From the NCBI GenBank assembly GCA_032622095.1, contig CP136065.1, positions 117,035,195 through 117,099,194 on the forward strand: DNA of 64,000 nucleotides. The letters run 5' to 3'. Source of the stretch: Siphonodentalium dalli (Eukaryota > Mollusca > Scaphopoda > Gadilida > Siphonodentaliidae). Shown one piece after another: positions 1-64,000 of this stretch (position 1 is its first letter; every line of letters begins with the position of its first letter). Below the pieces are notes generated by a model, which was not told where the DNA came from, did not search any database, and saw nothing but the letters and a program-made list of their open reading frames with translations. A program made the translations under genes and the position numbers.

Positions 1-948
1 TTTCATCCTTCCAGAAGGCGACGAGCTATGTTGAAACTAATAGATGGGTTATGTACCGTTTCATCCATACATATCAGTATTATGACAAAAAGTTTTAATT
101 AGTATGTGAATATGTCGACTTCTTTTCAATTTCTGGCCGCCAGTTTGACCCCCATCTTGACTTTGAGAATTTGCCAAACACAAATGAATATTTCAGATCA
201 ATGTTCCATATGAACATGTAATTGTGGGTAGAATTCGCATAACAAAAACGCCCATCATAAGAAAGTAAAGGAATGTAAGCTTGTTTTCAAATTTTGGTCG
301 CCATCTTCGATTTGGAAAACAATTTCATGCATGAGGTGATTTTTCTATATCTGATGGCCATTTTGAATTTGGGTGAATATTCCTCAACTCAGGTATAAGA
401 GGAATCCTAGCTCGAGTATCTCCTCCACAAATATATGCATGGGTGTTGTTATGGTAGCAATAACATTCATTGATTCGAAACAGACATTGTCCTATTAGCG
501 TCGATTATATCAGGCATTTGGGAAAACGTGATATCGGACAAAAATATCCAGCAAGGAATGCATATTATTGTCCTCTCCTATACGATAAATGTATAAAATC
601 ATGCCAATATGCCCATATTTTCCCCACAGAGACAAACGAAAGGTAGTGAAATGTCAGAAAAATGGCAATAGTGGATTTTGGTGTCAGATTTTTGGCTAAT
701 TTGTAAGGGTTGTATATTAGCATAATGAATCGAGCGGAAAACAAGACTATACTATACTATAACTGCGATCAAAGAGACCTGGTGCATATAAAAAAATGGC
801 CACCATGAAGACGCCATCTTGTCTGAAGTCTGCGGCCACTTTTTTTTTTCTTGTTAACAACCGAAACTAGAGGTGTGACTGTCCCAATGGGACTACGGAT
901 ACCCCCCTGTTTTTAAAATACTAAGATGTTTCACATGTCAGTAAGCAT
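1..948. other. Non-coding, no gene seen
   Basis: AT-rich sequence with no recognisable coding exon or RNA gene on either strand. It contains several scattered GGCCGCC/GCCATCTT words near 130-170, 300 and 800 that resemble words in the repeats further along, so part of it may be old repeat DNA. Confidence 0.5.
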
Positions 949-1640
949 TTAGTTAAAATAATAAAATAACAGTTCCCATTGCAGGTGTACAACCACAACC
1001 CTAATCTTATACCTATTGACCGAAAAATGTAGGAATAAAAGCTTGGACAAAATTATGTATGTTGCGAAAACATTTCTAAGTCGAAAAAGGGGAATAACTC
1101 CACACAAAAAATGTCGGACAGACGTCATAATCGCAGGTGCACAGGTTCCCATGGTACTAAATATCAGTGCCAAGATTAAAAATCATTGACCGAAAAATGT
1201 AGGAATAAAAGCTCGGACAAAATTATGCATGTTGCAAAAACAAATTCTAAGTCGAAAAAGGGGGATAACTCCACCAAAAAATGTCGGACAGACGTCATAA
1301 TCGCAGGTGCACAAGTTCCCATGGTACTAAATATCTGTGCCACGTTTTAAAAAAATTGACCGAAAAATGTAGGAATAAAAGCTCGGACAAAAGTATACAT
1401 GTTGCAAAATAATTCTAAGTTGAAAAAGGGGGGATAACTCCACCAAAAAAAGTCCGACAGACGTCATAATCGCAGGTACACAGGTTCCCATGGTGGTTGA
1501 TGTCTGTGCCAAGTTTCACGGAAATTTATAAAAAAAACAACAGAAAAACTCCGGACAAATTTGTGTCCACGGACGGACGACGGACGGACAAGCTGACTCC
1601 AGTATACCCCCCCTAACTTCGTTGCAGGGGGTATAAAAAA
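949..1640 (+). repeat. Tandem-repeat element, ~170 bp unit, with GACGGACG stretch and 3' hairpin
   Basis: Three related units are seen; the anchor GACGTCATAATCGCAGGT recurs near 1121, 1291 and 1460, a period of about 170 bp. Each unit has a GGATAACTCCACC-type word, an A-run and GTCGGACAGAC. The array ends in a GGACGGACGACGGACGG stretch (about 1571-1591) and a stem-loop pairing TATACCCCCC with GGGGGTATA (about 1600-1634). This layout recurs in many elements in the window. Confidence 0.7.
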
Positions 1641-1688
1641 CTAGAGGCGACATTAAGAAAGAAAATTAGTGGGGTGAAGTTGAGTCCT

Positions 1689-1705
1689 GGGGGGGGGGGG
1701 GGGGG
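1689..1705. repeat. Homopolymer G17
   Basis: An uninterrupted run of 17 G. Length is prone to assembly error. Confidence 0.9.
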
Positions 1706-1957
1706 TGCAGAGGTCGACCAATATCTCCTGGACTAATTGTATTTGAAAAATTTTCAATGAAAAACATGGCTGCTTGCAGCCATCTTGGATTTTAATTTTT
1801 GCATCACTAGATATTTTGTGACGCCGTACAGCCATGTTTTTCATCCCAATGATCAAAAAATCCTGCAGATCATTGTTTCCCCCATCATCAAATCAATCCC
1901 TTCAGAAATGGCTTATAACTAATTAAAGAAATTTAATGTTTTCTATGGAATAAACCA

Positions 1958-2172
1958 ACAGTAATGCTCTAATTAATCGACTTCTTAACAACAGCAGAAT
2001 TATGGGTAACTTTTCAGGATTTAGTCAGAAATATGGCTTGTTGCCATTCATCGGAAAGCTCTTGGTGAGAGCTTTCAGATGAATGGCAACAAGCCATATT
2101 ACCGACTAAATCCTGAAAAGTTACCCATAATTCTGCTGTGGTTAAGAAGTCGATTAATTAGAGCATTACTGT
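1958..2172. mobile_element. Fold-back MITE, family A, copy 1
   Basis: Almost the whole 215 bp is one inverted repeat: arms of about 100 bp (from ACAGTAATGCTC inward) meet at a short loop near GAAAGCTCTTGGTGAGAGC. No coding capacity. A second, shorter copy lies at 31661-31835 inside the first recognised intron of the RhoGAP gene. A non-autonomous DNA transposon is the simplest reading; no clear target duplication was identified. Confidence 0.75.
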
Positions 2173-3620
2173 ATTTGCTGTTATAATTGTGAGATTTAAT
2201 AACAGTAAGTCCACTGTAGAAGAGTAATGGGAACAGTCTTCAATGTAAACTGGCATCATCCTACCGATATATCACAAGATGGTGTACATCGAAGGAAACC
2301 CTTGTTTCAGAATAAAAATATGTATTTCATGAATCACCATAATAATAATTTAATGCAAAGTCTTTAAGAAAAGAAATAATATGTCACGTGGAGGTGACTC
2401 GACTTGTCTTCCTGTCGCCACCATAAAATTTGAAGTATTATTGATTCTTGCAATAATGTATCTGGTCATGACATGCGAGAGCTGGTTACTTCTACTTAAA
2501 TTAGCCTCTACTTCTATTAGCTATTTTGTTCAAGATGAACCAAGACTTAACTCTTTAAATACCTAATGCCACCGAACACCTGGTGACATTATTTGACAGT
2601 ACCACCATACTCAATGGTGACATGTTTTGAGGTGTATATTATTTCCCAAATGTTTTAATTGAAACCATTTACCGGTATGTAATATTCTTAAATCGTTTGC
2701 CTGAAACCAGGTTTTGCACAAACAAACTCGTTGGGAGGAAGCTGTGAAGTGCATATTGTGACAATTACAAATTAGGAATTCACAGTTCAGTTCTCAGCTC
2801 TGAAAATGTGCACCCTTGCTAATGTTATACCTGGATTTGTTTTGTTACTTACCTGGTGTGAATAATTGGCTATTTTTGTGATAACAAACATGATATTTAC
2901 TCAAGTGTTGATACTCATCATAATTCAAGTCATGTTTCTATAGTAAATCAATTTATTTCTTGTTCAGATGAACATTTCAGTTACATAAAGTTTTATAAAT
3001 ATTAATTAACTACCTATTTGACATGATCGTAGGTGTTCGCCGTAGGCAATGTCACATGTTTCAATAGACACGTCAAATTGCATCACTATGTGTTGAAGAG
3101 TAAATGACTAGAATTCAATAAATGATGATATGTTGATTAGAATATTTTGGTTTAACATAGCATTGTAATATGTACTGGTGCAAGTAGACAGATTGAGAAG
3201 TCATTTAGATAATTGAATCTTGGCCCCTTCCCCATGTTTGGCATGATAAAATCAGAATATTTTATATTTGTTTATTTATTTGTAAGCATGTAGATACTGT
3301 ACATTTATAACAAGGTAAATATAACAATGGTGAATGCTGTATAGCTATTGTGAGAGAGTTGTTATTGTTTTATAATCTCTCGATTGATGAAGAAACACAA
3401 TGAGATTTGTTCCCTGTATTGTTGTTTTAAAAAATTAACAAAATATTAGGAGTTGTGGGAAGTAGATATTCAGTAGGTATTGCTTAATTAGATATCTATA
3501 TAGAATCGAATGTCAGATCAGGAGTTTCAAATATATGTATATTAAAAATGACATATTTCTCAAAGGAGATATCAAAATCATTTGTCTACACTTTGAGGTG
3601 GTAATCATACATGAACGCCT
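2173..3620. other. Non-coding, no gene seen
   Basis: AT-rich unique-looking sequence between a fold-back MITE and the large inverted element. Short open frames here have no recognisable domain. Confidence 0.45.
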
Positions 3621-3621
3621 A

Positions 3622-5080
3622 TAGGCCAGGCAAATATGGACATAGGTGTCGCCTGGAGAGGGAATTTATGAGACCTACATTTTTGGTTAGCGTAAATACT
3701 AAACTTATGGAATCCGTATGTTGGATTTGTCAGATAGGCGGACTTTTTTCTCACCGCGTGGTTTTCTTGAGGCACCCGATGAAAAAATCGGTCATTTTTT
3801 AAATAAAGCCGACATTTTTGACAGAGTATTTTCGCACATTTTGAGAAGAAATATTCGTCCAATTTTGATACCTGTGAGTGGGGCGATAACCAGAATAGGG
3901 TAAAACATGTAACCATTGAATTTCGGAATTGCAGTCATGACGTCATGCGACATCAAATAATATTTTGGGTGAGACAAATATGACGATTCACGCAAAGCGT
4001 TGTCTTCCGTTTCTTTTAAATCGTAAAGTAAGACGGGTATGCCGCATTGTTTTATACCATGGGAAACTACTGCCAATTGGCTATATTTTGTTGTATAACT
4101 TATCGCTGCAAGCCGCATTATTTTTTATCACAGGCAGAAAAATAAACCCTCCCCCATAATGTTAAGATGCGCCATGCTGTGGTATAAGGCACACATAACT
4201 CACGGTTACATGTCAATAGGCTTAATTAACATAACGGCCGTTGAAAGTCTGCTAAATAATGTAATAATATATAAGTTTCTGTCTACAAACTCAAAAATTA
4301 AATTAGAAATAATAGATAATGTACCCCCAGACCCGAAATTTTAATAAATTTTAGAATTTTTCCTAAAAAGTTATATAAAACACATTTTTTTTATTTTCTG
4401 GAAGGCAAAAAAAGACAATAATTAGTAACGGTGGAGATAATTGGTGTATACAGCAATTTTATTCCGCCTTGGATTAAAAAATGACATACTAACCTAAAAT
4501 GGCCGCCAATATGGCAACCGCAATATAGGTGGAAATGGGGAAATATGTAAAAACGCACAATTACTTGCTTAAATGGCTTAACTAACAAAGCGGTCGTTGA
4601 TGAACTGCTAAACTATAGTTTAAGGTATATATCCCGATCTACAAACTTTTGTTGAACATATTACACAATGCACCTCCTGGCACTTTTTTTTTGTATATAA
4701 AATTTAGCTATTTTTCTCCAAAAATAACCTAAAGCCGTTTTTGTCATCTTCTCGGAACCATAAAGCGCAGAATGTAGCGTGGCGGAGATGTTTGATATGT
4801 ACAATAATTCATTGTCTTTTTGGATTACTAACCCCAAGATGGCTGCCAATACGGTGGTCAGAATAAATAGTGAAATATGTCATGTTTCACTTTTATCGCC
4901 GTCATATAATGTCTCACACAACCCAAAGTATAATATTCATTGTATCATGTTACTCCGGGACATCACAATGCGCAATTCTATTTGAAATTGCTACCAGAAT
5001 GGTGCCCATTATTGACGAATCTTGCATTCATGATCAAGTAATCCGTGTCCCTTGAAATAGGTGGCAATTTTGAGTGAGGT
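3622..5080 (+). repeat. Left inverted arm of the 5.7 kb element
   Basis: Pairs with 7905-9352. Inside it two ~350 bp direct subunits are visible (about 4185-4540 and 4545-4870); each contains a CGGCCGTTG/CGGTCGTTG word, a CTACAAACT word and a block ending in AATGGCCGCCAATA or GATGGCTGCCAATA. The arm also carries a perfect CRE-type TGACGTCA near 3937. Confidence 0.75.
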
Positions 5081-6739
5081 ATTTACAGATGAACAGGATT
5101 GTTTAAAACGAAGAACCGAGTAATAGTAATACATTGAATGCCTGATTGTCATTTATGCCTGTCACCTTTGACATAATCAATATGAAATTACTTAAACCCG
5201 ACAATAGAAGGTCAATCTTTCTCAAAGAATATTATTCCAAGTGCTACCAGATATGATGGTACGTATGAGGTGGATATGTCGTGATACAATTATCGAAGTC
5301 TGGCCTAGAGGTTGATGCGGGTTCACACCCCTGAATTGATTGGGCGAAAATTTGGACCGATTTTAAAGCTAGATAAGGAACATCTCATTGTACATATATA
5401 TGATCACTTCGATAAGAAATGATAATTTGTTCACACTCACTGAAGCAACAACATTTGAAGCAATGATTTTGATTAATCTGCTATATATACAATGAGCAAT
5501 TGCTGTACAATAGCTTCGACCTACAGAAGACGGCCATGATAACACAGAGTTAATTTTTCCAGACCATAAATCACCATCGCCTCTTTCATTGACTAGTGTC
5601 CAATAACGCAAAGAAGATCATATTCAGAAAAAAGAGAGCTCTCGTCGTACCAAATTAGTTCAGATTTTGCATCTTCCGAAAAATTATCTGATCAGTGATA
5701 AACATAATAATAGTTATGTCCAGAATGAGAATCCCTCCTGTGCGTCTAACTTAATGATGCATTTTCTGTTGAACAATATCGCCATGGACCGCTTTATTTG
5801 CAATATATGAACGCGATAACCTTTAGAAATATCAAATGTTGTTTCCAACTTGGTGGAAAAGTAAACTTGTCTACGTTATATTACATCTGAACGGGTCATA
5901 TTCAGACCAGGAGACCTGCTGCTGTTGCAAGTACCATTGGTGCTTGAAACGTAAAACCCATGTCATTAATGTATCAATCGGGTGTATTCAATATTAGTAT
6001 TTACAGGCAATTACACCGGCGGAAAACAATACGGCGAATAATTCCTCGTCCCCATATCGTCCCGATTGTACAAAGACATATGCATGTGTTCCTCACACGC
6101 TGTTCAGTAAATACTAAACTACGGCTATCGTGTCCAGTTACTGATTTCGCTCAGCACATTCGGAGTTGTTATGGATGAGTTATCGTAGATCAGATTCTGG
6201 TCTGCACAAAAGTTGTTGCTATATGTCATTTCTGAGATGCAGCGACAAATTACACAAAGACTCATGATCCCATTTTGTTTTACTCATATCAGGATACGCA
6301 CTACACACGGTTCACTCACGTCGCGCATAGTGGGATGACTATAGATACATTTGAATTTAACTGTAACACATCTGGCGTTAGACATGACGGGTGGGTGGAT
6401 TATAATGCTTTAATCATGAACGGACATGATCAAAATATGGTATGTTTTCAGACATCCGGCCTGCTGACATCAGCAGGTCCCTAACAGCATTATTTTTGGA
6501 CTTATCTAGAAAGTTATTATAGGCTTCCTGGTATCAACCTGTGTATAGCATGTATACAAATAATTGCAATTGTCGTCCTTTTCATTTTGCTGTCACAATG
6601 AGCTAAAACTTACACTGGGATACCAAAATTCCAAAATGTACCAGTCTACATGATAAAACTCGATGCCAATACTCCGATCTATATGCTGTTTCCGAATGTA
6701 CAGCCTTCCAGAAGTAATCCTACCTACTCATCAGCATAG

Positions 6740-7084
6740 CAGTCCTTCCCAGGAGACGGGAGTGATTGCTCGCGCACCCGTACACACTCGTAATTTTCAA
6801 ATCACGGGTGCTAAAATTCGCACCCGTCCCTCATCTCAAAATACTAATGGAGACTATAATTGTTGGTTCAATAGTGAACTATTTGAAGGTTTATTTAGAT
6901 CCGTTACCAGCTCAGTTCAACTATGGCATATTAAAGTGTAACTAGACATAGGTCTATTCCACAATGCCTTTTGTTTGAGAAAAACCCAACTTACAATTAA
7001 AGTATGGGTGCAATATTACACCCGTCTTCTGAATTACGGGAGCAAATAAATGCTCTCGATGTGTTTTCCTCATCGGAAGGACTG
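6740..7084 (+). mobile_element. 345 bp MITE, CAGTCCTTCC termini, copy 1
   Basis: Starts CAGTCCTTCCC and ends GGAAGGACTG, flanked on both sides by GCATAG (6734-6739 and 7085-7090), a 6 bp target-site duplication. A second copy in the opposite orientation lies at 62083-62413. No coding capacity. It lies inside the 5.7 kb fold-back element, so it inserted later. Confidence 0.85.
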
Positions 7085-7904
7085 GCATAGAAAGATATGG
7101 GTAATATGACTGTTCATCTGGCATTGGATAAGTGTCCATATTTGCTGTACCTCACCTTACAAGCAATTGTTCAGTCACTTCTGGAAATCATGAGTGCACA
7201 TGTGGTGACACGAGACTCCAGTGCCATACTATACAGAGTAACATACACTCGAAATATATAGGAACATAGTTTGATAGTTTTGTGTGATTTACCACATCGC
7301 TGGTATTTTCGTTGTTGGAAATGTCGCTTAGAGCTTTGCAACTTATCTACTGCTAGTACAAGCAAATACTTCCCACCCGTTAAGCAGCTGACAAACTTCA
7401 AGATGAAAATCAACCAGGTTTCCATCTCCTTGTGTGCGAAATATGTGTCATGGTAAATAATCCGGTCAACGAGTCAACGAGTCTATTGCGTGATGATGAA
7501 ACGGAACGAACCTGTATGATGTGACAGTTTGATAATTTGCTGCAGATGTCCTCTTGCGGACTGGGTAGCAATTGCTATTGGTCAATGAGATCCATTTATA
7601 CTTACTTTTAGAACGGTATACATGATACATAATGTATCAGTAGCTCCGTTCGTGTAACCACGCCTCGTTGATAGGGTTAACTAACGATTCGTATCAACAT
7701 GAGTTATTTTATGGGATATATATCCGAATTGGTTAATTGATTAATTTTGATATTCGCGGTCGCATTTTGTGACAATAGCCATTTAGAGTGCCAAGAATGC
7801 TTAAATGTCGTGTTAAATTTAATATAACCTACATAATTCCCTTATTCTGTTCGTTCGCAAAGATAGTCAGACAGCCATCTGCCTTAAATCAACCATGTTT
7901 ATTG

Positions 7905-9352
7905 TGAAATAATTTGCACAACATGCCACCGATTTCGAAGAACTAATCTTACTTGAGCGCGAATGAATGCAAAATATGTCGATCCTCTCACTCGTTGGTA
8001 CCAATCTGGTTATCATTTTGATAGAACTGGCCACTGTTACGTCTCAGTATTGCAAAATGATATGAATATAATAGGACTATTGGTTTTATAAGACATTGCA
8101 TTGCGATGGTGGAGTTAATTTCGACATGACATATTTTACCATTTCCAGCCATATACCGGCCACCGTATTGGCAGCCATCTTGGGGTTAATATGTCATGTA
8201 GTATCCGCCGACGGCATTAAATTTTCGTACATACAAATTATATCCACCCACGCTACATTATTGTCTTTATGCATTTCTATAAGATGACAAAAATAGGTTT
8301 TCTATTAGTTTTACACTAAACTAATTAGATATTTAATCAAAAATTGGGACCAGGAGGTGCTTTGTGTACCGGTTTCACTTAAATGTTCTAATCGATGGAT
8401 CGGGATATATATATATTACATTAAATTCTTGCAGTTTATCAACGGCCGTTGTGATAGTTAAGCCATTTTGGGAAGTAATCGTGCGTTCTTACAAATTGCA
8501 CAATTCCCACCTATATACCGGCCACCATATTGGCAGCCATCTTGGGTTATTAGGCCAGTTTTTAAACCAGGACGGAACAAAATTACCGTATACACTAATT
8601 ATCTCCACCCTTAATACATTAGTTTCATTTTTGCCTCCCGGAAGAAGACAAAATGCATTTTAGATTATCTTTTTTGGCGAAAAAATCTAAAATTTGTTTA
8701 AAAATTGAGTCAGGAGGTACATTATGTGATATTGTTACTTTAATGCTCGACTGTGTCGATCAAAACATATATAATAGACAATACCTTAGCAGTCCATCAA
8801 CGGCCGTTGTGTTAATTTCGCAATTTGGCACATAATCGTGCGTTATGTGTGCCTTACACCACAGCCTGACGCCTCACAGTTTTAGGGGGGAGGGTTGGTT
8901 TTTCTGCCTTTGATAAAAAAATAATGCGACCAACAGCAATAAATGATATATTAGAACGTAGCTAATTGGCAGTGAATCGTCATATTCTTCTCACCCTAAA
9001 ACTTATTTGACGTCACATGACGTCATGACTGTCATTCTGATATTCAATGGTTACATGTATTACCTTATTACGGTTATCGCCCCATTCACATGTATCAAAA
9101 TTGGATGAATATTTCTTCTCAAAATGTGTGAATATACTCTGTCAAATATGTCGGCTTTATTTAAAAAATGACCGATTTTATCACCAGGTGCCTCAATAAA
9201 ACTAACGTAGTGCGAAAAAAGTCTGCCTATCTGACAAAGCCAACATACGGATTCCGAAAGTTAAGTGTTCATGCTAACCAAAAATGTTAGTCTCATAAAT
9301 TCCCTCTACAGGCGACACCTATGTCCATATTTGCCTAGACTACTAGGTCAAA
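7905..9352 (-). repeat. Right inverted arm of the 5.7 kb element
   Basis: Reverse-complement partner of 3622-5080. It has the same mirrored subunits (GGCAGCCATCTTGG near 8170 and 8532; AACGGCCGTTGTG near 8441 and 8799) and ATGACGTCATG near 9018. Weaker matching seems to continue inward to about 7760. Confidence 0.7.
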
Positions 9353-9969
9353 TCAAATGCCGATCGATTGATAAAAAGCAATAATTGTTTGTTTGAAAGT
9401 TTGTAAAAGTTTTAGGACCAGTGATCTATATTGAAATAATCACTGCGATGTAAAATGAAACCAACTTTACTTGCAGAACTAATTGATAATGAGAGGCCCG
9501 TTCGAATGATGTTTAAACCATGATTCAGCGATACTGGCTGCTAGCAAAGCTTGAAACAATACAAATGACTACATCTGATATGAATTAATACAATCAGCTG
9601 TGTCATTCATTAAAATAGGGGTTTGAGTCAAACAGAATATGGTTTATTAATGGTATATATTTTTAAGTGTCTTCACTGGATTGTTTGGTCGTTGCACAAA
9701 AAGAATAATCATTAAAACTATATGAACACCCAGACTCCCAAGCTGAATGTCAGTATAGTTAACTACATGTAATTTCTAAAGTTATCCCACCAGATCAAGA
9801 TCACTAACTAAATCATTCATTGCAGAATGTTTAATTTCTGTAGTCAAGACTGGACCATGTTAGTTAGTTTAATACTAGCAATATCAATAAATTCACTATA
9901 GTGCTTTAAATGCATGGATGGCCGTCGCGGTGGGTATTGCTGTGTTATGTAAACAAAAGCCAAATACTG
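9353..9969. other. Non-coding, no gene seen
   Basis: AT-rich sequence between two mobile elements; nothing recognisable on either strand. Confidence 0.45.
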
Positions 9970-10208
9970 TTACAGTACAGAACGTAAAGAGCATGCGATA
10001 AGCAAAACACTCAACACCAGGGAGACCCCACTATTAGTAAACTTTGGTAAAATCGCCACCAAGTTGTTTACAACATACTGGTATAGTGCTCACTAATCCT
10101 CGCCACTCAAGATTTCGGTGTTGAATGGGTCATCATGAATCACTCTCCTAAAAAAATTGCCAAGGTGTTGATTGTTTTGCTTATTGCTCACTCTTTATGT
10201 GCTGTATA
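9970..10208. mobile_element. MITE-like element with ~45 bp terminal inverted repeats
   Basis: The left end (GTACAGAACGTAAAGAGC...AAGCAAAACACTCAACACC) pairs with the right end (GGTGTTGATTGTTTTGCTTATTGCTC...TTTATGTGCTGTA) around a ~145 bp non-coding core. No target duplication is resolved. Confidence 0.65.
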
Positions 10209-10698
10209 TAAACAAACGCTCGGCTCACAAAAAGTATGTTTTGTTGATAATATCGCATTCATACTATCATTATACTATACTATTAGTATATTCTTGAGGA
10301 AATATTGATAATTTTTTAACTGTAATTTCTAAATTATAACCTATAATGAAGGCCATCCAAGCCATTAACTACTGGTATTTCTATGTCTACAGATGCTTGC
10401 AGCTTTGAACATATAAGAAATTGATTAATTTTCTCTCAATATGGAAATGCTGAGGGTTAATGTCTTCCATACTGAATAGTTCATCAACGACTAGATCTGA
10501 ATGAACTGAGCAATAAACATCATACAAAATCTGAAAGTGATGGGAAAAGTTATGGATCTACAAAATGATAGGCAAAAGTAATCCGGCAAAGGATCTGCAA
10601 TGGGTGTTCCACCCCTGGTTAAATGGATCTGCTGAATTACTTTTATGCTAGTGTTCCTACTGAATATGATGCCGTTAGGGCAAAGCGATGCTGCCATG

Positions 10699-12238
10699 AA
10701 CAAGACAGTCAATGACTATTGAGTCCTCACCTGACTGTAAAGTCTGAAAAGACTGACTCTGAAGACCAAAACAGTTAGCATATGTCCAAATCACTACATA
10801 TTAAATAAGCGATACTATGTTACCCAAACTAATAAACTTGAATTCAACAGCACAAATAATTTCTCTTGTGGAGGGATGGGAGATTGTTAATTTTCCTATA
10901 TCTGTCCTATTTGAACCAAAATAAATCCAAATGTCCAAAGACCTATAGGATCAATTAGTCTGGTTATTTCAGAGGGTCTGTTTTAGAACTTGAAAGGAGA
11001 AGTGTTAAATCTGTTTGAGAAAATTATACCATAAATTTATATCACTTTTAAAGAAAATTAAGACCTCGGGTGCTGACATAGCCCACGATGCCAAATTGAT
11101 ATATGGGCTTGGCGGAAATGAAATTTAAAATAAACAAAGAAGGACAACTCTAGAATGGAAAATGGAAACAATGTTTCGCAAAATGGGAGTACAAACAAAT
11201 ATGGACAAAGTCAATCCAGTATACCCCCCATTTTGTATAATAAGTTCACTGGGCTAAGTGGTGGTTACCAAAACAATACTGGAACAACACATCCCCATGG
11301 GGACAACACACACATATCAGTTAGATTGAAGCTAATTGCTCTGTCCATTATGTATTTGTTTATTCCCTTATGTCAGATAAGATTAAATCTTACTTGATGG
11401 CACCTGAAAAGGCAATTAACTCTAGCTGGCTGAACCATATTATTGAAGAAAAAACCTTCTGGTGGGGGTCGGGGTCATGTGGAGGGCGGGACAGGAATGG
11501 AAATTTTAATGAGTCTCAGTGATTTCATTAAAGAAATTTGTTAAGTCCCCTAACTCAGTCCCTTTTTGACCAGTCCATCCGATTTTAACAAATCTGGATA
11601 TCAGTCACCCAAGGACCATCCACACCAAATATAATCCAAATAGGCCTGATTTATCCTGATAAGTCAACGAGGTCCATAACTCTGGCAAAAATGAGCAGAC
11701 CAACCTAAATTAGAACTTGATCTGTATTTTCATATGAGTAATCCATATACCCAATTTTAAAACAATAAGATAACTGAAATTAAAGCTATCACCCGGAAAC
11801 CAAAATAATTGGCAAATTCTAAGTTGACAAGGAATATAACTGTGGCAAAAATGGGTGGACCGAACCGTAATTTGAAATTGACCTGTATTATCATGTGAGT
11901 AATCCATACTAAATTTGAAAACAATCAGATAACTAAAACTAAAGTTATCATCTGGAAACTATCTGGGATGGATGCCCCGACACACAGATAGATGGACGGA
12001 TACTGCTGATTTAGTCCCCAAAATTGTTTTTTTTGGGGGACAATAATTGGACTGAACCCATATTTGAACTTGGCCTGTATTTTCTAGTAGGGAAACACAC
12101 ATATCAACCTATCATGTAATCCAAACTCAGGCTAGAGTTATTGGTCTGAAACAAAAATTGTTAATGGATGGACAGACGGACTGATGGATGTTAAGACAGA
12201 CTGATTACATAATACAACAGTTTTTTCAAATGGTGTAT
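10699..12238 (+). repeat. Tandem-repeat element with 5' palindrome AGTCAATGACT
   Basis: Begins AACAAGACAGTCAATGACT (palindrome at 10707-10717) followed by a ~90 bp leader also present at 51182-51280. Degenerate ~150-160 bp units follow, with words such as CATAACTCTGGCAAAAATG, CAAATCTG and CATACCAAAT. Two blocks end in GGACGGA/GGACAGACGGAC stretches (about 11990 and 12170). No coding capacity is recognised. Confidence 0.6.
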
Positions 12239-13859
12239 ATAAACTACTAACTTATACATCCAAACTTCCATAGACAATTCCAAACAATGAAAAAAAATCT
12301 CCATAAGTTGACTTGCTTATTTTGTTTCAAAATGAGGGAAAGCACCGTTTCATTCGTGATTCGCACTGTGCCATCTGCAGATTTTGGACCACTTCTCACA
12401 GCATAGGTGAGACCCTGTGATATGTGCAAAGATGATAGAGTAATGAAATCACAAAATGTTGGTTCATAAAACTTGAAATTGAGCACAAAATTAAAAGAAC
12501 ATAAAAATGGAATGGCAATCGAATTGACTGATGCCTAGAAACTTCTGTAAGTGAAACTTATATGAACAATTAATATCATATTGGGTCAGAATAACTCATG
12601 CAACTATATACTAGCAATTTCATAGCATTTTACAAAAGATAATACGATCTTTCAAAATGGCGTACTACATTCACATTTCATGTGGCATTGTAATTTGTGT
12701 TCTTAAAATAATTTCTTCACTATAAATAACTTGTTTGACCATACATTTTTACTTGAATGACACTGATATTGGTTTTTCCTTTCTATCTTTATCAGATTTT
12801 TTTCATAATACAAGAAGAAATCACCCGATCATTCGCATGCAATTCAGACCAAGTAAGCTAACACAGTGGCAGTAATTCGCTCATGATATATGTTGGCTGC
12901 AAAAAATCATTTCTTCCTACATGTTCTATTAGGCAATACCACACACATCGTGAGAGTTGCACGCCATGTGGAAAGGATCTTTAAATTCATACACTAACAC
13001 TTTGTGTACTATTATATTAAGCATTTGTCAGCATTCTAAAATATGTAAGCAGTTATTAAAATGTAATGCCTTTAACTATTAAAGCATATACAGGCCTTAG
13101 TAATGGGTTAGGAGTAAAAAATAGCAACCAAATTCATATCAGTTCTTCAAGTATGTATTAAAATATGACATCACATATCCACATAAACTGTCTATGTAGG
13201 ACAAAACACTGTCATTTTTGTAGTGTCCTTGTAAAATCAAGCAAATAACTAAGAAATTTAGGCTGTTGTTGCAAAGTGTTTAGGAAAACAGCAACACAGC
13301 TGCACTACATGTATAACACGGCTGTAATATAACATTTTAATAAGTGTTGACAAATCTAAAAGTCTTTTCAGTGTTTTTTGCAAATTCCAACACTGAAGAT
13401 TTTCAGGCTGCCACATGGTCACAACGCATGTAAATATTTACAAAATAAATATCGCATTAAGTAGCAATTCTATATCCCAGCCATTTTTTTTCAAAATTTC
13501 ATATACATTTGTATTCCTAATATTCAATGAGTTTATCATCAGACTTGTTTTTCAGTACCCTATCTGTTTTTACAGTTTACTCCCTGAGAGAATATTAATG
13601 ATTATACCCATTATAAAGGACTGTGTAAACTTTAGAGTAAACAATAATATATAATATACAGCCTTAAAATCATTCAACATGAAGGCTGAAAAGAGGTGGG
13701 GGATAAATACTGAAATTATGCAATACATGTGTGAGTAAGGTCAATCGATAAACTACATTTCAATTGTATGAATGAAAAGATACATCTGTCAAAATATGAG
13801 TTAATAAAACATAATGAACATAATTAATTAGAGAAAACAAAATAATTGAATACAGTTAT
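12239..13859. other. Non-coding, no confident gene
   Basis: Mostly AT-rich unique sequence. One minus-strand stretch near 12414-12300 has an acceptor-like TATCACAG followed by an open frame, but no recognised domain and no good donor (see rejected items). Confidence 0.4.
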
Positions 13860-13863
13860 TTAA

Positions 13864-14116
13864 CCCTTCCATGACTGGAGCTTCCAGAAATTTTGCGAAA
13901 ACCATGTGCCAACACATTGTTATATATGCTAGTCTCTCATAGGGAGCCTCGCATATATAAGAGAATACATTCGCCTAACAGTATTTGCCTTGACCTTGTA
14001 GGCCAGTGCATTCTCTTATAAATGTCAGGCTCCCTATGGGAGACTCACATATATAAGAGAATGCACTGGCACAGGATCGTTAATGCTGCAACAGTACAGC
14101 TCCCATCATTAAAGGG
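13864..14116. mobile_element. piggyBac-like MITE flanked by TTAA
   Basis: The element is bounded by TTAA on both sides (13860-13863 and 14117-14120). Its ends are CCCTTCCATGACTGGAGCT and AGCTCCCATCATTAAAGGG, an inverted repeat starting CCC. Inside, GTCTCTCATAGGGAGCC and GGCTCCCTATGGGAGAC form further inverted pairs. TTAA target plus CCC termini is the piggyBac signature. A partial relative of the left end occurs at about 55133. Confidence 0.7.
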
Positions 14117-14704
14117 TTAAGAATTATTTCTGTAACCTGTCTGCAGTTTGGATATATTATACCGTGTCACATGCAGCACTGCAAGTTGGCCCAATATTCT
14201 ATATGTAACTGAATTATCGATCGATGGTATTCTATACACCGCTTTTAGTCATCTAGGTCAACAATGTGTGACATTGGTTTGTGTTATGGGGTGTTTTATT
14301 GGGATATGAAATTCATGACCCAATTGGCAGTTGACCAATCACCGAACAGGATTTAGTGTAACACACAGGCTATTTACATATTTCTTAATTTACATCTTGC
14401 ATTAAGGTCTATTGGATGTGTTGAAAATAAGGTGAAAACAAATTGTCAAAACTCAAGTGTAGAGTAGCGCTTAGAACTAATTAAAATAAAAATTCTGTGC
14501 ATTTCTCAAACTCTATCAACTTCCAATTTTGAAAGAGATCTTGTGCTCAATTGTTGCCTGAAGTGGATAAATGTTCACAAATAAAACAAGAGATGGACTG
14601 TCGTCCAGTGCATACCCCCTTGTGGCATACCGCCTAATGTGGGCATATCTATAACTTATGACTGCTATACTCAGACAGATGAACCCAAAAATCAGCATTT
14701 TCAT

Positions 14705-15286
14705 ATAAACAAAGATGAATAACTATAGAACAAAAAACCAAAACAAAACAGTTGAATGTGCCATTACATGTCCTCATAGTGGTGAACATCCATACAAAAT
14801 TTCATTGAGATCCGAGCATTACTGTTCAAGTTATGACCTGAACAGACATCGGATGGACCAAACAGCCAACATTTCCAGATAAACAAAGATGAATAACTCT
14901 AGAATGGAAAAGCGGAACAGAACAATGGAACCCTCTATTGAATGTCCTCATAGTAGTGAACATCCATACCAAATTTTGAGATCCCAGCACAACTGTTGAA
15001 GTTACGAAATGAACAGACACCAGACGGACAAAAAAAGCCAACATTTCCAGATAAACAAAGATGAATAACTCAAGAATGGAAAATCGGAACAAAACGATGG
15101 AACCCTCGAATGTCCTCATAGTAGTGAACATCCGCACCTAATTTCATTGAGATCCGAGCACTACTGTTCAAGTTATGACATGAACAGACATCGGATGGAT
15201 GGACGCATGCACAGACGCACGGACGGATGGACGGACGGGTGCAAAACAGTATACCCCCCTTTTTTTTTTTTAAAGGGGGTATAATT
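14705..15286 (+). repeat. Tandem-repeat element, ~155 bp unit, GGACGGATGGACGG tail and 3' hairpin
   Basis: Three units are recognised by CAGATAAACAAAGATGAATAA followed by CTCATAGTGGTGAACATCC-type words. The array ends in a GGACGGATGGACGGACGG stretch near 15219 and a stem ATACCCCCC/GGGGGTAT near 15251-15282. Similar to the element at 35110-35722. Confidence 0.65.
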
Positions 15287-15406
15287 ACTCATTGAATATG
15301 CACAATCCTTGTTTGGTGTTATGCACTATAAAACAATAGTGCAGATGAAACTCTTACCATATCTGGTTGCTGAGAAATGTTTCTTGTCACCTATTTTCAA
15401 GACACC

Positions 15407-15586
15407 CAATAACATGATTTTTGAAGGCGTTATGGTTTATTAACAGCCTGACAGGAATGATTAACAGCCCGAGGGCCTAATAGAGGCCTGAGACGCAGTC
15501 GAGGGCCACTAGTAGGTCCGAGGGCTGTTAATCATTCCTGGAGGGTCATTAATAAACCATGATGCCGGACAAAATCACGTTATTAC
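15407..15586. mobile_element. Fold-back MITE
   Basis: Arms AATAACATGATTTT...GGTTTATTAACAGCC...AGGAATGATTAACAGCC and their reverse complement around a short centre near 15490-15500. Non-coding. Confidence 0.7.
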
Positions 15587-15631
15587 TATTAATACCACTC
15601 CGTCCTCGTCTGATCACATGATTGGTGACTT

Positions 15632-15683
15632 AGCGGGCAGCGGGCTTTAATGAAAACAAAGCTTCATTAACGCCCGCCGCCCA
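15632..15683. repeat. GC-rich hairpin
   Basis: GCGGGCAGCGGGCTTTAATG and CATTAACGCCCGCCGCCC form a stem around AAAACAAAGCTT, standing out in AT-rich sequence. It may belong to the adjacent fold-back element. Confidence 0.6.
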
Positions 15684-15699
15684 CTTCCGGTCAACTTTG

Positions 15700-18440
15700 C
15701 CGCAAAAGTATGGAATCTTATTGTGAGGGTAAAATACTGTTAATCTACTAGAGAATGCTCTCTAAAGAGGTAATAATAGACATTAAAGTGAAGACTGGTT
15801 ATAATATCATTGGTGAAATTTGTTTCAACTATAAACTGTATTTTTATAATAGTGGAAAATTTAAATTCATGAAGATTCTAAAATATGCCACATAAATATG
15901 TTGGTTGGACAACAACCCATTTGTCTGATAAAATTCTTCAGTTTCCAGTCACTGTAAGATATTTAAAACCAAGTTGGTATTGCCTACTTTAAAAATAAAA
16001 AAAAATGGTAGAAGCTGAGCATGAAAACTTCCCAACTATCTGACAGCTTTCAATACAGAGCTTAGTATTCAAATTTTGGCATTGTGGTTTGTTTTGTTTA
16101 GGCCCAAAAAATAAATTTGAGTCTCGAAAATTTTGTAATCAATGAGGGAGGGAGGACTTTATTTTTAATTTGTTGTGCCCAACACAATATCTTATCTAGT
16201 AATAGTAAGACAAATGTAGAGGGAACTTTGTTTTGCATATAATCATTTAATCTGATAAAAAATTACATTGTGCTACTGGTATACCTGTATGACACAGGGA
16301 TTACCAATAATGTTCTAATGCCCCTGACAATTCACGATTGTTATTGTTGTCTATAAATTGACACCTCTACATCATAACATGTGATCCTAAATTTCCTCTG
16401 GTGCCTTTCAATTGTTCTGGAGTTACAATAAGTACACCAGACTAAACATATTCTTCAATGTAGTCATCTACTTAATGTTCTAGGTCACTACTAGTGTGTG
16501 TATACATAAGTCAATCTATCAATCTGTCAATTGTTCTAAACGACTGTTGAACAGACTTCATATAGTGTGTGAGCAAAGTTTTATTAATTTCCCTTAGTAA
16601 ATGCAGCCAAAACATACTCCAAAACTTGAGAAAATTGACCGTTGCATATTCATTCACATCAATTTCTATCCATACATCTAAATCATATTTGTTTATTTGC
16701 GGGAATCCATATCTATATCTAAATACAATTTAAATATAGTGGAATATTTAAATTATTTATATAGCCATTATTGATTGTAGTCTGTCAGTCAGGGGTGTCA
16801 GGTAGACGGCCGTCATAGGCCACAGTACTCCACACAATACGTATACGAATTCACTTATATTATAATGTATTAATATTAGTATAAAGTATTGTGAAAAAAA
16901 TATCTTATCCTAATCACAGAGATATGTTAAGAGTTCATGTATATTGCAATTAATGCTCAATACGTATGGACATGTTGGTAAAAATGTACCAAAATAAGTT
17001 TGAAAAAAAATAATATTATTTTATTTTTTCCTTTTTTTTTGTCATAATATTAAAAATCGAAATAAAACACCAAATGTGGGCCATTATTTCAATGTGGCAT
17101 TGTCTGAGACTCAAATAATACCTTTTATTTGGCCGTTGTATTCAAATTTTGGCATCATGGTTTGTTTTGTTTAGTTTTATGTGTCTACTTCTGAGTCAAT
17201 CGATGAAAAAGTTTGAAGAATAAACCGCAACAAATGAAAGCTACGCATTTAATAATTATTATTGTAGCGACATTAGCAATAAGATATATATAAAGTTTAA
17301 GATATACATATATATTTATGAAGGAAATCATCTTTGCAACATGAAGTTGCATGTAACAGAGTGTAATTGATGTCAACTCGTGTAAATAATCACATCCCAT
17401 AGGCTATCTGACTATTAAAGGGTCATTTATGGGACCATCTCCTTTTAAACTCAACAGAATATATGCAACAAATGAATGAATTTGAGCCATGGATTAGTGC
17501 AAAATACACTCATGTGCTCTATGAACAATGCAAACGACATGGTAATTATAATGAAAATGAATTTATGACTCCGATAAAACACAGAATATAAATTAGTTCA
17601 AATCAGATAAAAAGAAATTAATGTAGCCCTTAACTTTATACCCTGTGACAAAATGTTATGTTGAGTTGGTGGGTGAAATATTATTTGCAAATTTAGAATG
17701 TTTATAAAAACACATATAAAAATGGAGAATATAAACAAATATCCCACCAAAGGATAAAAACATTATGAGTGGATGGTGATGGGATGGGGAGTCAGATATG
17801 GGTGGGTAAGGGAATAAAATAAGACAATCATACTGGGGATGATCATTCAATAATGGTCTTGTTTGGAGAACAGCACTGAGACGGGGAATGCTGAGATGGG
17901 GAATGCACAAAAGGGAAATACATTGAAGTGAGTTGCTACCTCAGTCAATTAAAGGTATTCTGACTGTAGGGCTGAAGCTTCGAGTGATCAGATAGAAAAT
18001 GTTACTAAGATAAAATCCATTCTACTCTGTAGGAAATTCGCGATTTTAAGAACAGCAAACTTAGTAGTCAAAACCAAAAAAAAGCATCATTTGAAGGTAC
18101 AAGGGGATGTACCTATATTTCTTTCCACCTCTGGAATTCTGTATAGGTATTATATTTAAATATAGTTTCAACGAATGATGTGAATACATTGTGTGATGAA
18201 TATAAACAAAAGTTGACATCGCTGAAATAAGATGACACTTTGATGTCTCAGACTTAGATCTGGTGATATAGAAGTCGTGGTCAACCTCCCACTTTGTCTT
18301 TCCATGCTCAATAATGCTTGATTCTTGGAATTTCTTTGAATGCTTTGCTGAGTCTAAAGCACTTGAAGCACATGTCGTGAAATAAACTGTCAACATCGTT
18401 AGTCATCTCCGTACCATCATTACTGTGACAATGGTCAAGG
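15700..18440. other. Non-coding, no confident gene
   Basis: AT-rich sequence without recognised exons. A 34 bp near-identical word, starting ATTCAAATTTTGGCAT and ending TTTGTTTTGTTTAG, occurs at about 16070 and 17140 in the same orientation, so the intervening ~1 kb may be an undescribed repeat. A 111-codon minus-strand frame at 18061-18396 has no recognised domain. Confidence 0.35.
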
Positions 18441-18852
18441 GTCGATTGCAGGGTTGTCAATAGGTACTGGTACCGGTACCGGAACCGGCGGTAATCAGGA
18501 ATGAAATCGGTACCGGTTCTGACGTCGAGTACCGACGGTTCTCGGTACTGATTGTTGATTTTCTATTAATATACCTCTTAACGAATGTAAAGGATTGATT
18601 AAGCAGCTCAACATAAGGCCCAACCCAACTGCAATGGGTTAACGTGATATCGTCAGCACATTCAAACATCAAAGGCACAGTGTGCCGCACTATGACAACT
18701 TGTCACGAAGTTGACATAATGCAACATTGTGTGGGAGTTTGTGGGATGATTGTATTACTTTGATGCGGCCGGAATACCGCCGGATTGCAAGTCTGCAGTG
18801 TCCTGCACGTGCCGTTTCGAGGTATAATTTGAGAGGAGTATGTTACTCTGAC

Positions 18853-19110
18853 CACAGGAGCTTGGAATTTGGTCAAAACCCGTCTTTTATTGGCGGAACC
18901 ACCACCCGGGACCAACTTGACAGAGCACAGGAGCTTGGAATTTGGTCAAAACCCCTCTTTTATTGGCGGAACAACCACCCGGGACCAGTGTCCCGTGTGG
19001 TGGTTCCGCCAATAAAAGAGGGGTTTTGACAAAATTCCAAGCTGGTCCCGGGTGGTGGTTCCGCCAATAAAAGAAGGGTTTTTACCAAATTCCAAGCTCC
19101 TGTGCTCTGT
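18853..19110. repeat. Four-unit nested palindrome inside the hAT element
   Basis: A ~70 bp unit (CACAGGAGCTTGGAATTTGGTC...CTTTTATTGGCGGAAC...CACCCGGGACCA) occurs twice head-to-tail at about 18853 and 18926, then twice in reverse complement to about 19103. The symmetry centre is GGGACCAGTGTCCC (18981-18994). It lies about 30 bp before the BED start codon. Confidence 0.85.
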
Positions 19111-19140
19111 CAAGTTGTGTTTTAATTTTTACGAATTACG

Positions 19141-19311
19141 ATGGCGTCCAGGAAATCTAGTCACGTCTGGGATTATTTTATCCCACATGAAAATGACTCG
19201 CAGAAAGCCAGATGCGCCGAATGCAATACTGTAATAGCCAGATCGAAGGGGAGTACAACGGGAATGAAAAAACATTTGTCGACAAAACACAAAATATCAG
19301 TGGATTCTTAA
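19141..19311 (+). CDS. BED zinc-finger mini-protein (56 aa) within the hAT element
   Basis: Translation from ATG at 19141 gives 56 residues ending at TAA. The BED finger is complete: aromatic Trp and Phe in SHVWDYF near residues 7-13, a Cys-x2-Cys pair (CAEC), and a closing His-x4-His (HLSTKH). In hAT transposases the N-terminal BED finger binds the element ends; here it is not joined to any RNase H-like catalytic domain or C-terminal dimerisation domain in this frame. It could be a 5' coding exon left by internal deletion, a relic, or a small DNA-binding protein. The nested palindrome just upstream could influence its transcription. Identity as a BED finger is well supported by the motif; expression is unknown. 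Confidence 0.6.
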   Translation: MASRKSSHVWDYFIPHENDSQKARCAECNTVIARSKGSTTGMKKHLSTKHKISVDS

Positions 19312-20441
19312 GTTCAGACAAGTGGTCAAGGTTCGACTCCAAAATTTAAGCAGATGCCATGGACCCCATTTATCCGAACTAAAAGGAAAGTTTACCGAAA
19401 CTTTTAGGGAAACTGGTCGCTGTAGACAGAATTTGGGTGACATCATTTATGAAATTACAAATTTACAAGTTACAACATGTGAGTAATAGGGCGGTATTTT
19501 GAATTTATGGCCGATTAGTGAGTTCTCTAATTAATTACCACAAATGATATGGTGTAACGTGAGTCCGTGACACCGTGTGACCGTCACTACCATGGGTCCA
19601 TACAATATGATACAAGCCTACAATGTTAGCCGGCCCAGTAGTCAAACATACATGTCTACATTCGTTCCACTCTTTATTCCGACTTTTTTTTAATCCTCCC
19701 TTTGCGACTTGCCGAAAACAGCCGCAGACAACAACTTAATTGTAAATGTCGTTGCGATTTTTATTTTTGTTGTTTGACTGAACCTCGAACTTAACGAATA
19801 ATTGATGATGGAACCCACGAAACCAAAGTTATTTGCAGTATAAAAGTCCACTCAATGAGTACCGATACCGACGCGGTTTGCGGTACTGAACATCAGTACG
19901 GAACCGGTACCGAAAGTTGTGGTACCGTCGGTACTTTGACAACCCTGGTCGACTGATCTCGGAAAGACGGTACACTTTTGATTTTAACTGTAGCTCACTT
20001 CAGATAAATAACACATGACAGGTTTTTTATTGAAAATTTGAAATTTTAGATTCTATTTGAATATGTTATTTTCCTATGAATCAGTTGGATTCAAACCAAA
20101 AATCAGTGATTCTCAGGGATCCACCTGACAGATTTGAACCATACACATTGCAGCAAACATAACATTAAAAACAATCTTCTGTTCTAGTTAGATGTGGGAA
20201 TGTAGGTTGAACCATGGATCAGACCGCTACTGCTGGACCACTTTGGGCTCATCCACCAACATCAGTCGCTACTTTTTACCATGGCAAATGTTCATTGACA
20301 TTTTAAATTAATCTTCCGATTGTGGTTCTAAAGATGCCTATAAGGTATACAAACCTCTGTGTATCAAGTTAATCACTGTAAATTCTATTATCACATTAAT
20401 ACATACTCATTGCATGTTTTTTTTGGTGCCTACTGATTAGC

Positions 20442-20926
20442 CAGTCTCTTTGAAAGCCGGCGAATATCCTATATCGGAATTACGTCTCTAGAACTCTCTA
20501 TTAAAATTAGGTTCTGTGTTGAAGGGATTCCCTCCATTTCATTGGAGAGTGGCGCAGACTGCATGCGATTTCATTGGTTTAAGACATAGCAGATCACATC
20601 AGTGATCAGAGGTCAATGACATGTTGACAAATTTCCCACGCATTGTCAACTTAACTATTGTTGGAAAACTGAATACCGGTGATATATCCATAATTCATTT
20701 AACTCATCGCAATGTAGGAGACATTACCTTCAAGTTTTTTATCAGTCAATGCTATTCATAACTGATTATTCTTTCGCATCTAGTTTTATTATATAACTAT
20801 TTCTAAATACTATGATTCTCACAAACATTTACTACGCCAGGAATGCACTCGAATACAGTTTATTAAATCATGTTGGGAATGACGCATCGTGATATTATGA
20901 TTTTCGTCGGCTTTTCAAAGAGACTG
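20442..20926. mobile_element. 485 bp MITE, CAGTCTCTTTGAAAG termini
   Basis: The ends CAGTCTCTTTGAAAGCCGGC and GTCGGCTTTTCAAAGAGACTG form an imperfect ~24 bp inverted repeat. The flanks CTGATTAGC (20433-20441) and CTGATTGGC (20927-20935) look like a 9 bp target duplication with one mismatch. No coding capacity. A 71 bp relative occurs at 61976-62046. It lies ~150 bp beyond the stop codon of the minus-strand RhoGAP gene; TTTATT at about 20859 reads AATAAA on the minus strand and could serve as a poly(A) signal. Confidence 0.75.
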
Positions 20927-21074
20927 CTGATTGGCTTGAATGAAATATTCATGTGGATAACATATCTGATAATGAAATACTCCTAACAAGAAAAAGACTC
21001 TAGTTTCTGTTCCAAAACTGGCTTTACACTGGTCAGCTGGAAGGTAATTGCACAAAATTCAACGCAACACACAA

Positions 21075-22425
21075 TCAGTTTGTATCTGGTTCAATCTCCC
21101 CATGTGCCATATGATATTGATGAAGTTGTTTTTGGAGAAGCATAATTCTATCTACTGCATCTTCTCGTGCAGCTCTCTCATCTTCTAACTCCTTTGTTAA
21201 TTCAGTTACCTTATTTTTGTGGCGTTTTTCCAGTAATTCTATATGTCGGTCATACTTATTCTTTAAGTTTGTCAACTCATCTTTGAGAGCATTGATTTGC
21301 ATGACTGATTTTGCCTTGCTCCGAGCTAGTTCATCCTTCATGGCAGCAATCTGCAAATGCATATGGCCAGGCGATGGTTCAATTTTAGAATAATCATAAA
21401 CATTTGAATCCAAATCAGAAATGTTAGCACGCCGCCTTGTAGCCCTTGGAGAGATTTCCTGAGTTTTATGTCTGACAATGTTTTCTGTCTCTGTGTTAGA
21501 ATGACTTATACTATTTGTAGAGGATGGAATTTCTTTGTTAGGAGACGATGGGCCACTATTTGTTCCATTTGTATTAACATTGTCCAGTGTTTTCTTCTCA
21601 CTAACTCTGCTGCCTCGTCTCAACTTTGAAGGCCTTTTCGGTGCTATTGGCTTTTCACGTTCTATAAACCTAGAATCATCATTAAGTTCTATTGAAGGGT
21701 CCCTAGATTCACTGGGATTCATTTTGATATCCTCTCTCTCTCGGGATAAGCTGCTGGAGGAACTAGAAATACTGTGTACATCAGCCTCATCATCGTCTAT
21801 GAACTTAATGGAACTGTCAACAGAATCAGGTGTTAGTTGATGATTCTGTTGAGTGATCGGAGGTCGTAAACCTTCTACAGGTACATCAAGATCAAGTAAA
21901 TTACCGACAGGTACATCAGGGGAAGCAGCATTATAGTCTAATGTGAACACTTTATCATAATAATGGATAGCCATGAATACTAACTGGTGAGTGAGATCCA
22001 CAGTACCCATTAACAATTCTGGGTTGTCATCCAAATGCCTAATGATATTAGGACCAAATATTGTTGCTAAATTCATCGCATCCATTTTATTGGCAGTCTT
22101 TCTACATGACACCTCATTGAGAAAGTAGCTGAGGTATTTAAGTATATTGTAGTTGTCTTTAGGTAAATCAGGCATTGATTGTTGTAGCTGATAAACACAC
22201 TCCATTTTATCTGTGGAAGATTTTGCACCCTGGTACCTCAAACCAATGTTCATGAACTTTTGGAATTCTGAAGCTGGAATGATCGATTCAGGAAGCTCAC
22301 GGAGATACATTTTGAGGAGGGAAGAAGCTGTGTTAACATCAACTTCAGTCTGATCCAAATCGAATCGTTCAGCTGAATCATACTGCTCTTTCAAGTCTCT
22401 TAATAAAGCTGCTCTTCCTGGTAAC
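21075..22425 (-). CDS. RhoGAP gene, terminal exon (rest of GAP domain, linker, coiled coil)
   Basis: Acceptor CTTTTGCAG before 22425; stop TGA at 21077-21075. It encodes residues 164-613: LPGR, LLKMYLRELPE and NLATIFGPNI of the GAP core, then a low-complexity Ser/Asp/Glu-rich linker (a Ser run near SISSSSSSLSRERED), Arg/Lys-rich stretches (PKRPSKLRRGSR, RATRRRA) and a ~80-residue heptad-rich coiled coil, with a tail (HGEIEP) close to the vertebrate FilGAP C terminus. One large exon for the whole C-terminal half is notable. Confidence 0.92.
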
Positions 22426-25400
22426 CTGCAAAAGTGAATGCTCATCAAACAGATGTCCAACAAACAGCCAAACTCTAAACCTAAAGAAGGTAGAAAATTA
22501 TTTGTTTAGGTTTCCAGGTCAGCCATAAATTTCCATGTGACCTTAATTGTTGTTTTTGAAAATTGTGTGTGCATAAAAAATTATAAATCTAAAGTTAGCC
22601 ACACTGGTACATAAGTACATTTTCCCATTCAATGGCAGGGAATGTTAAACGAACTCACACTAAAGTAGTCATATCATATAGCTAATTTGCATTAATTTTT
22701 TAGAAGTGAAAATATTGTTAGTGCTGAAACGAATAGTGGATTCAGGTATTCGAATATCGTTTGTATATTTTGATTATTATTTGAATATGCAACGGATGGT
22801 TTGGTAATGAGCAATGTCATGACAAAAATCAAAGATGAAAACCAGAATGGCAAATGGTATAAGATATATTATTAGAACCAATTTTATACATTGCATTATA
22901 CATTAAAGCTGTCCTACTTAGGATACTGGGACAATGCACCACGATTTCATTGGTTATGCGGTTGAAAATAACAGAAAACAATTTCTTATTCAATCGAATA
23001 TGAATACATGATACCCTGTCACTCTCACATCGGCTAACAGACAGTTGATTATAGCCAACCACTGCACAACTTTATCTCACATACAGCTTAGCAACGAAAG
23101 ACAGCCATATTGTCTCACAAACAAATGTTTTTCTTAGTATACTTATATCGGAATTTGCTGTCACAGAATCGTGTTTTTCTAGTTTTGCAAAAATGGTTTT
23201 GAGTTGTTCCTGGGGATGGTGTCCCATCGATGGACGGAATATTCTAAATCATCCCATTGGGCCGTTTCCGAAACCAAAAACAGAATTTGAAGCATGTTAT
23301 GCTGTATAAAATTGTGCAAAAGGTCGCATACGGGAACTAGGTACATTTATGTGTAAATAATAAGGTTATGAGTATAAAACGAGAGGCCGATCATGATCGG
23401 CAGATGTTTAACCCTTACCTTGACGCTAGCGATTAGCTATAACTGATAATTTGTCAAAGATATGATCACAGTAATACATATATCAGTACCTAACTTAAAA
23501 TCAAAAGCTCAAATAATTTGTCTTAAGAAGGGGTTAAGTATTTGGGGTGGGGGAGGAGTCGTTTTAAATCTCATAACTCTGTCCCTATTCACACAAGGAC
23601 CTCTCACTGTGAGATCCAATGGATTAGCCATTAATCAATTTGACAGATAGGATAAACAATTATCCAGCCAGCAGGTTGTTTATCTTTACCTTTATACAAC
23701 CACCCCCTACAGATCTGTAACATATGTCATCACTCAATTAATAACAGATTTCGCTTGGAATGACATCTATTAAAGGTACTCTCATATACTCTGGATATTG
23801 GATGTTCATATGGCAATTTATTGATATCATTATATTACAAGCAACTATTGCAATAAAATCTTCATATTTTCAAAACAGGACATCACACCTATTTAAAGGT
23901 ATACAACTAAAACAAATTAGTGTCAATGACAATTTTTTTTTTAATTAAATAATTTTTTTTATTATTTTATTATTTTTTAATATTTTTTTGCGTGTTAAAT
24001 TGAGCGAGGAAATTCAATCTAAAAAACAAATCACAATTTCAAATTAAAAAAAAAAAAAAGGGTCATAACTCCTTTAAAATTCGAACTCGAACTGTATTTT
24101 GGGCTGAGAAACCTATATACAAAATTTGGTTCCGATCAAATAGAAAATGTTAGAGTTATCGCATTATGCCTAAAGTGTCTACGGACAGACAGACAGACAT
24201 AGACGGACGGACAGACGAGTGGTCAATCCGGACATTGACACTATGTGTACCATACTATGGTATAGGTACACATAAAAAGTTTTATCTCAAGCAGAGTACA
24301 AGAAAAATATATCAAACCTGGTGTGCCCCTTTAATATTTCAATTCACATTTGTAATCAATTGAAATCAATGTCGAAAAAAAGCTTTCCATTAATATATAG
24401 ATAAAACAAACAAGACCTACAGTTCTAAAAGTGTTATGAACAATTTTGTTCTCATAGACTGATACAGAGCTCTCAAGTTTTTAAAAGTTTGAAAACCAAA
24501 GTTGTCTTCTCATGCAACCAACAAAATTCCAACAAATCTACTAAACACAATCACATTATTAATCTCCAATAGTAATGCTATTAAACAACGAAACCAGATT
24601 ATGCCTTTAAATTGAAATTTAAATAACCATGCATATAAAATATAATAGTATAAACATTCCATCTATGATATCTCATCATATGGCCAGAGATACTTTATAG
24701 AGTATAAAGTATATCTGATATGGCCAACACATCTCCTAGCAGTTAATTAACTCAATGCAAGAGAGAGACAACTTCATGGCATTGTAACTGGATACTATCT
24801 CTGTGTGAGAAGACAACTTCATGACATTGTAAACCTGATTTATTAGATTCTATCTGCACAGTGCAAACTGGGTATCTTTGATATATTTTAGCGATGAATA
24901 AAATAATCAAAGGACCATAACTCCATTAAAAAATATCGGATCAAACCCATATTCGAACTCGATCTGTATTTTGAGTTGAGAATCTCACATACAAAATTTG
25001 GTTCCTATCAGTTGAAAAATTGTTGATTTATAGAAGCATGCATGAATTATATGTCCAAGTGCCATAACTCCATTAAAAAATATTGGATCAAATCCATATT
25101 CGAACTCGATATGTATTTTGGGCTGAGCAACTCGCATACCAAATTTGGTTATGATTTTTTTTTTAGTTATGGCAGCATGCATGAATTCTAAGTTGAAAAA
25201 GGGCCATAACTCCCTAAAACAAACTCGGATCAAACCCATATTTGAACTCGATCTGTATTTGGTGCTGAGAAATTCATATACAAAATTTGGTTCCGATCAG
25301 ATAGAAAATATTCCAGTTATCGCACCATGCGTAACACGCACCATGCGTAAAGTGTCTACAGACATATAGACAGACAGACGGACGGATTAACGACGAGTGG

Positions 25401-28400
25401 TCAATCCGGACAACGACACTATGTTTACCATACTATGGTATGGGTAAACATAAAAAGATAGTCATTAAATTTGGTGTTAGTTTCAACTGGGAGAGGTCCA
25501 GAACAGGTAATGGTGGGTGTGGTGAATTATCAGGAGTTAGACTGAGTTAGATGTTATATTTTGGGCATTTTTAATATACAATGAGGGCCCAAAACTTTAT
25601 TACATGAAGCTGTTATAACACCATAGTAATAATATTGATTTCAAATGAAAGCTGAAACAAGGGGTACGCATCTAAGATGCTTTTGTCGAGTTTTTTGGCA
25701 GACGAACCAAATTCTGCCAATAAGGTGCACAACTCCGGGAAAAAAAGTTGGACGGTGGTATATTATTGCAATAGACCCATATACCAAATATCAATTGAAT
25801 CCGTTAATATTTCATTGAGTTATCGCACTAACGGTGATAAAATTGTGATTAAAATAGACAAACTAAGACACATAACTCCGCGAAACAAATTAAGATAATA
25901 CTGATTTTCGAACTCGTCCGAGATATTGTTGCAGGAGACTCATATGCCAAATATTGTTGAAATCGGTTAATATTTCATCGAGTTATCGCGCTATTAAACG
26001 ATGATAAAATTGCTAAAAATCGACAAACTAAGACCCATAACTCCGCGAAAAAAAATCGGACAAACTTGGTTTTCGAACTCGTCCGAGATATTGTTGCAGG
26101 AGACTTATATACCAAATATTGTTGAAATCGGTTAATATCTCATCGAGTTATCGCGCTAACGATGATAAAATTGCTAAAAATAGACAAATTAAGACCCATA
26201 ATTCCGCGGAAAAAATTCGGACAAACCTGGTTTTCGAACTCGTCCGAGATTTTGTTGCAGAAGACTCATATACCAAATATTGTTGAAATCGGTTAATATT
26301 TCATTGAGTTATCGCGCTAACGGTGATAAATTTGCTAAAAATAGACAAACTAAGACCCATAACTCCGTAATTTTTTTCCGGACAAACCTGGTTTTCGAAC
26401 TCGTCCGAGATATTGTTGCAAGAGTCTCATACACCGAATATTGTTGAAATTGGTTAATATTTGCGTGAGTTATCGCGCTATCGTTGAACAAGAGGTGGCA
26501 TCAGAGATGCTGTGTCTCGTTTTCGGTGGCTTACCGTCGGTGGCTACCGCCAAATGGTGTGCATCAGTATCGGTAGACTAATTAATAGGTAAAATCGAAA
26601 AATGACTAATTAAGGGCCATAACTCCATCAAATTTTATCGGGTCAGGCTGGTTTTCGAACTCGTCCGAAATATTCTTGGCAAGTATGTCTATTCCAAATT
26701 TTAAACAAATCGGAGGACATTTGTTGAAGTTATCGCGCTAACGAGCTAAAAATTCGTACAAAATGACTACTTAAGGACCATAACTCTATCAAATTTTATC
26801 GGACCGGGCCGGTTTTCTAACTCGTCCGAGGTATTCTTGGGAGACACCTATATATCAAAATTTCAATCAAATAGGATGATGTTTGTTAAATTATCGTGCT
26901 AACGAGCTGAAAATGTGCGAAAAAATGACTAATTAAGGGCCATAACTCTATCAAATTTTATGGACCTGGCTGGTTTTCGAACTCGACCGAGATATTCTTG
27001 GGAGACACCTATATACCAAATTTCAATCAAATCGGATAACGTTTGTTGAAGTTATCGCGCTAACGAGCGGAAAATTCGTGAAAAATGACTAATTAAGGGC
27101 CATAACTATTTTATCGGACCAGGCCGGTTTTCGAACTCGTCCGAGATATTCTTGGGAGACACCTATATACCAAATTTCAATCAAATCGGATAACGTTTGT
27201 TGAAGTTATCGCGCTAACGAGCTGAAAATTCGTGAAAAATGACTAATTAAGGGCCATAACTCTATCAAATTTTATCGGACCTGGCCGGTTTTCGAACTCG
27301 ACCGAGATATTCTTGGGAGACACCTATATACCAAATTTCAATCAAATCGGATAACGTTTGTTGAAGTTATCGCGCTAACGAGCTGAAAATTTGTGAAAAA
27401 TGACTAATTAAGGGCCATAACTCTATCAAATTTTATCGGACATCGAATTCGACCGAGATATTCTTGGGAGACACCTAAATATGAAATTTAAATCAAATCG
27501 GATAACGTTTGTTGAAGTTATCGCGCTAACGAGCTGAAAATTTGTGAAAAATGACTAATTAAGGGCCATAACTCTATCAAATTTTATCGGACATCGAATT
27601 CGACCGAGATATTCTTGGGAGACACCTAAATATGAAATTTCAATCAAATCGGATAACGTTTGTTGAAGTTATCGCGCTAACGAGCGGAAAATTCGTGAAA
27701 AATGACTAATTAAGGGCCATAACTATTTTATCGGACCAGGCCGGTTTTCGAACTCGTCCGAGATATTCTTGGGAGACACCTATATACCAAATTTCAATCA
27801 AATCGGATAACGTTTGTTGAAGTTATCGCGCTAACGAGCTGAAAATTCGTGAAAAATGACTAATTAAGGGCCATAACTCTATCAAATTTTATCGGACCTG
27901 GCCGGTTTTCGAACTCGACCGAGATATTCTTGGGAGACACCTATATACCAAATTTCAATCAAATCGGATAACGTTTGTTGAAGTTATCGCGCTAACGAGC
28001 TGAAAATTCGTGAAAAATGACTAATTAAGGGCCATAACTCTATCAAATTTTATCGGACATCGAATTCGACCGAGATATTCTTGGGAGACACCTAAATATG
28101 AAATTTAAATCAAATCGGATAACGTTTGTTGAAGTTATCGCGCTAACGAGCTGAAAATTTGTGAAAAATGACTAATTAAGGGCCATAACTCTATCAAATT
28201 TTATCGGACATCGAATTCGACCGAGATATTCTTGGGAGACACCTAAATATGAAATTTAAATCAAATCGGATAACGTTTGTTGAAGTTATCGCGCTAACGA
28301 GCTGAAAATTCGTGAAAAATGACTAATTAAGGGCCATAACTCTATCAAATTTTATCGGACCAGGCCGGTTTTCGAACTCATCCGAGATATTCTTGGGAGA

Positions 28401-31400
28401 CACCTATATACCAAATTTCAATTAAATCGGATAACGTTTGTTGAAGTTATCGCGCTAACGAGCTGAAAATTCGTGAAAAATGACTAATTAAGGGCCATAA
28501 CTCTATCAAATTTAATCGGACCAGGCCGGTTTTCGAACTCGTCCGAGATAATCTTGGGAGACACCTATATCCCAAATTTCAATCGAATCAGATAACGTTT
28601 GTTGAAGTTGTTGCGCTAACGAGCCTAAAATAAATGTGCGGGCGAACCCGATTTTTTGTCTGCAGCTTACGTGCATGGATATGTACTCACAGACCAAAAT
28701 TTTAATCCGTCAATAAACGGTTGAGTTATAAGCAAAACACGCCGCCCGCCCGCCGCCTGCCCGCCCACCGTCCCCCATCAAACTATAAGTCGAGTTTTGG
28801 AAAAAAACTCGACTAAAAACTTAACTAAAAACCATCTAAGATGGATAACTCTTGTAAAAAAGTTCGGACGCGACCCATTTTCTACAGGCAGTAAATAGTC
28901 ATTGGGAGCAACTGCCATACCAAAAAAATTTTGAATCCGTTCACAAATGTCAAAGTTATAAGGCATTCTTTAGGTCCGCCCGCCCGCAGCCGCCCGCCCC
29001 TCACCAAACCATAAAAACTGAAACTTCAATTATGTCTGATATTCACTTTTATCAGATTGAGAGAATAATACAAGTAGTTCCGAAAGTATTTGCTGCAGAG
29101 AAATGATAGACCCCATCTAGTTTGATAATCTAAAGCTTCCTCCAAACCGAACGAAAGTTCTCTTACCACTTATTATTATTATGTGGCACACTGTTGCGAC
29201 AATGTAAATGGGAAGCTGCAAATGTTTTCCAGAGAATGACATGAAATTGGGCACATTGCACATGCTTCACCTGTGTATACATACAAACTTCACCAAACAA
29301 GTTCACTACTAGTACTATAAAATTATGACAACAAGTTACTGACTTCATAATCGCCTTTTTTCTTTCATGTACGTTTTTGGCGGCTAAATAAAGACATGGA
29401 ATTAAAAATACCACTATCTGATATTAATCTTTTGCATCCAGTTGTAAAGTTTTCAACATCTTTAATGTGGCTAAGTCGAGTAATGGGAAACTGATAGGTA
29501 TATCGTTATATTTATTTTGCCATCTTTTTTAACCTAATGCCTGAGGGTGATGCCGGTCGACAAAAGAGGGATTTAATGTCGATTAATTAATTACCACATG
29601 TACAACTCCAATATGCTCATTTCAAGGAAATAAATATTTGACAGTGGGAGCATCTGTTATCTTCTTTTCTGAATAATTTATTTCCACGTGTAGCTAGTTC
29701 AGTTTCACGCACCCGAACAAGTCCATAAAATGTCTTTAACTTTAGACACAAAATGTCTTTAACTTTAGACACTACTTTCTCTTCATGTTACTCATCAAAA
29801 TTATGTAGTACAATAAACGTTTCAGAGTGATGACAGCTCTATAATTATCTTCCTATGATACAGTTTATATAACCAAAAAGTTATAGACATATTCTATAAT
29901 GTGGATAGCATCTGGTCATGTGGCGATATCAATTCGCTTTTGATTGGCATGTGCCAAGTGACACGTAATGGCCAGTGAGCTGCACATCTTCTTGATATAT
30001 TTGGATGTGGTGAGAGTTGTTAGTTTCAATTTCATTTCTATGAAAATGTTAGCATGCGTCTTGTGGATTCCTCTAGGCACTTGTGCACTGAAAGTTAGCA
30101 TTAGCAGTATGGTTATTGGCAGACAGTCCTGCCCGAATGAATTCTAATGCAACATCAAAACTCCCTTTTAAATCGTAGGAAGTATCAAATAGTATTCATG
30201 TACATTTTTAGGTACGTGGTGTCATATAACTCAATGCTGATGTCATTTCTGTAGCAGAATGTAATCAAGAAATTGTATTTTATCGAGAATAAACTGAACG
30301 ACTAAATGTGTGAGAGCCAATTGTTTTACAGTATTCCATGGATTGACAGCTCATGATCAATTTATGAAGTAATGACTGTAAACACTGAAGTTCAATAACA
30401 CAACAAAAATACAAAACAAAAAATCACATGCTACCAATGTTACAGAATTTGCCTTCAAACTTTACTATTATAACTTCATTAATTTAATCAAAACACAAGT
30501 TATTCTTTAATAAAGTAACCGAGTTCAGGGTATGGTATGAAAAATACCTGAAAACGCCTTCAACTTCCATTCCATTTTTACGAACAAATTCAACACATTG
30601 TTCAATAATCAGTGGGATTGTCCGACCTTGTTTGCGCTCAAAAGCCATAGTTTCATCCAAGGTTTGGCCAAATATTGCTGAAAAATATAGAATGTAAACA
30701 AAACTATGATAACCTGCTTCCAAGATGAGATTATGGTTACCAATAAATTCAAGTACACATGCTATAATGAAAAGTAAATTTGATATAAATCAAATCCACC
30801 AAAACTGTCACATAATTTTTTATTAATTTTTCCACAAAATTTCTTTAAAATCCAATCATTTCCACAGAAACATCGCAATCACATTTCATGTGCATCACAG
30901 ACTACCTTGTCATGTGTGATCACAACTAAACATGAACGCATTACAAACTTGTCAAATGATTACAAAACATTACATAACATCAGTTTTTCTTAAATTTAAG
31001 CATTATGATTTTTTGGAAATTGTGAGATACAACATGGCTCAACATAGTTACCTACCCAAAGTTTGGATTTTTTCTGGTGATAAATTAATAATTTGTTGTC
31101 AAAATCTCAAAGCAACTTTCCTGTACCATTTACGAGTCAAATATACAAAAGATTGTTTTCACATACCACCAAAAAATGTGGTTTTAGGATGCATTTGCTA
31201 TTTAGGTAAAGGACCATAACTCTGGCAGAAATCACTGGAACAAATAATAATAATTATTATTTCAGTTATCATCCGGACAACTGAGTGTTTCATTTAAGAT
31301 GTGATTAACTTAATGCGATGTGACATAATTTGGGGAAACCTGGCTTCGAGGAAATGACATTTCGATGAGACTACGATAGAACTCAATATTATCAGTATGA

Positions 31401-33740
31401 CTCTTGAGTGTATACTTACACAGACTGCTCAAAACATATTTGTTCTATACATATTGTGTACAAAAGAGATAACGAACCTCCACCTATTCCTGAGAACATA
31501 ACTTTGCGAATGGCTTGGATCCAGGCTTGACGCTCGTCATCAGATTCAGCTACGAGGATATAAGATTCATGGTTAGAAGTCATCCTTGCTTGGCCTTTAC
31601 CTGAAAACAGAAGGATGATCACCCATGAACAATTTGTATAAAAGAGGAATATGGCTTACAGTATTGCCCTAAATAATTGACTCCTTAACCACAGCAGAAT
31701 TATGGGTAACTTTTCATCGGAAAGCTCTCACTGAGAGCTTTCTGATGAATGGCAACAAGCCATATTTCCGACTAAATCATGAAAAGTTACCCATAATTCT
31801 GCTGTGGTTAAGGAGTCGATTATTTAGGGCATTACATTAGTTAGTTTTTAAAATTCATTTCAGATCCAAAGATGGAGCGTGGACACTGATTCTAGCTCTC
31901 AGGTATATTCAGTCCTTAGATTTTGAGGCGCACAATTGCAACTGCATTTTTTCAAAATCGAAGGACTGTATATTACCAATTTGGTACATGTACAAAAACA
32001 ATGGATGTTCAAAATATAATTGATAATTTTTCTTTTCTTTTTATATATTGTAGGTTTTTAAGTTGTAACTTGTGGAAAGTAGTTGCTTAATCATGGTACT
32101 ATCTAATTTAAATAGTTAGAATCCTCTAACATTCCAATGTGTAACCTGAAAGTTGTTTTGAAATCAAATCAATCAATGGTGGTATGTACAGGTAAATAAA
32201 AATGTTATTCCAGTAAAACTTGCCACTTAATTAATACCAACTGTAAACAAGATGTATGCATGGGAGATGCTGTGGTCAAAATTGAAGACACTCAGGAAAC
32301 ATACATGTAGCTGTCAAACATAGTTTCGGGCAGATGGGTGACAGCAATATTATGAGAAGTGATCTGTAGAGGAGATGAATGACTGGACTGTTTCAAAATG
32401 AAAGTGTCAATGACACTGTAGCTCAACATGGAGAGGGGATAATTAAAGCATTTACATGTCAGAAAAGTATTGGATAGATCATCTCAACGAGTGTCTTCAT
32501 AATTAAGACAATGTGCGTGCGTCTTGTTTGGGAGTTTGCGAGTGAGTAGTTTATCACTCCCAAACAATACGCACGCCGGCCGTCTTAATTATGAAGACAC
32601 GGGTGAGATGATCTATCCAATTTAGACGATGTATATATAAACTCAGTGATAACGGGACGATTAATTAAATTTGTTGCACGGGATTAATATGAACTCGCCA
32701 GTGTACAAGTCATTCTGTCGAAAGTAAACTCCTGGAGGGTCAACAGTAAAATGCCCAATTCTGCGGTAGTGGCTGGAACAAATATATGAAGATAAGAGAG
32801 CTGACCAATCTATATCAGAACTGCGGTGAGCAAAGTTATATTTAAAAAACATCTAGAATGTCTCTGTTGATGTGTGATACTTGGAATTTATAACCGCATC
32901 CATGCATATATAGAACTCATTTCATCAATGTTACAATGTTTCTCCCGCCGCAGCATACATGTACGTTGCATGGAGGGGTGTGCCCACTTACTATATTGTT
33001 CAGCCCAATAGCAAAACATTTTGCAAAAATATAATTTGTATTCATTTATGCGTGAGAAAACGAAGTGACATTTACGAAATTATATAGTTCTATATACAGC
33101 ATTTTTATTGAAATTAGTTTTATTTTGCTTTACCCCACCCCCCCCCAATTTTCCCATACAAAAGAATGTCAATTGCAACAATTTCGTGTTGTGGTTAAGA
33201 GAGTCGCGCTTGCGTTATGTAATTAAGCAATCAACAGACAACCTGATAATTCGAGCGTTGGTATGAATTGCACCTACTTTGTAATTGTCTGTTGTTCAAT
33301 GCGCGAATGCAGGTCCGTTGGTGTCTTGGTAAGACAACACAAGCGCAGTGTCTTAGCCATTAAAAGCCACCAAAAGAACAAAAGAAAGTAGGGTCTGTAT
33401 CTTCTAATGAAGAAATAGAATTGATGCAAGTACAATGATCCCAATCATTTCTTGCCTCACTCAAGTTCATGTGACAACTGTATAATGTACCTACCTGCCA
33501 TTATCTGGAATACAAATTTATCAGGCTCATCTGCATTAAATGGTATTTGCACAACCCTGTTGCCAGGAAGATAAATCATGCCTAGAGATTTGGTGTCATC
33601 TTCTTTTGCAAAGTAGAATAAGAAGTCACCATTCAGCACAAACCACCTCTTATGCCAGGATTTGATCATGCCGCCTTGTTTCTGTAACCAACCACTTTTG
33701 AGAAACTTCCGGCGATGTGAAGCACTGTTCATTGTTGGTT
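21075..33740 (-). CDS. Rho GTPase-activating protein, ARHGAP22/24/25 (FilGAP) type; four coding exons
   Basis: Joined coding sequence 33732-33495, 31600-31478, 30677-30548, 22425-21075 (1842 nt, 613 residues). All junctions are GT/AG and in phase. Domain order: PH domain (about residues 10-113), RhoGAP domain (about 122-315), Ser-rich polar linker, C-terminal coiled coil (about 519-600). GAP hallmarks: arginine finger Arg164 in EGVFR, Lys202 and Arg206 in LLKMYLRELPE, and Asn282 in NLATIFGPNI. The family stimulates GTP hydrolysis on Rac/Cdc42-type GTPases at membranes and actin; PH binds phosphoinositides, and in vertebrate FilGAP the coiled-coil tail mediates dimerisation and filamin binding. 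The three vertebrate paralogues have this same architecture and are about 640-750 residues, so this is a somewhat short, apparently complete invertebrate counterpart. The start Met is inferred: the acceptor lies 8 nt upstream, so an upstream exon supplies at least 5' UTR. Confidence 0.9.
22426..24050. other. 3' part of RhoGAP intron 3, no gene
   Basis: AT-rich intronic sequence (the end next to the terminal exon). It contains a dispersed repeat fragment at 23376-23445 and a very AT-rich run at 23930-24000. Confidence 0.6.
23376..23445 (+). repeat. Dispersed repeat with 16 bp palindrome, copy 1
   Basis: AAACGAGAGGCCGATCATGATC through TAGCGATTAGCTAT is closely matched at 62652-62720. It contains the perfect palindrome GCCGATCATGATCGGC (23386-23401). 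Confidence 0.7.
24055..24275 (+). repeat. Tandem-repeat-type element, single unit, with GACGGACGGAC tail and 3' hairpin
   Basis: CATAACTCC word, then ACAAAATTTGGTTCCGATCA, then GACGGACGGACAGACG and a terminal stem GTGTACCATACTATGGTATAGGTACAC (24242-24268). Intronic in the RhoGAP gene. Confidence 0.65.
24890..25455 (+). repeat. Tandem-repeat-type element, three ~150 bp units, with tail and 3' hairpin
   Basis: Units begin at CCATAACTCC words near 24915, 25060 and 25205, each followed by GATCAAA(C/T)CCATATT and ACAAAATTTGGTT words. The end has GACAGACGGACGG and the stem GTTTACCATACTATGGTATGGGTAAAC (25421-25447). Same family as 24055-24275. Confidence 0.7.
25656..26485 (+). repeat. Satellite-like element B1, ~150 bp units, 3' end replaced
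   Basis: Begins AACAAGGGGTACGCATCTAAGATGC with a small hairpin, then about five units with AACTCCGCGAAAAAA, TTCGAACTCGTCCGAGAT and GTTATCGCGCTAAC words. It stops abruptly at a second element head at about 26486 and lacks its own GACGGACG stretch and hairpin. Confidence 0.65.
26486..28816 (+). repeat. Satellite-like element B2: ~13 units of 150-161 bp in RhoGAP intron 3
   Basis: The head AACAAGAGGTGGCATCAGAGATGC is followed by highly similar units; the anchor GGGCCATAAC recurs at about 26937, 27097, 27251, 27412, 27563, 27713, 27868, 28029, 28180, 28331 and 28492. Each unit has TCGAACTCG/TCGAATTCG, GAGATATTCTTGGGAGACACC, CAAATTTCAATCAAATCGG and GTTATCGCGCTAACGAGC. A CCGCCCGCCCGCC stretch (about 28742) and a terminal hairpin AGTCGAGTTTT/AAAAACTCGACT (28788-28815) close it. 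Confidence 0.85.
27097..28330 (+). repeat. Four-unit higher-order repeat, two copies (~616 bp period)
   Basis: Unit lengths read 154, 161, 151, 150 and then 155, 161, 151, 151. The shortened unit that lacks TCTATCAAAT and the units with TCGAATTCG recur in the same order, showing duplication of a four-unit block. Confidence 0.75.
28817..29025 (+). repeat. Short related single-unit element with GCCCGCCCGC tail
   Basis: GATGGATAACTCTTGTAAAAAAG, CGGACGCGACCC, CCATACCAAAAAAATTTTGAATCCG, then CCGCCCGCCCGCAGCCGCCCGCCC. Same unit grammar as the preceding element, one unit only. Confidence 0.55.
29026..30547. other. 5' part of RhoGAP intron 3, no gene
   Basis: Unique-looking intronic sequence next to the GAP-domain exon. 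ACAAAATGTCTTTAACTTTAG is present as a short tandem duplication at about 29726-29770. Confidence 0.6.
30548..30677 (-). CDS. RhoGAP gene, exon encoding the start of the GAP domain
   Basis: Acceptor TTTTTCAG and donor TTCAG/GTATTT; 130 nt. It encodes residues 121-163 and two bases of the arginine-finger codon. IFGQTLDE is the usual family start of the RhoGAP domain and EGVFR ends the exon. The catalytic Arg164 codon (AG + G) is split by the 8.1 kb third intron. Confidence 0.9.
30678..31477. other. RhoGAP intron 2
   Basis: 800 bp intron with consensus ends (GTTCGT...TTTTTCAG on the minus strand). A plus-strand frame at 30932-31219 has no recognised domain. Confidence 0.8.
31478..31600 (-). CDS. 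RhoGAP gene, exon encoding the end of the PH domain
   Basis: Acceptor TTTTCAG before 31600 and donor GGAG/GTTCGT after 31478; 123 nt, phase 1 in and out. It encodes residues 80-120, including the conserved RMTSNHESYIL strand and the C-terminal PH helix with Trp106 (ERQAWIQAIRKV), ending in Gly-rich GIGG before the GAP domain. A fold-back MITE lies only about 60 bp upstream of its acceptor. Confidence 0.9.
31661..31835. mobile_element. Fold-back MITE, family A, copy 2
   Basis: Same family as 1958-2172 (shared arm ACAGCAGAATTATGGGTAAC...). The right arm is full length; the left arm lacks 34 bp that are present in copy 1, so the hairpin is asymmetric. It lies in the intron just upstream of the second recognised RhoGAP exon. 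Confidence 0.8.
31836..33494. other. Remainder of the first recognised RhoGAP intron
   Basis: Contains a solo 5' end of the satellite-type element (palindrome AGTGTCAATGACACT at 32403-32417, then GTAGCTCAACATGG) and a fold-back at 32470-32620. No coding sequence seen. Confidence 0.6.
32470..32620. mobile_element. Fold-back MITE, ~68 bp arms
   Basis: TTGGATAGATCATCTC...GTGTCTTCATAATTAAGAC...TTTGGGAGT pairs with ACTCCCAAAC...GTCTTAATTATGAAGACAC...GAGATGATCTATCCAA around the loop TTGCGAGTGAGTAGTTTATC. Non-coding, intronic. Confidence 0.8.
33495..33740 (-). CDS. RhoGAP gene, first recognised coding exon (PH domain, first half)
   Basis: Acceptor TCACTTGCAG precedes AACCAACAATG; the start codon is 33732-33730. 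It encodes residues 1-79 plus one base, including GWLQKQGG, SWHKRWFVL and LPGNRV, typical first strands of a PH domain. The donor is GCAG/GTAGGT at 33495/33494, phase 1. Because the acceptor is strong, the coding start could instead lie in an upstream exon if that exon is in frame. Confidence 0.88.
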
Positions 33741-35109
33741 CTGCAAGTGATAAAAATTTAACTATTATTTCCTCTTTAACCCTTTCTTTACTAAATGGAT
33801 TCTCCCACTCAGTCATAAAAGTATACATTGGATTAGTCTATTATTCATCATCAGGGATGTTTAGGAAATATGAGCAGACAACATACAAGTGCAGAAGGAA
33901 TCCTATTCATTGGTGTGAAATGATCAGATTCATAATAAGTTCAATGTGGTCGTTTGTTGAACTTATTATCTGAACATTTCCTATGGGATAACTACTCATC
34001 AATGAGTATTTAGTATAGAAGAGTTAACTTCACTGGTCATTGGTCTGCTTGACAGAAGCATGTCTCCCATTACCTGACGGTTGGTGATGAGAATTGCCTT
34101 CATTGTGGATTTTATGTCCACAACAGTACCTTCCGAAACTTGAAGAAAAAATTGTGTGTGGAAATAACCTGAGTAATTATCAATATCAAATTGAAATACT
34201 TCATTACAGTTATTTGTCTCACCCTAAATTTGAGTAATGTGGGGGGTCATAGAGCATATTAAATTTCAGCTGTGTTGGAACCGGTTCTGCAACTGCTGGA
34301 ACAATATTTTACCAGAACTTAAACTCATACCAAGTATATTTTATGACACATGGTTTTTTCACAATACTATGAAGCCTTGTCAGCAGCTTCTATAAACCAA
34401 GAATCTGGGAACATTGCCAGTCAGCAATTCAGGTGAGTTCTTCAGAACATCAGATTTGAACCCCAGCAAGTTGCTATATCGATATTAACTTGAGAGTTAT
34501 CTTCCCAAGATGATAGTGCCTATTAGTTACATGTATCTAGAAATTCGAAGAAGCGAGACATTCAATATGGCTATTATTCACTTGTCACTACTATTTGTCA
34601 AGTGCTTCAAGCTACACCAGGGATGAAGTGCTATATAAAATGCTATATATTATTATTATTACTCACCAGAGGTGATCACTAGAATTCTCTTCAATTAAAT
34701 CTTTGTATGATGAATCTACATCTGTCCATTGTCCTGTAAACAGAATTGTCAAGGCTGTCATTACAAGTTATCTCCAGCAACACCAGGGGTACATGGAGAT
34801 TTGATAGCTGGATGTTAACCCAGAGGCTTTCACTCAATGTTCTTCAAAAAATAGTGTTAGAAGACTAAAAAGACAATATAGCCTATTTATATCTTTGGAG
34901 TATCTCAACTTGTCAGTTATACGTTCTCTTTTCTTTTACCACACTTGCAATATATGGTTTATATAATTATTTTGACCACTTGGTACTTGTGCATGGAAGA
35001 TGGCTGTCATCAAGATTCAAAGATGAATCTGTCAGAAAAGAATTTCAAAATGATTGATATTTGGTTTGAGATATTATTGTGGAGGAGGAAACTTTAAATT
35101 ATTAGAAAT
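33741..35109. other. Sequence upstream of the first recognised RhoGAP exon, no further exon identified
   Basis: Presumed 5' intron. GCTATATAAAATGCTATATATTATTATTATTA near 34630-34662 resembles the A/T-rich 3' tail of a retroposon, but no body was recognised. Confidence 0.45.
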
Positions 35110-35722
35110 AGACAAACTAAGGGCCATAACTCAAGTAAAAAAATCTGACAAACTGCTTTTAGACCTTTAACAATGGATAAAATTGACAAACATGGTCTTC
35201 AAACTCAATTGTGAAATTGTTGTGAAAGATCTGTAATACAAATAATGGAATTGGTTGATGTTTGTTCAAGTTATCGCACTAAACAGCCTTAAAGTTACTA
35301 AAAGTAGAGAAATTTAAGGGCCATAGCTTAGGTAAAACAAATTGGACTGACAAAAAACCCACATTTTCAAATAAATAAAGAAGGATTACTCTAGAAAATG
35401 TGAAAACAAGTTATTTGCCCCTCATTTTAAAGCAGTCATGATGGCAATCCTCCATACCAAATTTCATTCAGAACCGATAACCCATGGATGAGATATTTTA
35501 TGGACGAGCAAACAAACATTTCCAATAAACTAAGACGGATAACTCTAGAAAGGAAAACGTTAACCGAGTCATTTGCCCCTCTTTTAAAAGAAGTCATGAT
35601 AGTGAACCTCCATACAAAATTTCATTCAGATACAATAACACAAGGCTGAGATATATGGCCAGATGGATGGACAGACACAGTCAATCCAGTATACCCCCAA
35701 TTTAAAAAAGTGGGGATATAAT
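35110..35722 (+). repeat. Tandem-repeat element, degenerate units, 3' hairpin
   Basis: GGGCCATAACTCAAG, then TTCAAATAAATAAAGAAGGATTACTC-type units with CATGATGGCAATCCTCCATACC. The tail is GGACAGAC and the terminal stem is TATACCCCC/GTGGGGATATA (35690-35720). Related to 14705-15286. Confidence 0.6.
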
Positions 35723-36690
35723 AACCAATGAAATCTATTAGGCATACCTCTGACAATGTTTGCAAATAACTCATTTGATTTGAGCTTAACCCATATTTTC
35801 ATGTCAGTAGTCAAAAGAGCCAATTTAAAAAATCAGGTAGCAACAATGATACTAGTAGAACAACACAAAACTAGTGCCTGAACTAGTTAACATTATTGCA
35901 CAAGTTTGCTGTATGATAGTTCGTCGTTAATAGATAGACTATACCTCATATTAAACAGTCAAGACCTTTTCCATTACCGGTAGTGTTGATTTTGACGTTA
36001 ATTTTGCTGTATTTTGCAAAAATAAAGGCATGGCCAATGTACAATAAGACCAACACTATGAATTTTACAGTGAATTACAAATTGAATGCATAAAGAAACT
36101 TAAAGACAATATACAGATATTACCATATGTGATAGCAAAAATACTACCTGTATCCTCCAAAGAAATACATGTATATCAAAGGGACTATCAAGCACATCAT
36201 AGTACATACAATGTGAAAACTTAAAATAAGTATTTAAATTAAATCAGCCTGCTTGGTATATTATAGTAATGACATACATAACAGGTGACAACGAAAACTC
36301 AATAGCAATTACCTATGAGTAATAATATAATGTATGAGGCTGTCACATATAAGAAGTAAAATATTCCTAAATTACAAGTTGTTACCTTAAACAAACAATA
36401 GTTTCCCTGTGTGTGTCATGTCAGCATGACTGTAACAGGTGACACTGATCTGGGATATTTTGGGCACCCTGATGGAATTTTATAGATCTTTCTTGTTACA
36501 TGGAAGGAACGCATAAATTCTAGCTGAGTTAGCATATTATATATAAAACAGACACATTGTGGTACATGTATATCATGGTGGAGTTTATAAACTAATGTAA
36601 CAGCTATGCTTCAAAAATAGGGAGAACTAGTTTATCTTTGGTTAATAGACAAACCAAAAAAAAAGAAAGGAAAACAAACAAACAAAAAAT
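35723..36690. other. Non-coding, no gene seen
   Basis: AT-rich unique-looking sequence before the satellite region. Confidence 0.45.
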
Positions 36691-37398
36691 ATAATGAAAG
36701 TGACAATGACACTGCGGCTCAACTCAGAGAGGTTTAATTTTGGAAAATGTTATGCATTGGGAGGATTAAGTATAAGGAAAGTTGAAGGGATTTAGTTCAT
36801 GATGAAACTAGAAGTAACCCTATTTGAACTTTTGTATGAATCAGATGAAATTTTTTCGTTGTATGGGTGTGCTAAAGAATTTAGTCATGCAAAGAGCCAA
36901 ATCAAAGATGGCTGTCAGCAGCCATGTTTTTGATCAATATCATTCAAATTTGATAGCTCTCATCTAAAGGTAATCCTGATTATACATATGAAGTCTGGCA
37001 TCAATCAGGTCGAAAATGTTGGCTGGTGAGCATGCCGAATGATTAGTTATGCAAAGAGTTAAAATCAATAGCTCCCATCTAAATGTGATCCTAAATTATC
37101 AAACCGTTTCTTTGATAAATTGGGGCTGCAGGACGTCCCGACAAATTTAAATGTGAAAACTAAGATGGCCACTGATGGCGATTTTTTTTAATGAAATTTG
37201 GAGAGAAAAATGTGATAGCTCCCATCTAGAGGTCACCCGTAAGATTCATATATACTTTTGGATGAATCAGATGAAAAATGTATGCCAAAGAATTTAGTAA
37301 TACAAAGAGAGCAATATCCAAGATAATTGTTGGCGGTGATGGTTTTGATAGAAAATGTTGTCTGCAGGGTGTGCCTAATGATTTAGTAATGCAAGAGT
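36691..37398 (+). repeat. Degenerate satellite-S element
   Basis: Starts with AATGAAAGTGACAATGACACTGC, a diverged form of the 5' palindrome. Strongly diverged units follow, with GATGGCTGTCAGCAGCCATG, GATAGCTC(C/T)CATCTA and TTTAGTCATGCAAAGAG words. It ends where the next element head begins. Confidence 0.6.
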
Positions 37399-38262
37399 AA
37401 TGAAAGTGTCAATGACACTGTAGCTCAACTTGGAAAGGGAATAATTTAATATATTACAGTCAATGGAGCGATTAGGAATGTGGAAAGTTGAATATCTAAT
37501 ACTAGTTTGTAGACATGAAGAGAAAAGTAAAATCCAAGATGGCTGCTGGCGGCCATGTTTTCGGCCGAATGACCCCAAAATGAGTCGTTCCCATCTACAT
37601 GTCATCGTTAACATCAATGACAAATTTTTTGACGATCAGACTAAAGGTACAACATGTGGCCCGTGCTAATGGATTAAATTTTGAAATCCAAGATGGCCAC
37701 TGGCGGCCATTTTTTTATCGGAATGACCCCAAAATGACTCGTTCCCATTTACATTCCAATTTCAACAGCCATGAAAAATTTTATGATGATCAGACTAAAG
37801 GTACGACCTGTAGCCTGTGGTAAAGGATTTAGTCATACAAAGAGTAAAATCCAAGTTGGCTGCTGGCGGCCATGTTTTTTGGCCAAATGACCCCAAAATG
37901 ACTCGTTCCTATCTACATGTCATTATTAACATTCATGACAAATTTTATGATGATCAGACTAAAGGTACAACCTGTAGCCCGTGCTAAAGGATTTAGTCAT
38001 ACAAAGAGTAAAATCCAAGATGGCTGCTGGCGACCATGCTTTTTGGCCGATTGACCCCAAAATTACTCGTTCCCATCTACATGTCATTGTTAACATCCAT
38101 GACAAATTTTATGATGATCAGACTAAAGGTACAACCTGTAGCCTGTGCTAAAGAATTTAGTCATTCAAAGAGTAAAATCCAAGATGGCTGCTGGCGGCCA
38201 TGTTTTTCGCCAAATGACCCCAAAATTACTTGTTCCCATCTACATGTCAATAATATGATTAC
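37399..38262 (+). repeat. Satellite-S element with head and five ~160 bp units
   Basis: The head carries AGTGTCAATGACACT (37405-37419) and GTAGCTCAACTTGG. Units have TTTAGTCATACAAAGAG, AAAATCCAAGATGGCTGCTG, GGCGGCCATGTTTTTTGG, ACTCGTTCCCATCTACATG and ATGATGATCAGACTAAAGG words. The array is cut off near 38262 without a 3' hairpin. Confidence 0.8.
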
Positions 38263-38568
38263 GTCAGTACGTATGGACAACCCAAAACACGTACGTCCAT
38301 CTATAAAATGATAAATGTATGTTTCATAGCCTGAGCGCCTGTATTTCTGGCCAACTTGCGATATATACGATCACGCCAGTACGTATATATGGACCGTAGG
38401 ACGGCGACATGTCACTCCATCTACATCTACAGTATACCCCATACCCTCAATGAACTGAGGATTATTAGGGGGCGCATGAATAAAATATAATTACATGGGT
38501 AAAAGAATTTTAGTTTTTTGTTTTTTTGTTTGTTATTAAAATCAAGAGCATTTGGAATTTATGTACCA

Positions 38569-38975
38569 TTATTTTGACGCTGGTGGTGGTTTTGTGGAGG
38601 AGCCCTGCTTGCTCTTACCGGGTTCATATAAGTGACTGTAGAGGGCATCCTTAAACAATGATGTGTCTTGAATATTTGCAGTATCGGTTGGGATTTTGTT
38701 CCAGAGAGAAATTGTTCGGGGATAGAAGGAAGTGCTGAGGTATTTCGGTCGATAGAAGGGGCGGAGAAGTTTGTGGTCTCGTGTGGGTGTTAGTGGAGCA
38801 GAGTCAGTGATGTTTACATGATTATATCTGATTTTATGGAAGAGCATAACAGAGGAGAAGTCTCTTCTACTGCTAAGAGTAGCTAGGCCATTTAAGAATG
38901 TTTAACATGTTTGTGGGGCTGCTTGGGTAGTTGTAAATATTGAAGATATATCTGACTGCTCGGTGTTGAACCATT
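38569..38975 (-). pseudogene. LINE (non-LTR retrotransposon) ORF2 C-terminal remnant
   Basis: Read on the minus strand: EMVQHRAVRYIFNIY, then a frame break, then LSSRRDFSSVMLFHKIRY and YLSTSFYPRTISLWNKIP, ending at a stop at 38569. The Q-R-A-x-R-[FY] and SF[FY]PRTI-x-W-N-x-[LI]P motifs are characteristic of the region after the reverse transcriptase in many metazoan non-LTR elements. The body of the element is missing, as expected for a 5'-truncated insertion, and there is at least one frameshift. A T-rich run on the plus strand near 38510-38535 could represent the A-rich 3' tail. Confidence 0.75.
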
Positions 38976-39191
38976 TCAATTTTTGAAATTAAATTAAATA
39001 ATTCAAAAATATGTCCAAAGGTTCGCTATTCCCAAAGTTTCATTATACCGAAGTTTCGCCATTCCCAAGGTTCTCTATATTCCTCGATATTCAGAAGGTT
39101 TTTATAACTTGTTATTTTGAAGTTCATTCTATATTATAAAGTTTTGAGAGGGTTCTTATAATCATAAGACTCTTTTTATGAAGGAAATAAC

Positions 39192-39680
39192 TTAAAGGTA
39201 CTCAATCCGATAAGACGCTGCTAAATTACTCTTTCTTTGGTTTCGGTGGGGGGGGGGATATTTGATTAGTGTCGAGGAACCCACCAATCAAAGCTCAGAG
39301 TAATTAGATATCGATCTTTGCATTTTGCTATTTTTATTGTTTCTGGGCCTGATCGTGCCAGAAGGACGAGATCAAACGGGCGGTCTTCCAGATAAAGATG
39401 GATAACTGTAAAATCGTGGTAATAATAACTACTTGGTATAAATACGCCCAGAATAGCAAACCTTATGAACATATGTGAATATTTAGGTACAAATAAACCT
39501 ATTTGCAGCACCAGATATAGAGGAATGTGGGCCACAGTTAGACATGGGTCAGAGTGAGATATTGCCTCTAACATTTCTCTAATTTCCAGACCAATATCCA
39601 TGGTGCCAGTCAAGCGATATTAGCCATATAGCACATTTTACTATATTTCTTCAAAATGCAATCACCAGGTGAAGGTTGAA
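39192..39680 (+). mobile_element. TTAAAGGTACTCAATCC MITE, truncated copy
   Basis: Its left end and about 200 bp of interior (GAGGAACCCAC, AATCAAAGCTCAGAGT, GATAACTGTAAAATC words) match 39736-40190 in direct orientation. No clear right inverted repeat is seen. Confidence 0.55.
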
Positions 39681-39735
39681 TCTGGCCAAGCGACCAATTT
39701 TCAAGGCAAAATTATTTAATTTAATTTTTGCAATT

Positions 39736-40190
39736 TTAAAGGTACTCAATCCGAATTAACCCTCGCATATTATTATTTCCTTGACTTCGGAGGTGAACAA
39801 TATTTGATTCAAGTCGAGGAACCCACAAAATCAAAGCTCAGAGTGATCAGATACCGATTTTTAAAATCTATCATTTTAATTTTAGGTGGCCCAGCATTGG
39901 CCAGTAAACAGCAGACGAGAATACTTTTTCTGACCAAATTGCAGATGAATATGGATAATTCTAAAATCAACTGTTTTTTTGTGTGTGTGTCAGATGTTTG
40001 ACAAATCAGCAATATTCGTTGAGCAAAAAGTTGATAAATTACAAGTTTTTGTCAATTTTATGCTATAATTGACTGCAGTTTTTTTTTAGCAATTAATCGA
40101 TTCTGTCAACTGAAGCGGCATTTCAAAAAATCTTCTTGTTGTTGGAATCTGATGATATGGGGACTATTGATTCGGATTGAGGACCTTTAA
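39736..40190 (+). mobile_element. 455 bp MITE with ~21 bp terminal inverted repeats
   Basis: The ends TTAAAGGTACTCAATCCGAA and TTCGGATTGAGGACCTTTAA are inverted repeats with one mismatch. No coding capacity. The terminal TTAA could be part of the target. Confidence 0.7.
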
Positions 40191-42239
40191 GGGAAAAATA
40201 TCTTTATTGGATAAATTTACATATAATACTGAATACATTTTTATGAAAACGGGTTACGTGGATGGGGCACAATGACTCAATGAGACATAAGTTATGGCCT
40301 GTGGTAGGATCCAACTTCAGTAGATGATAGGCACTTCAAAAATGAATGAGATAATTTGCCAAATGACTTTTGTTTTGGGGCTGGAGTGGATAAATAGTTT
40401 AGATCAAACAAACTGATGTCATTGTGCAATATTGATATGTTTGGTGCATTTCCTATATGGTTACTACTTAGGGGTGACCCCTTCTGTGAAGTAGATGATA
40501 AGAAACAAGTATTAAGGGTGGTCCCAGCTCGAGATTGCATGCTTGTTCGTGACTTTTGTGAGCTTTTATCGTACTCTCAGATGTCTAATCATTGTGATGG
40601 TCAACAATAGACATAGCGGAGACCTAGACTGAAATTAACAATATTGATGGAAATTTAATTCTATTTAATTCTATTACAATTTAATTCTATATATGTCTCT
40701 TTGCCAAAAAACTTAATGATCGTTGAGAATTTTATCTAAAATTACTAATCATGCGACACATGCTGACACTATTGGTTAATAGGCATCTGATAGTATATGA
40801 ACATTTTAATAATTGCCCGGGAGGAATGGCATTATTCTTGACAGGCATAGATACATAGATGTTCATGGCATGGTCTGAGAAAATGCTACTAGATTAAACA
40901 TTTATATGGTTGCCTCATTACTACATTAGTCATGTACATGTATAACTAGAAGGTCGTGACAGTTCAACTAAGTTGGCCTGGAATTATTATGTTTAGCATA
41001 CATATTATTCCAATCCCAATGTGTCAAGTCGACAATAGCAAGTACGCAGGGCTATATTTAATAATTTTTCCACAAATAGCCACTAGTTAATATATATATG
41101 CTAGCCATGCTGATCAAGCTCCCGCGTTATGCTTAAGGTTTAAATCGAGAACACAGTGTTAAAATCATGAATTATTTAATATGTGAGAATGCTAAAACTA
41201 ATCACCGTGCACTATAATTATTAAATTTAACTTGATGTGTCCATCACAGGAAACAGAATTCATACACACAGATGGAAAGTTGGCCCGGAAGCATATCCTC
41301 TCACCAGTCACTGCATGAACTATGCAGTGTGCCGAGACCAAGTGGGATTGGGAGATGTTCTTCTTTTCCTTCACTCAACAAGAAGATAAATGACTCACTT
41401 TGTTAGTCACCAATTCACTGGCCTTCACATGTTTGTTACATCTGTGTGTCGAGTCTGTTGACTGTAGATGGCTAGAATTGTATTTTGACCTGAGTCACAT
41501 TCACAGTGAGTGTGTGATGCTGATGAAGTCGTTGATAACTAAATTTAGTAATCTGTAATCACTAAATTGACTAATACAATCCTAATACTATTAGATTAGT
41601 AAGCCACATGAACGCTTTCACTGATTATTGCATCCACAACTGGCACAAGTTCCAGCTACGCGCTACGTTCAACGGTTCATGACTGAACTATACTGTGTAT
41701 AGTAAATCAGTCAGCTCTAAAATGTCCATTTTCTGATTTCCTTGACCCAAGTTGAGGTTTGACATGACAGTGTTAGATATTAACAATTAAATTTACTATT
41801 TAGAGAAGTAGTTAGTAGATTGAACGATTTGATGCTTGCAGTTGAAACTCTAAGTCTAACCACTAAACCAGTCCAGGTGAAAACAGACTTAAAATTGAAC
41901 AATAACAGAACAAGTCAAATCGCCGTGGTGAGCAGTCTGCACAGACCAGTCCACATTCCATTCCAGTGACCTTCATTTTCATATTTTTTTCAGTCACAGA
42001 TTCGTCATTGAGTTTCTTTCCGACTGACTGATTTTCACTTTGAACACAGTTCACTTCAACTTCAAAACAACTTAACAAGTTGTTGTTGTTGACATGTTGT
42101 TGTTATTCTTCTTCTTCTTTTGACTGCTTTGACTCTAAAGTCATTTCAGTAATTGGCTCGTAGTGCTATCTTCGCTTGTGGTTTCTCGTTTGTTCTCAAC
42201 GCTTACGTGCTGTGATACCGTTGTACATTTAAAATACGA
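40191..42239. other. Non-coding, no confident gene
   Basis: Unique-looking sequence. A minus-strand frame of 71 codons at 41863-42078 lies just downstream of the promoter-like block and could be 5' UTR or a first exon, but no good splice donor or domain supports it. Confidence 0.4.
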
Positions 42240-42360
42240 GCGATAACAATAACAAGCAATTCCATTTCAAATTTCGCAAACAAGAGAGCGCCACCATTTT
42301 GTAACGAAATTACGTCATCATTTCCAACGTTGCTATGGCCTGCCAGGGGACGTAATATTC
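42240..42360 (-). promoter_or_regulatory. Candidate TATA-less promoter (minus-strand gene)
   Basis: A locally CpG-richer block with several known metazoan promoter words close together: CCATAGCAAC on the minus strand (RFX-type X-box half, at 42329-42339), TGACGTAA on the minus strand (CRE/ATF type, 42310-42319) and AAAATGGTGGCGC (YY1-like, 42289-42302). It lies about 8.5 kb upstream of the first recognised RhoGAP exon, which needs an upstream exon. A perfect TGACGTCA also lies at 42634-42641. The link to the RhoGAP gene is inference only. Confidence 0.3.
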
Positions 42361-42699
42361 TAACTGTAACGGTACGGAATCTGGCGAGGTTTGCCGAATG
42401 CTATGCGCCCGCGTCAGCTAAATCCACATTAAGCATTTAATTTTGAATAAGGTTGTTTTTGTTTTTCAAATTTAATAGTGTTGCTATAGGGAGGCTGGTC
42501 GAAGAAGAAAAATAAATTCGTTTTATTAATTTGACAATTCTATTCCAACATGGCGGCCACCATAGGGCCCCATAGGTCTGAATCGCCCGGATGTAAAAAC
42601 AATTTTTTCATGTTGATAGGGTATAGAAATTACTGACGTCACAACTATACTTGCGTCGCTTATGTTACTGTAAAACAACCCTTTGGGTTGTGATTAACA

Positions 42700-45600
42700 T
42701 CCATGACAAATTTTATGATGATCAGACGAACAGTACTAACTGTGGCCCGTGCTAATGGATTAAATTTTTAAATGCAAGATGGCTGCTGGCGGCCATGTTT
42801 TTTGTCCGAATGACCCCAAAATGACTCGTTCCCATCTACATTCCAATTTCAACAGCCATGACAAATTTTATGATGATCAGACTAAATGTACGACCTGTAG
42901 CCCGTGCTAAAGGATTTAGTCATACAAAGAGTAAAATCCAAGATGGCTGCTGGCGACCTTGTTTTTTGGCCGAATGACCCCAAAATTACTCGTACCCATC
43001 TACATGTCAATATTATCATCCATGACAAATTTCATGATGATCAGACAAACAGTACGACCTGTGGCCCGTGCTAATGGATTAAATTTTGTAATCCAAGATG
43101 GCTGCTGGCGGCCATGTTTTTTGGCCGAATGACCCCAAAATGACTCGTTCCCATCTACATGTGATTATTAACATTCTTGACAAATTTTATGATGATCAGA
43201 CTAAAAGTAGGACCTGTAGCCCGTGCTAAAAGATTTAGTCATGCAAAGAGTAAAATCCAAGACGGCTGCTGGCGGCCATGTTTTTTGGCCGAATGACCCC
43301 AAAATGACTCGTTCCCATCTACATGTAATTGTTAACATCCATGACAAATTTTATGTTAATCAGACTAAAGGTACGACCTGTAGCCCGTGCTAAAGGATTT
43401 AGTCATACAAAGAGTAAAATCCAAGATGGCTGCTGGTGGCCATGTTTTTGGGCCAAATGACCCCAAAATGACTCGTTCCCATCTACATGTCATTGTTAAC
43501 ATCCATGACAAATTTTATGATAATCAGACTAAAGGTACGACCTGTAGCCCGTGCTAAAGGATTTAGTCATACAAAGAGTAAAATCCAAGATGGCTGCTGG
43601 CGGCCATGTTTTGAGCCGAATGACAACAAAATGACTCGTTCCCATCTACATGTCAATATTAACATCCATGGCAAATTTCATGATGATCAGACAAACAGTA
43701 CGACCTGTGGCCTGTGCTAATGGATTAAATTTTGAAATCCAAGATGGCCGCTGGCGGCCATGTTTTTTGTCCGAATGACCCCAAAATGACTTGTTCCCAT
43801 CTACATTCCAATATCAACAGCCATGACAAATTTCATGATTATCAGACTAAAGGTACGACCTGTACCCCGTGCTAAAGGATTTAGTCATACAAAGAGTAAA
43901 ATCCAAGATGGCTGCTGGCGGCCATGTTTTTTGCCCGAATAACCCAAAAATGACTCGTTCCCATCTACATGTCATTGTTAACATCCATGACAAATTTCAT
44001 GATGATCAGACGAACAGTGCGACCTGTGGCCCGTGCTAATGGATTAAATTTTGAAATCCAAGATGGCCGCTGTAGCCCGTGCTAAAGGATTTAGTCATAC
44101 AAAGAGTAAAATCCAAGATGGCTGCTGGCGGCCATGTTTTTTGGCCGAATGACCCCCAAAATGACTCGTTCCCATCTACATGTGATTATTAACATTCAGG
44201 ACAATTTTTATGATGATCAGACTAAAAGTACGACCTGTAGCCCGTGCTGAAGGATTTAGTCATGCAAAGAGTAAAATCCAAGACGGCTGCTGGCAGCCAT
44301 GTTTTTTGGCCGAATGACCCCAAAATGACTCGTTCCAATCTACATGTCATTGTTAACATCCATGACAAATTTTATGATGATCAGACTAAAGGTACGACCT
44401 GTAGCCCGTGCTAAAGGATTTAGTCATACAAAGAGTAAAATCCAAGATGGCTGCTGGCGGCCATGTTTTTGGGCCGAATGTCCCCAAAATGACTCGTTCC
44501 CATCTACATGTCAGTATTAACATCCATGACAAATTTCATGATGATCAGACGAACAGTGCGACCTGTGGCCCGTGCTAATGGATTGAATTTTGAAAACAAA
44601 GATGGCCACTGGCGGCCATGTTTTTTGTCCCAATGACCCAAAAATGACCTGTTCCCATCTACATTCCAATTTCAACAGCCATGACAAATTTCATGATTAT
44701 CAGACTAAAGGTACGACCTGTACCCCGTGCTAAAGGATTTAGTCATACAAAGAGTAAAATCCAAGATGGCTGCTGGCGGCCATGTTTTTTGCCCGAATAA
44801 CCCAAAAATGACTCGTTCCCATCTACATGTCATTGTTAACATCCATGACAAATTTTATGATGATCTGACTAAAGATACGACCTGTAGCCCGTGCTAAAGG
44901 ATTTAGTCATGCAAAGAGTAAAATCGAAGATGGCTGCTGGTGGCCATGTTTTTTGGCCGAATGACCCCAAAATTACTCGTTCCCATCTACATGTCACTAT
45001 TAACATCCATGACAAATTTCATGACGATCAGACGAACAGTACGGCCTGTAGCCCGTGCTAATGGATTAAATTTTGAAATCCAAGATGGCTGCTGGCGGCC
45101 ATGTTTTTTGTCCGAATGACCCCAAAATGACTCGTTCCCATCTACATTCCAATATCAACAGCCATGACAAATTTTATGATGATCAGACGAAAGGTACGAC
45201 CTGTAGCCCGTGCTAAAGGATTTAGTCATACAAAGAGTAAAATCCAAGATGGCTGCTGGCGGCCATGTTTTTTGGCCGAATGACCCCAAAATGACTCGTT
45301 CCCATCTACATGTGATTATTAACATTCATGACAATTTTTATGATGATCAGACTAAAAGTAGGACCTGTAGCCCGTGCTAAAGGATTTAGTCATGCAAAGA
45401 GTAAAATCCAAGACGGCTGCTGGCAGCCATGATTTTTGGCTGAATGACCCCAAAATGACTCGTTCCAATCTACATGTCATTGTTAACATCCATGACAAAT
45501 TTTATGATGATCAGACTAAAGGTACGACCTGTAGCCCGTGCTAAAGGATTTAGTCATACAAAGAGTAAAATCCAAGATGGCTGCTGGCGGCCATGTTTTT

Positions 45601-48270
45601 GGGCCGAATGACCCCAAAATGACTCGTTCCCATCTACATGTCAATATTAACATCCACGACAAATTTCATGATGATCAGACGAACAGTGCGACCTGTGGCC
45701 CGTGCTAATGGATTAAATTTTGAAATCCAAGATGGCCGCTGGCGGCCATGTTTTTTGTCCGAATGACCCCAAAATGACTTGTTCCCATCTACATTCCAAT
45801 ATCAACAGCCATGACAAATTTTATGATGATCAGACTAAAGGTACGACCTGTAGCCCATGCTAAAGGATTTAGTCATACAAAGAGTAAAATCCAAGATGGC
45901 TGCTGGCGGCCATGTTTTTTGGCCGAATGACCCCAAAATGACTTGTTCCCATCTACATGTGATTATTAACATTCAGGACAATTTTTATGATGATCAGACT
46001 AAAAGTAGGACCTGTAGCCCGTGCTAAAGGATTTAGTCATGCAAAGAGTAAAATCCAAGACGGCTGCTGGCAGCCATGTTTTTTGGCCGAATGACCCCAA
46101 AATGACTCGTTCCAATCTACATGTCATTGTTAACATCCATGACAAATTTCATGATGATCAGACGAACAGTGCGACCTGTGGCCCGTGCTAATGGATTGAA
46201 TTTTGAAAACAAAGATGGCCACTGGCGGCCATGTTTTTTGTCCCAATGACCCAAAAATTACTCGTTCCCATCTACATTCCAATTTCAACAGCCATGACAA
46301 ATTTCTTGATTATCAGACTAAAGGTACGACCTGTACCCCGTGCTAAAGGATTTAGTCATACAAAGAGTAAAATCCAAGATGGCTGCTGGCGGCCATGTTT
46401 TTTGCCCGAATAACCCAAAAATGACTCGTTCCCATCTACATGTCATTGTTAACATCCATGACAAATTTCATGATGATCTGACTAAAAATACGACCTGTAG
46501 CCCGTGCTAATGGATTAAATTTTGAAATCCAAGATGGCTGCTGGCGGCCATGTTTTTTGTCCGAATGACCCCAAAATGACTCGTTCCCATCTACATTCCA
46601 ATATCAACAGCCATGACAAATTTTATGATGATCAGACGAAAGGTACGACCTGTAGCCCGTGCTAAAGGATTTAGTCATACAAAGAGTAAAATCCAAGATG
46701 GCTGCTGGCGGCCATGTTTTTTGGCCGAATGACCCCAAAATGACTCGTTCCCATCTACATGTGATTATTAACATTCATGACAATTTTTATGATGATCAGA
46801 CTAAAAGTAGGACCTGTAGCCCGTGCTAAAGGATTTAGTCATGCAAAGAGTAACATCCAAGACGGCTGCTGGCAGCCATGATTTTTGGCTGAATGACCCC
46901 AAAATGACTCGTTCCAATCTACATGTCATTGTTAACATCCATGACAAATTTTATGATGATCAGACTAAAGGTACGACCTGTAGCCCGTGCTAAAGGATTT
47001 AGTCATACAAAGAGTAAAATCCAAGATGGCTGCTGGCGGCCATGTTTTTGGGCCGAATGACCCCAAAATGACTCGTTCCCATCTACATGTCAATATTAAC
47101 ATCCACGACAAATTTCATGATGATCAGACGAACAGTGCGACCTGTGGCCCGTGCTAATGGATTAAATTTTGAAATCCAAGATGGCCGCTGGCGGCCATGT
47201 TTTTTGTCCGAATGACCCCAAAATGACTTGTTCCCATCTACATTCCAATATCAACAGCCATGACAAATTTTATGATGATCAGACTAAAGGTACGACCTGT
47301 AGCCCATGCTAAAGGATTTAGTCATACAAAGAGTAAAATCCAAGATGGCTGCTGGCGGCCATGTTTTTTGGCCGAATGACCCCAAAATGACTTGTTCCCA
47401 TCTACATGTGATTATTAACATTCAGGACAATTTTTATGATGATCAGACTAAAAGTAGGACCTGTAGCCCGTGCTAAAGGATTTAGTCATGCAAAGAGTAA
47501 AATCCAAGACGGCTGCTGGCAGCCATGTTTTTTGGCCGAATGACCCCAAAATGACTCGTTCCAATCTACATGTCATTGTTAACATCCATGACAAATTTCA
47601 TGATGATCAGACGAACAGTGCGACCTGTGGCCCGTGCTAATGGATTGAATTTTGAAAACAAAGATGGCCACTGGCGGCCATGTTTTTTGTCCCAATGACC
47701 CAAAAATTACTCGTTCCCATCTACATTCCAATTTCAACAGCCATGACAAATTTCTTGATTATCAGACTAAAGGTACGACCTGTACCCCGTGCTAAAGGAT
47801 TTAGTCATACAAAGAGTAAAATCCAAGATGGCTGCTGGCGGCCATGTTTTTTGCCCGAATAACCCAAAAATGACTCGTTCCCATCTACATGTCATTGTTA
47901 ACATCCATGACAAATTTCATGATGATCTGACTAAAAATACGACCTGTAGCTCGTGCTAAAGGATTTAGTCATGCAAAGAGTAAAATCGAAGATGGCTGCT
48001 GGCGGCCATGTTTTTTGGCCGAATGACCCCAAAATTATTCGTTCCCATCTACATGTCAATATTAACATCCATGACAAATTTCATGACGATCAGACGAACA
48101 ATACGGCCTGTAGCCCGTGCTAATGGATTGAATTTTGAAATCTAAGATGGCCGCTGGCGGCCATGTTGTTTTTCCGAATGACCCCAAAATGAATCATTCC
48201 GGTAAAAATGTTGATGTCAACAGCTATGACAAATTTCATAATGATCCGATCAAAGGTACGACCTGTAGCC
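42700..48270 (+). repeat. Main satellite-S array, ~35 units of ~160 bp
   Basis: Consecutive units with the words listed for 37399-38262. Two unit types alternate: one with TTTAGTCATACAAAGAGTAAAATCC, the other with AATGGATTAAATTTTGAAATCC. Each unit carries AAGATGGC and GGCCATGTT as an imperfect inverted pair. The array begins in mid-unit and has no head palindrome at its left edge. Open frames of 60-100 codons here are by-products of the repeat and are not genes. Confidence 0.9.
45055..47952 (+). repeat. Nearly identical 1449 bp higher-order duplication (nine units each)
   Basis: 45055-46503 and 46504-47952 match at a constant offset of 1449 bp (nine units of 161 bp). Rare variants recur: GTCCCAATGACCCAAAAATTAC at 46239 and 47688, and CAGCCATGATTTTTGGCTG at 45425 and 46874. 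The only difference noticed is AAAATCC versus AACATCC near 46852. Such identity points to recent duplication or to an assembly artefact. Confidence 0.85.
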
Positions 48271-49130
48271 TCTATTGTTGACGCCTTACGCACACACGCG
48301 CACACGGACGACGGACGACAAAGCCATGGCAATAAAAACCAAGATGGCTTCTGGCGGCTATGTTTTTATAAATGTGGGCTGCAGGGTGTGCCGATGGATT
48401 GAAATGTGACATTCAAACTGGCTGCTCCCATCTAGATATCACCTGGAAGATCCGTATTAAGTTTTGTGACATTGGATGACGGATGTGGCCTATATGACAT
48501 GCCGAAGGATTTAGTCATGCTAAGAGCACAATCCAAGATGGCTGCCGGTGGCTATGCTTTTTATCGAAAATCATTTAAATTTGATAGCTCCCATCTAGAG
48601 GTCACCCGAACATCCATGTGAAGTTTGGAATCAAACAGGTGAAAACTGATGGCTGTGGAGTGTGTTGAACAATTTGGTGATACAAAGAGTAAAATCCAAG
48701 ACGGCTGCTGTCAGCCATGTTTATTGTAAAAAAAAAATCAAATTCGATAGCTCCCATCTAGATTTACATGCCTGTAAAATTTCAAAACAATTCTAGATTT
48801 GAGCTGCAGAGTGTGCCGAATTTAAATATGAAATCCAAAATGGCTGCTTTTTGAAAAAATCAATAGCTCCAATCTAGATGTCACCCGAAGATCCATATGA
48901 AGTTTTGTGACAATTAAATGAGGGATGTGGCCTGTAGAACATGCCAAAGAATTTAGTCATGCAAAGAGAGCAAAATCCAAGATGACTGCTGGAGGTCATG
49001 GTTTTGATCGGAAATCATTCAATTTGATAGCTCTCATCTAAATGTAATCCCAATGATCAATATGAAGTTTGGGATCAATCGGGTAGAAAATGTAGGCTTC
49101 TGGCAGCCAGGTTTCTTGTTACTTTTGGGA
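48271..49130 (+). repeat. Degenerate end of the satellite-S array
   Basis: Contains GCACACACGCGCACACGGACGACGG (about 48290), then diverged units with GATAGCTCCCATCTAGA and AAGATGGCTGC words, very like 36691-37398. Confidence 0.6.
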
Positions 49131-51181
49131 TAAGTGTACTGATAATATGTAACAAGTAATTAATACATACACTGTGCAAATATCAAGTCCACAATAACTC
49201 ATATTGATATAAGATCATATTGTAGAGTGTAGAATCATCTCACTTCACACTTAACTCTGACAGATCCTTGTCCTACATACAAATTATATATACATTTGAT
49301 TGAGATATTACATGTACTTACAAAATATGTATATCACTGTTCCAGCTAATTTAGTGTTACACACCAGCAACCGTTAGGCAAGTATTTGTCATTACAACGA
49401 TACACCTTAATCAATTTATAATGGTACAGGGTTAGAAGCATGTTACTTCCTTGTTTGAAAAGTGAACACACCGAAAGTTTCCTTGTATGTTTTTAATAGA
49501 CATCATACTATAACATTGTGGGTGTCTTGAATAGACTGGGAGAGAAATTGAGAATATTTCTGTCATCCATGCGAGGAGAAGAAAAGATGCTCTATGCCTG
49601 GGAATTATCTCCAATATGACCCAACTCAGTCCCAATTTCTAGTTCAATATGCGTCTGTCATGCCTATCACAAGATTGATTGATTTATTTATTTTTAAACC
49701 AACAAACCCTTCCACATGTTCAATAAGTGTCGTTGTTTTAAGGTCATTTGTATGGAACAACAAACTTCAATGTAACTATAACACCATACTGAAGTAAGAA
49801 GGGTATATGTACATGTAAATATTTTTAGATATAATTTAAATGGCCTGATTCACATGCATGTATATGGCACAATGACAGTCACTGTGTCAGGAGTTATTTA
49901 AAGAATTGCCTCAACATAAAGAAGCTGCTTTAATCATTCATCATCCAAAATTGTTTATTCCCAACAGAGACAAGTTTAAGCGTCACAAATACTGTCTGAA
50001 TGAGAAATTTTTTCGCTGATTTTATCAGATACTACCGATAGGACCATAGCGTTTGGCAGTCGTATATCATATATAGCAATGGCGAAGTAGGTTCTATTCC
50101 CAATAACCATCTGAGCAAGTTTCCCACTTGCTTACCTCTGGGTTCGGTGGTTTCTATGAACTGTGATGTGATTTCTCACTAAAATGCCAACAAATGAGTA
50201 CACTCATTTCGACCAAAGTATAGTTATTTGTCAGACATGTTTGTGCGTATTATGCTACATAGGGTCGATGTCTATCTATCTGGCTCGTAAATGTAGACCT
50301 AATGGAAACATCAGTATACATGTACCGGTTATACAGTACTAATATCAGATGCTTTTTTCATAATTATGACCACCACCTGAAATAATCACTGCTCTCATAT
50401 GCATATTTCAGCGGGGGTTGGAGCCTGCAGTGATACCACAGATTAGCTTGCAGGTACTTCTGAAGCAAACAATTCATCATTGAGACTAAAGTAAATCTTG
50501 GTGTAAATGGCCACCAATAAGCCTTTGATATACTGCCAGATCCCATTCTCTTTTGTGCAGGAGTTAATTACATATTGAAGGAACCAAAAATCAAAACCAT
50601 CAAAATTATTCTAAGTCAAGAAATACGAATAACGAGGTGAAAAACAATATTTTCCATCGTCCATATACATGTTGCACATCAGCAAATATTGGACCATTAT
50701 CGGTTCATTTTCAATGCATACCTTCTACTTTTGATTAAACTTTGGTATTTTATATTAAATAATCATACATTTATTTGTAATTCCACAGTTACAGTAATGT
50801 TTACATATTAACCAATGGTTTTTACATGTGAAATCTTATTACTGGAGAGTTATTAATATTTAAATAAGAACAAAGTCAATCTATTTTTTCATGTAATTGT
50901 TCACATCTTGTTGATGTTACATGTATAAACAGTGAACATTGTTGTCAAGTAGATAGAGTTCCATTGCCTTTCTGGAGTTATATCATTCACAGTTTTGCTC
51001 CCTCAAAATAGCTGTTTAAAGTAAACTAAACTCAGATTACTCCAAACAATGCAATATGCATGCATCCGTATCAACATTGAGATACTTTTTGCAACTTATT
51101 CAACAATCTTCTTACATAAGGTAACCGAATATAATGCCGGTGTTAGGAACCTAGGACACAGAATATGAACGGAATTATAAT
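49131..51181. other. Non-coding, no gene seen
   Basis: AT-rich, unique-looking sequence; short frames have no recognised domain. Confidence 0.45.
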
Positions 51182-51880
51182 AACAAGACAGTCAATGACT
51201 GTGGGGTCGCTCACCAGACTGCAAAGACTGATAAGACTGGGACTCTGGAGACCACAACAGTCAGAACTTTTCATAATCACTTTAAAAGAAGTAGATATCT
51301 AAAGAGTTAAATCTAAAACAAAAAATTTGGAGTTATGTCCCTGGCCCCGCCCACATTTGACCCAGTGACCTGATTTGAACAAATCTGAACCCCAGTCACC
51401 CAAGGATCCTTCATACCAAATATGAACCCATATAGCCTGATGGTATTTGAGAAGAAGTCACTTTAAGAATACTATGGAGGGAAAGAGTTATGGCCCTGGC
51501 TTCGCAACTATTTCAAGTGAACTCATTCGAACAAATCTGAATGTGAGACACCTAGGGAACATCCACACCAAATATGAAACCATTCGGTCTTATTGTTCTG
51601 AAGATGTTTAAAAGAATTACTATGGTGGGAAAGAGTTATGGCCCTGGCTTCGCAACTATTTGACCCAGTGACCGCATTTGAACAAATCTGAATGAGAATC
51701 ACCTAGGGAATATCCACACCAAATATGAACCCATTTGGTCTTATGGTTCCAGAGTAGATGTTCAAATAATTGTTGTCGGACGGATGGACGGACAGACGAT
51801 GGACGGACGAGGAGTGATGACTATAGCTCCACCGGAGCACGGGTAGGGTGGCTGGTTGGTAATTAAATATCTTATCTCCG
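51182..51880 (+). repeat. Tandem-repeat element with CAGTCAATGACTG head and CTCCACCGGAG end
   Basis: Head AACAAGACAGTCAATGACTG (palindrome 51189-51201) with the same ~90 bp leader as 10699. Then ~150 bp units with AGTTATGGCCCTGGCTTCGC, TTGACCCAGTGACC, CAAATCTGAATG and CCACACCAAATATGAACC words, GGACGGATGGACGGACAGACG, and the small stem GCTCCACCGGAGC (51826-51838). Confidence 0.75.
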
Positions 51881-51929
51881 CCCCTATTTGAACAAACGTT
51901 ATCCCCATCTATGAGATCCATTCATTTGG

Positions 51930-52360
51930 TAATTTCAGACATTAGATTTTAAGAGTTGAACTGAACTGATTTTCCTAAAATTACCAAATCTGAACAAATC
52001 TAAACCCCAGTCACCGAAGGACCATCCATACCAAACATAATCTAAATAGTCCAGATGGTTCTTGAGAAGAAATTGTTTTAAGAATTACTATGGAAGGAAA
52101 GAGTTATGGCCCTGACTTCTCACCTATTTGACCTGATGAACTCATTTGAACAAATCTGAATGTGAGTCACCTGGGGGACATCCACACCTAAATATATAAA
52201 CCCATTTGGTCTTTAATATGTATCTGGAGAAGAAAACAATTGATGGACGGACAGAGACATAATGACAGATGGATGGATGGGAGAACAGTCTGACATAGAG
52301 ACTGACAAATTCAATCCAATATCCCCCCCCCCAAGTTTTCTTTGCAAAATCAGGGTATAA
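51930..52360 (+). repeat. Related tandem-repeat element without a clear head
   Basis: Two degenerate units with AGTTATGGCCCTGACTTC and CCACACCTAAATATATAAACCC, GGACGGACAGAGAC, and an end ATATCCCCCCCCCC...GGGTATAAT. It runs into the duplicated block that follows. Confidence 0.55.
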
Positions 52361-53365
52361 TGAGTTCAACTCGATACTGGTGGTTAAGAACATAATATTC
52401 GAACAGACAAGCCTGAACAAATTGTCTGACATTTGCAGAATGAGGTCCCCAAAGGGTGAATTTAATGACACAATCCTGCAATGCGGGCTAGCATCACCAA
52501 ATTCACCCTCTGGGGACCTCATTCTGTGTAGGCCTCAACTGCTATGGGAGACATAGCATTAGATTGAAGTTCTCCAGTTAAAGTTGGTGATGTGCACCCA
52601 TTGGCCACCTCAATTATGCATTTTATATTCACAAATTAGGGGATATAGAAACTAAACATAAGGGCTAAAGTAAGTAAAAATGTCAATTTAAGTGCCTATA
52701 TACTTCCCAGAAGATGAGGCCTACGCAGAATGAGGACCCTGGCTAGTGTATTTGGTGATGCTAGACTGCTGTGCAGGGTAGCATAACTAAATTCACCCTC
52801 TGGGGACCTCATTCTGCAAATGCCAGATAGAAGACAAATTTAATCCAATATATACCCCCCCCCCCCCATTTTTCTTTGAATATTAGTCGTATGATTTCAT
52901 CTGGATAAGTGGTGATTAAAACAATAATATGAAATGGCCAAACCTAAATTTAGTATGTCTGACATTTGCAGAATTAGGTCCCAAAAATGTGGATTTAATG
53001 ACAATATTCTGTAAGGCAGGCTAGCATCACCAAATTCATCCTCAATCTGATTAGGCCTCAATGGCCAATAAAACCAAGGAACAGATTGAAGTCCTACAGT
53101 TGAAGTTGGTGATACACACCCATTGAGCACCTCAATTATGCATTTTATCTTCTGCAAATTAGGGGGACATTGAAACTGAACAGGTGGAAAAAGTGACTAA
53201 ATCAAACTGTCAATTTGATACTTAGGATACTTCCCAGAAGATGAGGACTAAGCAGAATTAGGTCCCTGGCGGGTGTATTTGGTGATGCTAGCATGCTGTA
53301 TGGGGTAGCAACACTAAATTCACCATCTGGGGACCTCACTATGTAAATGTCAGACACACTATTTC
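52310..53365 (+). repeat. Tandem duplication of a ~525 bp block containing two hairpins each
   Basis: The first copy (about 52310-52835) and the second (about 52836-53365) share GACAAATTTAATCCAATAT, the C-run, GTCTGACATTTGCAGAAT, GTTGGTGAT...CACCCATTG, CTCAATTATGCATTTTAT and CTTCCCAGAAGATGAGG. Each has a GTCTGACATTTGCAGAAT...CTAGCATCACCAAATTCA hairpin-type half and a GGTGATGCTAG...CACCATCTGGGGACCTCA half, the outer ends being inverted repeats like a ~400 bp MITE. A third partial copy is at 53745-53885. Confidence 0.7.
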
Positions 53366-53744
53366 CAGACTTGAAGAAATCAAAGCCATTCACAGTATCA
53401 TTGAATGTCAGTCTTCACCTAACATTGAATGGAAGCACCAGTTTGTTGTTAAATTGCTACAGATATGTTTAGATTAGAATAATACATGTCATCTGGCCAG
53501 TTTATATAATTAATGACCTGTACCTTTACAGATATATATGCCTCTGTGGTGAGAAGAGGTATTAAATTGAGAGGTGATATGGCTTGGAAGGGATGTTGGT
53601 TGATGGCAGGGTTGAGCCTGGGCCATGTGGGAGGGGTGGGTGGGGGAGGGTGGAATGTTTCCATAATTTCATTAAAGAGTAAAGTTTCATAACTCTGCAG
53701 ATGTTATATATAATGGTGTCACTTTTTTTCAAATGTTTAAAAAA

Positions 53745-53885
53745 AATTGTCCCAGAAGATGAGGCCTAAGCAGAATAAGGTAATTGAGGGTGTATTTGGT
53801 GATGCTAGCCTGCTGTATGGGGTAGCAACACTAAATTCACCATCTGGGGACTTCATTCTGCAAATGTCAGACACACTATGTCCAG
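53745..53885 (+). repeat. Partial third copy of the 52.3-53.4 kb repeat (right half)
   Basis: CAGAAGATGAGGCCTAAGCAG through GGGGACTTCATTCTGCAAATG; matches the right half of both copies of the preceding block. Confidence 0.75.
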
Positions 53886-54109
53886 GCTTGGAGAAATGAA
53901 CAATGGACTATTCATTGTAGACTGGTAGAATAGTTGTTTAGCTAATGTCATGTCATGTAATGACAGATGGCAAACTGGTCTGAAGCAAGCAGTCTGAAGC
54001 AAGAATATCGGGTGACCACACTATGATAAATTGGCTTTTTCAATAATGCAGGCTTCAGTGTTCTCTTAAAAATTAATAGTGCATAGCAAAGAGGTCTGAA
54101 TTATAAAGG

Positions 54110-54260
54110 GCCATAACTCTGTTAAAATATATCGGATCAAACCCATATTTTAACTTGATCTGTATATAAGTGTCAAAAATTCATATACCAAATTTGGTGT
54201 TGATCAGATGAAAAATGTTTGAGTAATCCTGTCTTGGATGAATTCTATATCAAAACAAGA
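54110..54260 (+). repeat. Single unit related to the 24-25 kb intronic elements
   Basis: GGGCCATAACTCTGTTAAAA, ATCGGATCAAACCCATATTT and CATATACCAAATTTGGT, in the same order as units at 24915-25250. Confidence 0.6.
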
Positions 54261-54349
54261 GTGGAAGGGGTTAAATAAACAATACCAAAATCCATACAGA
54301 TGAAGAACATGCTAAGAAAAATGAAATATGAGGCTGTGATGTGTCCTAA

Positions 54350-54955
54350 ACAAAAATTAAAGGTCAAAATGCAAAAATAAATTTTTTTGTTTTTAAAGTT
54401 ATGTCCCTGGCTCTGCCCCTATTTGACCCAGTGACCCCATTTGAACAAATCGGAACCCCAGTCACCCAAGGTATCTATGTACCAAATATAAGCTAAATCG
54501 GCCAAATATTTGTTTAGAAGAAGTCATTGTAAGAATCACTATGAGTTATGGCCCTGGTTTCTCAACTAATTGACCGGGTGACCTCATTTGAACAAATCTG
54601 AACACCAGTGACCCAAGGACCCTCCATACCAAATATTAGCTAAATCGGCCCAATGGTTCTGAACAAGAAGTCGTTGTAAGAATTACTATGGAGGAATAGA
54701 GTTATGGCCCTGGCTTCGCAACTATTTGACCCAGTGACCTCATTTGAACAAATCTGAATGAGAGTCACCTAGGGAACATCCACACCAAATATGAACCAAT
54801 ACGGTATGATGGTTTCAGAGGAGAAGATGTTTTTTAAAAAGTTGACGGACGGACAGACGGACGGACGGACAGACGGACGGACAGACGGACGGACGGACGA
54901 CGGACGAGGAGTGATGACTATAGCTCCACCGGAGACTTTGTCTCAGGTGAGCTAA
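54350..54955 (+). repeat. Tandem-repeat element with GACGGACG minisatellite and TAGCTC...GAGCTA hairpin
   Basis: Three units with GTTATGTCCCTGGCT/AGTTATGGCCCTGG, TTGACCCAGTGACC and CAAATATTAGCTAAATCGG words. A ~60 bp pure (GGACGGACAGAC)-type minisatellite spans 54843-54908. The end is a strong imperfect hairpin: TAGCTCCACCGGAGAC, loop TTT, GTCTCAGGTGAGCTA (54924-54955). Confidence 0.8.
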
Positions 54956-55132
54956 AAAACTGGCATCCCAAATGAAGAATATATAATATAGAAATGTGTG
55001 TGTTTCTCAGCAATAATGATGAAAGAGGGAAAACTCTACAATACTACAGTATGATGTAACAACATGCATACGATTGGAGTCCGCAACTGAGTATAAGTTG
55101 TAACTGTCAAAATGAGCAGGCTTAACTTAATA

Positions 55133-55170
55133 TAACCCTTTCATGACTGGAGCTGTATCTGTATAGATCT
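55133..55170 (+). mobile_element. Partial left end of the piggyBac-like MITE
   Basis: TATAACCCTTTCATGACTGGAGCTG is close to the left terminus at 13861. No matching right end is seen nearby, and the flank is TATAA rather than TTAA. Confidence 0.4.
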
Positions 55171-55378
55171 GTATCTGTATATATATATATATATATACAT
55201 CCATATAACCATTTTTTGGCATGACAGGACATGTGAGGGCGATGTTACTGCACAGCGTTAGCAGCTGCTACTGGTGTTTACAGTAGCGCAGCTGTGAATT
55301 CAGCTGCTGATGGCAGTGAGACTAATTTATTATCCAGGTGGTTCCAATCGACTTGCGTCGGAACAAAAAATGAGTTTT

Positions 55379-56014
55379 TAGCTCAACTTTACTTGTAAAG
55401 TTTGAGCTATTGCCATGGCTTGATATCTGTCATCCAGGTGTCAATCCATTAGCATGGGCTACAGACAGGAGTGTTTGTCTGATTTTCATGAAATTTGTCA
55501 TGGATGTTAATATTGACATCTAGATGGGAACAAAAAATTCGGGGGTCAGCGACAGCCATCTTGGATTTTAATCTTTGTATGACTAAATCCTTTGGCATGG
55601 GCTACCAGTCGTATCTTTGGTCGGATCATTACGAAATTTGTCTTGGATCTTAACATTGAATGGAATGATGAATTTGCTACAGGCAGGAGTGTTCGTCTGA
55701 TCATCATGAAATTTGTCGTGGATGTTAATATTGACATCTAGATGGGAACGAGTCATTTTGGGATCATTCCGCCATCAAACATGGCCGCCAGAAGCCATCT
55801 TGGATTTTACTCTTTGCATGACTAAATCCTTTGGCATGGGCTACAAGTCGTACCTTTGGTCGGATCATTATGAAACGAGTCATGTTGGGGTCATTCGGCA
55901 AAAAAAACATGGCTGCCATCTTGGAATTCAAAATTCAATTCATCATTCCATTCATTGTTCATCACAAAAATTTTACTTCTTTGCAAAGTTGAGCTACAGT
56001 GTCATGGACACTTT
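55379..56014 (-). repeat. Complete small satellite-S element, inverted
   Basis: Reading on the minus strand: head palindrome AGTGTCCATGACACT (56012-55998) with GTAGCTCAAC, about three diverged units (AAGATGGCTTCTGGCGGCCATG, GACTCGTTCCCATCTAGATG words), and the end hairpin TAGCTCAAACTTTAC...GTAAAGTTGAGCTA (55409-55379). It shows both boundaries of the satellite-S family, so the family moves as a discrete element. Confidence 0.75.
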
Positions 56015-56104
56015 CATTGTAATGGTCACTATATGCAGTTGTAACTTTATAGCACTGATTGTTATCTGTCTTTCTTCTCTCCAGGATATTGATTGTATAA
56101 TAGT

Positions 56105-56610
56105 CCATGAGTTTCGTCAGTTTTACAGGTTGCCTTGATTTTGCTGGCATCAGAAATTTCTCAACAGGGTTACTATTACAGTGATTTGTCCATTTGAGGT
56201 CACTCGATAGTTGCAGTCCCAGGTAAGCACTTTCTTCACATTAAATTTCATTCCCCAGTTTTCTGCCCAGGCCTCAACGTTGTTCAGGTCAGCTTGTAGT
56301 TTGAGTTGGTCATCTGGGGTCCTTATATCTCTGTATAAAAGGCAGTCATCCACAAATAGTCTCACTGTCGATGTTACAGTTTGGTAGGTTGTATATAACA
56401 CAGAAACAGCCAAGGACCGAGAAGAATTCCTTGTCACGTTGTGGGACAATCTGAGTCAACTGCTAATTCCCTTAAGGTTCTCCCGTTTAGTCGGTACCAC
56501 TCTCATTTTCCTGTCTGTCAGGAAGGATGTCAAGCAGGTATGCAGTTGACATCTGATGCTGTACTGGCTTAGCTTGTACAAGAGTTTCTCGTGGGGCCCT
56601 GTGGTGAAAA
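56105..56610 (-). pseudogene. LINE reverse transcriptase remnant (palm and thumb)
   Basis: Minus strand, across several frames: GPHEKLLYKLSQYSI, FLTDRKMRVV, then TSTVRLFVDDCLLYRDI with the catalytic FVDD box (usually [FY]ADD), DLNNVEAWAENWGMKFNVKK, a frameshift, then AYLGLQLSSDLKWTNH (the YLG thumb motif). This is a non-LTR retrotransposon RT. Frameshifts and lost sequence around the SGVPQG region make it non-functional. It is the downstream half of the element whose upstream half lies at 57925-58764. Confidence 0.8.
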
Positions 56611-56884
56611 GTGTTGTCTTCATATGTTTTTCAAGAGTTATTTATCCTGGAAATGTGCCAACCTATGAGATAACTGTTTCCGCATTTCAGCACATGTTTT
56701 ATTTAATAGTTCCCATTATTTTTATTTTTGCATACTTAAACATTACAAATATATATCAGGACTGCAAGAAATAAACATATTTATAGTTAAACAAAATAAT
56801 GGTGCAGACAGTTATCATGTAGATTCAAAAAGGCGAGGATGATCCTCCAGGGAGGTAATCTCAATCACTTGAATATCCTAAAAG

Positions 56885-56926
56885 TGGTCTAGCGCTTTCG
56901 ATACAAGTGTATCTTCGTCAGGACCA
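56885..56926 (-). ncRNA. Hammerhead ribozyme-like motif (left arm, inverted)
   Basis: Exact reverse-complement counterpart of 57512-57553: core CUGANGA, helix II, GAAA, palindromic AGCGCT and helix I are all identical. Read on the minus strand its predicted cleavage lies after the A at 56890. Confidence 0.6.
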
Positions 56927-57039
56927 GGATGGTGTAGATAGATGTGGATTTTGCCTGTCCTTTTATACTCTAGGTTGATTGAGCGTGAATTTGATTGGTC
57001 AAAGGGTAGATGTCGGGTGTTTACGGACACAGAAGAGGT

Positions 57040-57385
57040 CTCAGAGTTGAGTGCGGGTATATTGCGGGTATGTGGTGCCTCGCGATTCCCGATAGTCTAT
57101 GCGGGTAGTTTGTGCGGGTAAATTGTTGCTGCCCAGTCACTGTAGTTTAGTGCGGGTAGTTAATTGTAGCGGGTATGTTTTATACAAAGCTACTACTATA
57201 ATAACGTGATGTGTCCATGAATTAAAGCACAAACGGCGTCGGTATATGATTTATAACCCAGGAAGCCGGATGTGTATTTGCGGGTATGTTGAGAAGAAAC
57301 GATCCGAACTGGTGCGGGTATGTCGCTTTATTCATCATAATGTGTACCAGCTGCGGGTATGTGTTGTGTAGTACCCGCATTTATC
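57040..57385 (+). repeat. Cluster of GCGGGTA words between the hammerhead arms
   Basis: GCGGGTA occurs about ten times (for example near 57053, 57064, 57101, 57114, 57152, 57168, 57280, 57315 and 57353), most often as TGCGGGTATGT, with one inverted TACCCGCA near 57371. Spacing is irregular, so it is not a simple tandem array. Confidence 0.75.
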
Positions 57386-57511
57386 AAATTGTATTGATAT
57401 TATGTTTATATCTTGCATCCCTAGGTGGCATGCCTTTGACAAATCAAATTCACGCTCAATCAACCTAGAGTATAAAAGGACAGGCAAAATCCACATCTAT
57501 CTACACCATCC

Positions 57512-57553
57512 TGGTCCTGACGAAGATACACTTGTATCGAAAGCGCTAGACCA
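57512..57553 (+). ncRNA. Hammerhead ribozyme-like motif (right arm)
   Basis: TGGTC / CTGACGA / A-GATAC-ACTT-GTATC / GAA / AGCGCT-A / GACCA. Helix I: TGGTC (57512-57516) with GACCA (57549-57553). Core CUGANGA at 57517-57523. Helix II: GATAC with GTATC, loop ACTT. Then GAAA at 57539-57542. Helix III would be the self-complementary AGCGCT, which can pair between two molecules, and the cleavage triplet would be CUA (after A57548). One extra A (57524) before helix II departs from the strict consensus. This minimal type I form with a palindromic helix III fits dimeric hammerheads of Penelope-like elements. Confidence 0.6.
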
Positions 57554-57924
57554 CTTTTATGATATTCAAGTGATTGAGATTACCTCCCTGGAGGATCATC
57601 CTCGCCTTTTTGAATTTATTACCTCATTACTCAATCACATTAAATATGGCCACGAGTATTTCTCTCACCAGTGTCACACCCGTTGACATCAACTTCCCCA
57701 CACCCAACGTGTCCTTCACTATAGTAATCCATGTTGACAACTTACAAAGGGGAACTAAATGCACACGCACAAATCTGGAACACTAAACCTCAGCACAGCA
57801 CCTCAGCTCGCAAACAAAGAGAGAGATAGCGCGGATCCTCATTCTCCGCGCACCATACCACCAGTAGGCACTAACAAGAAGGACTTTAATTAGTCGCCTC
57901 CAATTTATAGTTATCATGTAGGTT

Positions 57925-58764
57925 AGCACATTTCCAGGATAGATAAGTCTTGAAAAATCTACGAAGACAAGACCTTCAGTGGCACCCTGCTTTGCTGAAA
58001 TGCAGTATGATGATGTATGTATGAATCATAAGAATTCATGAGGTATTTTACAGTAGTGAGTATATGGGTCTCACAAGAATGGCCGGATCTATAAGCCATG
58101 GTTGAGATTAGTTAATACAGTGCAGTCCTCTAGATGTTGAGCATGTATCTGCATATTATTTGCTCGAGGATATTGCAAGCGACATAGGCCAGCAACACTG
58201 ATCTGTAATTTCCTACTTGTTGTTTCTTGCCCTTTTAAAAAAAAAATGTTTGTGTTCTTACAATCATCTGGTAATGTGCCGGTGTCGATTGAGAGCTGTG
58301 TCCTGGACTCAGCTCTGCTGCGCACATCTTTAAGACGTGATTTGGTTTTCCATCCGGTCCACCGTCCACATGCCTTTGATGAGTTGACTTTTCTGAGTAG
58401 ATTTAATTGTCACTACATTCTGTTCTATCATCAATAGTTTGATCGTCTCTGGTACGTATCTGTTGGTGTTGATATTTTGTCCAGTCTTGTCTTGATTGAA
58501 TACTTTCATGAAAGGGTTATATTCATCACTGATACACTGTTGATCAGCGATATCTTCACCTTTTTGGGAATGACCACCCACCTGTGGCGGATATGCTCCC
58601 CAAATTAGGTGGGGTTTTATGGGGTTGGGATATGCCTTTGGTAACTCGGGATGGGAGTCATGCCATTGGCCCCCTTTTAATATGTGTGCATCACTGCACC
58701 TGCTGATTGGTATATATTTTTGGACCGATCGGTCTAATATTATAAAAATTGATCGGTAGTTCAC
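57925..58764 (-). pseudogene. LINE reverse transcriptase remnant (fingers)
   Basis: Minus strand, in several frames: GPDGKPNHVLKMCAAELS (the PDG box), SIDTGTLPDDCKNTNIF, NNMQIHAQHLEDCTVLTNLNHG, GHSCETHILTTVKYLMNS and GLVFVDFSRL, typical ordered blocks of a non-LTR RT up to the [FV]DFSKAFD box. Multiple frameshifts. The next expected block (VPHEKLLYKL) is found at about 56600, so the intervening ~1.3 kb is inserted or rearranged sequence. Confidence 0.75.
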
Positions 58765-58784
58765 CCAGAGTCAAGAGTCTTAGT

Positions 58785-59105
58785 GATATTGATAATCTAC
58801 ATTGTATAGCTGAAATTATGTTGGGAACACTACATGTTGTAGCTAATTTCAGCTAGTAAAGCTGAATTTTCACATTTGCATGACCAGGTTGACTCAATAC
58901 TGTCCAATTGGAATTTGGGGACAAGTGGGCTTCTCGAGTTTGGGCGCGCGCCCATACCTGTAACAGGTATCAAATTAGCCCTGGCTATTTCCCTGATAGC
59001 GATATTGATAATCTACATTGTGTAGCTGAATTCATGTTGGGAACACTACATGTTGTAGCTAGTTTCAGCTAATAAAACTGAATTTTCACATTTGCATGAC
59101 CTGGT
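58785..59105 (+). repeat. Two 105 bp direct repeats, 216 bp period
   Basis: 58785-58889 and 59001-59105 share GATATTGATAATCTACATTG through TTTCACATTTGCATGACC with few differences. Each contains an internal inverted pair (AGCTGAAATTA/TAATTTCAGCT in the first). This could be a tandem duplication or very short terminal repeats. Confidence 0.75.
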
Positions 59106-59289
59106 GGTGAATATATGATTATACTGATGTACTAGCATAATATTATGACTAGCTGTCACGACGTCGATCATCGCTGTCACTGGTCATGTAAAGTTCTTAT
59201 AAACTTAATGTTAAGTTAAACTTAAAATAAAAGGTCAGCCGACCACAGTGTCCCCCGACAACGTGGCATGTTGATGCCGCTTTGTTAAA

Positions 59290-59540
59290 GAAATTTTTTT
59301 AAATGTTGAAATTTTCTAAGTCGAAAAGGGTTAATAACTCTGTAAAAAAATAATTTTTCTGTCATCTATATATATACATATTGCACATCTTCAATATATG
59401 GGCAACAATATTCTGAAGTTTCAAATCTCTAGGATGAAAACTGTAGGAGTTGATTACACCATGAAGGTACCCTCAAACAGAAAATTATAAAAAATGTTGA
59501 AAAGTCGAAAAGGGTTAATAATTCCATAAAAAAATTAATT
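59290..59540 (+). repeat. Two-unit degenerate tandem-repeat element
   Basis: TAAGTCGAAAAGGGTTAATAA recurs near 59318 and about 185 bp later, each followed by an A-run and TTTTTCTGTCATC/TTTTCCGTCATC. Same unit grammar as 949-1640. Confidence 0.55.
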
Positions 59541-60094
59541 TTCCGTCATCAGTGCTAAATAGCAAACGTAGCTAAATTGAGCTAAATATTAGTCCATTTC
59601 CTCAGTTTAACATTTTGGGCGAATTATCATTGCAAGAATTGATTTTCGATCATTAGTTAGAGCCCACATCAAGCTTCACAAAAACAACCGTGGCGAAGAA
59701 GTCAAGTATTCAGCAAAATAAATCATGGGCAAATCAGGCAAATAGCGCTTTTCAGCATAGCGAAATGATGCTATTTATAGAACAGCGAGAGCACATGGAG
59801 TTGTTTATAAACAGAGGGTCGGACATTCTCCGGTATTACAATACGTTGCCCTACCTTGTGCAATGTAAACATGTCATCACATAAAACAGTGATGGTATGT
59901 CTTACAAAAAAACCATAGTCAGAAATGGTAACGCCACCAAGATCATATTATTACTAGCCATAAATAGAAATTATAATAATATGATATAAACTAGCTTTCA
60001 AATCCCATGTGGGAAATTTGGATACTTCCATATATCACGTTTTCCCCGTTTCTCGTGTTATACATTACATTCTTCAAGCTGTCATTTTTATTAC
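59541..60094. other. Non-coding, no gene seen
   Basis: AT-rich sequence; a 64-codon frame at 59690-59884 has no recognised domain. Confidence 0.4.
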
Positions 60095-60660
60095 ACTAGC
60101 TGGTGGGCCCGACTTCGTCCGGGCTGTTTCCCATCTGATTTCCGGCGAAAGGCGCGATTTGACCTTGAATTGACTATTTTGAAAGTCAAGGTCAGGTCGG
60201 GGTCATGATTTGACCCGTCCAAAACACTCCTCGGAGAAAAGTACCCCTAGGTATCAAATTTCATCGAAATCAGTCAGTTTTACCCGATTTGACCTTGAAT
60301 TGACCATTTAGAAGGTCAGGTCGGGGTCACGATTTGACCCGTCCAAAACACCCCCTGACAAAAGTACCCATAGGTATCAAATTTCGTCGAAATCAATCCG
60401 TCTTACCTGATTTGACCTTTGATTGGCCATATTGAAGGTCAAGGTCATGCCGGGGTCACGATTTGACACATCCAAAACACTCCCCGGATAAAAGTAGCCA
60501 TATGTATCAAATTTCGTCGAAATCCGTCCGTTTTACCCAATTTGACCTTGTCAATTGTCAAGGTGAGGTCGGGGGTCACGATTTGACCCGTCCAAAACAC
60601 TCCCCGGACACAAGTACCTCTAAGTGTCAAATTTCGTCGAAATCCATCTTTGATTACCAC
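60095..60660 (+). repeat. Tandem repeat, four units of ~125 bp
   Basis: The head CTAGCTGGTGGGCCCGACTTC, then four units with GATTTGACCTTGAATTGAC, GGTCGGGGTCACGATTTGAC, CGTCCAAAACACTCC, AAAGTACCC and TATCAAATTTCGTCGAAATC. The CAAATTT...GAAATC word pair is like that in the other tandem elements. Confidence 0.75.
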
Positions 60661-60801
60661 ACGATCGCATGCTTTCCAAAGGGTGTGGTAATATCAATAC
60701 TTTTTATTAAGCGGGGTAAGACTACAGCTTTTAAAGCGACCCATTTTTACTTCTACATCGACCTAATTACTAGCCTAGTAACCAGGCCAGAAAGGACAGA
60801 A

Positions 60802-61018
60802 TCTCTTGGGATATGCATTGACTGAAGCGCGTGATGAAATTGCAAAGGAAAGTAATGGCGGCGATTCCAAATGTGAAAGCGAAGAGAACCCAACACATGA
60901 CTCTGCTGTGGGGTATGTAATGACTGAGACGCGTGTTGAAATTTCAAAGGAAAGTAATGTACGTGACTCTATCGGTACGATTGAGTCAGTTACGACACTA
61001 CCTAATTACCCATAATGC
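60802..61018 (+). repeat. Short tandem duplication with coding-like frame
   Basis: Two ~60 bp blocks (60808 and 60913, period ~105 bp) encode GYALTEARDEIAKESN and GYVMTETRVEISKESN in one frame that ends at TAA 61013-61015. Substitutions are mixed and no known domain is recognised. It could be a terminal exon fragment or a chance open repeat. Confidence 0.3.
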
Positions 61019-61975
61019 AATCCCCCATTGGACAAGAACATATTACACCTGTGGCAATTTAATACATATACAATTATGTAGCTTCTCATGTCTCAGCAAC
61101 AAATAATGATAATCCTATTTATTCGATCAACATATTCGGAAACACACATGAATAGTACAACCACCGGCCCCTGGCACAAATTGGTCATAATACTAAAAGT
61201 ACATATATATAAGACACAGGGGTCTGGGATTTTTTTTATTATATTATTTTTAGGGTCACATTCCCCATTTTAAAGAAATAATACCAAGCTTCGTGAAAAT
61301 GGCTTCAAAATCACTATTTTTTCAAAATACCAAATGTGTTGACAGGACTGCCCCTTCCTTAAATATTATAATAGTCTTCAAAACTAACATCCATAAAATA
61401 GAATAAAGCAAAACAAGTTTTAAAAATCTATTCCCAAATTTTATTTTAAATGATAAATTTTAAAAACATCTGCCGATCTGCATGCCCGTCCGTTTGATCG
61501 CCTATATAATTTATAGCAAAAGTTATAAACATTATTAGCGCCCTTAATCCCCGGGTTACGTGCATGCTATGACCCCATGTACACATTTTCAGAGGGGTTT
61601 TGTCGCCTTTTGCCTGACAGACACAAGAACTCAATTTATTTTTATAATAGTAAAAGTTAATGCTAATATGTCACTCTACATTTGCACGCCTGTATCTCTC
61701 TCTCTCCTGTGGCTGGACGACGTCGCCTTGATGTGAATCAAGCATAGTTCCCAGTTTTACTATACGAGTAGGCTGCACTTTCAAGAATGGACAGTCCGTA
61801 GGTAAAATAAAGTCCATCCTGATTACGATACGGCAAACTAACTTCATTTTTATTATTTGATTAATACAAGTTGTTACTCTTTTCATCATTACTATCAATA
61901 AAACACGAATTATGCATGCATGCAAGAAACAGGTCTGTTGTCTTGTGACAAACACATGGCCAAATAGCCTACAGG
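61019..61975. other. Non-coding, no gene seen
   Basis: Nothing recognisable on either strand. Confidence 0.4.
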
Positions 61976-62046
61976 TCTCTTTGAAAAGCCGACGAAATTT
62001 CTAACAGATGTACACATCGTTTATGAATTTCGTCTGCTTTTCAAAG
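61976..62046. mobile_element. Miniature relative of the CAGTCTCTTTG MITE
   Basis: GTCTCTTTGAAAAGCCGACGAAATT and AATTTCGTCTGCTTTTCAAAG face each other around a 26 bp loop. The ends match those of 20442-20926, but almost the whole interior and the last few terminal bases are missing. Confidence 0.65.
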
Positions 62047-62082
62047 CCAAAGGCGAAGCAGTTAACCAAACTCCAGACAGAG

Positions 62083-62413
62083 CAGTCCTTCCCACGAGGA
62101 AAACGCAGCGAGAGCATTTATTTGCTCCCGTAATTCAGACGACGGGTGTAATATTGCACCCATACTTTTTCTCAAACAAAAAGGCATTGTGGAATAGGCC
62201 TATGTCTAGTTACACTTTAATATGCCATAGTTGAACTGAGCTGGTAAAGGATCTAAATAAACCTTCAAATAGTTCACTGTTGACCCAACAATTATAGTCT
62301 CCATTAGTATTTAATGAGATGATGGTCGGGTGCAAATTTTAGCACCCGTGATTTGAAAATTACGAGTGTGTACGGGTGCGCGAGCAATCACTCCCGTCTC
62401 CTGGGAAGGACTG
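62083..62413 (-). mobile_element. 331 bp MITE, CAGTCCTTCC termini, copy 2
   Basis: Ends CAGTCCTTCCC and GGGAAGGACTG; flanked by AGACAGAG on both sides (62075-62082 and 62414-62421), an 8 bp target duplication. It is the reverse orientation of the copy at 6740-7084 and clearly similar along its length. Confidence 0.85.
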
Positions 62414-62651
62414 AGACAGAGGTATCTCATCGTTTCGGAGCGATAGTGTAGTTGGAGCTTAATGGAGTTTGGCAGTTAACACATTCTGTGATAAACACAA
62501 TCTATTAATTATCTTCATCCCGGCACTCTGAACCAACGGAGCATATCGGTACGATTGAGCCAGGGTACAAAACATAATTTTCCCACAGTGATACAGTGAT
62601 ACAGGCGATATGAAAAACTGTTAAACAACTTACACCACCTTGTGGCGTAAT

Positions 62652-62720
62652 AATAAACGAGAGGCCGATCACGATCGGCAGATGTTTAACCCATACCTTG
62701 GCGATAGCGATTAGCTATTT
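62652..62720 (+). repeat. Dispersed repeat, copy 2
   Basis: Matches 23376-23445 (TAAACGAGAGGCCGATCACGATC through GCGATTAGCTAT), with the palindrome broken at its centre (GCCGATCACGATCGGC). Confidence 0.7.
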
Positions 62721-63837
62721 TTATAAATTTTATAAATCCTTACACCAACCCCTTTTCATGAGTGCAAAAGTTTCAACAATTAACACTTAATATAGTGATC
62801 GGGTGAAAAATATTTAGTTATCACTTTGTGTCAACAGGATTGGTGTAGGATGTTAATATTTTTAAGCAAATAAACCAAATGACCCTCACTATGCAGGTTA
62901 GGGGTGTGTTCCCGTCAACTATGCCAAGAACTACATGTATAAACTATAAACATAATCAATGGAAATATTTGAGTTATCAAATCGGATAGAATGGGGTTAA
63001 TCTTACCCAAACTAATGAACTTATAAACACAAAATAGTCTATAAAAAGCATGTCATTGGATTTAGAAACCCATACAATAAGTCAGTCTCAAGAATACCAG
63101 CACCATTAATATTACCCTGGAACCCAAATGCAATTGAGAGAATTTCAAAATAAGACATTTCCTCTAATGATGTATATTCAATTGGTGATTTATTGAAACC
63201 CTTACTGAACCTGGATCAAAGTGAAAGGGATAATATTATATCTGTTTATCGCATAATATGTGTATATGGAATGGTTTAATTTTAATCCCAAATCCATGCA
63301 AATCAAAAGTGGATCACCATCAACCTGGACATAATATAGGAAAATGATCAAATGAAAAGCATCAAAACCATATGATGTGTGGAGAGGGTTAATCATTTTC
63401 AATGACATCATATCATGGAACTAAGGAATGTGTGGATTAATTTTTGTCTAAGATAAGACAACAGTGTCTGTAAACAACAATGTCTGTAAAACATCCCTAC
63501 AAAATAAGAATGTATTGTTCCAATTTAATATTTTAGAATAGGTGTCCTATAGTCACTATAGTGTGTACATTAACTAATGTAATGAACCTGTTTCAACAAA
63601 GGAGTTAACTAAATATTGCACAGAAAACAGAACTCCACCAGATAGCCATCAATCAATTTGACATTATTATAAACAAATTTGCAGCCAGTGGTACCACTAT
63701 CAGGCTTTATAGCATGCCATATCTAATGTCCATAGTGATAATTAACTCATTTCAATAACACACATGGTCTGTCAGATATCATCTCTTCAAATTCCCAGCA
63801 GTAATTCAGACCTTCTCAAAATAAGTGGCCCTTTTAA
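62721..63837. other. Non-coding, no gene seen
   Basis: AT-rich, no recognised exon or repeat. Confidence 0.45.
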
Positions 63838-64000
63838 CGCGGTCCTCAACGTGGTCGTAACGCGGTCGTAACGCCAACGTAACGCGGTTTTTGCGTTGAT
63901 AACGTGTTGTTGATACGTTACGACCGCGTTGAACATCAACGGACCGCGTTGAAGTTTAACGCAGACTGCGTTGAAGTTTAACGCAGACCGCGTTTACGTT
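63838..64000. repeat. CpG-rich palindromic AACGCGGT repeat, cut by the window end
   Basis: Words AACGCGGT, ACCGCGTT and CGTAACG are repeated on both strands. AACGCGGTCGTAACG (63859-63873) has its perfect reverse complement at 63916-63930, giving a 15 bp stem. GTTGAAGTTTAACGCAGAC is tandemly repeated near 63949 and 63969. The composition is strikingly unlike the flank. Confidence 0.75.

What the first reader, a model, noticed from the sequence alone, without database searches (positions are those of the whole stretch)
56823..57908. Two identical hammerhead-like ribozymes in inverted arms of a small insertion
Both 184 bp arms hold CUGACGA + hairpin + GAAA + palindromic AGCGCUA, with a 5 bp closing helix I. 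All three helices can form, with helix III pairing only between two copies. A transcript through the whole element on either strand would carry one sense and one antisense motif, and the arms could also fold on each other and mask the ribozyme. This arrangement, with a GCGGGTA-rich centre and a 13 bp target duplication, could be a non-autonomous Penelope-like or retrozyme-like element.
Basis: partly seen in the sequence, partly recalled or inferred. Interest (0 to 1): 0.82.

Follow-up and report, generated by a model that had tools for sequence, protein, structure and literature searches.

The report
Two-headed insertion of a Penelope retroelement
A small jumping element, a stripped-down relative of Penelope retrotransposons, landed here as two opposite-facing copies, each with a hammerhead ribozyme motif; sister copies suggest that the reverse transcriptase starts at a different RNA site on each strand of the target DNA.

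Summary
The insertion at 56823-57908 has a 13-bp target duplication, two 186-nt arms with 3 mismatches, and one identical hammerhead motif per arm. It is a non-autonomous, internally deleted Penelope-like element (PLE) of a 1.75-kb repeat family. The ribozyme is the minimal PLE type. Rfam misses it, but helices I and II covary between families (83 of 88 pairs in 9 sequences; 0 of 20000 shuffles reach that). GIY-YIG PLEs of this genome carry the same motif with the same extra A. Coding remnants match an RT/GIY-YIG frame.

The new part is the inverted shape. Of 18 distinct head-to-head copies of this family, 15 have both outer ends at two RNA sites, T1 (U182-193) and T2 (U473-483). All 15 have one of each, inside one target duplication, with unrelated inner junctions in most. 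A box before T1 and T2 occurs nowhere else in the unit. Best reading: target-primed reverse transcription on both strands in one insertion, one start site per strand. This fits in vitro cutting and extension of both strands by an anole PLE (PMC11167929), though that study saw no strand difference in start site. It is not a retrozyme. Cleavage and dual priming are untested at the bench.

The parts
56810..56822 (.). Target-site duplication, left copy (AGTTATCATGTAG)
57909..57921 (.). Target-site duplication, right copy
56823..57432 (-). First copy (minus sense): from outer end T1 (56823) inward through arm, ribozyme, promoter and TACCCGC-rich region to the junction; equals unit U183 back to U1, then U1747 back to U1326
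57433..57908 (+). Second copy (plus sense): from the junction (U1) to outer end T2 (U476)
56820..57005 (-). Left arm (pLTR); its lowest 3 bases lie in the target duplication
57433..57618 (+). Right arm (pLTR)
57512..57553 (+). Minimal PLE-type hammerhead, right copy; predicted cut after 57548
56885..56926 (-). Minimal PLE-type hammerhead, left copy; predicted cut between 56890 and 56889 on the - strand
57471..57479 (+). TATA box TATAAAAGG; inferred transcription start about 57501 (U69)
   Evidence: for the box; start inferred from inner/5' ends at U63-77 in sister copies
56959..56967 (-). TATA box, left copy
   Evidence: mirror of the right copy
57053..57378 (-). TACCCGC (GCGGGTA) repeats upstream of the left copy's promoter
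57894..57908 (+). T2 start-site box TCGCCT-CC-AATTTAT
56823..56836 (-). T1 start-site box, cut short by the insertion end (TCGCCTTTTTGAAT)
57646..57786 (+). 46-codon remnant of the N-terminus of the PLE RT/endonuclease frame (MATSISLTSV...)
   Evidence: compare L066 2825-3448
57815..57889 (+). Remnant of the GIY-YIG endonuclease C-terminus, frame broken (approximate limits)
   Evidence: (compare L064), by eye

Best explanation
The feature is one insertion of a non-autonomous Penelope-like element. Its parent was a PLE laid out as promoter and minimal hammerhead, T1, RT/GIY-YIG frame, T2, a C2H2 zinc-finger frame, then the next promoter. Nearly all of the RT/endonuclease frame was deleted, which left T1 and T2 about 290 nt apart. 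Proposed mechanism: the PLE protein, supplied in trans and probably acting as a dimer, nicks both target strands about 12-15 nt apart. Each nicked end primes reverse transcription inside the element RNA, one at T1 and the other at T2. The two cDNAs meet head to head and are joined by end joining or template jumping, and filling of the staggered nicks makes the target duplication. Shown here: the anatomy, the one-T1-one-T2 pattern, the duplications, the shared box, the covariation and the kinship to PLE coding sequence. Inferred: the dimer, the trans supply, use of one RNA (or RNAs of one source), and ribozyme cleavage as a dimer in tandem transcripts.
For: Family: 40 arm matches scored of 457 candidates; head-to-tail tandems with a 1.74-1.77-kb period in L001-L003. 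Ends: 40 rows parsed (all scored matches and the further window-type motifs), 3 of them segmental duplicates; of 18 distinct inverted copies, 15 have both outer ends at T1 or T2, and 15 of 15 are one T1 plus one T2. Sister family V: 7 inverted copies, 3 with both ends at T1/T2, 3 of 3 mixed. Of 19 distinct non-inverted copies, 11 end at T1 and 5 at T2. Duplications of 8 bp or more in 15 of 15 of those inverted copies, 12-15 bp in 13; mismatched-flank control 41 of 1063 at 8 or more. Box TCGCCT-N0-8-AATTTAT occurs in U only at 170 and 462, just before T1 and T2; 6 of 20000 Markov sequences contain even one. In 4 elements (window, L034, L039, L043) both arms share a rare variant, and no variant separating two arms of one element recurs in another, except at or beyond the termini (14 of 15 have overlapping columns). 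Kinship: L064 carries RVT_1 and GIY-YIG, then the same T2 region, then the zinc-finger frame. Covariation: 83 of 88 pairs, 8 of 10 positions changed on both sides, 0 of 20000 shuffles. PAc protein cuts and extends both strands, and its 'tail' lies between two RT start sites (PMC11167929, abstract and main-text section read).
Against: [quoted passage not shown] In 3 of 18 inverted U copies (L050, L051, L057) and 4 of 7 V copies (L069, L079, L080, L082) at least one end is elsewhere or unresolved; L082 stops about 45 nt short of T2. Among the 3 mixed V copies, L068 has only a 7-bp duplication. The exact box is absent from V: V T1 reads TCGCATTTACTTTTA, and T2 of L064 reads TCGCCTCCTTTTCATA. The box was noticed after the ends were mapped. 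T1-T2 spacing (about 290 nt; a whole frame in the parent) is far from the published 30-40-nt tail. Total arm divergence does not differ within (0.024) and between (0.021) elements. Single-strand folding of the hammerhead is only moderately better than shuffles (z -2.1 and -2.7) and the structure around T1 is not (z -0.7). Pfam finds no RVT_1 in the L060 frame and nothing in two pieces of the L066 RT frame. No intact parent with this exact promoter was found.
Confidence: 0.76

Rival explanations
1. Fold-back self-priming: an antisense template or cDNA of a single copy folds back and primes its own second strand, which gives inverted pLTRs with a palindrome at the junction (proposed for bdelloid PLEs in PMC3846280).
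For: Published proposal (passages read). Two of 15 copies (L033, L055) have nearly coincident inner ends (U71/77, U67/63), as a fold-back would give.
Against: Inner ends of the others are unrelated (window U1326/U1; L005 U1717/1372; L042 U127/485). Fold-back does not predict two different outer ends in 15 of 15. The two coincident cases lie at the inferred transcription start, so run-off copying explains them.
Confidence: 0.06
2. Two independent insertions: one copy landed first and a second inserted beside it in the opposite direction.
For: PLEs form tandems and nested copies; L034 (inside one half), L038 and L054 (between the halves) hold extra sequence.
Against: One target duplication encloses both halves in 15 of 15, 13 of them 12-15 bp. 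Chance would not give one T1 and one T2 each time.
Confidence: 0.04
3. Classical L1-style twin priming (recalled): the second primer anneals anywhere inside the RNA.
For: Same head-to-head product with one duplication. T2 copies that stop before T1 (L002, L034, L036) look exactly like it. The odd ends of L050, L051, L057 fit it too.
Against: In 15 of 18 the other site is not random but T1, which carries the same box as T2. Most pairs overlap, which simple twin priming on one RNA does not give.
Confidence: 0.1
4. A retrozyme-like element spread through circular RNA made by hammerhead cleavage.
For: Hammerhead in tandem units; PMC7761336 (passages) suggests that PLEs mobilise retrozymes.
Against: Unit is 1.75 kb, not 150-450 bp; ribozyme is minimal; coding remnants and a TATA box are present. 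Some cDNAs run to U63-77, upstream of the cut at U116, so uncleaved RNA was copied.
Confidence: 0.05

Closest known systems
Penelope-like elements with GIY-YIG endonuclease (PAc of Anolis, PMC11167929; bdelloid Pen families, PMC3846280)
   Same: pLTRs in tandem (both papers) or inverted (bdelloid) orientation, TATA box in the pLTR and 3' extension ('tail') on one of two inverted pLTRs (bdelloid), short target duplications (8-10 bp in the bdelloid examples read), hammerhead at the frame start, two RT start sites, cutting and extension of both strands in vitro (PAc).
   Different: Non-autonomous by internal deletion; second start site lies just after the endonuclease stop codon instead of 30-40 nt from the first; parent family carries an extra C2H2 zinc-finger frame; the mixed T1/T2 pattern is counted here.
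Small hammerhead variants of PLEs that cleave as dimers (Lunse, Weinberg, Breaker 2017; Cervera and de la Pena 2014; known to me from citations in PMC7761336 and PMC6466107 and from recall)
   Same: Almost no helix III, palindromic helix III sequence, tandem arrangement.
   Different: Neither paper was held, so I cannot say whether the extra A between A9 and helix II is described there.
Metazoan non-LTR retrozymes (PMC7229834, passages)
   Same: Type I hammerhead, tandem copies, non-autonomous.
   Different: Much smaller units, canonical ribozymes with loop contacts; no PLE coding remnants mentioned in the passages seen.
L1 twin priming (recalled)
   Same: Two cDNAs from two nicked strands joined head to head inside one target duplication.
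   Different: Here the second site is mostly fixed, not random.

Membership tests
Penelope-like element (non-autonomous derivative) | Kinship to a reverse transcriptase plus GIY-YIG endonuclease frame | tested here: met
   N- and C-terminal remnants match L066 and L064 by eye; L064 has RVT_1 (29.8 bits, cutoff 29.6) and GIY-YIG (25.2, cutoff 22.6) in two overlapping open stretches of different frame. L066 pieces have no Pfam hit. No RT frame seen in the unit itself.
Penelope-like element (non-autonomous derivative) | pLTR in tandem or inverted copies, 5' truncation, target duplication | tested here: met
   Tandems L001-L003, 18 distinct inverted copies; duplications of 8 bp or more in 33 of 54 rows of both families, duplicates included
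Penelope-like element (non-autonomous derivative) | Minimal hammerhead next to the frame start | tested here: met
   Covariation; same style of motif in GIY-YIG PLEs L023, L024, L059, L060, 4 of 15 PLE stretches scanned, and in L067
Penelope-like element (non-autonomous derivative) | Mobilised by a PLE protein | not testable with these tools
   Needs an activity assay
Hammerhead ribozyme | Core CUGANGA...GAAA...H17 with helices I and II (recalled) | tested here: met
   83 of 88 pairs in 9 sequences; an extra A after A9 departs from the textbook core
Hammerhead ribozyme | Match to the Rfam model | tested here: not met
   No hit; uninformative because no control genome gave a hit
Hammerhead ribozyme | RNA self-cleavage | not testable with these tools
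   Bench assay needed
Metazoan retrozyme | 150-450-bp tandem unit with canonical type I hammerhead (PMC7229834) | tested here: not met
   Unit 1747 nt, minimal ribozyme
Metazoan retrozyme | Circular RNA intermediate | not testable with these tools
   No RNA data

The most novel reading that the evidence does not exclude
PLE integration uses two marked RNA start sites, one for each strand of the target, in a single paired reaction, so that a second cDNA, rather than host-made second strand, finishes many insertions. The parent PLE is moreover a two-gene element with a conserved zinc-finger protein encoded after the endonuclease.
Probability: 0.53. Interest if true: 0.72.

Novelty: new variant of a known kind. 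Interest (0 to 1): 0.52.

Why it matters
How PLEs complete insertion is open; PMC11167929 says that later steps are yet to be validated. A family whose two start sites are about 290 nt apart, with 37 distinct copies whose ends were examined here, makes the question testable: the two strands can be told apart by their end. It also offers an explanation of why a tail is found on one of two inverted pLTRs (PMC3846280).

Tried and rejected
Rfam hammerhead search on the window, the insertion and the genome: no hit, uninformative. Arm-versus-arm divergence to tell one RNA from two: totals within (61 of 2568) and between elements are alike, because target bases beyond the ends and later mutations dominate; only shared rare variants inform. 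A first V reference taken across an inverted junction of L025 was misleading and replaced. The automatic hammerhead alignment shifted helix II of L060, so pairs were counted from hand-split helices. A claim that cDNA ends mark hammerhead cleavage was dropped: ends near the cut (U115, 122, 122, 127) are few and not exact. The cluster of ends at U63-77 was not tested against chance.

Rows dropped: L006, L044, L053 (duplicates of L005, L035, L052, judged by identical flanks). Non-inverted copies without a T1/T2 end: L045 (end outside the stretch), L048 (U208), L052 (U127). Inverted loci L026=L029 and L027 of further sister families were not classified. For covariation, 8 of the 15 distinct cores plus the window core were used; left out were L001 (same as window), L002, L003, L013, L044 (window family with one change; L003 breaks a helix II pair), L029 (shortened helix II), L066 (near-twin of L067, GAAU for GAAA); the degenerate L059 motif was also left out. 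The shuffles ignore relatedness. The patterns demand the extra A; the scans do not. In one search, 11 of 15 PLE stretches showed no such motif, or (L018) only a pattern match that I do not count.

Print: a zinc-finger frame in PLEs was sought (4 papers, listing only); twin or two-strand priming in PLEs (listings); hammerhead, pLTR and inversion. Craig 2021, Cervera 2014 and Lunse 2017 are not held, so I do not claim that any of this is absent from print.

Full report
What is there. The window is G000:C5:117035195-117099194, in a 2.23-Gb genome of 9 contigs. At 56823-57908 lies an insertion enclosed by a 13-bp direct repeat. It has two 186-nt arms, 98% complementary, 427 nt apart, with 3 mismatches. 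Both arms carry an identical hammerhead-like motif. GCGGGTA is found 10 times in the window, all in the centre.

The family. The right arm as query gave 40 scored matches of 457 candidates, 96-100% identical. Fetched copies show a 1747-nt unit (named U, a stretch of L001; position 1 is the start of the window's right arm) that occurs singly, in head-to-tail tandems (L001-L003) and head to head. In the window the left half is U183 back to U1 and on through U1747 to U1326; the right half is U1 to U476. The 'centre' is thus the upstream region of the left copy, and the 290 bp right of the right arm are part of the right copy.

The ribozyme. The core is CUGACGA-A-GAUAC-ACUU-GUAUC-GAAA-GCGCUA with helix I UGGUC/GACCA. 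Rfam gives nothing. Patterns with free helix II find 78 matches (30+48; reversed control 0+0) and, for the CGTTG type of other PLEs, 175 matches (94+81; control 0+0). Nine sequences form 83 of 88 pairs; 8 of 10 pair positions show changes on both sides; 0 of 20000 shuffles reach 83 (mean 66). Six of the nine are close sister families, and the shuffles ignore relatedness. Position N7 varies (C, A, T), as expected of the hammerhead core (recalled). The extra A after A9 is present in all 60 rows, in L023, L024, L059 and L060 and in L067, scans that did not demand it. Helix III can form only between two sense copies. The window insertion offers one sense copy per strand, so it cannot cleave as a cis dimer; tandem copies could.

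Kinship. The genome holds many GIY-YIG frames (146 matches, 150 scored of 797 candidates), many in arrays at 4.4-4.9-kb spacing. L060 (805-aa frame; GIY-YIG found, RVT_1 not) and L023/L024 have the same style of hammerhead. The sister family V keeps remnants of both ends of the RT/endonuclease frame (L031) and a C2H2 zinc-finger frame (L025). L064 shows RVT_1 and GIY-YIG (two overlapping stretches of different frame), the stop codon, the T2 region and, 150 nt on, the zinc-finger start, on one strand. L066 shows zinc-finger frame, TATA, a hammerhead with GAAU for GAAA, and a frame whose start matches that of U, in that order; its later pieces have no Pfam hit. U keeps 46 N-terminal codons and a broken C-terminal stretch of this frame. 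So the element is an internal-deletion derivative of a PLE.

Ends. One search parsed 40 rows (39 loci and the window): all scored matches and the further window-type motifs. Three rows duplicate another, leaving 37 copies: 18 head to head, 19 not. Outer ends fall mostly at U182-193 (T1) or U473-483 (T2) (L002 and L034 align past U500 under the lax scoring and stop at U477 and U480). Of the 18 head-to-head copies, 15 (window, L002, L004, L005, L007, L033, L034, L035, L036, L038, L039, L042, L043, L054, L055) have both ends at these sites, and every one has one T1 and one T2. The other 3 (L050, L051, L057) have at least one end elsewhere. If each end were drawn at even odds, 15 of 15 mixed has probability about 3e-5; with the 11:5 use of T1 and T2 seen in the 19 other copies it is lower. 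In family V, 3 of 3 copies with both ends at T1/T2 are mixed (L025, L032, L068), and 4 further inverted copies have an end elsewhere or unresolved (L069, L079, L080, L082). Target duplications: 15 of 15 U copies have 8 bp or more, 13 have 12-15 bp (L033 9, L039 8); in the mismatched-flank control 41 of 1063 reach 8. In V: L025 12, L032 15, L068 only 7. Junctions of the 15: 1-7 nt overlap in 8, gaps of 1-13 nt in 4 (window, L002, L007, L055), 929 and 189 nt of filler in 2 (L038, L054), complex in L039.

Start boxes. TCGCCT-N0-8-AATTTAT is present in U at 170 and 462 only, directly before T1 and T2. This was noticed after the ends were mapped, and the exact box is not kept in family V.

Promoter. 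TATAAAAGG at U39 is followed by a cluster of inner or 5' ends at about U63-77 (L033 both halves, L054, L055 both halves, L056; in V: L074, L076, L031), which fits a transcription start about 30 nt below a TATA box; the cluster was not tested against chance. These ends lie upstream of the ribozyme cut (U116), so at least these templates were not cleaved first. That agrees with PMC11167929, where ribozyme mutants did not affect insertion.

Mechanism. PMC11167929 (abstract and main-text section read) shows that PAc protein cuts and extends both target strands, that reverse transcription starts at two internal sites, and that the 'tail' is the sequence between them; it saw no strand difference in start site. 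PMC3846280 (passages) reports inverted pLTRs inside one target duplication with the tail on one of the two, and proposes self-priming. The counts here join these: inverted copies are what remains when both strands are primed, one from each site. Rare variants shared by both arms of one element (window U122C, L034 U296C, L039 U165T, each in no other arm; L043 U89A, in 4 arms) suggest that both cDNAs came from one RNA or one source.

Side result. The zinc-finger frame is open stop to stop over 299 and 297 codons in L065 and L066, 41% identical over 263 aligned residues, with synonymous sites near saturation (pS 0.76) and pN 0.41; closer pairs give dN/dS 0.43-0.53, but L064 against L025, nearly identical, gives 1.13. 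This points to selection on the protein. It looks like a second PLE gene; function unknown.

Verdict. Observation confirmed; PLE reading right; retrozyme reading not supported; the inverted shape is the informative part.

Noticed in passing
L065 1144-2040, L066 1023-1913, L064, L025 1553-1759: A C2H2 zinc-finger frame of about 300 codons lies between the endonuclease stop and the next promoter of a PLE lineage and appears conserved: a possible second gene of a PLE.
   Followed up: partly
window 56608-56675 and 57909-57976: The insertion sits inside an older fold-back of the host (68-nt arms, 84% complementary).
   Followed up: no
L005/L006 (C5 225.6 and 219.8 Mb), L035/L044 (C3 281.3 and 280.0 Mb), L052/L053 (C3 13.8 and 16.2 Mb): The same insertion with matching flanks occurs twice on one chromosome, two of the pairs in inverted orientation: segmental duplication or retained haplotypes in the assembly.
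   Followed up: no
L051, L052, L053: 3' ends at U127, after GACCATTTTTA, suggest a minor start site just below the ribozyme cut.
   Followed up: no
L038 1288-2216, L054 718-906: 929 and 189 bp of sequence unlike the unit between the two halves of inverted copies, perhaps captured DNA.
   Followed up: no
window 57053-57378: TACCCGC repeats upstream of the promoter recur in families U and V, possibly binding sites; a link to the zinc-finger protein is only a guess.
   Followed up: no
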